From positions 1-40,203 of the forward strand of contig CALWPV010000081.1 in assembly GCA_944383515.1 (NCBI GenBank): 40,203 bases of DNA. Direction: 5' to 3'. Positions within the stretch are counted from its first letter, which is position 1. Every line of letters starts with the position of its first letter. This stretch comes from an uncultured Clostridia bacterium (GTDB taxonomy: Bacteria; Bacillota; Clostridia; Lachnospirales; Bianqueaceae). The position numbers and the translations under genes were made by a program. A model generated the notes under the pieces. That model ran no database searches. It had not been told where the DNA came from and saw only the letters and a list, made by a program, of their open reading frames with translations. Below, piece by piece: positions 1 through 40,203 of this stretch.

Positions 1-2
1 TT

Positions 3-398
3 ACGCGTATTCAAGCGGATTTGGTAGCGCTCCAGGAAGTGACGCCAAGGCTGCAGCACCAGCATTTGGCCCGCTTGGCGGGGTATCCTTATTCGGAGTT
101 TAGGCAATATGCGCAGGAAGAGGAGGGACTGGCGGTGCTGAGCCGGTATCCTCTGACGGGGAGTACGTTTTTGCATGAAGAGGCCGCGTATGGATATAGT
201 GCGGCGCTGCATGTGTGGTTGGAAGCAGGGGGCCGGCGTTTTTCGGTAATGAACGTACATTTACCATGGGATTCGATTAAGGCAAAGGAAGCGCAGATTG
301 TTCAGGTGGAGCTTTTCGGAACGCAAAAAGACGAAGAAAGCGGACTTTGTCCTAGTGATCATTATGGCGTATTAGCGGAGCTGGAATGGTTAGGGTAA
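3..398 (+). pseudogene. Endonuclease/exonuclease/phosphatase family protein, 3' part, probably internally deleted
   Basis: The frame is open from the left edge, so the true start lies outside the window. The visible start, around ADLVALQEV, is the classic motif of the EEP (DNase I-like) fold, with the metal-binding Glu. NVHLPWDS matches the first catalytic strand and PSDHYGVLAEL matches the terminal SDH motif. Between these two blocks there are only about 30 residues, and the usual GDFN block with its catalytic Asp and Asn is absent. Members of this family normally have roughly 100 or more residues there. The simplest reading is an in-frame internal deletion that removed the active-site centre, leaving a non-functional remnant. 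A divergent short family member is less likely. No partner gene is visible. Confidence 0.6.
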
Positions 399-415
399 AG
401 GGATATAAAAATTAA

Positions 416-461
416 AAATAGCGATAGAATCGTAGCATACACTATGATTCTATCGCTATTT
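416..461. terminator. Long hairpin terminator between the EEP remnant and tRNA-Ala
   Basis: A perfect 16-bp stem has arms at 416-431 and 446-461, with a 14-nt loop that can pair a little further. Read leftward, the stem runs into a T-rich stretch (complement of 400-416), so it should end the tRNA transcript. Read rightward, the T-tract is weak. It sits between convergent units and may serve both. Confidence 0.75.
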
Positions 462-489
462 ACGTTATATTTTCTATAAAAAAGAGAAA

Positions 490-562
490 TGGAGCATAGG
501 GGATTCGAACCCCTGACCTTTTGAATGCCATTCAAACGCGCTCCCAACTGCGCTAATGCCCC
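490..562 (-). tRNA. tRNA-Ala (anticodon GGC)
   Basis: The reverse strand folds into a full 73-nt cloverleaf. The acceptor stem is GGGGCAT/ATGCTCC, the D-arm stem is GCGC/GCGC, and the anticodon stem TTTGA/TCAAA carries the loop ATGGCAT. The T-arm stem is AGGGG/CCCCT with the loop TTCGAAT. Loop positions 34-36 are GGC, which reads GCC/GCU alanine codons. The acceptor contains the G3:U70 pair that is the identity element of alanine tRNAs. The discriminator is A and no CCA is encoded. It appears to be a single-gene transcript, with a consensus promoter just upstream and the hairpin at 416-461 downstream. Confidence 0.97.
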
Positions 563-573
563 AAGCGAAATTT

Positions 574-602
574 AGTATAGCAAAAGAGAAGAAAAAAGTC
601 AA
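574..602 (-). promoter_or_regulatory. Sigma-A promoter of tRNA-Ala
   Basis: On the minus strand, TTGACT (597-602) and TATACT (574-579) are separated by 17 bp. The -10 ends about 11 bp before the first base of the tRNA, which is right for a short 5' leader. Confidence 0.85.
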
Positions 603-680
603 GGCTTCTTAAGAATTTTTTGTAGCTATCTGGCGACGGAGTTGCGAGCAGGGTAAAAAATAATTTTACTTTGTTCGGTA

Positions 681-709
681 TTGCGATTTAAAGACGGGAA
701 TGATATAAT
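681..709 (+). promoter_or_regulatory. Sigma-A promoter of the ABC exporter operon
   Basis: TTGCGA (681-686) and TATAAT (704-709) are separated by 17 bp. Transcription would start near 716. A GTTCGGT motif (673-679) lies directly upstream of the -35, and a second lies downstream of the -10. Confidence 0.8.
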
Positions 710-719
710 GGCAACACAG

Positions 720-747
720 AATATAAGTTCGGTTTTGTTCGTATATT
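720..747 (+). promoter_or_regulatory. PurBox-like operator in the ABC exporter leader
   Basis: The region has inverted ends (AATATA at 720-725, TATATT at 742-747) enclosing two direct GTTCG copies (727-731 and 737-741). The motif ATAAGTTC (723-730) begins 13 bases after the -10, the same distance as in the purL promoter. Read on the minus strand, the core is CCGAACTTAT, close to the Bacillus PurR box AWWWCCGAACWWT. Regulator identity is inferred. Confidence 0.45.
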
Positions 748-771
748 AACGCTATGAAATGGGGGATTGAA

Positions 772-2550
772 ATGAAAAAGCAACTGGGTTATTTGTTACA
801 AGCTGTGTGGAAACGGCGGAAAAGCGGCGTTGTTGCCATGATTGTTCGGGTACCGCTTATGGTAATTTTACCTTTGATTACCGCGTACATACCCAAATGT
901 ATTTTAAGCATGATAGATACCGGTCGCAGTGCGTCATATATTACGGTCGCGGTTGCAATTTTGACGCTTGGCCTGCTTGTTATTTATCTTGCGGAAAAAA
1001 TAGCGTTTTTGTTTTTGGACGATATGTATTTTCGCCTGCGGCTCTGGTTTTCAACCGATATTGCTGAAAAAAATATGCATATTGAATACGAAGATCAAAT
1101 GGATGCCAAAACGAAAGTGCTTAGAAAAAAGGCGATGTATGCGACAGAAAATCGTGCCTTCGCAACGCTAATGGTAAATGTAACCCTGCTTGCGGCCAGC
1201 ATGCTGGGCACGGTTAGTTATGGACTTAGCATTGTAGCGTTAAATCCGCTGATTTTTCTATTGCTCGTCGTGTCTTATGGTGTAACATGGCAGATGAGCC
1301 GCTGGGTAAATCGATATCAGCATCAGGTTAAAAACAAGAAATCTGCCAATCTCATGAAAATTGATTACATAATAAAAAAGGCACTGGATTTTTCGGCAGC
1401 TAAAGATGTACGTCTGTATCGAGTGAAAGATTGGTTTACGCGCATTGGTGAAGAGACTATAGAAAAAGAAGAAAAGATTGTGCGTTCTGTGGCGAAAAGA
1501 AGTTTTTTAGTGGCGCTAACGAATGCGGTTTTAGTGCTTTTGCGTGATGGGGCAGCTTATGCAGTGCTAGTGGTAACTTTTTGGCAAGGACATATGAATA
1601 TTGGTGATCTTCTTTTATATTTAGCCATGATCAGCAGTTTTGGAACCTGGCTGCGCGGCATTGTAGAATATTATGCCGCTGTGGATGCCGGCGCTCTGGC
1701 GCTGAGTGATATTCGGGAGTATCTGGAATACCCGAGTAAAACATGGGACGGGGAAAAAGGCAGGGAGGCGATCCGGCGCGCGCCGGAAATCTGTTTAAAA
1801 GATGTAAGCTACAGCTTTGAAGAGACGGGGAAGACAGTAGTGGATCATGTTTCGCTTACGGTAAGTCCGGGGGAACGCGTTGCGATCGTGGGTATGAACG
1901 GAGCAGGTAAGACTACGCTTACTAAGCTTATTAGCGGCCTGTTTACTCCGACGGGCGGTGAAATTTTTATCGACGGTATAGCGCAGCAACGGTTTGCCAA
2001 AGACGAATACTTTAAAATTTTCTCTTCGATTTTTCAAGATATTCACTTTTTACCCTTATCCATAGGGACAAATATTACAATGAAAAATAAGGAAGCATGG
2101 GATCAGGAGCGGCTTGCCGCCTGCGTAAAGCAAGCGGGATTAGAACGTAAAATACAAATGCTACCCTTGGGGCTAGATACGCCGCTGGTGAAAAATGTGA
2201 ATGAACAGGCATGTGAACTTTCGGGTGGTGAAATGCAAAAGCTTTTGCTGGCGCGGGCGCTGTATAAAAATGCAAGCGTATTGATTTTAGACGAGCCTAC
2301 GGCGGCGCTGGATCCGATTGCGGAGAACGAACTCTATTTACAATATCGAGATTTAACAGAGGGAAAAACTTCTTTCTTTATTTCTCACCGGTTTGCGAGT
2401 ACGCGGTTTTGCGATCGGATTGTATTATTAGAGCAGGGAAAAATTGCTGAAATGGGAACGCATGAAGAACTCATGGCGTTGAATGGAAAATATGCGCAGA
2501 TGTATGCTGTGCAGAGTCAATATTTCAAAGAGGAGGCAGCGCAGTTATGA
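772..2550 (+). CDS. ABC exporter, fused permease/ATPase, first half-transporter
   Basis: This is a half-transporter of about 592 residues, with an N-terminal six-helix membrane domain (about 1-310) and a C-terminal ATPase. The ATPase shows Walker A GMNGAGKT (about 374-381), signature LSGGEMQ (about 483), Walker B LILDEPTAALDP (about 504) and the H-loop FISHR. The catalytic Glu is present. The start at 772 is preferred over an in-frame ATG at 754 because TGGGGGA lies 5-6 nt upstream of 772, whereas 754 has no Shine-Dalgarno. It overlaps the next gene by ATGA, and the pair should form a heterodimeric ABC exporter in the cytoplasmic membrane. The substrate is unknown, because no biosynthetic or immunity gene lies beside it. 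A promoter and a PurBox-like motif lie upstream. Confidence 0.88.
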   Translation: MKKQLGYLLQAVWKRRKSGVVAMIVRVPLMVILPLITAYIPKCILSMIDTGRSASYITVAVAILTLGLLVIYLAEKIAFLFLDDMYFRLRLWFSTDIAEKNMHIEYEDQMDAKTKVLRKKAMYATENRAFATLMVNVTLLAASMLGTVSYGLSIVALNPLIFLLLVVSYGVTWQMSRWVNRYQHQVKNKKSANLMKIDYIIKKALDFSAAKDVRLYRVKDWFTRIGEETIEKEEKIVRSVAKRSFLVALTNAVLVLLRDGAAYAVLVVTFWQGHMNIGDLLLYLAMISSFGTWLRGIVEYYAAVDAGALALSDIREYLEYPSKTWDGEKGREAIRRAPEICLKDVSYSFEETGKTVVDHVSLTVSPGERVAIVGMNGAGKTTLTKLISGLFTPTGGEIFIDGIAQQRFAKDEYFKIFSSIFQDIHFLPLSIGTNITMKNKEAWDQERLAACVKQAGLERKIQMLPLGLDTPLVKNVNEQACELSGGEMQKLLLARALYKNASVLILDEPTAALDPIAENELYLQYRDLTEGKTSFFISHRFASTRFCDRIVLLEQGKIAEMGTHEELMALNGKYAQMYAVQSQYFKEEAAQL

Positions 2551-4388
2551 AACGAAGTATAAAGGAAAATTTACAGTATTTAAAACGAGGCTACGGGATT
2601 TTATGGAAGCTTTCGCCGGCACTACTGATACGAGATAGCGTGCGCCGCATAGCCGAAGCTTTACAGACAGCGCTAGCAGTTTACTTCTCAGCATGGATTA
2701 TTGAGGCGCTTACCGGGCATCGCGAGGCTCATTATGTTATAACAGTGATTGGGGTAACCCTAGGAGTTACGTTTTTGCTGTCGATTGTAATTGATGCGCT
2801 GAAAAGTGCGAATACAGCCGACGAAGAGCTTCTATACCATAAAATTCAGCTATATCTTGGCAAGGCCAGCCTCTCCTTTGCTTTTGAAGAGATTGAAAAT
2901 CCTAATACGCGTATATTGCGTGGGCGTATCGATGAAGCTATGAAAGCGCGGCGTGGTGGTTTAGACATGATGTACCGGCGGGGCGGAAATACGTTTGGAA
3001 AATTCTGTAGTGTGGTGGTTTCAGGGATTTTAGCGGCGCCGCTTTTTATGAATGTGGGTACCTGGAGCGTGGAAGGATATATCGTTTTTTTTAATACTCC
3101 GTATGCTTCTATATTGTTATTGGTAGCGATTGTGGGGCTATCTCTGACGGCAGGGCGCTCTTTTCAGATTGCTGCGGGCAAGCTGTTCGAAGCCTGGAAA
3201 GGATGGCCCAAAAGCCTGACAAAAGCCAATTTTTATATGGACGAATATACGGGGGAAAACGGGGCGGCTAAAGACATTCGAGTTTTTGATCAAAAACCGC
3301 TGATTATGGGAGAAATGCATTACTGGTTTGACAATCCGCCGTTTTTAAAACACCGGTTAGGAATTAACTGTAAGTACGACGCTATCAATGTAACGATTAC
3401 TACTATTCTCATGGGGTGTGTATATTTTTTCGTAGCCATGAAGGTGCTAGGCGGTAGTTTAGGAGCAGGGGCGCTGGTGCGGTATGCCGGGCTGGTGATT
3501 CAGTTTATTTCTGGCGTTTCTGTCATGATTGCCGAAGGAACCAAATGCTGGCGCAACAACGACTATCTGGAAGACACATTTACTTATTTGGATCTGCAAA
3601 AGACGCAGGCAGAAGGAAAACAAAAGGCAGCGCAGGCGGTACATGAAATAGAATTTCGCAACGTCTCGTTTCGGTATCCAGGGGCGAGCGTATATGCGCT
3701 TCAGAATCTTTCGGTTCGCTTAACAGAGAGGACTAGCTATGCTGTGGTAGGTATGAATGGAAGCGGCAAGTCCACCTTTATTAAGTTGCTTTGCCGCTTG
3801 TATCAGCCGACAGAGGGCGAGATTTTACTCAACGGTCATAATATTCAGGAATATGAAGAAGAGGAATACTTTAGCCTGTTATCGGTTGTATTTCAGGATT
3901 TTAATTTGTTTTCATTTTCTTTAGGAGCCAATGTGGCTGCGGCCGAAAGCTTTGTTCAATCCCGGGCAAATGAATGCCTAAAGAAAGTGGGGTTTGACAA
4001 AAGAGAAGAAGAAATGACGCAGGGCCTAGACACACCGTTATATAGTGATTTTACCTCGGAAGGGGTGGAGATAAGCGGAGGGGAGGCGCAGAAAATTGCT
4101 ATGGCACGTGCGCTATATAAAGACGCCCCGATTATGGTTCTGGACGAGCCTACGGCTGCCCTAGACCCGCTTGCGGAAGCGGAAATTTATGAGAAGTTTT
4201 CGGAAATAGTAAAAGGAAGACTGGCTATTTATATTTCTCATCGTCTTTCTTCTTGTAAGTTTTGTGATCAGATTCTAGTGTTTCATGAAGGTCACTTAAT
4301 TCAGCAGGGAACGCATAGGAAGCTGCTGGAAGAAGCAAGGGGGCAGTATTATCAGCTTTGGCATGCGCAGGCACAGTATTATGTGTAA
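2547..4388 (+). CDS. ABC exporter, fused permease/ATPase, second half-transporter
   Basis: This is a 613-residue partner of the preceding gene, started by the ATG inside the ATGA overlap (translational coupling), with AGGAGG-like purines upstream. Membrane segments fill about residues 20-340. The ATPase has Walker A GMNGSGKST (about 402), signature ISGGEAQ (about 507), Walker B MVLDEPTAALDP (about 530) and ISHR. Both halves keep the catalytic Glu, so neither looks like a degenerate site of an asymmetric exporter. The 3' end overlaps the convergent gene at 4379-4633 by 10 nt. Drug, peptide or lipid export are all possible, and the sequence does not decide between them. Confidence 0.88.
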   Translation: MKRSIKENLQYLKRGYGILWKLSPALLIRDSVRRIAEALQTALAVYFSAWIIEALTGHREAHYVITVIGVTLGVTFLLSIVIDALKSANTADEELLYHKIQLYLGKASLSFAFEEIENPNTRILRGRIDEAMKARRGGLDMMYRRGGNTFGKFCSVVVSGILAAPLFMNVGTWSVEGYIVFFNTPYASILLLVAIVGLSLTAGRSFQIAAGKLFEAWKGWPKSLTKANFYMDEYTGENGAAKDIRVFDQKPLIMGEMHYWFDNPPFLKHRLGINCKYDAINVTITTILMGCVYFFVAMKVLGGSLGAGALVRYAGLVIQFISGVSVMIAEGTKCWRNNDYLEDTFTYLDLQKTQAEGKQKAAQAVHEIEFRNVSFRYPGASVYALQNLSVRLTERTSYAVVGMNGSGKSTFIKLLCRLYQPTEGEILLNGHNIQEYEEEEYFSLLSVVFQDFNLFSFSLGANVAAAESFVQSRANECLKKVGFDKREEEMTQGLDTPLYSDFTSEGVEISGGEAQKIAMARALYKDAPIMVLDEPTAALDPLAEAEIYEKFSEIVKGRLAIYISHRLSSCKFCDQILVFHEGHLIQQGTHRKLLEEARGQYYQLWHAQAQYYV

Positions 4389-4633
4389 TGCGTAGGGTTT
4401 ACACAGAAATTTTGCAGATAAGCACAGGCTTGAAGCGGAGTTTGAAATGCGGGCTTGCCGCCTGTAATATAGTGAATGGCATCGGCCCACTCATTTAAAC
4501 TGTAGCGTTCTGGAGAAATCTGAGAAACGGCATACTGAATAGAAGGGAGCAATCCCGGGCGGTGTAAATCTGAAAGAAAACTGCAATGCGTTTGCGCTGC
4601 TAAATACTCAAGTAATCCTTGGGGCGTAGTCAT
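4379..4633 (-). CDS. Conserved-looking small protein of unknown function (84 aa)
   Basis: I do not recognise this family. The ATG at 4633 (protein beginning MTTPQGLLEYL) is preceded by AGGTG with 7 nt spacing, so it is preferred over an in-frame TTG two codons upstream. The protein is soluble and mixed in composition, with several aromatic residues (YITGGKPAF near the middle) and three Cys; no transmembrane segment or signal peptide is seen. It runs convergent to the ABC operon with a 10-nt tail overlap. A tandem hairpin element lies about 60-110 bp upstream of its start. Confidence 0.6.
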   Translation of the reverse strand: MTTPQGLLEYLAAQTHCSFLSDLHRPGLLPSIQYAVSQISPERYSLNEWADAIHYITGGKPAFQTPLQACAYLQNFCVNPTHYT

Positions 4634-4690
4634 GAACAATCACCTACTTTCATAATAAGCACAGTTATAGATACTGCGCTTATTATATTA

Positions 4691-4742
4691 TAAGTTTGGC
4701 ATTGCACGCCAAACTTAGTAAGAATCCTTGCAGGATTCTTAC
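4691..4742. repeat. Tandem perfect hairpins with matching loops
   Basis: Two perfect 10-bp inverted repeats abut exactly. The first has arms at 4691-4700 and 4708-4717 with loop ATTGCAC. The second has arms at 4718-4727 and 4733-4742 with loop TTGCA. Both loops contain TTGCA, whose TGCA is self-complementary. There is no T-tract on either strand, so this is not a standard intrinsic terminator. It lies between two leftward genes. Confidence 0.8.
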
Positions 4743-4820
4743 GGTCATCCTGTGTGGATATTATACCCTAAAAAATTACCGCAATACAGCGCTGGGCATG
4801 TAAATTATCTTTTTTTTGAC

Positions 4821-5096
4821 TTATTTTCGGCGTCGACACTTCGGCGGCCTTCGTCCATGAAAGTGATTTTGAAGCCGGAAAGCGCCGCAGCCAAAGCAGA
4901 GCGCCGCTATGCAAAGAATCATACTCAGCCATAGAAAACACGTAAATAACGCCAGCAAAAAAAGCAAAATGCCAATACCCAGCAGAGCCGGCCAGATGCG
5001 ATAGGTGAAGCGAAACTCCGCCTGCTCTATGATAGGCTGGCAGAGCAGTACCGTTCCGAAACTAATGACAGCGAAAAATATACCTTCAAAATACAT
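4821..5096 (-). CDS. Small integral membrane protein of unknown function
   Basis: The protein is about 91 residues and begins MYFEGIFFAV. The ATG at 5096 lies 10 nt after AAGGAGG; an ATG at 5105 abuts the same Shine-Dalgarno and is less likely. One hydrophobic segment occupies about residues 5-19. A longer hydrophobic stretch (about 35-75, rich in Leu, Ile, Phe and Cys) could form two helices. The C-terminus is basic (GRRPPKCRRRK), which would favour a cytoplasmic tail. No family is recognised. It is divergent from purL, sharing a 160-bp intergenic region. Confidence 0.6.
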   Translation of the reverse strand: MYFEGIFFAVISFGTVLLCQPIIEQAEFRFTYRIWPALLGIGILLFLLALFTCFLWLSMILCIAALCFGCGAFRLQNHFHGRRPPKCRRRK

Positions 5097-5155
5097 GGGC
5101 TGCATCCCTCCTTTGTTATCTATAGTATATGCGGAAACTCAGCACTAGGTGACGC

Positions 5156-5184
5156 TTTACAGGCAGAAGCGGGTGTGGTAAAAT
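5156..5184 (+). promoter_or_regulatory. Sigma-A promoter of purL
   Basis: TTTACA (5156-5161) and TAAAAT (5179-5184) are separated by 17 bp. The predicted start is near 5191, about 68 nt upstream of the purL ATG. Confidence 0.8.
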
Positions 5185-5196
5185 AGCGGTTAGGAA

Positions 5197-5229
5197 CATA
5201 AGTTCAGTGCCGGTCGTGCCGAACTTATG
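5197..5229 (+). promoter_or_regulatory. Inverted-repeat operator (PurBox-like) in the purL leader
   Basis: CATAAGTTC (5197-5205) and GAACTTATG (5221-5229) form a 9-bp perfect inverted repeat with a 15-nt centre. The right arm extends to CCGAACTTATG, which fits the PurR box core CCGAACWW. The repeat could act as a DNA operator for PurR or as an RNA hairpin in the leader. No purine riboswitch core is seen. ATAAGTTC starts 13 bases after the -10, as in the ABC exporter promoter. Confidence 0.55.
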
Positions 5230-5258
5230 CTGGACAGTAAAGGATAAGGAGGCAGAGT

Positions 5259-8200
5259 ATGTCTGTTAGACGAGTGTATGTGGAGAAAAAGCCCGGTTTC
5301 CGGGTGGAAGCCACAGGATTATTAAAGGATCTACGAGATAATTTATATCTGAATACTCTTGAGGAGGTGCGTATTTTATATCGCTATGATATAGATCATA
5401 TCTCGGAAGACGTATATAAACAGGCCATAGGCCGCATTCTTTCGGAAGCGCCGGTCGATCGGGTTTACATAGAAACCATACCGGAGGATGCGCAGGGCCT
5501 GACCTGTTTTGCCGTAGAATATTTGCCCGGTCAGTATGATCAGCGGGCCGATTCTGCCGAGCAGTGCATTCGTATATTAAAGGCGGAAGAAAACCCAACG
5601 GTTGCCTGCGCCAAGGTGTATTTGCTGCGCGGTCAGCTTTCCGAAGAAGACGTGAATAAAATTAAGGCATACTGCATTAACACCGTAGATTCGCGGGAAG
5701 CTTCCTTAGAAAAGCCGGAGACGCTGGAAATGCAGCATCCCATGCCCGATCACGTAGAAACGGTAACGGGCTTCATTCATATGTCGGAAGAAGAAATTGA
5801 AAGCCTGCTTAGTCAGTTGGGGCTGGCCATGAGCAAGGCGGATTTGCTGCACACGCAGCGGTATTTCCGTGATACCGAGCACCGCGATCCGACCATTACC
5901 GAAATTCGCGTGCTAGACACATATTGGTCCGATCATTGCCGGCATACCACGTTCGCTACCGTCATTGAAAACGTGCAGATTGAATCTAGTCCGCTTACAG
6001 AGCCTATTCGCCAGTCGTATGAGGCATACCTGCAAGGGCGCGAAAAGCTGGGGCGCACTGAAAAACCGGAATGTCTTATGGATATTGCTTTAATGGCTAT
6101 GCGTGAACTTAAGGCGGCCGGTAAGCTTACCGATCAGGAAGAATCCGACGAAATCAACGCTTGCAGTATTGTGGTTCCGGTTGACGTAAACGGTCAGGAA
6201 GAAGAATGGCTCCTCATGTTCAAAAACGAAACACATAATCACCCCACGGAAATCGAGCCCTTCGGCGGAGCCGCCACCTGTCTGGGCGGCGCCATTCGCG
6301 ATCCGCTGAGCGGACGAGCCTATGTGTATCAGGCTATGCGTATTACCGGCGGCGCGGATCCCACAGTACCGGTCAAAGATACCATTCCCGGTAAGCTTCC
6401 GCAGCGTAAAATCGGCCGCGAGGCGGCCAAAGGTTATAGCTCCTATGGTAATCAGATTGGTCTTGCAACCGGCTATGTAAAAGAAATTTACCACCCCGGT
6501 TATGTGGCCAAGCACATGGAACTGGGAGCAGTTATGGCCGCGGCGCCCCGCAGCAATGTGAAACGGGAAAAGGCGGAGCCGGGAGATGTCATTATTTTAC
6601 TAGGTGGGCGCACGGGACGTGACGGCTGCGGCGGCGCAACCGGATCTTCCAAGGCGCATACCGAAGAGTCTATTCATACCTGCGGCGCCGAGGTGCAAAA
6701 GGGTAATGCTCCTACGGAGCGTAAGCTGCAAAGATTGTTTAGAACTCCGCAGGCCAGCCGTTTAATTAAAATCTGTAACGATTTTGGCGCCGGCGGCGTA
6801 TGCGTTGCAATTGGTGAGCTTGCGCCCGGACTTAAAGTTAATTTAGACTTGGTGCCGAAAAAATATGCCGGTCTCGACGGTACGGAGCTGGCGATTTCCG
6901 AGTCGCAGGAGCGTATGGCGGTGGTTGTAGATGCTGCCGATGAAGACGCGTTTATGCAGTGTGCGGCTAAGGAAAATCTGGAGGCAACCACGGTGGCTGT
7001 GGTAACCGAAGAACCGCGGCTAGTGCTAAGCTGGCGCGGAAAGAACATTGTGGATATGAGCCGTGCGTTTTTGGATACCAATGGCGCGCCAAGCTACACT
7101 AAAGTAGTGGTAGAGGCGCCGGCGGAAAAGGCACCGGAAAGTTTGCCGGAAAAGGCGGCGAAAGTCGGATCCTTTGCAGAGCAGGTAAAGAGCGTTATGA
7201 GCGACTTGGCGGTTTGCAGTCAGAAGGGGCTGGTCGAGATGTTTGATTCTTCGATCGGAGCTTCGACGGTGCTTATGCCCTTTGGCGGTGCGAGGCAGAT
7301 GACGCCGATTCAGACTATGGCGGCTAAAATTCCGGTGGAAAATGGTGAAACCAAAACAGCTTCGCTCATGGCCTATGGCTTTGATCCGTATATTTCTTCC
7401 TGGAGCCCGTATCATGGCGCTATGTATGCGGTCATGGAATCAGTGGCTAAAATTGTGGCTGCCGGTGGCGATTACCACAAGATTCACTTTAGCTTCCAAG
7501 AGTTTTTTGAGAGAATGACAAGTGAATATACACGCTGGGGCAAACCGTTTGCGTCGCTTTTAGGCGCGTATACGGCGCAGAAAGAATTGGGGCTTGCTTC
7601 GATTGGCGGTAAGGATTCTATGTCGGGGAGCTTCAATGATATTGATGTACCGCCTACTTTAGTTTCGCTGGCGGTAGATACGGCGACAACAGATGAAATT
7701 ATGAGTCCTGAATTTAAGCAGGCGGGAGACAAAGCTGTGCTGCTTGAGGTAGGGCTACAGGCCGATGGCAGTGTGGACTTTGCCGGCGCTATGGCGCTTT
7801 ATGACAAGGTGCTTGCCGCTATGCGGGCCAGTAAGGTGAAAGCTGCGTATGCCGTTACTGCCGGCGGCGTCATTGAAGCGGTAGTGAAAATGGCCTTGGG
7901 CAATGGCCTGGGCTTTGCCTTTGATCCGGCGGCGAAAGAAGCGCTGGCTAAGGCGCCGGTTTATGGTAGTTTGGTGGTAGAAACCAGTGACGAAGCGCTG
8001 CTAGGGCAGGGCCTGGTGCTAGGTGAAATTACGGAAGTAACGGAGTTTACTTTAGGAAACGAAGCCATTACGCTGGCCGCGGTAGAGGAAGCGTACACGG
8101 CGCCTCTGGACGCAGTATATAAAGCGCAGGTTGAGGCAGAAACTCCTCTGGGCACAGCGCCGCTATACGAGCCGGCCGCACCGCATGTGTATGTGGGCAG

Positions 8201-9011
8201 TAGGACACTGAAAAAGCCGAGAGTCTTTATTCCGGTGTTTCCTGGTACTAACTGTGAGTATGATATTACGCGTTCGTTCTTAATGGCGGGGGCAGAGCCG
8301 GATGTATTTGTTCTTCGCAATTTGACCGAGAAAGATATTACCGAATCGGTGGCTGAAATGGTAAAACGCCTGAAGCAGGCTCAGATTCTAATGCTAAGCG
8401 GCGGCTTTTCAGCCGGCGACGAACCGGAGGGTTCGGGCAAATTTATTGCTACCGTGTTTGATAACGAACAAATTAAAGAGGCTACCATGGAGCTGCTCAC
8501 GCAGCGCGACGGTTTGGCGCTGGGTATTTGTAACGGATTCCAGGCGCTGATTAAGCTGGGGCTGGTGCCTTACGGCGAGATTAGAACGCTGGAAGAAGGC
8601 GCGCCGACGCTAACATATAACACGATTGGACGCCATGTATCTTGTATGGTGAGAACCCGTGTAACCTCAACGCTTTCTCCGTGGCTGAGAAAGAGTCAGG
8701 CAGGCGATATTCACACCATTGCCGTATCGCATGGCGAAGGCCGGTTTGTAGCGTCGGAGGATGTACTGCTGGCGCTGGCCGAAAATGGTCAGATTGCTAC
8801 GCAGTATGTGGATCCGCTGGGAGAGCCGACTATGGACATGCCGTATAATCCTAATGGTTCTATGTGGGCCATTGAAGGTATTACCTCGCCCGACGGCCGC
8901 GTACTGGGTAAAATGGGCCATTCGGAGCGCATTGGCGATCAGGTGGCTAAAAACGTACCGGGCGTGAAAGATCAGCAGATCTTCCGTAGCGGTGTGGAAT
9001 ATTTCTTATAA
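5259..9011 (+). CDS. purL: Phosphoribosylformylglycinamidine synthase (single-chain)
   Basis: A 1250-residue FGAM synthase, the fourth step of purine synthesis, converting FGAR, glutamine and ATP to FGAM in the cytoplasm. It is the long form in which synthetase and glutaminase are fused, not the PurS/PurQ/small-PurL complex of Bacillus. An N-terminal PurS-like region precedes a linker and the repeated AIR-synthase-like ATPase halves (LDTYWSDHCRHT near 225 and ETHNHPTEIEPFGGAATCLGG-type residues near 325-345). The C-terminal class I glutaminase shows FIPVFPGTNCEYD, nucleophile Cys1091 in GICNGFQAL, and His1158/Glu1160 in SHGEGRF. The start is preceded by AAGGAGG. No other pur gene is nearby, so it is a stand-alone unit with its own promoter and operator. 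Confidence 0.97.
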   Translation: MSVRRVYVEKKPGFRVEATGLLKDLRDNLYLNTLEEVRILYRYDIDHISEDVYKQAIGRILSEAPVDRVYIETIPEDAQGLTCFAVEYLPGQYDQRADSAEQCIRILKAEENPTVACAKVYLLRGQLSEEDVNKIKAYCINTVDSREASLEKPETLEMQHPMPDHVETVTGFIHMSEEEIESLLSQLGLAMSKADLLHTQRYFRDTEHRDPTITEIRVLDTYWSDHCRHTTFATVIENVQIESSPLTEPIRQSYEAYLQGREKLGRTEKPECLMDIALMAMRELKAAGKLTDQEESDEINACSIVVPVDVNGQEEEWLLMFKNETHNHPTEIEPFGGAATCLGGAIRDPLSGRAYVYQAMRITGGADPTVPVKDTIPGKLPQRKIGREAAKGYSSYGNQIGLATGYVKEIYHPGYVAKHMELGAVMAAAPRSNVKREKAEPGDVIILLGGRTGRDGCGGATGSSKAHTEESIHTCGAEVQKGNAPTERKLQRLFRTPQASRLIKICNDFGAGGVCVAIGELAPGLKVNLDLVPKKYAGLDGTELAISESQERMAVVVDAADEDAFMQCAAKENLEATTVAVVTEEPRLVLSWRGKNIVDMSRAFLDTNGAPSYTKVVVEAPAEKAPESLPEKAAKVGSFAEQVKSVMSDLAVCSQKGLVEMFDSSIGASTVLMPFGGARQMTPIQTMAAKIPVENGETKTASLMAYGFDPYISSWSPYHGAMYAVMESVAKIVAAGGDYHKIHFSFQEFFERMTSEYTRWGKPFASLLGAYTAQKELGLASIGGKDSMSGSFNDIDVPPTLVSLAVDTATTDEIMSPEFKQAGDKAVLLEVGLQADGSVDFAGAMALYDKVLAAMRASKVKAAYAVTAGGVIEAVVKMALGNGLGFAFDPAAKEALAKAPVYGSLVVETSDEALLGQGLVLGEITEVTEFTLGNEAITLAAVEEAYTAPLDAVYKAQVEAETPLGTAPLYEPAAPHVYVGSRTLKKPRVFIPVFPGTNCEYDITRSFLMAGAEPDVFVLRNLTEKDITESVAEMVKRLKQAQILMLSGGFSAGDEPEGSGKFIATVFDNEQIKEATMELLTQRDGLALGICNGFQALIKLGLVPYGEIRTLEEGAPTLTYNTIGRHVSCMVRTRVTSTLSPWLRKSQAGDIHTIAVSHGEGRFVASEDVLLALAENGQIATQYVDPLGEPTMDMPYNPNGSMWAIEGITSPDGRVLGKMGHSERIGDQVAKNVPGVKDQQIFRSGVEYFL

Positions 9012-9020
9012 TACAAAACC

Positions 9021-9044
9021 AGGGTCCCAAGAGCTTGGGACCCT
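9021..9044 (+). terminator. Palindromic hairpin after purL (no T-tract)
   Basis: A perfect 11-bp palindromic repeat, AGGGTCCCAAG (9021-9031) and CTTGGGACCCT (9034-9044), begins 10 nt after the purL stop. Downstream bases are AACATGATA, so the U-tract is missing. It may act as a weak terminator, a 3'-end stabiliser or a pause site before the next gene, which starts 35 nt later. Confidence 0.5.
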
Positions 9045-9078
9045 AACATGATACTAGCATAACAGGAGGATTTTCAAA

Positions 9079-10854
9079 ATGACGATTGAGGAAAGGCTGA
9101 GTGCTCTTCGGCGCGTCATGGCGGAAAAACAAGTGGATACGTACATTGTGCTTTCGTCGGACGCGCACCAAAGTGAATATGTAGGCGGTTATTGGAAAGC
9201 GCGGGCTTATATCAGCGGGTTTACCGGCTCTGCCGGCACCGTTGTTGTTACGCGTGACAAGGCTGCTTGCTGGGTAGACGGACGGTACTTTTTACAAGGC
9301 GCCGAGCAGCTCGCGGGCACGGAGATTGAGCTAATGAAAATGGGTGAGCCCGGAGTTCCGACTTATGAGGACTGGGCCATTGCAGAAACGCCGGCGGGCG
9401 GTACCATGGGCGTTGACGGACGCACCATCGGGTATGGGCAGGCAGAAGCTTTAAAGCCGCGCTTGGCGAAAAAGCAAATCACGCTTGCCTGTAAGGAAGA
9501 TTTAATTGGCATGATCTGGACAGATCGTCCGGCGCTGCCGGAGGCTCCCATTTTTGATCTGCCGGTATCGTTTGCCGGTGAGAGCCGCGGCGAGAAGCTG
9601 AGCCGGCTGAGAAACCATATGAAAGAGATTGGCGCGGATTACTACCTGCTGGCAAGCCTGGAGGATTCGGCTTGGCTTCTTAATTATAGAGGCGGCGATA
9701 TTCAGGGAACGCCGGTAGCGTATGCCTATACACTGGTTGGACCCAAAGAGACCGTGCTTTTCATTGAAGAGTGCAAGGTGCCGCAGGAGATGCGAGAGCT
9801 GTTGGCGGCGGATCAGATTGGGGTGCGTCCCTATGGCGAGCTGCCGTCTTATATGCAAGGGCTTGAAGCGGCTACGGTAGCGCTGGATCCTGCGCTGATC
9901 AATCAGCTGCTCATGGAGAGTATTCCGTCTTCTTGGAAGATTGTAAAAGAAGACGATGCAGTCATTGCCATGAAGGCTGTGAAAAACGAGACAGAGCGCG
10001 AAAATATCCGCAAGGCGCATGTGAAAGACGGCGCGGTTATGGTGCGCATGCTGAAATGGCTCAAGGAGACCGTGAAAAAACAGGCGGTTACAGAGGTAGA
10101 AGCGGCGCAGCACCTAGATCAGATGCGCTGCGACCAGGAAAACAGTCTGGGCATTAGTTTTACAACCATTGCTGGCTATGGCCCTAATGGCGCGATTGTG
10201 CACTATAGTCCTCAAGAAGAAAGCTGCGCTACACTGAAGCCCGAAGGCTTTTTGCTGCTGGATTCCGGCGCGCAGTATTTAGAGGGAACCACGGATATTA
10301 CCCGCACCATTGCCCTGGGTGAGCTGACTCCGGAAATGAAGCGGGCTTATACCCTGGTGTTAAAGGGTCATTTAGCGCTGGGACACGCGGTGTTCCATGA
10401 AGGAGTTTCGGGCACGCATCTGGACATTTTGGCCAGAAAGCCGTTATGGGAACATGGCATGGACTTTAAACATGGGACGGGTCATGGCGTAGGCTTTGTG
10501 CTGGGCGTTCATGAGGGACCGCACCGGATCGGGTATGGACTCAGTAAAGTCAATTTGGTACCGGGCATGCTGGTATCGAATGAACCCGGCTATTACGAAA
10601 CCGGAAAGTTTGGCGTTCGTATTGAAAATCTGATTATGGTCAAAGATCATAACGAAACGGAGTGGGGTAAGTTCTACGAAATGGAAACGGTAACCTTGTG
10701 TCCGTATGAGCGCGAGGCAATCGACAAAGATTTGCTGACGGATGAAGAGATTCACCAGATTAACGAATATCACGCGCGGGTATACCGCGAAATAGCGCCG
10801 CTTTTGGACGAAGAAACCAGAGCGTTTTTGCAAGAACAGACAGCGGCGATTTAA
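9079..10854 (+). CDS. Xaa-Pro aminopeptidase, three-domain type (M24B)
   Basis: A 591-residue metallo-aminopeptidase that removes the N-terminal residue from peptides with proline at position 2. The architecture is two creatinase-like N-terminal domains (about 1-130 and 165-310) followed by the pita-bread catalytic domain (about 315-530) and a C-terminal tail, as in eukaryotic XPNPEP1. All five metal ligands are visible: Asp395 (LLLDSGAQ), Asp406 (TTDITRT), His469 (HGTGHGVG), Glu502 (NEPGYY) and Glu516 (RIENLI), with the spacing expected for the family. ACAGGAGGA lies upstream of the ATG. There is no signal peptide, so it is cytoplasmic. It may be read through from purL, because the intervening hairpin has no U-tract. 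Confidence 0.95.
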   Translation: MTIEERLSALRRVMAEKQVDTYIVLSSDAHQSEYVGGYWKARAYISGFTGSAGTVVVTRDKAACWVDGRYFLQGAEQLAGTEIELMKMGEPGVPTYEDWAIAETPAGGTMGVDGRTIGYGQAEALKPRLAKKQITLACKEDLIGMIWTDRPALPEAPIFDLPVSFAGESRGEKLSRLRNHMKEIGADYYLLASLEDSAWLLNYRGGDIQGTPVAYAYTLVGPKETVLFIEECKVPQEMRELLAADQIGVRPYGELPSYMQGLEAATVALDPALINQLLMESIPSSWKIVKEDDAVIAMKAVKNETERENIRKAHVKDGAVMVRMLKWLKETVKKQAVTEVEAAQHLDQMRCDQENSLGISFTTIAGYGPNGAIVHYSPQEESCATLKPEGFLLLDSGAQYLEGTTDITRTIALGELTPEMKRAYTLVLKGHLALGHAVFHEGVSGTHLDILARKPLWEHGMDFKHGTGHGVGFVLGVHEGPHRIGYGLSKVNLVPGMLVSNEPGYYETGKFGVRIENLIMVKDHNETEWGKFYEMETVTLCPYEREAIDKDLLTDEEIHQINEYHARVYREIAPLLDEETRAFLQEQTAAI

Positions 10855-10865
10855 GGTTAGGCAAG

Positions 10866-10911
10866 GGAGCTGCCACATTCAGGATTTTAAAATCGTAGAT
10901 GTGGCAGCTCC
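10866..10911. terminator. Bidirectional hairpin between convergent genes
   Basis: The 13-bp perfect arms GGAGCTGCCACAT (10866-10878) and ATGTGGCAGCTCC (10899-10911) enclose a second small palindrome, GATTTTAAAATC (10883-10894). TTTG follows on the plus strand. It lies exactly between the aminopeptidase stop and the end of the leftward subtilase gene and probably ends both. Confidence 0.7.
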
Positions 10912-10918
10912 TTTGTAG

Positions 10919-13900
10919 TTATAAGCAAAGCGATACGTCGAGCGTTCCAAAGCCCCATTGCTCGTTAGGGTAGGAAAGGTCTAAGCGGCGCGCGGCGCAG
11001 CGGATCATGCGGGCCTGAATGGTGAGGGTATTCATTTCCGGTTCGTTGCCTTGTACAATGCCGTACTGCAAAAACTGGGCGGCGGCGCCGGCGGTCAGCG
11101 CTGCCGCGGCACTGGTGCCGCTCAGCGCGCGGTACGATGCGCCTGTGGGGCCATAAATATCGATTGCTGGGGCCACGAGGGTAGGGCGAAGTAAACCATA
11201 GCGGTTGGGGCCGCGCCCCGTATTTTCATAGAGGCTGCCGATGAGCGGCTGATAACCGCCTACGGTAATGATGCGGGTTTGCGTGCCGGGAATGGTAATG
11301 GTAACTTCGGGAGCCGGCTTTAAAAACCGCGTTTCGGGCCGGCTAAAACTCTGAATGGGAAGCCAGATATCGTAGGGGCCGCTAACAATGGAATCTCCGT
11401 AGACGTGCAGCCGCCAGAGGCCCGGCGTGGGAAAGTCGATACGGATATAGGCGAGGGGCGCGCCCTGGTTATAGTAACGAATGGAAACACGCGAGGCTTC
11501 GCGGGGCAGGGGATACTGATTGATCCGCATGGCGGATAGGGGCAGGCGTTCTAGTGTATTGCCAAGCGGAGAATCTAACGAAAGTGTCATGACATCGGGA
11601 CTGGTGCCCCAAATGTTGAGAAATACAGAGCTTTCTCCTTCGGCTACGAAAAATTCGACAATGTCTTCGGCGGTCAGCGTGCCGCGGTAATGCTTCCCGC
11701 TGGCGCCTTCGTTGCCGGCAGGGACAACGGCGCAGAGACCGGTGGCGCCGGCTAGGCGACTAAGAAATTGTTCGACAGGATCGGAGCCGTTGTGAGCGCC
11801 AATGTTGGTAGAGAGGGGAAGCAGTAAAACCAGAGGGCGTCTAAGCTCTTCGGCGAGGCGCAGCGCGTATTGAATACCCAAAATGATGTCGTACGAGGCA
11901 TAGGCAGGAACGTCGGCGCTAACGCCATAAAACTGGCGCAGGTTCTCTTTGGCGGGGCGCAGTTTAACGCAGACCAGTTCGCTGCCTATGGCAGCGCCCG
12001 AAAAGCCGGTTTCGGGATCGGGCTGCCCAGCGGCAATACCGGCTACATAGGTGCCGTGCCCCACCGGATCGGTAATGGGCAGCACTTCGTCACGATCGAG
12101 TGCCTGCTGAATTTCTTCCTGGGTATAGGTTCGGTTGTTTTCCTGATCCCATACGCCGGCGAGAATGGTAGAGCCATCGGCACGGCGAAACGCAGGGTGG
12201 CGGTATTGAATGCCTGAATCGATTACCGCAATGAGTACGCCAGAGCCGGTTAGCGGGTTAAATGGACGCCGGCTCAGAGGGCCAATACCGCTACTTTCCA
12301 GAGCTAGCTGATTGGAAAAATCGGCCGCTAAGCCATAGAGTACGGGAATTCGATTGAGGTTAAAAAAAGAATAGCTGGTGGCGGCATCGCCGCCCGCGGG
12401 CAAACGGTAAAAATTGAGAAATTGACCTGTGCCCAGATCTAGGCGGCACTGGTTTTCTAAGGCGGGCTGATAGGCGTTATCGGTTATAATACTTAGGTAC
12501 TCTTCGCTTTGCACAAGATCGGCGCAGGTTTCGGGAGCCTGCGCCAAAACAGGCACAGACGGCGTCTGGGCGCCGCCCTCGTAGGCAGCTTCTAGGGCGG
12601 CGCCGAAACATAGGGTGCCATAGCCAAAGTCGGGATTAGGGTAGACATCGCCTTCACGGCGGCGCGCGCCTTTTAATAAATAGGCCTTAAGGCGCTGGCC
12701 GTAAAGAAATGGGTCTTGCCCGTGAACAATACCCCATTCCATAAGTAGAGCGGCGCAGCCAGTTACAAAGGGAGCCGCCATGCTTGTGCCGGAAAGCATT
12801 TGGTAACGGCCGCCCGGCCAAGACGAGGTAATGTCTACGCCGGGGGCAGCCAGATCGGGTTTAACCATAGCGTTTGTGCGCGTAAAGCCGCGTCCCGAAA
12901 AGGAAGCAATGGCGCCGGTAGCCGAATCGTAGGCCGCAACGCTAATGGTGCGGAAGGTGGTCGAGGGAAGCGTAATCGTTGTTTCTTCCGAAGGCGTGAG
13001 AAAATACGTTTGTTCCCGCTGAGCCTCCGAAGCGGTCATCCACAGGTTGCAGCGCCCCTCGACAATGGTACCGGCCTGCAGGGTGAGCGTCCACAATCCC
13101 GGCGTTAGCGGCGTACCGGAAAGCTCTACCATAATAGAAGAGGCCGCGGTGTACGGCGAGGGCGGGCTGGCATACACAGAGATTGTGGTGCCGTCGAGAG
13201 AGGCGTGGAATACCGGACCGCCGGTAAGAATTTGTCCGGTGCTGCGTCCACCGGGCGTGGTTACCGCCAGCGTTACCTCGTCGGTAAAATTTTTCCATAG
13301 CTGAATCGTTAGCGAAGTTTGCAGCGGGCCTAGACGAAATTCAACCGGTCTTACCTCGCCGGTAGCGAGAGAGAATGTTGTATGAAAGCGGGCATTTCCC
13401 TGATTGCCTGCCGCAACAACAATCGCATTGCGCCCGCGAGTCGCCATATCGTCAATAAAGGTTTCAAAAAGAGAAAATCCGTCGTGACCGCCGTCATTCG
13501 TCCCTAAGCTCATATTGATTGCTACTGGACGGGCCAGCTCATTGGCAGCTCGCACAACAAATTGCAGCGCCCGCATAAGCGAGGTTGTTTTAGAAAAGCC
13601 GTAACCATCGCTATCGGCCAGTTTTACAATCAGCAGTTCGGCCTTCGGGGCTACGCCGGAATTCCCGCCGGCGGCAATGCCTGCAACATGAGTGCCGTGG
13701 CCAATCAAATCCTGCTGGGGTACTAAAGCAGGATCCGACAGCGCGGCCGTAATAAGCTCCTGCGAGTACAGACTGCCCCGCGAAAATCCCGGCGGCGGCG
13801 GCTCGGGACCGCCCGTCTGATCCCAAAGGTAAAGAATGCGGCTGCGTCCCTCTTCGTCAATAAAATCGGGATGCGTGTAATCAATACCCGAATCCAGAAC

Positions 13901-14275
13901 GGCAATGAGGGTTCCCTGCCCGTATAAATTCACTTCCGGTAAAGAGCGGGCCGGTTCAATGCAGGCGTCTAATAAAGGCGTGGCCGCGTTAAGAAGCAGC
14001 CCTTTAGGTTTCTCCAAATATTCAATTTCAGGAAATAGCAGCGCGGCCTCAATTTGGGGCGGCGTTAGCATAATAATCGCGTATTGCTCCGTTAAAATTT
14101 CTGGCGCCGGCGCGCCAAGACGGGCGGCGACACTCGCTATATCCCCGTGATAGCGGACAATAATCTCCCACAGGTTTTGCAGCGGGTTATAGCCCACCCG
14201 CAGCATGGGAGAATTTTCAATTTCGGTGCCGGTGAGTGAAAGTGCAATGCTTAAATCGGTATCCATCTGCGTCAT
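10919..14275 (-). CDS. Tandem subtilisin-like protease, Csp-like, two catalytic units
   Basis: A cytoplasmic-type protein of 1118 residues with no signal peptide, built from two S8 subtilase units. Unit 1 has a prodomain-like N-terminus (about 1-110), Asp128 (DSGID), His193 (GHGTHVAG), oxyanion Asn291 (AAGNQG) and Ser498 (SGTSMAAP). Unit 2 starts after a linker (about 580-675) and has Asp686 (DSGIQ), His740 (GHGTYVAG), Asn855 (PAGNEG) and Ser1055 (SGTSAAAA). Both contain the insert seen between the Asn and Ser blocks of clostridial Csp germination proteases. The layout resembles C. difficile CspBA, in which the CspA half has lost its catalytic residues; here both halves keep them. The start at 14275 has AGGGAG 8 nt upstream; the open frame upstream lacks homology-like sequence and covers a divergent promoter. 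The germination role is inferred, since no SleC or CspC is in the window. Confidence 0.85.
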   Translation of the reverse strand: MTQMDTDLSIALSLTGTEIENSPMLRVGYNPLQNLWEIIVRYHGDIASVAARLGAPAPEILTEQYAIIMLTPPQIEAALLFPEIEYLEKPKGLLLNAATPLLDACIEPARSLPEVNLYGQGTLIAVLDSGIDYTHPDFIDEEGRSRILYLWDQTGGPEPPPPGFSRGSLYSQELITAALSDPALVPQQDLIGHGTHVAGIAAGGNSGVAPKAELLIVKLADSDGYGFSKTTSLMRALQFVVRAANELARPVAINMSLGTNDGGHDGFSLFETFIDDMATRGRNAIVVAAGNQGNARFHTTFSLATGEVRPVEFRLGPLQTSLTIQLWKNFTDEVTLAVTTPGGRSTGQILTGGPVFHASLDGTTISVYASPPSPYTAASSIMVELSGTPLTPGLWTLTLQAGTIVEGRCNLWMTASEAQREQTYFLTPSEETTITLPSTTFRTISVAAYDSATGAIASFSGRGFTRTNAMVKPDLAAPGVDITSSWPGGRYQMLSGTSMAAPFVTGCAALLMEWGIVHGQDPFLYGQRLKAYLLKGARRREGDVYPNPDFGYGTLCFGAALEAAYEGGAQTPSVPVLAQAPETCADLVQSEEYLSIITDNAYQPALENQCRLDLGTGQFLNFYRLPAGGDAATSYSFFNLNRIPVLYGLAADFSNQLALESSGIGPLSRRPFNPLTGSGVLIAVIDSGIQYRHPAFRRADGSTILAGVWDQENNRTYTQEEIQQALDRDEVLPITDPVGHGTYVAGIAAGQPDPETGFSGAAIGSELVCVKLRPAKENLRQFYGVSADVPAYASYDIILGIQYALRLAEELRRPLVLLLPLSTNIGAHNGSDPVEQFLSRLAGATGLCAVVPAGNEGASGKHYRGTLTAEDIVEFFVAEGESSVFLNIWGTSPDVMTLSLDSPLGNTLERLPLSAMRINQYPLPREASRVSIRYYNQGAPLAYIRIDFPTPGLWRLHVYGDSIVSGPYDIWLPIQSFSRPETRFLKPAPEVTITIPGTQTRIITVGGYQPLIGSLYENTGRGPNRYGLLRPTLVAPAIDIYGPTGASYRALSGTSAAAALTAGAAAQFLQYGIVQGNEPEMNTLTIQARMIRCAARRLDLSYPNEQWGFGTLDVSLCL

Positions 14276-14349
14276 ATGGGTATCTCCCTGTCCAGTGTAT
14301 GTGCTACAGTATATGCGCTCTAAGCGCCAAATTTGTGCGAATTTAAAGG

Positions 14350-14380
14350 TTGACAGTATAGAAAACAGTCGGTATACTGT
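14350..14380 (+). promoter_or_regulatory. Consensus promoter overlapped by an inverted-repeat operator
   Basis: TTGACA (14350-14355) and TATACT (14373-14378) are separated by 17 bp. ACAGTATA (14353-14360) and TATACTGT (14373-14380) form an 8-bp perfect inverted repeat that overlaps both hexamers, an arrangement typical of repression. A third ACAGTATA copy lies at 14306-14313, towards the divergent protease gene. Confidence 0.8.
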
Positions 14381-14414
14381 TTTTAATAGAAAAATAGAGG
14401 AATAAGGAGCGGTT

Positions 14415-15158
14415 ATGACTACGGAAGAGCAGCTGCAGCTTGCCATGCAAAGGGCCAGAGGGCGGCTGCGCGAGGGCATAGGGACGCAGAGTGAGCGGCT
14501 TGTGCATAGCACATTAAAGTATTATTTGGAACCGGATGAAAGCCGTCATGAAATCAAGATTGGCCATTTTGTTGCCGACATCTTTAAGCGGGATACGGGG
14601 CAAATTTTTGAGATTCAGACCCGCAGCTTTGACCGATTGCGTGCGAAGCTAACGGCCTGGCTTCCAGAATATCCGGTTGTCGTTATTCACCCCATTGTAC
14701 AGACGAAATATCTGTGCTGGGTTCACCCGGAAACGGGCGAAGTGGTGTCGCGGAGAAAATCGCCCAGGCAGGGGCGGCCGGTGGACATTTTACGTGAAAT
14801 ATACCGGCTTCCTGAGCTGCAAAATCACCCCAACCTCAGTTTTATGGCCCTTATGTTTAATGCCGAAGAATACCGGCTGCTAGACGGATATAGCCGGGAT
14901 CATAAAAAAGGTTCGCACCGGATGGAGCGGCTGCCGCTTTCTATTGAAGAGCAGGTCTGGATTCGCAGCGCTGGGGATTTTGCGGCCCTGCTCCCTGTGT
15001 TACCCACGGAATTTACCAGAAAAGAGCTGGCAAGCGCCGCTCGTCTTTCGCCGCAGGCGGTTTCTTATGCCGTAAAAGTATGGGAGAGGGCCGGCAGTAT
15101 TGAGAAGAGCGGAAGGCGCGGCCGGCAGTATGTATATCAGCGAGGAAATCATGTATAA
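14415..15158 (+). CDS. Nuclease-like (PD-(D/E)XK-type) protein with C-terminal HTH, unknown role
   Basis: A 247-residue protein whose family I cannot name. An N-terminal helix is followed by a strand pattern with conserved-looking acids: Glu27, Asp55 (FVADIFKRD) and Glu66-x-Gln68 (FEIQTRSF). This fits a PD-(D/E)XK nuclease core with Gln in place of Lys. Residues about 195-240 (TRKELASAARLSPQAVSYAV) look like a winged helix-turn-helix with a basic tail (SGRRGRQY). ATAAGGAG lies before the ATG. Its stop overlaps the pncB start by 8 nt, so the two are translationally coupled. The promoter carries a palindrome, so autoregulation by the HTH is plausible. DNA binding is likely; catalysis is uncertain. 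Confidence 0.7.
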   Translation: MTTEEQLQLAMQRARGRLREGIGTQSERLVHSTLKYYLEPDESRHEIKIGHFVADIFKRDTGQIFEIQTRSFDRLRAKLTAWLPEYPVVVIHPIVQTKYLCWVHPETGEVVSRRKSPRQGRPVDILREIYRLPELQNHPNLSFMALMFNAEEYRLLDGYSRDHKKGSHRMERLPLSIEEQVWIRSAGDFAALLPVLPTEFTRKELASAARLSPQAVSYAVKVWERAGSIEKSGRRGRQYVYQRGNHV

Positions 15159-16611
15159 CAATCAAAATCTAAGTTTATTAACGGATCTGTATCAATTAAC
15201 AATGATGCAGGGATACTACCGATATGGTAAGGCAGATAAAATTGCGGTGTTCGACCTCTTCTTTCGGGAGAATCCGTTTCAGGCTGCCTTTTCGGTAACG
15301 GCCGGACTGGATCAGCTCATTGACTATATTGAGAATTTGCAGTTTACCGAAGAGCAGATTGCGTATTTGGCCGGACTGGAATTATTTGACGAAGATTTTT
15401 TAAATTATCTGCGCACGTTTCGCTTTACCGGCGAGATATACGCGGTTCCGGAGGGAAGCGTGGTGTTTCCGGGAGAACCGTTGGTACGGGTGAAAGCGCC
15501 CATTATGGAAGCGCAGTTGATTGAGACGACCATGCTGTGCCTTATCAATCACCAGAGTTTAATTGCAACAAAGGCCGTGCGTGTTACGTACGCCGCAAAA
15601 GGCGATCCGGTTATGGAATTTGGCCTGCGCCGCGCGCAGGGGCCGGACGCGGGTACGCTGGGAGCCCGGGCCGCCGTGATTGGCGGGTGCATCGGTACCT
15701 CGAACGTGTTATGCGCGCAGCTTTTTGACATTGCGCCGAAGGGTACGCATGCGCATAGCTGGGTTATGAGTTTTGACAGCGAATTAGAAGCCTTCCGGGC
15801 ATATGCCAAGCTGTTTCCGGATATGTGCATTTTGTTGGTAGATACCTATGACACACTGGGGTCTGGCGTGCCCCATGCCATTCAGGTGTTTAAGGAAATG
15901 CGGGAGGCTGGCATTTCTTCCAAAATGTACGGCATTCGGCTTGATAGCGGCGATTTGGCATATTTGTCGAAAGAGGCGCGGAAAATGCTGGACGACGCAG
16001 GTTTTGGCGACGCGATCATTTCGGCGTCTAGCGATCTGGACGAATATCTGGTACGGGATTTGAAGCTGCAAGGCGCTCAGATTAGCTTATGGGGAATTGG
16101 TACAAAGCTTATTACCGCTCAGGACAATCCTTCATTTGGCGGCGTGTATAAAATGGCGGCCGAATCGACGGAAAGCGGCCAATTAAAAGCTAAAATTAAG
16201 TTGTCCGATAACCCGGCAAAGGTAACGAATCCTGGATATAAAAAGATTTTGCGTATTTACGATAAAAAAACCGGAAAACTAAAAGCAGATTTAATTGCGC
16301 TGGACGACGAGCAGTACGACGAGAGCCTGCCGCTGACCATTTTTGATCCGGCGCATACCTGGAAGCGAATGACCTTTAAGGGCGGAGAGTATACGCTGCG
16401 AGAAATGCTGCAGCCCGTCTTTATTCAGGGGCGCTGCGTCTACGAGCGTCCGAGCGTTAGCGAGATTCAAAGCTATTGTCAAAGCGAGCTAGATACACTG
16501 TGGCCGGAAAGCCGCCGGCTGGTAAATGCACAGACAATTCCGGTAGACTTGTCGCAGCCTCTGTATGACTTAAAAGAGCAGATGCTGCATGAGCATGGAA
16601 AAGAAATGTAA
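15151..16611 (+). CDS. pncB: Nicotinate phosphoribosyltransferase
   Basis: A 486-residue enzyme of NAD salvage, joining nicotinate to PRPP to give nicotinate mononucleotide in the cytoplasm. The N-terminal LLTDLYQLTMMQGYY, MEFGLRRAQG with the conserved Arg residues, GGCIGTSNV and THAHSWVMSF (containing the phosphorylatable-type His) are all family signatures. The chosen start, ATG at 15151, follows GAGGAAATC and overlaps the upstream gene's stop by 8 nt. A longer frame from 15100 has no Shine-Dalgarno and would add non-family sequence. It stands in a long co-directional run of genes. Its direct coupling to a DNA-binding-type protein is unusual and may indicate control by that protein. Confidence 0.95.
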   Translation: MYNNQNLSLLTDLYQLTMMQGYYRYGKADKIAVFDLFFRENPFQAAFSVTAGLDQLIDYIENLQFTEEQIAYLAGLELFDEDFLNYLRTFRFTGEIYAVPEGSVVFPGEPLVRVKAPIMEAQLIETTMLCLINHQSLIATKAVRVTYAAKGDPVMEFGLRRAQGPDAGTLGARAAVIGGCIGTSNVLCAQLFDIAPKGTHAHSWVMSFDSELEAFRAYAKLFPDMCILLVDTYDTLGSGVPHAIQVFKEMREAGISSKMYGIRLDSGDLAYLSKEARKMLDDAGFGDAIISASSDLDEYLVRDLKLQGAQISLWGIGTKLITAQDNPSFGGVYKMAAESTESGQLKAKIKLSDNPAKVTNPGYKKILRIYDKKTGKLKADLIALDDEQYDESLPLTIFDPAHTWKRMTFKGGEYTLREMLQPVFIQGRCVYERPSVSEIQSYCQSELDTLWPESRRLVNAQTIPVDLSQPLYDLKEQMLHEHGKEM

Positions 16612-16651
16612 AAATAGAACTAAGGCGCTTTGAAATGGAGGATAAATGTAA

Positions 16652-17527
16652 ATGTGGATGGATAAATTAGAACGTAAAATAGGGCGCTTTGCGATACCTC
16701 ATTTAATGCGTTATATTGTATTTGGCAATGTAGCGGTGCTGCTCATTTCTATGTTTCAGCCCAGCTTTGTCAATACGCTAGTATTAGCGCCTGAGCCGGT
16801 GCTTAATGGACAGATCTGGAGACTGATCAGTTTTATTTTTATTCCCCCGAGTGGCTATAATATTTTCTTTGTCTTAATTTCGTTATACTGCTATTATTGG
16901 ATTGGAGACACGCTGGAAAAAATGTGCGGTGCGTTCCGGTTTAATGTGTATTATCTGGGAGGCATGTTACTCACTATTATTACCACGTTTATTACCAATG
17001 GTATTGGTATTCCTACGTATATCAATCAGTTTTTATTTATTACGCTAGCCTCCGTGGTGCCGGAGACGCCGATTTTGCTCATGTATATTTTCCCCATGAA
17101 AGCGAAATGGGCGGCAATTGTCAGCGGCGTTTTTTTAGCGTACGACTTCTTTACGGTGGGCGCCTATCTGCCGGTTATTCGGTATTTAATGCTGGCCGCC
17201 TTGATCAACTATATTCTGTTTTTCCTTCCGTCGTTTATTGAACGGCAAAAAAATAAGCGCCGTCGTCAGGCGTATGAGAGAATGAGCGCTCCTAGGCAGC
17301 CGAAAGCGCAGCGCAGAGCCGCGTGGCAGGAACAGCCGAAAGCGCGGCCGCACGCGGAAAAAGAAGAAAAGGGGAAAATTATTACGGGGGTACCATTTCA
17401 TCGGTGTCACGTGTGTGGCATTACCGATGTGGACGATCCGAATATGACATTCCGGTACTGCTCGCAGTGTAACGGCAACTATGAATATTGCGAAAATCAT
17501 TTGCATAATCACGAACATGTAAAATAA
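16652..17527 (+). CDS. Rhomboid-like membrane protein with zinc-binding C-terminus, probably inactive protease
   Basis: A 291-residue protein with about six membrane segments (residues 20-195) in rhomboid-like order: GQIWRLISFIF resembles the L1/TM2 region and the GAFRFNVYYLGG area resembles the following segments. The rhomboid catalytic GxSG Ser and the TM6 His are absent; INQFLFITLASVV occupies the expected place of the Ser motif. A basic linker (about 200-235) follows. The C-terminal 40 residues form a likely zinc module: CHVC, then CSQC, a Cys, and the HLHNHEH cluster. GGAGG lies 10 nt upstream of the start, with an ATG-TAA start-stop pair in between. The role is unknown; a non-proteolytic, substrate-binding rhomboid relative is the best description. 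Confidence 0.75.
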   Translation: MWMDKLERKIGRFAIPHLMRYIVFGNVAVLLISMFQPSFVNTLVLAPEPVLNGQIWRLISFIFIPPSGYNIFFVLISLYCYYWIGDTLEKMCGAFRFNVYYLGGMLLTIITTFITNGIGIPTYINQFLFITLASVVPETPILLMYIFPMKAKWAAIVSGVFLAYDFFTVGAYLPVIRYLMLAALINYILFFLPSFIERQKNKRRRQAYERMSAPRQPKAQRRAAWQEQPKARPHAEKEEKGKIITGVPFHRCHVCGITDVDDPNMTFRYCSQCNGNYEYCENHLHNHEHVK

Positions 17528-17558
17528 GTGAGGCGGTAGGATACAAAGGGAGGGCGTC

Positions 17559-18800
17559 ATGAGATCGAATGAGATTGACTTTAAAGAACGCGTCAAGACA
17601 ATCGGAAAAATTGTGTTTCTGGTTATTGTGGGAACGCTGCTCGCGGCGTTTTTAATCTACCGGTTTCATGATGTGCAGGCCCTGCTGGATCATGTTAGCG
17701 GCATTTTGAGTCCCATTTTCTATGGCATTGCCATTGCGTATCTGCTGGATCCGATCTGTCGCAGCCTTCAAAAACGCTTAAAACCGCTGCTTCAAAAGCG
17801 CCGGCGGGGAGACAAAATTGTCAAGGGCGTGGCTATAGCCATGAGCATACTGTTTGGCGTGGTACTGGTAAGCGTGCTGATCTGGATGATTATTCCTAAT
17901 CTGGCAGAAAGTATTGACAACCTTGTGCAGCAGCTGCCCAAACAGGTGGAAACTGTTATTCAGTGGATGGAAGAGACCATTCACGGCGAGGACGAGCTCA
18001 TGGTGCGGCTGGGAACCATATTGGAAAACGCAACGAAAGCGGTAGAAGATTATTTGTCCAGTGATCTGTTTAACACCATGGGCAATGTAGTTACGGCCAT
18101 TACTTCGGGTGTTATCGACGCGATTATGTTTATTTTTAACGTTTTGGTGGGTGTTGTTGTAGCCATTTATGTGTTAATTGAAAAAGAACGGTTTTTAGGA
18201 CAGAGTAAAAAGCTGGTTTACGCAATTTTTAAAGAAGAAACTGCCGATACCATAATTGATACAGCGCGGCATGGGCATAAAATTTTTGGCGGTTATTTGT
18301 ATGGGAAAATTTTGGATTCGGCGATTGTTGGCGTGATCACATTTATGTTCATGACAATTTTTCGCATTCCCTATGCGCTTTTAGTGAGCGTGATTGTTGG
18401 CGTTACCAATATTATTCCATTTTTTGGACCCTTTATCGGCGGCGCTCCGTCGGCTCTGATTATTCTGCTAGCCAATCCGCTCAAAGGACTGTATTTTATT
18501 ATTTTTGTTATTGTTATGCAGCAGCTAGACGGTAACATTCTGGAACCGAAAATTTTGGGCAATACCACCGGAATTTCAGAGTTTTGGGTAACCTTTGCCC
18601 TGCTTTTATTTGGTGGAATTTTTGGCTTTTTTGGTATGATTGTCGGTGTGCCGGCTTTTGCCGTTATTTATTATGTAGTGGTGCGTATTATCAATCATCG
18701 CTTAGAACGCAAAGGATTGCCGGTGGCATCGGGAGTTTACCGCGAGGCGGATAAATTGGCCGATTTAAAATCGCGTCAAGAGGAGGAAAAAGAAGAATGA
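17559..18800 (+). CDS. AI-2E family transporter (YtvI/PerM-like permease)
   Basis: A 413-residue membrane protein of the PF01594 type. It has three N-terminal hydrophobic segments (about 15-130), an extracytoplasmic amphipathic region (about 130-185), and a C-terminal bundle including PYALLVSVIVGVTNIIPFFG and a Gly-rich helix near LLFGGIFGFFGMIVGVPAFA, both characteristic. The family exports small molecules or ions by proton or sodium exchange; the substrate here is unknown despite the family name. AGGGAGG precedes the ATG, and the stop overlaps the next gene by ATGA. The C-terminal tail is charged and cytoplasmic. Confidence 0.9.
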   Translation: MRSNEIDFKERVKTIGKIVFLVIVGTLLAAFLIYRFHDVQALLDHVSGILSPIFYGIAIAYLLDPICRSLQKRLKPLLQKRRRGDKIVKGVAIAMSILFGVVLVSVLIWMIIPNLAESIDNLVQQLPKQVETVIQWMEETIHGEDELMVRLGTILENATKAVEDYLSSDLFNTMGNVVTAITSGVIDAIMFIFNVLVGVVVAIYVLIEKERFLGQSKKLVYAIFKEETADTIIDTARHGHKIFGGYLYGKILDSAIVGVITFMFMTIFRIPYALLVSVIVGVTNIIPFFGPFIGGAPSALIILLANPLKGLYFIIFVIVMQQLDGNILEPKILGNTTGISEFWVTFALLLFGGIFGFFGMIVGVPAFAVIYYVVVRIINHRLERKGLPVASGVYREADKLADLKSRQEEEKEE

Positions 18801-19543
18801 AAGTATATGGACATCGGGGCGCCAGCGGCTATGCGCCGGAGAACACAATGGCCGCCTTTCAGCTGGCGGCGGAAATGGGCGCATACGGCATTGAGCTAGA
18901 CGTACAGCTCACAAAAGACGGTCGCCTAGTTATTTTTCATGACGACCGCTTAACGAGAACAGCGCGTCTGGCGGGTCAGCCTGTGGAAGGCATGGTCTGC
19001 GACTATACGCTGCAAGAGCTGCGCGCTATGGAAGTTGGCAGCTGGATGGGGCCGCAGTGGCAGGGAGAGAGAATTCCGACCATGGAAGAGGTATTTGGCT
19101 GGATGCAGGCCAATACCCTGCAGGTGAATATAGAAATTAAGGTTCCGGCAGGCGGATACCGGAGAGAGCTCACAGAGCAGGTACTGCTGCTGGCCAAAGA
19201 TTGCGGCGTAGAAGACCGCATTTTGATCTCGTCATTTTATCACCCGGCGCTGGCCGATAGCCGTCAGATTTTGCCGCAGGTTCCCACGGGTATTTTGTAT
19301 TCAGAAGAATTATATCACGGCGAAGCGTATGCCGACATTGTAGGCGCCGCGGCTCTGCACCCTTATCACATGGCCATAGACGATAAAGCCGTTCGTCTTT
19401 GTCAGGCCGCGGGTAAGCAGGTGAATGTATGGACGCCAAATCGTGAAGAAGAAATTCGGCGCTGCGTGGCCATGGGCGTTGACGGTATCATTACCAATTA
19501 TCCCGATCGGGCGTTAGATCTGGTTAAGGAGGCGGAGCAATGA
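18797..19543 (+). CDS. Glycerophosphodiester phosphodiesterase
   Basis: A 248-residue GDPD-family enzyme that hydrolyses glycerophosphodiesters to glycerol-3-phosphate and an alcohol, using a divalent metal. The catalytic set is complete: His6-Arg7 (GHRGAS), Glu33 and Asp35 (GIELDVQLTKDG) and His48 (IFHDD). NIEIKVP later carries the conserved Glu/Lys. The TIM-barrel length is normal. There is no signal peptide, so it is cytoplasmic, like UgpQ. It overlaps both the preceding permease gene and the following epimerase gene by ATGA, so all three are co-translated. A role in recycling deacylated phospholipid or teichoic-acid fragments is inferred from the family. Confidence 0.93.
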   Translation: MKVYGHRGASGYAPENTMAAFQLAAEMGAYGIELDVQLTKDGRLVIFHDDRLTRTARLAGQPVEGMVCDYTLQELRAMEVGSWMGPQWQGERIPTMEEVFGWMQANTLQVNIEIKVPAGGYRRELTEQVLLLAKDCGVEDRILISSFYHPALADSRQILPQVPTGILYSEELYHGEAYADIVGAAALHPYHMAIDDKAVRLCQAAGKQVNVWTPNREEEIRRCVAMGVDGIITNYPDRALDLVKEAEQ

Positions 19544-20487
19544 GTAAAGAAATCCTCTGTTACGAAAAAGGCGGATACCGTATGACGCTGGCGCCCTGGC
19601 AGGGCGGTCAGCTCATTCGGCTGCAAAAGGGAGAGCTGGATCTGCTTCATGCGCCGGACAATGAAGACGCCTTAGCGCTTAAGCCCACCCATTACGGACT
19701 GCCGGTTTTGTTCCCGCCCAATCGCATTGACGCCGGGCATTTTGCAGCAGCCGGCCGCGAGTATCAATTTCCGCTCAATGAACCACAGCGAGGCAATTCG
19801 TTGCACGGGTTTTTACATACGCGTCCCTGGGAGGTAGAAAGCGTTCAAGACAGCGTAGAAGCGGTTACTGTGGTGCTGCGTTTTACAGCGCGAAGCATGG
19901 CGGATTTTTATCCGTATTATCCGCACTGCTTTACAATCCGCATGCGATATACGCTTTCAGAGCGTGGTCTAGAACAAGAAGTATCTGTACATAACGAAGG
20001 CAGTGAAACCATGCCGGTGGGCCTTGGTTTTCATTCCGCGTTCGCGGTTGACGCAGGCAGCACGGTATGCCTGTCGGCCGGCCAGCGCGTGCTTATGAGC
20101 GAGCGCATGCTTCCCACCGGCATTCGCCCGTTAAACGAGAAGGAGGCAGCGCTGCGCGGAAAAGGACTGGACGTTCATGCCTGGTCTATGGACGATCACT
20201 ACACGGCAGAGTCGCTTATTTTCGCGCGCGGCGCGTATCATGGCGCAGTGATTGCCCGTGACGCCGGCCGTGTGTATTATGAAGTGGATTCGTTTTATCG
20301 CCACTGGATGGTTTGGAACGCCGGCGGCGATCAGAATTTTATTTGTTTAGAACCGCAAAACTGGAGAGTTAACGCCCCCAATTTGGTAAGCGAAAAGCGG
20401 CTAAGCGAAGAAGAGGCCGGTTTTACTCTGCTTCCGCCAGCGGGGCAGCTGAAAGCGGTTTCTAGGATCTGGATGGAAGCATACTAA
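19540..20487 (+). CDS. Aldose 1-epimerase family protein
   Basis: A 315-residue beta-sandwich protein of the galactose mutarotase superfamily. Recognisable points are NSLHGFLHTRPW (catalytic-type His), a beta-rich centre with GLGFHSAFAV (second conserved His), and FICLEPQNW, containing the conserved catalytic-base Glu near the C-terminus. It would interconvert sugar anomers in the cytoplasm, but the exact sugar is not predictable, and it could be a YeaD/GalM-like relative. It begins in the ATGA overlap with the glycerophosphodiesterase gene and is followed 23 nt later by walR. There is no sugar-catabolic gene beside it. Confidence 0.85.
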   Translation: MSKEILCYEKGGYRMTLAPWQGGQLIRLQKGELDLLHAPDNEDALALKPTHYGLPVLFPPNRIDAGHFAAAGREYQFPLNEPQRGNSLHGFLHTRPWEVESVQDSVEAVTVVLRFTARSMADFYPYYPHCFTIRMRYTLSERGLEQEVSVHNEGSETMPVGLGFHSAFAVDAGSTVCLSAGQRVLMSERMLPTGIRPLNEKEAALRGKGLDVHAWSMDDHYTAESLIFARGAYHGAVIARDAGRVYYEVDSFYRHWMVWNAGGDQNFICLEPQNWRVNAPNLVSEKRLSEEEAGFTLLPPAGQLKAVSRIWMEAY

Positions 20488-20510
20488 GCCAAAGAGAAAG
20501 GAGTATCGGC

Positions 20511-21209
20511 ATGTATGAGAAAATTTTAGTGGTCGATGATGAGGTGAGTATTGTCGATATTCTGCGCTATAATTTGGAAAAAGAGGGATATCGGCCCATT
20601 ACCGCACACGACGGGTATCAGGCTATGGAGCTGTTTGAACGGGAGCATCCGGCGCTTATTATTTTAGACGTAATGATGCCGGGCATGGATGGGTTTCAGG
20701 TGTGCCGCAGGGTGCGTGAAACCAGCCATATCCCCATTATTATGCTTACGGCCAGAGCGGAAGAAATGGACACGGTCCTGGGGCTGGAAATGGGGGCCGA
20801 CGATTATATTACTAAGCCGTTTGGTATGCGCGAGCTCATGGCGAGGGTACGCACCAATTTGCGCCGCCACGCGGCGTTAACGCAGCATACGGAGACGGGA
20901 GAAGACGCGTTTACCGCGGGCAATCTGGTGCTGGACACCGAGCGTTTTGCGGTGCGAAAAAATGGCAAGGTGATTGATCTTACGCAGCGTGAGACGGAGC
21001 TGTTGAAATTTTTTATGAGCCGGCGCGGGCAGGTATTTTCGCGCGCGGCGATTTTGGAGAGCGTTTGGGGCTACGAGGCGCTGGGCGACGAGCGCACGGT
21101 GGATGTGACCATTCGGCGCCTGCGGGAAAAGATTGAAGACGAAGCCGGCAGTCCGGTGTATATTCTTACAAAGCGCGGCGTGGGCTATTATTTTAACGAT
21201 GCAATTTAA
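20511..21209 (+). CDS. walR: Response regulator, OmpR/PhoB family, WalR-type
   Basis: A 232-residue two-component regulator. The receiver domain shows Asp9/Asp10 (VVDDE), phospho-acceptor Asp53 (IILDVMMPG) and the Lys in ITKPF. A winged-helix DNA-binding domain follows, with LTQRETELLKFF and ESVWGYEALGDERTVDVTI, typical of WalR/PhoB. AGAAAGGAG lies before the ATG. The WalR assignment rests on the neighbourhood: histidine kinase, YycH and YycI follow in the same order as in Bacillus. WalR controls autolysins and cell-wall turnover there and is usually essential; the same role is inferred here. Confidence 0.9.
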   Translation: MYEKILVVDDEVSIVDILRYNLEKEGYRPITAHDGYQAMELFEREHPALIILDVMMPGMDGFQVCRRVRETSHIPIIMLTARAEEMDTVLGLEMGADDYITKPFGMRELMARVRTNLRRHAALTQHTETGEDAFTAGNLVLDTERFAVRKNGKVIDLTQRETELLKFFMSRRGQVFSRAAILESVWGYEALGDERTVDVTIRRLREKIEDEAGSPVYILTKRGVGYYFNDAI

Positions 21210-21234
21210 CGGATAAAACGGAGAGGAAAGGCGC

Positions 21235-22785
21235 ATGGGCAGCATAAAATGGAAAATGGCGATCTTGTACATGATTCTGGTCGTGACCGTAATGACTGGC
21301 TGCGGCGCCTTTATTTTATTGAATTTGCGCAGCAATGCGTATCAAGACGCGTTTAAAGAGCTGGAGTATACGGCAGAGCGCATTGTTGACTTTTTATCGA
21401 CTGAGGACCTGGAAGAAGGCGAAAAGCCGGAGGCGGTCATTGGTGAAATTTTGACGGCGCTTATGTTGGAGACGGTTAACGTGGATCCGACTGATGTGGG
21501 CGGCAAAGAGGTGTATTTGCTGGACGATATGGGCAATCTGCTCTATACGCGAGAGGCGGGTACGGACGCGGCCGTTTTGTCTTCGCGCTGCGTTATGGAC
21601 GCGCAAATGGGTATTCGGCAAGATAGCCTGTATATCCATACGCCGCACGACGAACAGGAAACGGTGGGAGAGTACGCGCTGCGCTTTGATCTGACGCGGG
21701 CAGGCAGCTCTTATATTTTGCTGATTCGCCAGTCTATGGCGGCGGTGCAGGAAAGTTTGCGCAGTGCAACGTACACCATTTTGATCTGTATGGTGGTGGG
21801 AATTATGATTGCGGGCGCGCTGGGATATTTTCTGGCGGCTACCATATCCCGCCCCATTTTGCGACTGACGCGTAAAACGCAGCAACTGGCCGCCGGACAG
21901 CTGGAGCTGGCGCAAGAGGCAGAAGAACCGGAAAAGCAGGACGCGCAGGGCGATGAGCTGGTGCGGCTGGAGAATCATTTTGACCATATGGCGCGCCAGC
22001 TATCGGGCATGATTTTAGAGCTGCAGAACATGGAGCGGATGCAAAAGGAGTTCGTGGCGAATGTTTCGCATGAGCTGCGAACGCCGATTACCACAGTGAA
22101 AAGCTATGTGGAAACAATTTTAGACAATCAAATTGACGACCCGGAGCTGTTAGGGCGATTTTTAGGGGTGATCGGACAAGAATCCGACCGCATGGCGGCG
22201 CTGATTACCGATCTTTTGGAGCTTTCTAAAATGGACTCGCAGCAGGTACAGCTGAAAAAGGAACACGTGGAACTTGGCGTGTTAGTGCAGGCCAATTTGC
22301 AGCGGTTTGCTTGGGAGGCCGGCAAGAAAAAGCAGTCCATTGGCTGGCAGCCGGATATGCCCCTAGCTGGTGAGAAAAGCAAGGCGGTGCCGGTTTCGCC
22401 GCTGACCATTCCGCCGTTAGCAGACGAATTTTGGGTTTTAGGAGAAGCCGGAAAAATTGAACAGGTGCTGCGCAATCTGCTGACGAACGCGATTAAGTAC
22501 AGTCCGACGGGCGCGCGCGTAGAAGCGGGTTTGTACCGGCAAGGCGATCAGGTTCAGGTTGTGATTAGCGACACCGGTATGGGCATTAGCAAAGAAGATC
22601 AGGAGCGGATTTTTGAGCGGTTTTACCGCGTGGATAAAGCCAGATCGCGCCAAATGGGAGGCACCGGCTTGGGGCTTGCCATTGCCAGAGAGATTATGGA
22701 GCTGCACGGCGGACGCATCTGGGTAGAGAGCGAGCTGGGAAAAGGCAGTCGCTTCTGGCTGGCCTTTCCTAAAATAAAAGAGTAA
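21235..22785 (+). CDS. walK: Sensor histidine kinase, WalK-type without a PAS domain
   Basis: A 516-residue membrane kinase. TM1 (about 8-28), an extracytoplasmic sensor loop (about 30-178), TM2 (about 180-205) and a HAMP segment (about 205-265) lead directly into HisKA with His279 (NVSHELRTP). The ATPase domain has the N-box around LLTNAIKYS, G1 SDTGMGIS, F-box FERFYRVD and G2 GGTGLGLAI. Bacillus WalK is about 611 residues with a cytoplasmic PAS domain between HAMP and HisKA; no PAS-length segment exists here. A Pro-rich stretch (about 370-400) separates the phosphoacceptor and ATPase domains. It is cotranscribed with walR (25-nt gap) and should phosphorylate it. Confidence 0.9.
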   Translation: MGSIKWKMAILYMILVVTVMTGCGAFILLNLRSNAYQDAFKELEYTAERIVDFLSTEDLEEGEKPEAVIGEILTALMLETVNVDPTDVGGKEVYLLDDMGNLLYTREAGTDAAVLSSRCVMDAQMGIRQDSLYIHTPHDEQETVGEYALRFDLTRAGSSYILLIRQSMAAVQESLRSATYTILICMVVGIMIAGALGYFLAATISRPILRLTRKTQQLAAGQLELAQEAEEPEKQDAQGDELVRLENHFDHMARQLSGMILELQNMERMQKEFVANVSHELRTPITTVKSYVETILDNQIDDPELLGRFLGVIGQESDRMAALITDLLELSKMDSQQVQLKKEHVELGVLVQANLQRFAWEAGKKKQSIGWQPDMPLAGEKSKAVPVSPLTIPPLADEFWVLGEAGKIEQVLRNLLTNAIKYSPTGARVEAGLYRQGDQVQVVISDTGMGISKEDQERIFERFYRVDKARSRQMGGTGLGLAIAREIMELHGGRIWVESELGKGSRFWLAFPKIKE

Positions 22786-22797
22786 GGAGGCGGTGAT

Positions 22798-23235
22798 TTG
22801 CGGAAAGGATTACGAAGTCTAGCGTTAGTAGCCGTTTGTTTACTGGTTTTGACGCAGGCCGGCGCAGAAAGCCGGCTGATGGCCGTTAAGGCGCAGACAA
22901 GAGCCGAAGAAGAGGCGCCTCAGAAAGATACATTAGAAAATCAAACGGTGATTACCGGAAAGGCGGAGCCGGGAATGGAAATCGCCTGCCGCGTCTACAC
23001 TTACGACGATAAAGGGAGACAAACGCTGCTTTATCAGCGCAATGACACCGTGGGAGAAAGCGGACTCTATATGCTTACGGTATCGCTGCCGGTGTTGGGG
23101 CGCCAGTATGTTTCGGTGACCGTGGGATCGGAGCGAGATATTTATGTTTACAACCGGTACCGCAAACAGCTGGTGCAGGACTTACAAACGTATTATCTCA
23201 ATGTTTATGAGCTGCTGGAGGACGCGAAGTCATGA
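22798..23235 (+). CDS. Small secreted protein in the wal operon, unknown function
   Basis: A 145-residue protein starting at TTG 22798, 8 nt after AAGGAGG. The N-terminus is a clear signal peptide: basic residues, then LALVAVCLLVLTQAGA, with a likely AxA-type cleavage. The mature part includes TVITGKAEPGMEIACRVY and LYMLTVSLPV, a pattern like a small immunoglobulin-type beta-sandwich in secreted wall proteins. The tail (about 120-145) is helical. Its stop overlaps the yycH start (ATGA). It lies between walK and yycH, where the Bacillus operon has no extra gene, so an extracytoplasmic input into WalK is a reasonable guess. I do not recognise a named family. Confidence 0.75.
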   Translation: MRKGLRSLALVAVCLLVLTQAGAESRLMAVKAQTRAEEEAPQKDTLENQTVITGKAEPGMEIACRVYTYDDKGRQTLLYQRNDTVGESGLYMLTVSLPVLGRQYVSVTVGSERDIYVYNRYRKQLVQDLQTYYLNVYELLEDAKS

Positions 23236-24590
23236 AGAAAAGCGCAAGGCCCTGGGAGACAACCTGGTGGTTTGTAGGCGCGGCGATTGCCTTACTATTG
23301 CTGGCGTTTTATCAGCTGACAGTAATCTTTTGGGACGCGCCCATGGCGCAAAATGAGCAGACAGACACGGAGCAGGCGCTGCGCGACGAGAGCGCGAATT
23401 TGCTGCGCCCTGCCGAAATAATGCTGACTATGGGCGGCGAGGCATTGTATAGCCGGCTGCAGCCTTCGGACGAGGCATTTGATATTCTGTTTGCGCCATG
23501 CTACGCGGTGATAGAGCAGGTGATACAAAACGCTGCGCAAAGCGGCGCGGCCGGTAGCGAGGCGGTTTCGGAACAGGAACTTCCTTGGCAGCAGGCGACG
23601 GTGGTTCTGCTGTATGACTTCACAATTGAAAGCGATCTGATTGCCGCCCAGCTGGAGACCAGCGAGGGACTGCCCGAAGGAAGCTGGACTCAGGTATGGG
23701 TGGTGCCGGCCTCGTCGCAGCAAGAAAGTATGCGGGTGTATTGGCTGGGAGAAGACGGACGGTGCTGGAAAACAGAAGCCGGAAGCTATGACGCTGTGCA
23801 AAATCAGGAGCTTTTACAGCAAATGCTGCCCATCGGTACGGCGCTGCCGGTAGACTATGTGGCGCTGGCCAGCGTGTGGCCGTATGAGTTTGAGTCGGCT
23901 TCTTTTCGTCCCGAGCTGAGCCAGCACGCGACGGCGTCTAGTGTAACCGCGGTTTCAGCATTTTTAGAAGAAGACGCGATGTATGACTACGCCATTTCGT
24001 TTTTTGAATATCCGGAAACGGTTACGGTAAAAGAAGGTGAGGATTTTTGCCTGTTTTCCAATGAGAAAATCACGGTGCGGATCGATCGGGAAGGCCATGT
24101 GCAATACGTAGAAACTTTAACCGACGAGGAAAAAGAAGCGGTTTCTATGAAAGAAGCGTATCAGCTGGCATATAGTTTTTTAAATAGAGATTTAGAGCGT
24201 CTCGGCACGGAAGAGCTGGGCGTGCGCCTGGCGGGATATGACGCGGCGCAGGGACGATATGAATTTGTATTTTCTTATACCATTGGTGGGATTCCCTATC
24301 GAATGCAGCAGAGCAAGATGACAAACTGGGCTATGGATGACGTGATCCAGATTACGATTGAAGGAAGTAAGGTGCGTCGATATGAGCGCTACGCGCTGGA
24401 TATTACCTTGCAGGAGGGGGATGAGTATCAGCTGCGCAGTACATGGCTGGATGCCGCGAATCAGCTAACAAAGAAAAAGTGGAGCCTACGGGAAGCGCCG
24501 CAGCTAGTCTATTATACGGCCGGTAAACAAATGGTGCTGCAATGGGAGGCGCAAACAGAGGAAGGCCGGGCCTTACTTGCGGCTAACTAA
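23232..24590 (+). CDS. yycH: YycH-like regulator of the Wal two-component system
   Basis: A 452-residue protein with one N-terminal membrane anchor (WWFVGAAIALLLLAFYQL, about 14-31) and a large extracytoplasmic domain. Length, topology and position after walRK match YycH (about 455 residues in Bacillus), which with YycI binds the WalK transmembrane region and tunes its activity. Sequence resemblance is weak, as usual for this family: a C-terminal region with alternating strands (YEFVFSYTIGGIPYRMQ, about 340-360) is the best match to the YycH/YycI fold. The start lies in the ATGA overlap with the preceding small secreted gene. Confidence 0.75.
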   Translation: MKKSARPWETTWWFVGAAIALLLLAFYQLTVIFWDAPMAQNEQTDTEQALRDESANLLRPAEIMLTMGGEALYSRLQPSDEAFDILFAPCYAVIEQVIQNAAQSGAAGSEAVSEQELPWQQATVVLLYDFTIESDLIAAQLETSEGLPEGSWTQVWVVPASSQQESMRVYWLGEDGRCWKTEAGSYDAVQNQELLQQMLPIGTALPVDYVALASVWPYEFESASFRPELSQHATASSVTAVSAFLEEDAMYDYAISFFEYPETVTVKEGEDFCLFSNEKITVRIDREGHVQYVETLTDEEKEAVSMKEAYQLAYSFLNRDLERLGTEELGVRLAGYDAAQGRYEFVFSYTIGGIPYRMQQSKMTNWAMDDVIQITIEGSKVRRYERYALDITLQEGDEYQLRSTWLDAANQLTKKKWSLREAPQLVYYTAGKQMVLQWEAQTEEGRALLAAN

Positions 24591-24605
24591 GAATGGAGAG
24601 TATCG

Positions 24606-25511
24606 ATGAATGAACGAAAAATGATGATCGTTATTTTAGCGATTCTCGTTCTATTAAATATAGGGCTGTTTGGATACGGGCTATATCAGCGGAGCGTGAG
24701 AGACTGGATTCCCGAAGAGCGCGTCGATCAAATTCGTCAAATTTATGCGCAGGCAGGGATCCCTTTGGAGGCCGAGATTGATCGGGATAACCGGCCGGCG
24801 GCGTTTTTAGAGCTTGCGGAGGCAGACCTGGACAGCATGGCGGAAGAATTTTTAGGGGATTCGTTTGATAAGTCGTATATTTATGGTACGCAGGTGCAAT
24901 ATAGTTCTGAGAACATTCAGATTATGATTGACAGAAAGACGCATACCATGACGTATACGGACAGCTCGCCTGCCATTGGGGACAGCTGGCAGCGCAGTCT
25001 GACGCGTGATAACGGCGCCGGACAGGGCGAGGCGCAGCTGAGTGAAGAGGAAGAGGAGCTGGCGTTATTACCGGCGGCAGCGGCCTTCGCGCAGCAGTGG
25101 CTGGGAGAGCAGATTTATAAGGTGGAGAGCGAGCGGCAGCGCGAGGGGTTTTACTTTTTGTTTTACCAGCGCCAAGAGGACCGGCTGTATTCGTTTAATC
25201 AGGTGCAGGTATGGGTTACGCCAGACGGTGTGGCCAAGGCCAAAATTACTTGCTGGGAAGTGAAAGGAGAAACAAAAGAGGAATACCATTTAACCCCGGC
25301 CGACGAAATTCTGTATGCGCTGTTAAAAACGATGCAGGCAGAGGCAAACGAGGAGGGACTGGCTGTGAAAGAAATCTTGCGCGGGTATGAGCTTGAGACC
25401 GACGGCGAGACGCAGCGGGGGATACCGTCGCTCACCGTAGTGCTGAGCAATGGTGCGTGGTACCCAATGAACTGCATTTCTTTGGCCGAAGATGGTGTGC
25501 AGACTAACTGA
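24606..25511 (+). CDS. yycI: YycI-like regulator of the Wal two-component system
   Basis: A 301-residue protein with a single N-terminal helix (MMIVILAILVLLNIGLFGYG) and an extracytoplasmic remainder. Size and order match YycI (about 280 residues), which shares a fold with the C-terminal part of YycH. FYFLFYQRQEDRLYSFNQVQ and VWVTPDGVAKAKI are the strand-rich parts comparable to YycI. GGAGAG lies before the start; the gap from yycH is 15 nt. It is the last gene of the packed run that begins at 14415. No YycJ-type hydrolase follows; murA with its own promoter comes instead. Confidence 0.72.
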   Translation: MNERKMMIVILAILVLLNIGLFGYGLYQRSVRDWIPEERVDQIRQIYAQAGIPLEAEIDRDNRPAAFLELAEADLDSMAEEFLGDSFDKSYIYGTQVQYSSENIQIMIDRKTHTMTYTDSSPAIGDSWQRSLTRDNGAGQGEAQLSEEEEELALLPAAAAFAQQWLGEQIYKVESERQREGFYFLFYQRQEDRLYSFNQVQVWVTPDGVAKAKITCWEVKGETKEEYHLTPADEILYALLKTMQAEANEEGLAVKEILRGYELETDGETQRGIPSLTVVLSNGAWYPMNCISLAEDGVQTN

Positions 25512-25527
25512 ATCGTAAATTTAAGGG

Positions 25528-25555
25528 TTGATTTATTCTGTGAGTATGCTATAAT
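25528..25555 (+). promoter_or_regulatory. Sigma-A promoter of murA
   Basis: TTGATT (25528-25533) and TATAAT (25550-25555) are separated by 16 bp, beginning 17 nt after the yycI stop. Confidence 0.75.
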
Positions 25556-25595
25556 TACTTGGATTTAGACATGCGAATCGATTGAGGTGGCAAAT

Positions 25596-26885
25596 TTGGA
25601 AAAGATTGTGATTCACGGTCAGAAACCGCTACGGGGCGAGGTTACGATCAGCGGTTCTAAAAACGCAGCCGTGGCGATTGTGCCGGCGGCGCTTTTGGCC
25701 AACGATATTGTAATATTAGAAAATGTACCGGACATCGCAGATATCACCAATTTGGTTGAGATCATGCGGGAGATGCAGGTTAAAGTAGACCGGCTAGACG
25801 CGCATACGCTGCGGATTGATAGCCGGCATATGTGTAATGATTGTGCGAGTTCAGAGGCTGTTCGCAAAATGCGGGCCTCTTACTATTTCTTGGGAGTTTT
25901 ATTAGGGCGGTTTAAGCATGCGCGGGTAGCTTTTCCCGGCGGCTGTGATTTTGGAGTCCGTCCCATAGATCTTCATGTCAAAGGGTTTGAAGCGTTGGGG
26001 GCTGAGGTCAGCACCAAGGCTATTATTGAAATGAAAGCGCGTGAGCTGGTAGGCACGAATATTTTCTTAGATTTTGCCAGCGTAGGGGCGACGATTAATA
26101 TTATGCTGGCTGCGGTATTGGCGAAGGGAACAACGGTTATTGAAAACGCGGCAAAGGAGCCGCATGTGGTCGATACCGCGAATTTCTTGAACAGTATGGG
26201 AGCCGACGTCAAAGGAGCGGGAACCGACGCTATTCGCATTCGCGGCGTGCAAAAGCTGCACGGATCGGAATATGCCATTATTCCCGACCAGATTGAGGCA
26301 GGCACGTATATGATGGCGAGCGCAATTACCGGCGGCGACGTAAAAATAAAGAATGTGATTCCGCGGCATATGGAATCGGTTTCTGCTAAGCTGCGCGAAA
26401 TCGGCGTCAGCGTGGTAGAAAAAGACGATTGTATCCATGTCATTGGAAGCGAGCATTTAAAACCTACAAAAGTAAAAACCATGCCGTATCCCGGCTTCCC
26501 CACCGATATGCAGCCGCAGATTCTGGTGCTGCTTTCGCTGATTTCTGGAACTAGCATGGTTAATGAGAGCGTCTGGGATAATCGGTTTCGGTATGTGGAA
26601 CAATTAAGAAAACTGGGCGCGAATATCGATGTGGAGGGGCATATTGCCATTGTGGAAGGCGTGGACCAGCTGCAGGGAACCGAAGTGCAGGCTACGGACC
26701 TACGGGCAGGGGCCGCTATGGTGCTGGCCGGGCTGGCCGCAGAAGGCAGTACCACAATTACCAATGTGCAGTATATCGACCGCGGATATGAAGGTATGGT
26801 AGAAAAACTGACCAGTTTAGGCGCCTGCATCGATCGGATTACCGACGACGGGCCTATGCTGTATACACCGCCGCAGGCGGGATAA
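25596..26885 (+). CDS. murA: UDP-N-acetylglucosamine 1-carboxyvinyltransferase
   Basis: A 429-residue enzyme for the first committed step of peptidoglycan synthesis, transferring enolpyruvate from PEP to UDP-GlcNAc. Lys22 (SGSKNA) and active-site Cys117 (FPGGCDFGVRPIDLH, equivalent to E. coli Cys115) are present, so fosfomycin sensitivity at the target is expected. TTG at 25596 is the preferred start: GAGGTGG lies 5 nt upstream and the protein then begins MEKIVIHG as in homologues. An in-frame GTG at 25587 lies inside that Shine-Dalgarno. It has its own promoter and a strong terminator, directly downstream of the Wal operon that controls wall turnover. Confidence 0.95.
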   Translation: MEKIVIHGQKPLRGEVTISGSKNAAVAIVPAALLANDIVILENVPDIADITNLVEIMREMQVKVDRLDAHTLRIDSRHMCNDCASSEAVRKMRASYYFLGVLLGRFKHARVAFPGGCDFGVRPIDLHVKGFEALGAEVSTKAIIEMKARELVGTNIFLDFASVGATINIMLAAVLAKGTTVIENAAKEPHVVDTANFLNSMGADVKGAGTDAIRIRGVQKLHGSEYAIIPDQIEAGTYMMASAITGGDVKIKNVIPRHMESVSAKLREIGVSVVEKDDCIHVIGSEHLKPTKVKTMPYPGFPTDMQPQILVLLSLISGTSMVNESVWDNRFRYVEQLRKLGANIDVEGHIAIVEGVDQLQGTEVQATDLRAGAAMVLAGLAAEGSTTITNVQYIDRGYEGMVEKLTSLGACIDRITDDGPMLYTPPQAG

Positions 26886-26897
26886 GTATGTCTAACC

Positions 26898-26938
26898 GGC
26901 ATCTTGGCAGCTTTGAGTACCAAGATGCCTTTCTTTTT
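26898..26938 (+). terminator. Intrinsic terminator after murA
   Basis: GGCATCTTGG (26898-26907) and CCAAGATGCC (26920-26929) form a perfect 10-bp stem with a 12-nt loop, followed by TTTCTTTTT. Confidence 0.9.
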
Positions 26939-26957
26939 AACCGGAGATGAAGACGGC

Positions 26958-27437
26958 ATGAAAGTGACAGTAGCCTGTGTAGGCAAAATGAAAGAAAAAT
27001 ATTTACGCGACGCGGTACAGGAATACAGTAAACGCCTGAGTCGCTATTGTAAGCTGGAGATTATTGAAGCGGCCGATGAGAAAACGCCCGATCAGGCCAG
27101 CGCGGCGCAGGAAGAGGGAATAAAAGAAAAAGAAGGGCAGCGCTTGCTAAGGCGTATTCCACCGGACGCGTATGTAATTACGCTGGAAATTGAAGGGGAC
27201 ATGGTGGATTCGGTCGCGTTTTCTAAACGATTGGAAAAGCTGGCGATTGCAGGCCAAAGCCACCTCTGTTTTGTGATCGGCGGTTCGCTGGGACTGAGCG
27301 AGGCGGTGCGCCGCCGGGCTCAGTGGGCCCTGAGCTTTTCTAAAATGACGTTTCCCCACCAGCTCATGCGCGTCATTGTATTAGAACAAATTTACCGCGC
27401 ATTTCGTATTCAAATGAAGGAGCCGTATCATAAATGA
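26958..27437 (+). CDS. rlmH: 23S rRNA (pseudouridine-1915-N3) methyltransferase
   Basis: A 159-residue SPOUT-family enzyme that methylates pseudouridine 1915 in 23S rRNA using SAM, acting on the 70S ribosome. FVIGGSLGLSEAVRRRA and the knot-forming C-terminus (FSKMTFPHQLMRVIVLEQIY, ending EPYHK) are diagnostic. The start at 26958 gives the normal family length (protein begins MKVTVACVG). An upstream in-frame alternative lies inside the murA terminator and is rejected. GGAG is 11 nt upstream. No separate promoter is obvious after the terminator, so expression may rely on read-through or an unrecognised promoter. The stop overlaps the kinase gene by ATGA. Confidence 0.95.
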   Translation: MKVTVACVGKMKEKYLRDAVQEYSKRLSRYCKLEIIEAADEKTPDQASAAQEEGIKEKEGQRLLRRIPPDAYVITLEIEGDMVDSVAFSKRLEKLAIAGQSHLCFVIGGSLGLSEAVRRRAQWALSFSKMTFPHQLMRVIVLEQIYRAFRIQMKEPYHK

Positions 27438-27958
27438 AACATCTGTATTTAATTGGTGGTACCATGGGCGTAGGAAAAACCCACACCTGTCAGCTCTTAA
27501 AAGAAAAACTGGATCGCAGTGTTTTTCTGGACGGCGATTGGTGCTGGGACGCGCATCCGTTTCAGGTTACCGAAGAAACCAAATCCATGGTGCTAGATAA
27601 TATAACATATCTTCTCCATAATTTTCTTCGCTGCTCAGCGTATGAGCATGTGATTTTTTGCTGGGTTATGCATGAGCAAAGCATTATCGATACCCTATTG
27701 GACCGGCTGCGCCGGCAGGGAGATCTGGACGCGGCAGCGCTGCACTGCATTTCGCTAGTATGCACGCCGCGGGCGCTGGAAGCAAGGCTGCGGTGCGACG
27801 TAGCGCGTGGCGCCCGAAAAGAAGAGGTTATTGTCCGCAGCATAGCACGCCTACCTCTGTACCAAAAGCTGCACACGGCACTGCTGGACGTATCGGATCT
27901 TACCCCGGAGGCAGCGGCCGAAGCCATTCGGGAGGGGGCGCTCCATGGATCGATGTGA
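27434..27958 (+). CDS. P-loop nucleotide kinase-like ATPase
   Basis: A 174-residue protein with Walker A GGTMGVGKT (residues 8-16) and a Walker-B-like Asp in VFLDGDWCW (about 31-39). The central VIFCWVMHEQ and C-terminal Arg-rich region (RLRCDVARGARKEEV) resemble the lid of small-molecule kinases of the AAA_33/shikimate-kinase-like group. It probably phosphorylates a small metabolite or a nucleoside; the substrate is unknown. It is translationally coupled to rlmH (ATGA overlap) and to the following Cys-rich gene (14-nt overlap). Confidence 0.8.
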   Translation: MKHLYLIGGTMGVGKTHTCQLLKEKLDRSVFLDGDWCWDAHPFQVTEETKSMVLDNITYLLHNFLRCSAYEHVIFCWVMHEQSIIDTLLDRLRRQGDLDAAALHCISLVCTPRALEARLRCDVARGARKEEVIVRSIARLPLYQKLHTALLDVSDLTPEAAAEAIREGALHGSM

Positions 27959-28118
27959 GCAGTGCCTGTATTATGAGTATGACGATCTGTACGACTGCTA
28001 CACCTGCAGTATGGATTTAGATCAGGACGAGATGGAGCTATTTCTCCGCGGCCGGATGCAGCACTGTCCGTTTTTTCAGCCGGGAGACGAATACCAAATT
28101 GTGCGAAAGCAAATGTAA
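27945..28118 (+). CDS. Small Cys-rich protein, DUF6472-like (57 aa)
   Basis: The ATG at 27945 lies 5 nt after GGAGGGGG and the frame ends at TAA 28118. The product begins MDRCEQCLYYEYDD and ends DEYQIVRKQM. It has CxxC (Cys4, Cys7), then CYTC (about 18-21), an acidic MDLDQDEME stretch, and HCPFF. This pattern of two Cys pairs, LDxDE, CPxF and a C-terminal VRKQM matches, from memory, a family of small clostridial proteins named DUF6472, possibly metal-binding. It overlaps the kinase gene by 14 nt and precedes the redox fusion gene by 40 nt. Confidence 0.8.
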   Translation: MDRCEQCLYYEYDDLYDCYTCSMDLDQDEMELFLRGRMQHCPFFQPGDEYQIVRKQM

Positions 28119-28158
28119 CATAGAGAATCTAAAAATCACTAAAGAAGGAGGAAAGTCT

Positions 28159-30747
28159 ATGAAACTACTTATTATTGGCGGCGTAGCTGCCGGAACCAAG
28201 GTGGCAGCCAAGTTTAAACGCCTGGATCGCAGCGCCGAGGTTACCCTCATTACCAAGGATCGTGATATTTCTTACGCTGGCTGCGGACTGCCCTATTATG
28301 TGGGCGGCGCCATTGCAGAGCGCAGCGATCTCATTGTGAATACGCCGGCGCGATTTGCCGCGCTGACCGGAGCTACCGTACTGACCGGCCGGGAGGCTGT
28401 GGCGCTTAATGCGCAGGCGCAAACCGTAACCGCTACCAACCTAGAAACCGGCGAACAAGAAACCTACGCCTACGACGCCTGCGTGATTGCCGTAGGAGCC
28501 TCGGCCGTGGTTCCGCCGCTGCCTGGCGTAAAGCTGCCCGGCGTTTTCAAAATGCGCACCCCCGACGATGCAACCGCTATGCGCTCCTATGTGCAAGACA
28601 GCACGCATAGCGTGAAAAAAGCCGTTGTGGTCGGCGCCGGCATGATTGGCCTGGAGGCGGCCGAAAACCTGCAGGCTCAGGGCCTGACTGTGACGCTGCT
28701 GGATATGGCGGGTCAGATTCTTCCGGAAGCGCTCGATGAAGAGCTGGCCGCTTACGTGCAAAAACATTTACAAAAGAAAGGCATCAACGTGCTGACCGCT
28801 ACCAAGCTGGAACAGCTGGAAGGGGAAGAGCGCGTTACGGCAGTGAAAACCAGCGCCGGTACGCTGCCCGCCGATCTGGTTGTTATGGCTGTGGGCGTGC
28901 GTCCCAATACCGCCTTTTTACAAAGCAGCGGACTGCATATGGAAAAGGGTTTGGTAGTAGTCGATAGCGAGCTGCGCACTAGCCTTCCTCATGTGTATGC
29001 CGCCGGAGACTGCGTGCTGGTGAAAAACCGTATGACCGGCGCGCCGCAGTGGTCGGCCATGGGGTCTTCGGCCAATTACGAAGGCCGCACGCTGGCACAG
29101 GTGCTGGCAGGCCAAAACAAATCCTATCCCGGCGTTCTCGGAACCGGCATTGTTAAAATTCCCGATTTGAATGTTGGGCGCACCGGTCTTAGCGAGAAGC
29201 AGGCCGGCGAGGCTGGGTATGCCGTCATTTCCGCTGTGAGCGTGGTAAATGATAAAGCGCATTACTACCCTGACGCTTCGAATTTTATTGTAAAATTAGT
29301 GGCTGACCGCGAGTCGCATAAGCTGCTGGGCGCGCAAGTGCTTGGCTCCGGTGCCGTCGATAAAATGATTGACGTGGCGGTAACCGCGATTTCATTGGGC
29401 GCCCGCTTAGAAGACTTCGACAATATGGATCTGGCCTATGCGCCGCCGTTTTCCACCGCGATTCATCCGCTGGTGCAGGCCGTGTATATTTTGGAGAATA
29501 AGCTGCAAGGCGATCTCGTGAGCATGACGCCGGCCGAATACCGTGCGGGCAGAGCCGAAGGGTATACGGTGGTCGATGTCGATACCGTGAATGGCATTGT
29601 AGGCGCGCCGCGCCTTTCGGTGGCTACGCTCAATGGGCCGGTAGCCGAACTGGATAAAGACGCCAAACTGCTGCTTGTATGTAATCGTGGACGCGGCGCG
29701 TATTTGGCGCAAAATCGCTTGCGCTCCTTTGGTTACACCCATACGGTGGTTTTGGAAGGCGGCCTGGCCGTAAACGACGTAAAGGGGCCGGGCATTACGT
29801 CTTCTGTATCGCCGGAAGACATTACCCGCGTAAAAGCGCTTGGCTTTTTACAGGATAAGAATACGAAGGACTGCTTTAACGGCCGCGTGATTACGCGTAA
29901 TGGTAAGATTACGGCAGAAGAAACCAAAGCGATTGTAGAAGCGGCCGAGCGGTTTGGTTCTGGCGAGATTGCCATGACGTCTCGTTTGACTATTGAAATT
30001 CAAAAAGTACCCTATGCGAATATTGAGCCGCTGCGCAGCTATTTGGCCCAGTTTGGGCTGGAAACAGGCGGTACCGGTTCTAAAGTACGCCCCGTCGTGT
30101 CCTGCAAAGGCACCACATGTCAGTATGGCCTCATTGACACCTTCGGCTTGTCTGAGAAGATTCACGAACGGTTCTATCACGGCTACGCCGGTGTGAAGCT
30201 GCCGCATAAGTTTAAAATTGCCGTGGGTGGCTGCCCGAATAACTGTGTGAAACCGGACTTAAACGACTTAGGTGTGATTGGACAGCGCGTGCCGCAGATT
30301 GATCTTGATAAATGCCGTGGCTGTAAAGTGTGTCAGGTGCAAAACGCCTGCCCGATTCATGTTGCCAAAGTGGAAGACGGGAAGGTAGTCATTGATCCGG
30401 CGGCATGTAATCATTGCGGCCGCTGCCTGGGTAAATGTCCGTTCCATGCGATAGAGCAATATACCGGCGGCTATAAGATTTGTATTGGTGGGCGCTGGGG
30501 CAAACGCGTGGCGCAGGGACGCGCGCTGGAGCATATTTTTACCAGCGAGGAAGAGGTTATGGATGTAATCGAAAAGGCGATTTTGCTGTTCCGTGAGCAA
30601 GGCATTACGGGCGAGCGTTTCTCCGATACCATTGACCGCCTTGGATTTGAAAATGTGCAGCAGCAGCTCATGAGTAACGACTTGCTGCAGCGAAAAGAAG
30701 AAAACCTGGCGGCGCAGCGCCATTTGAAAGGCGGCGCAACCTGCTAA
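28159..30747 (+). CDS. CoA-disulfide-reductase-like flavoprotein fused to rhodanese, sulfite reductase and ferredoxin domains
   Basis: An 862-residue cytoplasmic fusion. Residues 1-440 are an FAD/NAD(P) disulfide oxidoreductase (GGVAAGTKVAAK, GAGMIGLEAAE, VYAAGDC) with the CoA-disulfide-reductase Cys42 in AGCGLPYY. Residues about 460-545 are a rhodanese-like domain with Cys508 (VCNRGRGAY). Residues about 570-710 are a siroheme sulfite/nitrite reductase half: Cys649-x4-Cys654 (SCKGTTC) and Cys692-x3-Cys696 (GCPNNC). Two ferredoxin-type clusters follow (CRGCKVC...ACP and CNHCGRCLGKCP), then the reductase C-terminus. AAGGAGG precedes the ATG, favouring 28159 over an upstream frame opening. Electron flow NAD(P)H to FAD to Fe-S to siroheme for sulfur reduction or persulfide handling is inferred. 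A strong terminator follows. Confidence 0.9.
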   Translation: MKLLIIGGVAAGTKVAAKFKRLDRSAEVTLITKDRDISYAGCGLPYYVGGAIAERSDLIVNTPARFAALTGATVLTGREAVALNAQAQTVTATNLETGEQETYAYDACVIAVGASAVVPPLPGVKLPGVFKMRTPDDATAMRSYVQDSTHSVKKAVVVGAGMIGLEAAENLQAQGLTVTLLDMAGQILPEALDEELAAYVQKHLQKKGINVLTATKLEQLEGEERVTAVKTSAGTLPADLVVMAVGVRPNTAFLQSSGLHMEKGLVVVDSELRTSLPHVYAAGDCVLVKNRMTGAPQWSAMGSSANYEGRTLAQVLAGQNKSYPGVLGTGIVKIPDLNVGRTGLSEKQAGEAGYAVISAVSVVNDKAHYYPDASNFIVKLVADRESHKLLGAQVLGSGAVDKMIDVAVTAISLGARLEDFDNMDLAYAPPFSTAIHPLVQAVYILENKLQGDLVSMTPAEYRAGRAEGYTVVDVDTVNGIVGAPRLSVATLNGPVAELDKDAKLLLVCNRGRGAYLAQNRLRSFGYTHTVVLEGGLAVNDVKGPGITSSVSPEDITRVKALGFLQDKNTKDCFNGRVITRNGKITAEETKAIVEAAERFGSGEIAMTSRLTIEIQKVPYANIEPLRSYLAQFGLETGGTGSKVRPVVSCKGTTCQYGLIDTFGLSEKIHERFYHGYAGVKLPHKFKIAVGGCPNNCVKPDLNDLGVIGQRVPQIDLDKCRGCKVCQVQNACPIHVAKVEDGKVVIDPAACNHCGRCLGKCPFHAIEQYTGGYKICIGGRWGKRVAQGRALEHIFTSEEEVMDVIEKAILLFREQGITGERFSDTIDRLGFENVQQQLMSNDLLQRKEENLAAQRHLKGGATC

Positions 30748-30753
30748 ATTTGT

Positions 30754-30797
30754 AAAAAGGCTGTCAGAAGGCTCAGAAACCTTCGGGCAGCCTTTTT
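30754..30797 (+). terminator. Intrinsic terminator after the fusion oxidoreductase
   Basis: AAAAAGGCTG (30754-30763) pairs perfectly with CAGCCTTTTT (30788-30797), with a further inner stem AGAAGG/CCTTC. The arm ends in a T-run. Confidence 0.9.
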
Positions 30798-30804
30798 GAC
30801 TATA

Positions 30805-31168
30805 ATGCCTAAATGGGAAAAGCGCCTTTAAGTATGCGCGAGTATACAATAGAGGAACTGGCAAACATTGCTCATTATTCGCCAGATCATTTTCGGCGTA
30901 TTTTTATGGAGCAAATGGGCATACCATGCCGGGCACCTATTCCTGTACGGTCGGCGGCGGGCTGTATGCGATTTTTTCAACGCCGTGGGCGGAAGAGGAC
31001 AACTATGTACAATCGATTCGAGATACTTGGAGAGAGATTTTAGAATGCTGGCTTCCCGAATCGCAATATGAATACGACACCCGGAGACAGGCATATGAAT
31101 ACTACGACGAGCAGGATCATGGGCCTGCACAGCAAATGGATATCTGTGTGCCCATTTGTAAGCGGTAA
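30805..31168 (+). pseudogene. Broken AraC-family regulator with GyrI-like effector domain
   Basis: Three fragments of one ancestral gene lie in different frames. ATG 30805 encodes MPKWEKRL and then hits TAA at 30829; this resembles the start of AraC/GyrI-type regulators. A second frame (about 30834-30920) encodes REYTIEELANIAHYSPDHF, the first helix-turn-helix of an AraC domain, ending near MEQMGI. A third frame (about 30926-31168) encodes GGGLYAIFSTPW, WLPESQYEYD and MDICVPICKR, the C-terminal part of a GyrI-like small-molecule-binding domain. The second HTH, the linker and most of the effector domain are missing. No Shine-Dalgarno precedes the start, which sits just after the upstream terminator. 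The gene is dead. Confidence 0.85.
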
Positions 31169-31257
31169 CCATTTACACGGCTATTTGTGCCGAAGCGCCA
31201 CAAATAGACACCTTTCAAGCAGGAATTAAAACTTTATTTGGTTTACGCAATCAGTTA

Positions 31258-31800
31258 ATGAATACGATTGTTTCTTTTAAGAGTGAATTGAGTAGGGAAG
31301 ATTTTAACGCCATTCCTTTTATAAACGCACATGGTTATCATTGTAAGACGATTGCTTATTCTCTATGGCATATTTTTCGCATGGAAGATATTGTGGCCCA
31401 TACGTTGATCCATGAAGACGAACAAATTTTCTTTAAAAATAACTACCAAGAGCGTATCCATGCTCCCCTTATTACAACAGGGAATGAACTTGTAAAGAAG
31501 CAGATTGCAGATTTTTCCAAACTATTAAATTTGAAAGAGCTGTATTTATATATGGAGGAAGTCAAAGCAAGTACTGAAAATATCATACAAAATTTGTCTT
31601 TTGACGAAATGAAAAATAAGATAACGGAAGATAAAAAAGAACTTTTACAATCATTACATGTGGTTAGCGAAGACGAAAATGCATTTTGGTTAATTGATTA
31701 CTGGTGTGGCAAAGATATTCGCGGGCTGATTCAAATGCCGTTTTCAAGACATTGGATTATGCACGTAGAGGCAAGTATAAGAATTAAAAACAAAATTTGA
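31258..31800 (+). CDS. DinB-superfamily-like protein, 5' end probably damaged
   Basis: From ATG 31258 the product is 180 residues of a DinB/YfiT-like four-helix-bundle protein; GYHCKTIAYSLWHIFRMED carries the conserved His and the helix pattern. The frame is open upstream to about 31159 without ATG, GTG or TTG. That extension (TIYTAICAEAPQIDTFQAG, then KTLFGLRN) looks like genuine N-terminal family sequence. A valid start seems to have been lost at the overlap with the broken AraC regulator's stop codon, so any product from 31258 would lack about 30 residues. DinB-like proteins often act as metal-dependent thiol transferases. Base composition is A+T-richer than the core genes. Confidence 0.65.
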   Translation: MNTIVSFKSELSREDFNAIPFINAHGYHCKTIAYSLWHIFRMEDIVAHTLIHEDEQIFFKNNYQERIHAPLITTGNELVKKQIADFSKLLNLKELYLYMEEVKASTENIIQNLSFDEMKNKITEDKKELLQSLHVVSEDENAFWLIDYWCGKDIRGLIQMPFSRHWIMHVEASIRIKNKI

Positions 31801-31802
31801 GA

Positions 31803-31830
31803 TTGACAATCTGCACGTGATCGCTATTAT
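31803..31830 (+). promoter_or_regulatory. Promoter of the methyltransferase gene
   Basis: TTGACA (31803-31808) and TATTAT (31825-31830) are separated by 16 bp, starting directly after the preceding stop codon. Confidence 0.7.
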
Positions 31831-31880
31831 GTGTAGTATAAAATAAATTTTAGTAAAGCCGACTTTATTTGGAGGGATAT

Positions 31881-32504
31881 ATGTTAAATAATAAAGGATT
31901 TGACTTATGGGCAGATGATTATGATAAAAGTGTCGGACTGTCTGATGAAGATGAAACATATCCATTTGCAGGATATAAAAATGTATTAAATAAAATATAT
32001 GGTAGTGTATTATCTCACTGGGGCAAAGTGGTGTTAGATATTGGTTTTGGAACAGGAACACTTACATCTAAACTTTATGAAAATGGATGTGAGATCTATG
32101 GACAAGATTTTTCAAGCAGAATGATAGAACTTGCTTATGAAAAAATGCCTGATGCTCAATTATTTCAGGGAGATTTTTCAGTAGGATTGGCAAATGAACT
32201 AAAACAAAATAAATACGATTCCATTATTGCTACATATTCATTGCATCACCTTACGGATAAGCAGAAAGTGGATTTTCTTAATATGCTAATGGGTTTATTG
32301 AAGGAGGATGGATGTATTTATATTGGAGATGTTGCTTTCGCAACTCGAAAGGATATGGAAGAGTGTAAAATGCAGGTGGGTGATGAATGGGATGACGAGG
32401 AGATATATTTCATTTTTGATGAAATGAAAAAACATTTCCCTCAAATGATATTTGAACAGATTTCTCATTGTGCCGGAGTTTTTTACCTAAGGAGACAATT
32501 ATAG
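31881..32504 (+). CDS. Class I SAM-dependent methyltransferase
   Basis: A 207-residue Rossmann-fold methyltransferase. Motif I is VLDIGFGTGTL (about residues 50-60), followed by the acidic end of strand 2 (EIYGQDFSSRM), motif II-like FQGDFSVG and SIIATYSLHHL. It transfers a methyl group from SAM to an unknown acceptor, as ubiE/Methyltransf_11-type proteins do. ATG 31881 follows GGAGGG; an in-frame TTG at 31869 is not needed. Codon use is clearly A+T-rich (many AAA, ATA, TTA, AAT), unlike the core genes, suggesting recent acquisition. It has its own promoter and no metabolic neighbour. Confidence 0.85.
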   Translation: MLNNKGFDLWADDYDKSVGLSDEDETYPFAGYKNVLNKIYGSVLSHWGKVVLDIGFGTGTLTSKLYENGCEIYGQDFSSRMIELAYEKMPDAQLFQGDFSVGLANELKQNKYDSIIATYSLHHLTDKQKVDFLNMLMGLLKEDGCIYIGDVAFATRKDMEECKMQVGDEWDDEEIYFIFDEMKKHFPQMIFEQISHCAGVFYLRRQL

Positions 32505-32551
32505 ATTTGAATAAGGTTTAGCTTCTGCGACAATAATTTTCTGGTTTGATA

Positions 32552-32580
32552 TTGACAAGTAATTTATTTCATGCTATTTT
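32552..32580 (+). promoter_or_regulatory. Promoter of the leader-peptide unit
   Basis: TTGACA (32552-32557) and TATTTT (32575-32580) are separated by 17 bp; an A+T-rich tract follows. Transcription would start about 20 nt upstream of the leader Shine-Dalgarno. Confidence 0.7.
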
Positions 32581-32612
32581 TTATAAAATATTTTGTTGAA
32601 AGGAGTATGGCA

Positions 32613-32711
32613 ATGGCAGTGATAATTTTTGTTCTTAACAATAATAATGCTAACGGGCGCGACGTCAATAATTCGTCGGGCTTGTATTGTCGTACCCCAA
32701 TTCCGGTATAG
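32613..32711 (+). CDS. Putative 32-residue leader peptide
   Basis: AAAGGAG (32599-32605) is 7 nt upstream of ATG 32613; an in-frame ATG at 32607 sits too close to the Shine-Dalgarno. The peptide begins MAVIIFVLNNNNANGRD and ends CRTPIPV before TAG. A run of four Asn codons and a terminal Pro-x-Pro-type sequence could both slow ribosomes. A strong terminator begins 33 nt after the stop and another Shine-Dalgarno and ORF follow, which is the layout of transcription attenuation. The role is inferred from layout only. Confidence 0.5.
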   Translation: MAVIIFVLNNNNANGRDVNNSSGLYCRTPIPV

Positions 32712-32744
32712 TCCAACGTAGGATTATATAGTATTCGGATATAG

Positions 32745-32786
32745 ACGGTGCAAGTCGAAGAAAATTCGATTTGCACCGTTTTTTTT
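32745..32786 (+). terminator. Strong intrinsic terminator (attenuator candidate)
   Basis: The 15-bp arms at 32745-32759 and 32765-32779 (one G-U pair) have a GAAAA loop and are followed by eight T. The terminator lies between the leader ORF and the next Shine-Dalgarno. Confidence 0.9.
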
Positions 32787-32808
32787 ATATTTTTTTAGGA
32801 GATAGAAC

Positions 32809-32955
32809 ATGGAAGAAATAGAAGTGCTCAAAAAACATTACCTGTCCGGCATGCGTATTCTTGCAACCAGCACGAGCACCGGCCGATATGCTAATGTGTT
32901 CTACCATTTGTATAGCAAGCGGAGTCCACCCGATGAGATTAGTGCTGGAAACTAA
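32809..32955 (+). CDS. Short ORF after the attenuator, possibly a gene remnant (48 aa)
   Basis: TAGGAG lies about 7 nt upstream of ATG 32809. The product begins MEEIEVLKKHYLSGMRI and ends PPDEISAGN. I recognise no family. The good Shine-Dalgarno and the attenuator in front suggest this was the 5' end of a regulated gene, perhaps truncated by recombination, with the original reading frame lost near 32850-32955. It could also be a genuine small protein. The nucleoside phosphorylase gene follows 35 nt later and may be the present target of the leader. Confidence 0.4.
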   Translation: MEEIEVLKKHYLSGMRILATSTSTGRYANVFYHLYSKRSPPDEISAGN

Positions 32956-32990
32956 GAAACTATAAACTGAATTTATGAGGAGAATGAGAT

Positions 32991-33758
32991 ATGATAATTA
33001 AAAACGAAATACCTATTTTGGAATTTGATACAGATCCATCGGCTGTCATTATGCCTAACCACGAAAATCTGGATCTAAACTTACCAAAGAAGGCTGTTTT
33101 CGCCTTTTTGGAAGAGCATATTGACGAATATGCAAAAAAACACAATGCTGTTCGGGTCGGTGAGTTTCGGTCAGCAACAAAAGACTATCCGGTTTATGTT
33201 GTCAAGCACAAGGGAGAAGACGTGTGCTTGTGCCAAGCGCCTGTTGGAGCCGCACCTGCGGCTCAGTTGATGGATTGGTTAATCGGATATGGTGTAGAAG
33301 AAATTATTAGTGGTGGAAGTTGCGGAGCACTCGCTGCTTGGGAAGAAAACGTATTTCTTATTCCGTACAAAGCACTGCGAGACGAAGGCACGTCGTATCA
33401 TTATATGAAGCCATCGCGTTTTGTAGAGATTAATCCTACGGCCATGAAAGCAATAGAAAAGACGATTACCGAACACGCGCTTGAATATCGCGAGGTAATA
33501 ACTTGGACAACGGACGGCTTCTACCGTGAGACAAAAGAAAAGGTGGCATACAGAAAACAAGAAGGCTGCGAAGTAGTGGAAATGGAATGCGCTGCTCTTG
33601 CCGCATGTGCGGCCCTTCGGAAGGTTGTATGGGGTTGCATCTTGTTTACTGCAGATACGCTGGCCGATGTTGAAAACTACGACGAACGCAGCTGGGGAGA
33701 CGATTCGTTTGCCTATGCGCTTGAACTGTGTCTGGATGCAGTGATAAACATATCATAG
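32991..33758 (+). CDS. Nucleoside phosphorylase (uridine/purine phosphorylase family)
   Basis: A 255-residue PNP_UDP_1-type enzyme that splits a nucleoside with phosphate into a base and ribose-1-phosphate. IISGGSCGAL matches the phosphate/ribose-binding Gly-rich segment and CEVVEMECAALAACA matches the hallmark MES/MEC region that contacts the ribose. Residues 1-60 form an N-terminal extension with an acidic start. AGGAGAATGAGAT precedes the ATG. The base specificity is unclear. It follows the leader/terminator unit at 32552-32786, so it could be controlled by it. A terminator follows at 33835. Confidence 0.85.
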   Translation: MIIKNEIPILEFDTDPSAVIMPNHENLDLNLPKKAVFAFLEEHIDEYAKKHNAVRVGEFRSATKDYPVYVVKHKGEDVCLCQAPVGAAPAAQLMDWLIGYGVEEIISGGSCGALAAWEENVFLIPYKALRDEGTSYHYMKPSRFVEINPTAMKAIEKTITEHALEYREVITWTTDGFYRETKEKVAYRKQEGCEVVEMECAALAACAALRKVVWGCILFTADTLADVENYDERSWGDDSFAYALELCLDAVINIS

Positions 33759-33834
33759 TTAGCCGGATTGATTGCAAGTAGAAAGTACAATGCGGACAAC
33801 AAGAAGGCAGCACTGAGCTGGACAAGAAGAAAAG

Positions 33835-33865
33835 TCTGCAGATTGAGTAAATCTGCGGATTTTTT
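33835..33865 (+). terminator. Intrinsic terminator after the nucleoside phosphorylase
   Basis: TCTGCAGATT (33835-33844) pairs with AATCTGCGGA (33850-33859), 10 bp with one wobble, a 5-nt loop and six T. The rest of the 370-nt gap holds a promoter and a possible six-codon ORF, and otherwise nothing I can name. Confidence 0.85.
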
Positions 33866-33925
33866 GGCTTCTTGATCGTTCACTTTTGGGTATAGTTAAA
33901 TTATGATTGAAAGTATAAAAAATGG

Positions 33926-33954
33926 TTGTCTTTAATTTGAAGACATGATATAAT
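33926..33954 (+). promoter_or_regulatory. Promoter of the lipoprotein gene
   Basis: TTGTCT (33926-33931) and TATAAT (33949-33954) are separated by 17 bp. The 5' leader would be about 165 nt. Confidence 0.75.
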
Positions 33955-34128
33955 TTAATTAAAAGATATATGTTCAGCCATTGAAGACCTATTCTCTGTG
34001 ATTTACGAATGGAGGCGATAGATGTACAAGAAACTAACATAGCAAGTGATCGTGAAAAGAATGAGAATGTTAGAAAAGTAAAAGTTAATTATGGTTATGG
34101 AATAGAAGTGTTGAAAGGGGTGTACCTC

Positions 34129-35631
34129 ATGAAAAAGCGTATATTACCATTGGTCGTTTCCTTTATGTTAATACTTGGTTTGCCGGGGGCGCTCTGCTCT
34201 TGCGGAAAAGTAGACGAAAACAGCCGCTTTTCCCTTGGCATTGTAATGGGAGAGCAAACCGATGCTGCGCATATAAAAAATGTGGAAAATATCCTGGAAG
34301 AGAAGACAGAACAGCTCAACGCGATTCTCGAAGAGGAAGAGCAGCCCTATACTATAGAACTAGAAGTGCTCTCTGAGCCGGGGGAAGAAGAAAGGGCCAG
34401 TGTTTTTGCGCAGTATGACATGCTGTGTAGTATGAGTTTTGACTTTACTTTAGAAGAAATGGATAGTTATTTCGTGGATTTAAAAGGCGAGCTGGAAAAC
34501 GGGGCTTTAAAACCACTGTATGAAAGCATGCCGCAAGGCTATTGGCAAACGCTGCTGGTGAATGAGCATATATACAATACCGTACGGTATCAGCCGCCCA
34601 TAAGAACAAGTCTGCGACTGTATGAAAAAGAACAAGATAGAGAGTTTCCTGGTTTAGAGAGCCTAGGCATAGAGGCGCCGGAAGGAATGAGCGGAAAAAC
34701 GCTAGAAGAATGGTCGCCTTTTTTTGAAGAGGTATCGGAAGCCAATGAAGGGAAGCCGTTTATGGTATTGCCGCTGTCAGACATGAGGTGGACGGGTTGG
34801 CAGGATCATTTTCAAATGGTAGGCCCCTACCTGGGTATTTCGTATGCCAATCCGGAGCTAGGGGTGCAGTGTATTTTTGAGAGTGAAGAATGTGAAGAGA
34901 TATTTGCCGAGTGGAAGGGATTGGTAGAGAAAGGCTATGTACACTGTTACACCCTTCCGGAATATGAGGAGCGTTTTGGAGAAACCGAGAGTAATAACAA
35001 AAAATATATTACCCAAGGCTGTTTTTATGGAGCGGAAGAAGAGGAGCTGTACGAAGGGGAACAATTATATCCATTGAAGGATACGGGATATGCGTATCCG
35101 CAGTGGATGGAACGGTATTTCTCCGGAGAGCGGGATATGTATCAGCTTTTAGTACTAAAAAGCAGTGAAAAACTGGAAGTAGTGTATCGGTTTTTGAATG
35201 CGCTGGCCAGCGACGTAGAGCTGGCGGGTAAGGTACAGGAGGGGTTAAAGGACGAAGGAGGTCTTCCTCTTTGTCATTTAAGTCCGTACGCGGGAGCGAA
35301 AGACAATGGGGGAGGCATGTATTTTACAGACGAGCCATTGGAAGAGAATATAAGGAAACAGAGGGAGAGCTATGAGAGGTTGCGTGAAATACCGGCGCCG
35401 GGCTTTGTACTGAATGAAGAGCCGGTAGCAGAAACGATAGAAGCGTTATTGGCGGAGTGCATGGAGAAAGAGGGGCTGAAGGTAAACCCATTTATAGAGC
35501 TAGAGAGGACAATAAGCAGCTGGGAGCACTATGAAGAGTATATAGAGTCTTTTGTTGATCAGCTGTACGAGAATGGCTTGCAGGAGATAAAGGAAGAAGT
35601 AGAGCGCCAGCTAGAGGCATACCAGCAGTAG
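34129..35631 (+). CDS. Lipoprotein resembling an ABC solute-binding protein, orphan
   Basis: A 500-residue secreted lipoprotein. The start at 34129 follows GAAAGGGG and gives a proper signal: MKKRILPLVVSFMLILGLPG, then a lipobox-like GALC-S-C, with lipidation at one of the two Cys. The reading frame is open upstream to 34009, but that extension would bury the signal peptide. The mature protein is acidic; GYAYPQWMERYFSGERDMYQ and VVYRFLNALASD resemble the C-terminal lobe of extracellular solute-binding proteins (family 1/DUF3502-like). No permease or ATPase gene is adjacent, so transport would need components elsewhere. It has its own promoter and terminator. Confidence 0.75.
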   Translation: MKKRILPLVVSFMLILGLPGALCSCGKVDENSRFSLGIVMGEQTDAAHIKNVENILEEKTEQLNAILEEEEQPYTIELEVLSEPGEEERASVFAQYDMLCSMSFDFTLEEMDSYFVDLKGELENGALKPLYESMPQGYWQTLLVNEHIYNTVRYQPPIRTSLRLYEKEQDREFPGLESLGIEAPEGMSGKTLEEWSPFFEEVSEANEGKPFMVLPLSDMRWTGWQDHFQMVGPYLGISYANPELGVQCIFESEECEEIFAEWKGLVEKGYVHCYTLPEYEERFGETESNNKKYITQGCFYGAEEEELYEGEQLYPLKDTGYAYPQWMERYFSGERDMYQLLVLKSSEKLEVVYRFLNALASDVELAGKVQEGLKDEGGLPLCHLSPYAGAKDNGGGMYFTDEPLEENIRKQRESYERLREIPAPGFVLNEEPVAETIEALLAECMEKEGLKVNPFIELERTISSWEHYEEYIESFVDQLYENGLQEIKEEVERQLEAYQQ

Positions 35632-35662
35632 TTAAAATAAGTTGTGATTGGGGGACTAAAAA

Positions 35663-35702
35663 GAGAGAGCAAGTTTTTTTATATCATGCTCTTTCTTTTT
35701 TT
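35663..35702 (+). terminator. Intrinsic terminator after the lipoprotein gene
   Basis: GAGAGAGC (35663-35670) and GCTCTTTC (35688-35695) pair with one wobble, with a 17-nt loop, followed by seven T. Confidence 0.75.
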
Positions 35703-35764
35703 GCTAAAAAACTAAAAGAAAAATGAAAATAATTATTTTAATTTGGAAAAAGCAACAAATCATA

Positions 35765-35793
35765 TTTACATTTTTAATAAAATATGTTAATAT
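35765..35793 (+). promoter_or_regulatory. Promoter of the ArsR-type regulator gene
   Basis: TTTACA (35765-35770) and TAATAT (35788-35793) are separated by 17 bp in an A+T-rich region. Confidence 0.65.
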
Positions 35794-35833
35794 AAAAACG
35801 ATGAAAATGAGATTTATGAAAGAAGGGATGGAA

Positions 35834-36868
35834 ATGAGATCAATTCAATATGTTTCGGAACCGGGGATGATCTTGGATGCCATTGCATTGTTAGCGTATA
35901 AATGTAATACCTCAAAAGTTAAGGTAGATTTTTTTCTACACAAGGAAGAGATTTTGCAAAAATGCAAATGTTTTTTACAAGAAGATTGGTCTGGATCGCG
36001 AGCCAAAGTGAAGTTGTTTTGTTATAAACCAACACAGGAGTCTTTTTCGGCTCTTTGGAATTTTTATAATGAAATTTGGTCTCATTCCAACGGACCAGTT
36101 AGTTTAGATAATTTGCGGAGTCGTTTGAATGAATCTGCTTTTATACGTAGTATTTATCGATACTATTTACATATAGATGATATTTCTATGGTAGATGAAG
36201 CACAGTATCGAGATTATATTTTGCAAAACAATCCTTATCTGCCTTCCGATATTCAAGTAGAATTACTTGGCTTTATGATTGAACCACAGTCATATATTTC
36301 TTTATTAAAAGAGTCTCTTGCTGAAGCATATTGTATCATAGAAGAAATTCAAGGTATAGAAAAACAGGTTGATCAACAAATTAATCTCCCACAGGATCAA
36401 TTACAACATTTATTTAATGTGAGTAAAGTGAGTTTAAGTGATATGGATTCAGCATGGATTACGTTTTCATGTATTTTTGAAAATGAAAATTTTTATTTCA
36501 AGAATCATAACAACCATTTTTGGGTTTTGGGCGTTAATTGGTGGTATGCGCCGCCGATTTTAACGGTTCTCATGAAGTATCTGCCAGCTATATCGGATGA
36601 GACGCGGCTTAAAATTGTAAAAGAACTGTTAACGGGGGAAGAAGTTACCAATGCTTCTTTGGCGAATACTCTACAACTGGCAAACTCAAGTATTACGCAT
36701 CATTTAAGGATTATGAAAGAAGCAGGATTAGTGTATTCTTATAAAAGGAAAAAGAACAGTAAAAAAGAGTGTCTTATGCTCAACTCTTTTTGGTTTCGTG
36801 ATATGGCTAAGAAACTTATGGAAATCTATGAGCGGGTATCAGCATTCTCCCCAAACCTAAAAAAATAA
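35834..36868 (+). CDS. ArsR-family winged-helix protein with a long N-terminal domain
   Basis: About 344 residues. The C-terminal part (about 245-330) is an ArsR-type winged helix: ISDETRLKIVKELLTG, then ANSSITHHLRIMKEAGLV as recognition helix. The preceding 240 residues have no recognised family; they are helical and aromatic-rich, and could bind a ligand or a partner. Ordinary ArsR repressors are about 100 residues, so this is the longer, non-metal type found in Clostridia and Bacilli; no Cys-rich metal site is seen near the HTH. The start at 35834 has AGAAGGG 6 nt upstream; upstream in-frame ATGs (35723, 35801, 35816, 35828) are less well placed. Codon use is A+T-rich. It converges on sigF. 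Confidence 0.75.
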   Translation: MRSIQYVSEPGMILDAIALLAYKCNTSKVKVDFFLHKEEILQKCKCFLQEDWSGSRAKVKLFCYKPTQESFSALWNFYNEIWSHSNGPVSLDNLRSRLNESAFIRSIYRYYLHIDDISMVDEAQYRDYILQNNPYLPSDIQVELLGFMIEPQSYISLLKESLAEAYCIIEEIQGIEKQVDQQINLPQDQLQHLFNVSKVSLSDMDSAWITFSCIFENENFYFKNHNNHFWVLGVNWWYAPPILTVLMKYLPAISDETRLKIVKELLTGEEVTNASLANTLQLANSSITHHLRIMKEAGLVYSYKRKKNSKKECLMLNSFWFRDMAKKLMEIYERVSAFSPNLKK

Positions 36869-36891
36869 AAAGTACGGCAAAGCTGCCGTAC
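36860..36891 (-). terminator. Terminator of the spoIIA-sigF operon
   Basis: GTACGGCA (36872-36879) and TGCCGTAC (36884-36891) form an 8-bp stem with loop AAGC. On the minus strand it is followed by TTTTTATTTTTTT, and it starts 3 nt after the sigF stop. Confidence 0.88.
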
Positions 36892-36893
36892 CC

Positions 36894-37634
36894 TTATTCC
36901 TGCGTCAGATCCTGGCGCAGTTTTTTTAATACCTTTTTTTCTAACCGTGAAATCTGTACCTGGGACATACCAAGAAGCCTGCCCACTTCGGTTTGCGTTT
37001 TGTTTTCAAAGTATCGAAGAAGAATGAGAGCCCGTTCCTCCTCCGGTAGATGGCCGAGGGATTCTTGCAGTGCCATGTGTTCCACGCGTTCCTGTTCTCC
37101 CGGGCCCGGATCGGGCAGGCTCTCTTGCAGCGTAAGCGTTTTGCCGGCCTGGCCGGTAGGAATGGGCGCTTCTAACGAAAGTGTATTTTCGCCGGAAGAT
37201 AGGGGCGCCGCCAAAGCGGCGGAAACTTCCGGCGCCGGAATGCCAGTGCGCTGTGATAGCTCTTTCAGTGTAGGAGAGCGGCCCAGCGTTTGATCCAGCT
37301 CTCTTTGTGCCCGTCGTATACAAGCAGCCTGCTCTTTCAGCGTACGACTGACCTTAATTAAGCCGTCGTCGCGCAAAAACCGCTTGAGTTCCCCTAAAAT
37401 AAGAGGAAGCGCGTAGGTAGAAAACGTGGTTCCCAAACTTACGTCAAATCGTTCAATCGCCTTCAAAAGCCCAATGGCGCCCACCTGAAACAGATCCTGC
37501 GCGTCGTAGCCGCGGCGGTTGATACGCCGCACAGCGGTCCAAATGAGGCCGGTGTTATGCGCCAGCAGCGCATCACGGCTCTTCGTGTCCCCCTGTTTGG
37601 CCTGAAGAATCAGGCTCCGGGTTTGTAGCGTCAT
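36894..37634 (-). CDS. sigF: RNA polymerase sporulation sigma factor SigF
   Basis: A 246-residue sigma-70-family factor for early forespore genes. Region 2 (NTGLIWTAVRRI, then DLFQVGAIGLLKAIERFD), region 3 and region 4 (LGMSQVQISRLEKKVLKKL) are clear, and the context spoIIAA-spoIIAB-sigF fixes the identity. It is held inactive by SpoIIAB until SpoIIAA releases it after septation. The start at 37634 gives the usual N-terminus, but CCCCCAAG rather than a Shine-Dalgarno precedes it, and it lies 62 nt inside spoIIAB. Initiation probably depends on ribosomes translating spoIIAB. Confidence 0.95.
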   Translation of the reverse strand: MTLQTRSLILQAKQGDTKSRDALLAHNTGLIWTAVRRINRRGYDAQDLFQVGAIGLLKAIERFDVSLGTTFSTYALPLILGELKRFLRDDGLIKVSRTLKEQAACIRRAQRELDQTLGRSPTLKELSQRTGIPAPEVSAALAAPLSSGENTLSLEAPIPTGQAGKTLTLQESLPDPGPGEQERVEHMALQESLGHLPEEERALILLRYFENKTQTEVGRLLGMSQVQISRLEKKVLKKLRQDLTQE

Positions 37635-38085
37635 CTTGGGGGACGCGAAAGGATTTGCACATCACCACCTTTGTGCCGCATCCCGGCTTCGATTCGACCG
37701 ACAACTTGTCCATAAAAGCCTGCATCATGGTAAAGCCCATGCCCGAACGCTCTTCCTCGGGACGGCTGGTATAGAGAGGCTGCATAGCCTGTTCAACATC
37801 GGCAATGCCCACACCTTCGTCCTCCACCGCAATCGTTAAGGTACGCTGCTGAAGTTCACAGCGCATATGCACCTGGCCAAGACCACCACGGTAGCCGTGG
37901 ACAATGGCATTCGTTACGGCTTCGGAAACAGCGGTACGTACGTCGTCCAGTTCTTCCAGCGTAGGATCTAGGCGGGCCGCAAATGCCGAAACAATCACAC
38001 GGGCCAGGGCTTCGTTTTCCGAACGGCTGCTAAAGGTAGCCTCTATAAAATCAGACAGATTCTGCGTCGCGTGCATCTCAGGCAT
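37573..38085 (-). CDS. spoIIAB: Anti-sigma F factor SpoIIAB
   Basis: A 170-residue GHKL serine kinase and anti-sigma factor. The N-box VSEAVTNAIVHGY, G1 DEGVGIAD and G2 ERSGMGFTMM are present. It binds SigF and phosphorylates SpoIIAA. AAGGAGG lies just before the ATG, and the start overlaps the spoIIAA stop by 8 nt. The protein is about 24 residues longer than Bacillus SpoIIAB (about 146); the extra polar tail (PEPDSSGQTGGHEEP) is encoded by the region shared with sigF and looks unstructured. Confidence 0.95.
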   Translation of the reverse strand: MPEMHATQNLSDFIEATFSSRSENEALARVIVSAFAARLDPTLEELDDVRTAVSEAVTNAIVHGYRGGLGQVHMRCELQQRTLTIAVEDEGVGIADVEQAMQPLYTSRPEEERSGMGFTMMQAFMDKLSVESKPGCGTKVVMCKSFRVPQDDATNPEPDSSGQTGGHEEP

Positions 38086-38428
38086 GACCTCCTTCCAAAA
38101 GTTGAACAGCAGCTTCTACGCTGGGCGCTTTTTGAACAATGCGGTATATGCCCGCCATAGTAAAAATACGATCCAGCTGGCGCGAAACGCATGCCAGCGC
38201 CACCTTGCCGCCCAGCGAAGCGGCCGTGCGATACCGGCCCATCACGAGCCCCAGCCCAGCGCTATCCATAAACGCCAGTGGATGGCAATCAAAAATAATA
38301 TGCTGCGCCCCCTCGGCATGAAATGCGCCATCGATTTGCCGGCGCGCCGCGCTAGCGCTATGGTGATCCATCTCCCCCGAAAGCGTCACCACCAGACAGC
38401 GTCCTATCTTTCGGCATTTGACATCCAT
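38078..38428 (-). CDS. spoIIAA: Anti-anti-sigma F factor SpoIIAA
   Basis: A 116-residue STAS-domain protein. LVVTLSGEMDHHSA is the typical first strand-helix, and FMDSAGLGLVMGRY carries Ser56, the residue phosphorylated by SpoIIAB. Dephosphorylated SpoIIAA displaces SigF from SpoIIAB in the forespore. The start at 38428 follows AAGGGAG with 7 nt spacing; a frame extended to 38521 has no such site and is not family-like. It is the first gene of the operon, with a promoter about 105 nt upstream. The SpoIIE phosphatase is not in this window. Confidence 0.95.
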   Translation of the reverse strand: MDVKCRKIGRCLVVTLSGEMDHHSASAARRQIDGAFHAEGAQHIIFDCHPLAFMDSAGLGLVMGRYRTAASLGGKVALACVSRQLDRIFTMAGIYRIVQKAPSVEAAVQLLEGGHA

Positions 38429-38532
38429 GTAAAAACTCCCTTCTGCCAGGCAGCGGCCGCGGGCCGCAAATAGACGGTGCTGTTTGCTCTGGCCTGGCGC
38501 TCCCTTGTCAATAAATACCAAAATATGGAAAT

Positions 38533-38561
38533 ATTGTACCGCGACCGAGGCGCTTTTTCAA
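38533..38561 (-). promoter_or_regulatory. Promoter-like hexamers upstream of spoIIAA
   Basis: On the minus strand, TTGAAA (38556-38561) and TACAAT (38533-38538) are separated by 17 bp, a sigma-A pattern. In Bacillus the spoIIA operon uses sigma-H; I see no convincing sigma-H site here, so the sigma factor is uncertain. Confidence 0.5.
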
Positions 38562-38596
38562 GGAAAAAACTTCGACAAATTGCGCGCCGCGCGCGC

Positions 38597-38627
38597 TGTA
38601 TATTTTTGGATGTTTGGTGGCAAACTG
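38597..38627 (+). promoter_or_regulatory. Candidate sigma-G promoter of the spoVA operon
   Basis: TGTATA (38597-38602) and CAAACTG (38621-38627) are separated by 18 bp. These fit the forespore sigma-G pattern (G-ATR, N17-18, CATNNTA) with mismatches in the -10. spoVA operons are sigma-G dependent in Bacillus and C. difficile. The distance to the spoVAA ATG is about 32 nt. Confidence 0.35.
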
Positions 38628-38658
38628 AAGAGTAATTCAACAAGGAGGCGGAGCGGAT

Positions 38659-39276
38659 ATGGAAAAAATTTTATATGTGAAGCCAGCGAAGCAGGCCAAG
38701 GTGATAGGCGGAACTGAAATTCGCGTGAAGGATTTGGCACAGCTGGAGGGAGATCCGCAGTTGGTGGAGGAAATGCTTGGGGTGGTGGTGCTCCGCATTA
38801 AGGGAAATCAGGAAATGAGGCTGTATACGAGTTTTTTGGATATTGCGAAGGCGGTACGTCAGAAGAACCCGCATGTGACGCCGGTTTTGGCAGGGGAAAC
38901 CGATACTCTGGTTATGTATACGCCGCAGAAGAAGCCGGTAAAAAAGGGCGTAGAGCTGGCTAAGGTATTGGTGGTGTGCTTGGTGCTGCTGGTAGGGTCA
39001 GCGCTAACGCTGATGACGTTTCATAACGAGGCATCGATTCCGGCCATTTTATGCAATGTGCATACGCTGCTGACAGGGGAAGAAACGGAGCGGCCGGTGC
39101 TGCTGATTGTGTCGTATGCGGCGGGCATTTTTCTGGGTATCAGCTGCTTTTTTAATCATTTTGGTAAGAAGAAGCTAACGGACGATCCGACACCGGTACA
39201 GGTACAGTTTGTGCAGTATAAGAAAGAAGTAGACGACGCGGTGATCGATGAGCTGGAGGAGCAGCAAGGATCATGA
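38659..39276 (+). CDS. spoVAA: Stage V sporulation protein AA
   Basis: A 205-residue protein matching SpoVAA in length (206 in Bacillus) and layout: a soluble N-terminal domain (MEKILYVKPAKQAKVIGG to about residue 95) and two C-terminal membrane segments (about 102-125 and 145-167), with a charged tail. It is part of the SpoVA inner-membrane assembly that moves Ca-dipicolinate into the forespore and out again at germination. AAGGAGG precedes the ATG, and the stop overlaps spoVAB by ATGA. Confidence 0.92.
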   Translation: MEKILYVKPAKQAKVIGGTEIRVKDLAQLEGDPQLVEEMLGVVVLRIKGNQEMRLYTSFLDIAKAVRQKNPHVTPVLAGETDTLVMYTPQKKPVKKGVELAKVLVVCLVLLVGSALTLMTFHNEASIPAILCNVHTLLTGEETERPVLLIVSYAAGIFLGISCFFNHFGKKKLTDDPTPVQVQFVQYKKEVDDAVIDELEEQQGS

Positions 39277-39695
39277 TAACTGTACTTCAAATTCTTATTG
39301 GCATGATTGCCGGCGTTGTCGTTGCCGGCGGTATTTTTGCTTTTTTAGTGGTCATTGGGATTATTCCCAGGTTAGTGCAGCATACTAAGACGGCACGGTA
39401 TATTTTGCTTTATGAAACGGTGATTAGCGCCGGCGGTGTGCTGGCGGGTTTGACCATGCTGGGCGACCGCTTGCTTACGGGAGCATTCTGGCTGGAGCTT
39501 ATTGTGGGGCTGGGGTATGGCATGTTTGTTGGGTGCTTATGTGTGGCCATTGCCGAGGTACTGGATGTGATACCGATTTTATGTCGGCGCGCCAAACTTG
39601 CGAAAGATTTGCCGTGGCTTTTGTTGATCCTGGGACTGGGGAAAACGGTAGGCGTGCTGATCTATTATTTTATTCCAGGTTTTTTGGTGTTTTGA
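39273..39695 (+). CDS. spoVAB: Stage V sporulation protein AB
   Basis: A 140-residue, very hydrophobic protein with about four membrane helices, the length of SpoVAB (about 141). GLGYGMFVGCLCVAIAEVLD and RRAKLAKDLPWLLLILGLGK are the conserved-looking stretches, the latter typical of the C-terminal half. It starts in the overlap with spoVAA and is followed by a 55-nt gap before spoVAC. Its biochemical role is not known; it belongs to the dipicolinate-transport operon. Confidence 0.92.
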   Translation: MITVLQILIGMIAGVVVAGGIFAFLVVIGIIPRLVQHTKTARYILLYETVISAGGVLAGLTMLGDRLLTGAFWLELIVGLGYGMFVGCLCVAIAEVLDVIPILCRRAKLAKDLPWLLLILGLGKTVGVLIYYFIPGFLVF

Positions 39696-39750
39696 GAAAA
39701 GGAAATCACGAGTGACTCCGGTGATTTGAAAGTAAGGAGCGAATCAAGAA

Positions 39751-40197
39751 ATGAAAGTACAGAAACAAGAATATCAAATGTGGGTGGAAGCAATCTCTCC
39801 CCAAACGAGTTTGTGGGTAGGTTGTATTAAGGCATTTCTCGTTGGCGGTTTCATCTGTGTGCTAGGACAGTGTATTCGAGAGTTTGTGCTTACGTTAGAC
39901 GGCATGGACGAGACAATGGCAAGCAACTGGACAAGCATTTCACTCATTTTTTTAGGCGCATTTGTGACGGGCATTGGCTGGTACGACAATTTGGGGCATT
40001 TTGCCGGCGCCGGATCGATTATTCCGATTACCGGTTTTGCCAACGGAATCGTTGCCTCGGCCATTGAATATAAGAAAGAGGGATTCATTTTAGGCCTTGG
40101 CGCAAAAATGTTTTCCATTGCCGGGCCGGTTTTAGTGTATGGAACGCTGGCGTCTTCCCTGGTAGGGCTTATCTATTGGATTTTTGAGGTGATATAA
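39751..40197 (+). CDS. spoVAC: Stage V sporulation protein AC
   Basis: A 148-residue membrane protein with four to five helices, matching SpoVAC (about 150 residues), which in Bacillus can act as a mechanosensitive channel for dipicolinic acid. Typical segments are SLWVGCIKAFLVGGFICVLG, WTSISLIFLGAFVTGIGWYD and GAGSIIPITGFANGIVASAI, the last being the family's most conserved loop. GTAAGGAG precedes the ATG. The next ATG begins directly after its TAA. Confidence 0.95.
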   Translation: MKVQKQEYQMWVEAISPQTSLWVGCIKAFLVGGFICVLGQCIREFVLTLDGMDETMASNWTSISLIFLGAFVTGIGWYDNLGHFAGAGSIIPITGFANGIVASAIEYKKEGFILGLGAKMFSIAGPVLVYGTLASSLVGLIYWIFEVI

Positions 40198-40203
40198 ATG
40201 GGA
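40198..40203 (+). CDS. spoVAD: Start of spoVAD (cut by the window edge)
   Basis: Only two codons (Met-Gly) are inside the window. GAGGTG lies 6 nt upstream of the ATG, which directly follows the spoVAC stop. spoVAD, coding for the dipicolinate-binding thiolase-like protein, is the expected next gene in this operon. The identity rests on position only. Confidence 0.45.

Follow-up and report, generated by a model that had tools for sequence, protein, structure and literature searches.

A conserved protein of Clostridia predicted to join a PD-(D/E)XK-type nuclease domain to a winged helix

Proteins in which a PD-(D/E)XK nuclease domain precedes a winged helix have been described before. According to the accessible part of the source, DpnI, Psp4BI and FcyTI are built in this order (PMC11037411), and COG5482 is presented, in the portion of its source available to us, as an E-CD-ELK nuclease followed by a C-terminal wHTH (PMC1189080). 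The same source places SfsA (PF03749) among the PD-(D/E)XK proteins and describes an N-terminal OB fold, an ID-EVK motif and a role that is unsettled (PMC1189080). Two further points of comparison are DUF2161 (PF09929) and, for the winged helix, the MarR/ArsR-type proteins CadC, MarR and CzrA.

Here, we describe a gene from an uncultured Clostridia bacterium whose product is predicted to share this domain order. It lies in a stretch of 40,203 nucleotides, hereafter the window, which is one whole contig of a 2.34-Mb draft genome; its features are collected in Table 1. DpnI and its relatives resemble the protein in size as well as in the order of the two domains, and COG5482 proteins, of about 230 aa, have the same order. 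Since the accessible text already describes COG5482 in this arrangement, the PD-(D/E)XK plus winged-helix architecture is not new. DUF2161 proteins are of comparable size and carry an E..D..ExK pattern, against E..D..ExQ in the window protein, while only the winged helix of ~60 residues (184-247) is common to the MarR/ArsR-type proteins. The protein family itself appears to be undescribed, as no paper on it was found in the literature searched, outside which subscription journals largely fall.

Table 1 Features of the locus and the evidence for each
Feature	Position	Strand	Evidence or remark
Csp-type double subtilase, divergent, upstream, 1118 aa	10919..14275	-	Peptidase_S8 E 5.2e-66, CspB_prodomain E 1.9e-18
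Third ACAGTATA	14306..14313	-	Minus-strand TATACT (14313-14308), putative -10 of the divergent subtilase gene
Sigma-A type promoter TTGACA-17-TATACT	14350..14378	+	11/12 consensus; hexamer positions and spacing kept in sister genome G008
Inverted repeat ACAGTATA-N12-TATACTGT	14353..14380	.	Palindrome of the first-pass annotation; probably no conserved operator
Second inverted repeat AAAACAGT-N6-ACTGTTTT, overlapping the first	14362..14383	.	Missed by the first-pass annotation
Shine-Dalgarno AAGGAG	14404-14409	+	Precedes the 247-aa nuclease-like gene
Gene for the PD-(D/E)XK-type plus winged-helix protein	14415..15158	+	247-aa ORF; orthologues; model pLDDT 95.0, pTM 0.90
Nuclease-like domain, residues 21-183	14475..14963	+	Invariant residues; domain model pLDDT 92.9; top match among solved structures SfsA, Z 7.0
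C-terminal winged helix, residues 186-243	14970..15143	+	MarR_2 E 1.6e-4 (below cut-off); CadC Z 8.1, 63 residues, rmsd 2.2
pncB, nicotinate phosphoribosyltransferase	15151..16611	+	NF006695 E 2.7e-199

The whole protein was modelled with AlphaFold using 78 sequences. The confident model predicts an N-terminal PD-(D/E)XK-type core, then a MarR/ArsR-like winged helix at the C-terminus. The alpha-beta-beta-beta-alpha-beta arrangement of the core is formed by H25-38, E45-49, E52-58, E63-67, H72-82 and E88-103 in the full model, and appears again when the domain is modelled alone. In this layout the first helix bears E27, the three strands bear E46, D55 and E66-x-Q68, the following helix bears K78, and long beta hairpins complete the domain. 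Because a fold search with the whole model listed mainly the winged helix, we modelled the N-terminal domain separately. Among the matches then listed, E. coli SfsA was the closest (4dap; Z 7.0, 115 residues, rmsd 3.2), and rows 1-18 comprised SfsA, YaeQ, NucS/EndoMS, PaqCI, TseT/PA3907, XisH, AF2093, BamHI, OkrAI and BglII, an unrelated protein first appearing at rank 19. Nearly all of these 18 rows we take to be PD-(D/E)XK proteins, the superfamily labels, that of SfsA aside, being our assumption. The similarity is modest, which counts against a nuclease: the best Z is 7.0, and the tool warns that values below 8 may mean only a common arrangement, while Foldseek E-values for this domain all exceeded 0.07. 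The winged helix matched CadC, MarR and CzrA with Z up to 8.1. The two predicted domains thus agree with the first-pass annotation, which had proposed a C-terminal winged helix and, from an E...D...ExQ pattern, an N-terminal PD-(D/E)XK fold, although it had taken the latter to be reused as a sensor or regulator.

Searches at the sequence level placed the protein in no described family. Pfam and NCBIfam gave no match above cut-off, only weak MarR_2 and HTH_Crp_2 winged-helix matches near residues 193-242, and sequence searches of solved structures returned no significant relative of either the protein or its family profile. The nuclease part thus seems to match no known family in the searches made. 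Neither PF09929 nor PF03749 matched the window protein or the family members scanned. Profile comparisons of the family with DUF2161 and with SfsA using hhalign were not significant, but neither was the control comparison of SfsA with DUF2161, so that these results carry no information on a relation. DUF2161 is encoded in 19/199 genomes of the phylum (loci L196-L210) and was not found in the window's own genome (G000); the two families may be alternatives. SfsA is likewise missing from this genome, and five relatives carry both an SfsA gene and a window-type gene. The model contains no N-terminal OB domain: it opens with helices 3-17 and 25-38, and no beta domain precedes the nuclease core.

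The likeness to SfsA speaks in favour of a nuclease or phosphodiesterase that acts on RNA or another non-DNA substrate, or of an SfsA-like protein of unclear activity, as the closest solved fold among those listed is that of a protein whose role is given as unsettled in the accessible part of the source (PMC1189080). Two further links point the same way. The C-terminus has weak profile similarity to ribosomal protein eS25 (E 0.05), and in one genome (locus L092; G449 C121, ORF 3-1595) the family protein follows a Cof-type HAD hydrolase (PF08282, E 1.6e-38) within a single open frame of 531 aa. This fusion, which a DNA nuclease would not predict, is a single case and could be real or an effect of assembly. 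Both links are weak or single, and no RNA-related neighbour recurs consistently, although an S1-domain gene lies downstream in 7/77 loci (from the best 80 of 267). We regard a non-DNA substrate as a minor possibility.

Conservation of the predicted active site was then assessed at two depths. Residues E27, H31, K35, E46, D55, E66, Q68 and K78 do not vary among the 39 sequences of the order, nor among the 78 of a wider set, made up of the window and 77 sequences from the best 80 of 267. Alignment A2 held 35 of the 39 order sequences after removal of near-duplicates, A3 the window with 77 of the 80 loci from named genomes, and A4 77 of those 78. The acidic catalytic residues are thus present together with a lysine or its substitute (E27, D55, E66-x-Q68 and K78). 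Glutamine at position 68 replaces the classical lysine, which counts against a nuclease; the same ExQ is present in BglII, and the charge of the absent lysine may be provided by K78, which sits on the following helix. Reuse as a sensor should have cost the domain some of its active-site residues, so that their invariance in every orthologue compared favours a working nuclease over a dead fold, and the part of the first-pass annotation that proposed such reuse was not supported. Furthermore, conservation along the protein is highest in the nuclease core (mean entropy 1.15 bits), and the recognition helix of the winged helix is among the least conserved (2.27 bits). This pattern would be more typical of an enzyme whose tail binds DNA in general than of a factor that recognises a single fixed sequence.

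Taken with the predicted fold, these observations lead us to consider it probable, with some reserve, that the protein is an active metal-dependent DNA nuclease of PD-(D/E)XK type whose winged helix grips DNA, and that it acts as a stand-alone chromosomal enzyme of Clostridia in genome maintenance. The winged helix would carry the protein to DNA, or hold it there; E27, D55, E66 and Q68, with K78 from the next helix, would hold the metal and activate water; and the PD-(D/E)XK-type domain would cleave DNA in a metal-dependent manner. Its role would most likely be in DNA repair, recombination or the processing of unusual DNA structures.

The gene was found in 38/196 genomes of the order, including the window's own, and in 17/19 genomes of the window's taxonomic family. 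Outside these strongholds it is patchy, with 26/291 genomes of the class and 12/398 of the phylum (counts that include the window's genome and a few others already counted), which speaks against a maintenance nuclease. A scan of named genomes gave 267 related stretches; the best 80, which were kept, come mostly from Lachnospiraceae and other Clostridia, many of them from gut or rumen. In a tree built from the 39 sequences of the order, the branching agrees for the most part with taxonomic families: the window's family forms a clade, clades are likewise seen for f24 with f7, and f2 and most of f6 group together. Three long-branched outliers, L048 (f2), L061 (f6) and L066 (f5), with weak support among them, count against this. 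Because the tree mostly follows taxonomy, the family appears to have been mostly vertically inherited. No relative was found in 50,697 phage records, in 72,556 plasmid records or in one scan of viral contigs, and PADLOC matched none of the three members submitted (0/3). A mobile or defence gene was rejected on these grounds.

The distribution also bears on a second alternative, a modification-dependent (type IV) restriction enzyme resembling DpnI, in which the winged helix would recognise adenine methylation in incoming DNA and the PD-(D/E)XK domain would cleave it. Its domain order would be that of DpnI, Psp4BI and FcyTI as given in the accessible text (PMC11037411), and the patchiness of the gene outside its core group would be in keeping with it. 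The window protein nevertheless differs from DpnI in its ExQ motif with the lysine on the next helix and in its mostly vertical inheritance. Restriction genes usually spread laterally. Mainly vertical descent, the near-core presence in the window's family and the absence from phages, plasmids and PADLOC results make a restriction role less likely, and no DpnI model was among the Pfam matches of 35 members at E 0.01, although the two may still be remotely related. Overall, we judge such an enzyme unlikely.

We then examined the region upstream of the gene, where the first-pass annotation had noted a palindrome spanning the -35 to -10 of a consensus promoter and had read it as the protein's own operator. 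Both the palindrome and the promoter are there, the latter with near-perfect hexamers (TTGACA at 14350-14355 and TATACT at 14373-14378). Three copies of ACAGTATA occur in the window, at 14306-14313 (+), 14353-14360 (+) and 14373-14380 (-), against 0.49 expected, and three were reached in 1/100 shuffles. The copy facing the divergent protease gene, reported earlier as a third half-site, does exist but coincides with a TATACT that appears to be the -10 of that gene, for which no convincing -35 was found. In the 2.34-Mb genome, ACAGTATA-N10..14-TATACTGT occurs once, and TATACTGT is not enriched, with 61 matches against 88 for the reversed control. When the 150-bp upstream region was shuffled, 2.6% of the resulting sequences contained a perfect 8-bp inverted repeat with a loop of up to 20, and 0.6% contained at least two; with the promoter hexamers held fixed, 4.1% of shuffles had such an 8-bp repeat and 2.0% had one overlapping the promoter. 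On the single sequence, with a chance of 2-4%, the palindrome is not beyond doubt more than chance. Much of it is made up by the promoter itself, as ACA comes from TTGACA and TATACT is the -10.

Comparison with orthologues was made on 119 upstream regions (the window, 38 order loci and 80 named loci, which stem partly from the same genomes), with start codons chosen by script. Removal of regions shorter than 100 nt, and of those that shared their final 80 bases, left 104 distinct regions. The motif ACAGTATA-N0..20-TATACTGT was present in 1/104, the window alone, and absent from the 103 others; across 195 loci it was found in three, all copies of the window itself. The second repeat, searched as AACAGT-N2..10-ACTGTT, was in none of the other distinct regions of this set. 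Some 8-bp repeat exists in 19/104 regions, with no sequence common to these. The sister genome G008, the sole other genome available from the window's genus (two in all), retains the promoter with a 17-bp spacer and 12/12 consensus (TTGACA and TATAAT), but has ACAGGTGA and TATAATAA where the window has the palindrome arms ACAGTATA and TATACTGT; at the third half-site it keeps AGTATATGCG and not the full ACAGTATA. An operator conserved across orthologues was consequently rejected, and the palindrome probably arose by coincidence in this lineage, superimposed on a strong promoter. The orthologues keep the HTH and lack the palindrome. Furthermore, in 31/79 named loci (from the best 80 of 267) at most 45 nt separate the start of the gene from an upstream gene in the same direction, which leaves little room for an operator of its own.

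These results weigh on a transcription factor that would bind the palindrome over its own promoter and repress itself and pncB, its nuclease fold being inactive and serving as sensor. Transcription regulators are numerous among proteins with MarR/ArsR-like winged helices, and the winged helix here resembles theirs; the low chance expectation of the palindrome, the overlap with pncB and the missing NAD repressor, both detailed below, also lend it some weight. An autoregulated factor of this type would combine two things that are found here unequally: the winged-helix domain is present, and the operator upstream of orthologues is not conserved. The loss of the palindrome in the sister genome with the promoter kept, the invariant catalytic residues, the variable recognition helix and the rarity of pncB next to the gene all speak against it, and we hold a dedicated regulator to be quite improbable. 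In short, the first-pass annotation did well on the protein and was over-optimistic about the promoter.

The start of pncB, as read from the sequence, overlaps the stop of the nuclease-like gene by 8 nt, and the two genes may be translationally coupled. In the window's genus an ordinary housekeeping promoter would transcribe them together, a matter of neighbourhood and not of shared function. Besides the window, pncB adjoins the gene in just 2/38 other order-level loci, those of G008 and G030, and is among the downstream neighbours of 1/77 named loci (from the best 80 of 267), this one (L104) being, by position, the contig of one of those two order loci. A general partnership with pncB was rejected on these counts. 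The earlier statement that no regulator of this architecture had been described next to pncB stands insofar as no described family was found, whereas the functional tie to pncB it implied does not. The window's own genome gave no match to the NAD repressor NiaR (3H domain) although pncB is present, and control of the two genes by NiaR was therefore rejected. No Rfam family was found at 14000-15400, where a riboswitch or leader RNA was looked for. The divergent Csp-type protease has two subtilase domains in one chain, both with DSG, GHGT and GTSxAA triad motifs by eye, and the sister genome encodes a full-length relative (1130 aa, 69% identical). In the C. difficile CspBA fusion the second half is a dead protease, from which a double active enzyme would differ.

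Across named loci (from the best 80 of 267), the commonest Pfam family accounts for 6/73 upstream and 7/77 downstream neighbours, in scans that omit 8 neighbours longer than 900 aa. Neighbours recognised by Pfam matches or by eye include rhomboid/AI-2E, arginine biosynthesis, gyrase, spore germination and S1-domain genes and many more. Since neighbours differ and none is conserved, the gene appears to be self-sufficient. No DNA-repair gene is a consistent neighbour in these loci, which counts against a nuclease. A GyrA cluster lies within three genes in 14/80 of them; we read this proximity as shared ancestry and rejected GyrA as a functional partner. In four related rumen genomes (L100-L103) the gene is divergently adjoined by a HerA-like helicase (HerA_C, PF05872). 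The pair recalls the archaeal NurA-HerA system, in which a nuclease gene stands beside a HerA-type ATPase, although the four cases are not independent. As a partner, the helicase was rejected: it makes up 4/73 upstream neighbours, and every case is divergent and belongs to this set of related genomes from the rumen.

Finally, the protein could do two jobs in the window's genus: besides acting as a nuclease, it would bind the lineage-specific palindrome through its winged helix and so keep pncB and its own promoter repressed until damaged DNA required it elsewhere. We consider this very improbable; were it true, NAD supply would be tied to DNA repair. The palindrome itself is unlikely to matter. 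What the locus offers instead is a conserved, undescribed and probable nuclease, predicted for hundreds of Clostridia from gut and rumen; its predicted active site is clearly defined and its DNA-binding domain intact. This small protein may be an enzyme of DNA maintenance that had been missing from these Clostridia.

Follow-up and report, generated by a model that had tools for sequence, protein, structure and literature searches.

CoA-disulfide reductases (CoADR) joined to a rhodanese, including Npsr, are recognized by an FAD/NAD module with a single redox cysteine and an interface tyrosine, and by a C-terminal rhodanese with its own cysteine. All of these were found in an 862-aa protein encoded in the window (the whole 40,203-nucleotide stretch analyzed here, from an uncultured Clostridia bacterium). 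Residues 1-540 resemble AfNpsr (6pfz), B. anthracis CoADR-RHD (3icr) and E. faecalis CoAPR (8a56) in fold (Z 41-43), redox cysteine, interface tyrosine and rhodanese cysteine. The protein scored 395.8 bits against the NCBIfam CoA-disulfide reductase model TIGR03385, of which the cut-off is 578.8 bits. In contrast to the CoADR-rhodanese proteins, the chain extends into a siroheme half.

The second half has its own set of described relatives. It shares with the C-terminal half of Fsr (7np8, 7npa) the siroheme domain, the 2x[4Fe-4S] insert and the four Arg/Lys residues of the sulfite site, but differs in having C-x4-C where Fsr has C-x5-C, the CoADR-rhodanese module in place of the N-terminal F420H2 oxidase domain, and an additional cysteine tail at the C-terminus. 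AsrC, a group III Dsr-like protein, is alike in size and layout. On the other hand, the score against AsrC TIGR02912 was far below the cut-off (99.7 versus 324.1 bits), no AsrA or AsrB partner was seen adjoining the family gene, and the AsrC-like neighbours have C-x5-C (CVGNRVC). The large subunit of NirB also joins a pyridine-nucleotide flavin module to a siroheme half, but the window protein has a CoADR-type module with an active cysteine, a rhodanese where NirB has BFD, and the 2x[4Fe-4S] insert; the cut-off of NirB TIGR02374 was not reached (222.9 versus 578.4 bits). Finally, DsrC carries a flexible C-terminal cysteine arm, so that DsrAB and DsrC together offer the siroheme sulfite site and the arm, whereas in the window protein the arm and a persulfide reductase lie on the reductase chain itself. 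Judged from its sequence, the enzyme is a combination of known kinds, in which CoADR-rhodanese is followed by a siroheme half of the Dsr/Fsr type. No paper on the four-module protein was found in the open-access literature.

Gene and module layout

The gene is one uninterrupted frame with its own ribosome binding site and terminator (Table 1). The earlier note had read four modules in a single chain, in the order CoADR, rhodanese, siroheme half and 2x[4Fe-4S], and both Pfam and the structure alignments agree with this order. Pfam placed Pyr_redox_2 at residues 1-293 (1e-64), Pyr_redox_dim at 334-436 (2e-20), NIR_SIR_ferr at 572-630 (2e-11) and NIR_SIR at 640-838 (2e-31), the last with two Fer4 motifs within. 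The Rhodanese match at 484-536 was weak by itself (5e-4); as a whole, residues 1-540 align to 6pfz, 3icr and 8a56 with E-values of 1e-89 to 1e-93. The predicted structure matched 6pfz with a Z of 43 over 529 residues. The structure-based alignment covered residues 1-453 well, and the siroheme half was assigned from sequence profiles; the model is of low confidence at the siroheme loop (648-659) and the C-terminal tail. The ferredoxin-type insert comes after C-x3-C, as it does in the C-terminal half of Fsr.

A 57-aa cysteine-rich ORF (27945-28118), starting MDRCEQCLYYEY, stops 40 bases 5' of the 862-aa gene. The same genome also encodes an unfused CoADR-rhodanese paralogue of 563 aa that is 36% identical (G000:C79:7126-8721).

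Table 1. Positions of features in and around the 862-aa gene (window coordinates) and of candidate importers in relatives (locus coordinates)
Feature	Position	Strand	Basis
Whole gene: CoADR/persulfide reductase, rhodanese, siroheme reductase half with 2x[4Fe-4S]	28159..30747	+	ATG to stop
Ribosome binding site AAGGAGG, 7 bases 5' of ATG	28145..28151	+	read by eye
CoA-disulfide/persulfide reductase module, aa 1-436, FAD/NAD and dimerisation domains	28159..29466	+	Pfam, structure matches
Cys42, redox cysteine adjoining FAD in CoADR/Npsr	28282..28284	+	invariant 55/55
Rhodanese module, about aa 450-540	29506..29778	+	weak Pfam; alignment to 6pfz, 3icr up to aa 537
Rhodanese loop C508-N-R-G-R-G513	29680..29697	+	alignment of 55 homologues
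Nitrite/sulfite reductase ferredoxin-like half domain, aa 572-630, holds Arg609	29872..30048	+	Pfam
NIR_SIR siroheme/4Fe-4S domain, aa 640-838	30076..30672	+	Pfam; nearest structures Fsr 7npa/7np8
C-x4-C (C649KGTTC654), probable ligands of siroheme-coupled cluster	30103..30120	+	homologue alignment
C-x3-C (C692PNNC696), other half of siroheme-cluster motif	30232..30246	+	homologue alignment
Two 4Fe-4S motifs, Cys 719, 722, 725, 731 and 750, 753, 756, 760	30313..30438	+	Pfam, alignment; insert position as ferredoxin of Fsr
Cys862, final residue, flexible GGATC tail	30742..30744	+	tail survey; model pLDDT <50
Intrinsic terminator immediately 3' of the gene	30753..30798	+	hairpin and T-run, -25.7 kcal/mol, z -5.1
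Candidate importers (Peripla_BP_2, FecCD, ATPase)	L018:5562-8431; L043 from 10643; L114:9482-12156; L176:6104-9435		
Candidate importers (Peripla_BP_2, FecCD, ATPase)	L122:9326-12102; L156:5171-8614; L157:5829-9956; L174:5735-8493	-	

Conservation of catalytic residues

In 55 full-length proteins, all of the catalytic residues checked were invariant with the sole exception of rhodanese-loop position 513. The invariant set comprises Cys42, Tyr369/370/427, Cys508 and Cys862, the siroheme-cluster cysteines 649/654/692/696, the eight ferredoxin cysteines, and Arg609, Arg644, Lys684 and Lys686. Cys42 corresponds to the active-site cysteine of AfNpsr (PMC7969121). The four positively charged residues expected of a Dsr/Fsr-type sulfite site align, respectively, with Arg355, Arg423, Lys460 and Lys462 of MjFsr, which are sulfite ligands in the crystal structure (PMC10229431). 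The siroheme site claimed in the earlier note is supported by the sequence. The spacing of C649KGTTC654, described there as one residue short of the usual C-x5-C, was confirmed and is kept throughout the family as CKGTTC or close variants; the family departs from the canonical C-x5-C-xn-C-x3-C by this spacing and retains all four cysteines. C-x5-C is kept in a 290-aa relative (CQGxxxC).

The invariance bears on a simpler account of the enzyme, in which CoADR would act as an NADH dehydrogenase only, electrons would pass from FAD through the ferredoxin clusters to siroheme as in NirB or Fsr, and Cys42, the rhodanese and Cys862 would be idle in sulfite reduction. In NirB as well as Fsr, a flavin module is attached to a siroheme half, and the ferredoxin insert is like that of Fsr. 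However, electron transfer alone would need neither Cys42, the CoA-site tyrosines, Cys508 nor Cys862, yet all of them are invariant, and no BFD domain was among the 25 Pfam matches listed. We regard this account as rather unlikely.

The exceptional position lies at the end of the rhodanese loop, where 54 of the 55 proteins have Arg and only the window protein has Gly. The equivalent Arg of yeast RDL2 is essential for thiosulfate cleavage (PMC8533005), and Gly513 possibly means that this activity has been lost from the window protein. This matters for a second alternative, a thiosulfate/polysulfide reductase in which the rhodanese would accept sulfane sulfur, CoADR would reduce the sulfur, and the siroheme half would reduce the freed sulfite. 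A rhodanese acting with an Asr-type sulfite reductase has been proposed for the use of thiosulfate in Halanaerobium (PMC5497025), and the family loop CAKGKR is similar to CAKGVR of RDL2 (PMC8533005). Nevertheless, the window protein lacks the very Arg that RDL2 needs, and the siroheme half stands alone in some relatives, leaving this route improbable.

Distribution and phylogeny

A search for the full-length architecture, which the earlier note had proposed as a check, recovered the same fused chain in more than 60 other species, some of the loci ending at a contig edge; in all, the scan (one genome per species) yielded at least 80 matching loci. The family is found in Oscillospiraceae, Lachnospiraceae, Megasphaera and relatives. 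A congener (G001) has a copy that is about 72% identical. This copy and the spread over more than 60 species rule out a lone or chimeric ORF or an assembly join. In about 20 species, mostly Lachnospiraceae, the same protein is encoded by an adjacent gene pair (540 aa and 316 aa), mostly with 24-240 bases between.

When 96 siroheme halves were placed on a tree, stand-alone forms fell outside or were basal, except one (L119) that was placed inside; the two-gene clade came next, and the fused forms made up one well-supported group. The simplest reading, with the root placed by midpoint only, is that stand-alone halves gave way to paired genes and these to a single fusion. The existence of stand-alone siroheme halves implies that the reductase does not need the CoADR-rhodanese module.

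In the gene neighbourhoods of relatives, LysR and YeiH (PF03601) genes are recurrent. A gene of the YeiH-type putative sulfate exporter family lies directly 3' of several siroheme halves (e.g., L044:10626-11672 and, on the minus strand, L157:659-1723), and such a neighbour possibly points to sulfite or sulfate traffic. No nitrate or nitrite genes were noticed beside the family gene near 80 loci. Related enzymes use the same residues for nitrite reduction, and these residues do not discriminate sulfite from nitrite; a siroheme nitrite reductase detoxifying nitrite or NO has to be considered. The fused persulfide module and the neighbourhoods both argue against it; we regard it as very improbable, and sulfite is probably the main substrate.

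The C-terminal cysteine tail

The C-terminus reads GGAxC in 75 of the 76 siroheme halves that are fused to, or encoded directly after, a CoADR-rhodanese module, and the one exception (L081) looks truncated or frameshifted. The stand-alone halves end earlier and none of the 9 has the tail; five more apparently lone halves with a tail were fused genes cut at the locus edge and were left out of this count. On the tree, the link between tail and module comes down to a single gain with no more than one joint loss, hence one or two evolutionary events. The terminal cysteine appears and disappears together with the persulfide reductase, suggesting that sulfur moves between the two halves. A sulfur-carrying arm at the C-terminus is thus the mechanism that we favour, at slightly less than an even chance. 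Besides DsrC, mammalian thioredoxin reductase with its C-terminal arm offers a further parallel to the Cys862 tail.

Siroheme supply

The earlier note had reported no siroheme synthesis genes in the window, and we noticed none there either. The absence of the pathway from the genome, which it had named as the result that would speak against a siroheme enzyme, was not borne out. In the genome (2.34 Mb, 98% complete), a single CobA scored above cut-off, as part of a CobA-HemD gene adjoining hemC near a contig end (C64). A homologue of the precorrin-2 dehydrogenase TIGR01470 (SirC), also above cut-off, lies at the edge of another contig (C49). In the congener, sirC-hemC-cobA/hemD are contiguous. 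The window protein is the only PF01077 match found in the genome and hence the only candidate user of this siroheme of the sulfite/nitrite-reductase type that was found. In relatives, hemA-sirC-hemC-cobA/hemD-hemB-hemL directly adjoin the family gene; the same gene set is the siroheme cluster of Ruminococcus bromii (PMC6378601). Altogether, CobA or the candidate importer described below is present in 93 of the 95 genomes with the family.

The unusual C-x4-C spacing could be taken as a sign of a vestigial half without cofactor. However, the spacing and the ligands are invariant in the family and nearly all of the genomes have CobA or the candidate importer; residue invariance and the siroheme genes of this genome speak strongly against the idea, and we give it almost no weight. 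We consider that the 862-aa protein very probably depends on siroheme.

A candidate importer in relatives

Downstream of the siroheme gene, many relatives encode a Peripla_BP_2 lipoprotein, an FecCD permease and an ATPase, which together are the parts of an FecCD-type ABC importer. In a first set of 50 genomes, none of the 18 with this arrangement had CobA above cut-off, whereas 29 of the other 32 did (Fisher 7e-11). A profile of the binding protein (A3), run on 66 genomes, matched in 26/26 without CobA versus 8/40 with CobA. In a held-out set, for which the prediction had been written beforehand, the importer was present in 10/12 genomes without CobA versus 5/17 with CobA (p 0.008); as the hypothesis was chosen on the first set, this p is the fair value, weakened further by relatedness. 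Pooled over genomes with this siroheme half, the counts are 36/38 versus 13/57, and in genomes without CobA the importer usually adjoins the siroheme half. The siroheme-half tree shows 14 changes of CobA status, of which 7 or more lie on branches with good support. Independent contrasts point to the link between CobA absence and importer by 4.8 to 0.5 but are too few to reach significance (median p 0.125).

An order-wide survey of 176 genomes detected a strong binding protein (E <1e-90) in 11 of the 17 genomes with a sulfite-reductase half (SIR) but no SirC, 5 of the 47 with both, 1 of the 15 with SirC only, and 2 of the 97 with neither. These counts indicate that the importer does not merely follow the loss of tetrapyrrole synthesis. 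Among the six SIR-positive, SirC-negative genomes without a strong match (G025, G055, G074, G083, G092 and G101), G025 has a weaker one (3e-73) directly 3' of the SIR gene and G055 has one at 2e-58.

The BtuFCD, heme and siderophore ABC importers share PF01497, FecCD and the ATPase with this transporter, but the latter tracks siroheme enzymes in genomes that lack siroheme synthesis and does not track B12 auxotrophy. Of the genomes with CobA, the importer occurs in 3/16 without CbiF and 10/41 with CbiF, and a search of 16 loci from relatives yielded no cobalamin riboswitch; both results disfavour a B12 importer. Import of heme or generic iron, though chemically conceivable, leaves the linkage to SIR, SirC and CobA unexplained, and import of a sulfur oxyanion fails to explain the absence of the transporter where CobA exists, or why it is linked to SirC and CbiK (L174, L176). 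Another, distinct binding protein (c22, Faecousia) was kept separate, as those genomes have CobA.

The other neighbours of the importer have to do with siroheme as well. They include sirC, either within the operon or following it (L047, L077, L176), and sirC-cobA after it (L156, L157; as a fused gene in L155). The importer was also seen with cysDN-type sulfate-assimilation operons holding another sulfite-reductase subfamily (L180, L181 and, more distantly, L179). In L180 and L181, a C-x5-C siroheme half of about 290 aa lies in an operon read as ApsA-ferredoxin-CysD-CysN-SIR-ThiF-JAMM, with the importer after it. Names such as Cbi, CysDN and ThiF were assigned by reading the sequences, not from profile matches. 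In G060 (L174), which has no match to a sulfite-reductase half or SirC, the importer is just upstream of a run read as CbiK, CbiD, CbiL and CbiF. A similar B12 cluster occurs in G148, a genome with neither a CobA nor a SirC match, and there the importer lies elsewhere (L147, L148). These clusters appear to start at CbiK, and both organisms possibly make B12 from imported sirohydrochlorin. The substrate of CbiK is sirohydrochlorin, which makes it as good a candidate cargo as siroheme. We therefore propose the transporter as a candidate importer of siroheme or a close precursor, an assignment that these gene associations make fairly likely. No description of a siroheme uptake system was found in the open-access literature. 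Salvage of tetrapyrrole precursors is known for B12 (PMC6461909); that paper's passages on these precursors name no transporter for them, and siroheme is never mentioned in it.

Proposed function

Our best explanation, at about an even chance, is a cytoplasmic, NAD(P)H-driven and siroheme-dependent sulfide-forming reductase with a built-in sulfur carrier, its siroheme being made in the cell by HemC, CobA-HemD and SirC. NAD(P)H would reduce FAD in the CoADR/Npsr module, as shown in homologues. Sulfite would be reduced at the siroheme-[4Fe-4S] half by electrons arriving through the two ferredoxin clusters, as the Fsr-type residues suggest. Zero-valent or persulfide-level sulfur would leave the siroheme, or come in on the rhodanese Cys508, and the flexible Cys862 and/or CoA would bring it to Cys42, where H2S would be released. 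The scheme would be like the DsrAB/DsrC pair, with the carrier cysteine and the final reductase in the same chain. Many of the CobA-less relatives probably take up siroheme, or its precursor without iron, through a dedicated FecCD-type transporter.

This explanation is drawn from the residue invariance in 55 proteins, the recurrent fused or adjacent pairing in Lachnospiraceae and Oscillospiraceae, the GGAxC tail that accompanies the module, the siroheme genes nearby in relatives and in the genome, the presence of CobA or the candidate importer in 93 of 95 genomes, and neighbourhoods with recurrent LysR and YeiH but no nitrate/nitrite genes noticed. Against it stand the similarity of the catalytic residues for sulfite and nitrite, an electron path from FAD to [4Fe-4S] that is not seen in CoADR homologues, the one or two evolutionary events behind the link of tail and module, the stand-alone siroheme halves, and the low model confidence at the siroheme loop and tail. 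The sequence supports the earlier note in assigning a siroheme site to one chain together with NAD(P)H oxidation and persulfide transfer. Its self-contained sulfide-producing machine is an inference: the electron route from FAD to the clusters is uncertain, relatives divide the work between two genes, and the window protein has Gly513. The wider picture, a sulfite reductase that channels sulfur through a DsrC-like arm to its own NADH persulfide reductase, together with a siroheme/sirohydrochlorin importer in gut anaerobes, is more tentative and falls somewhat short of even.

Implications

Sulfide of gut bacteria is usually attributed to Dsr and Asr enzymes. The family described here scores below the cut-offs of curated Dsr/Asr models and has probably been missed in surveys using them, though it is present in Lachnospiraceae, Oscillospiraceae and Megasphaera. 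The importer is also a candidate route of supply to the "tetrapyrrole precursor salvagers" of PMC6461909. If the importer reading is true, siroheme would be a shared, tradable cofactor like B12, and gut anaerobes would run sulfite reductases without making siroheme; CobA-less strains should then need siroheme, or a producer strain, for sulfite reduction.
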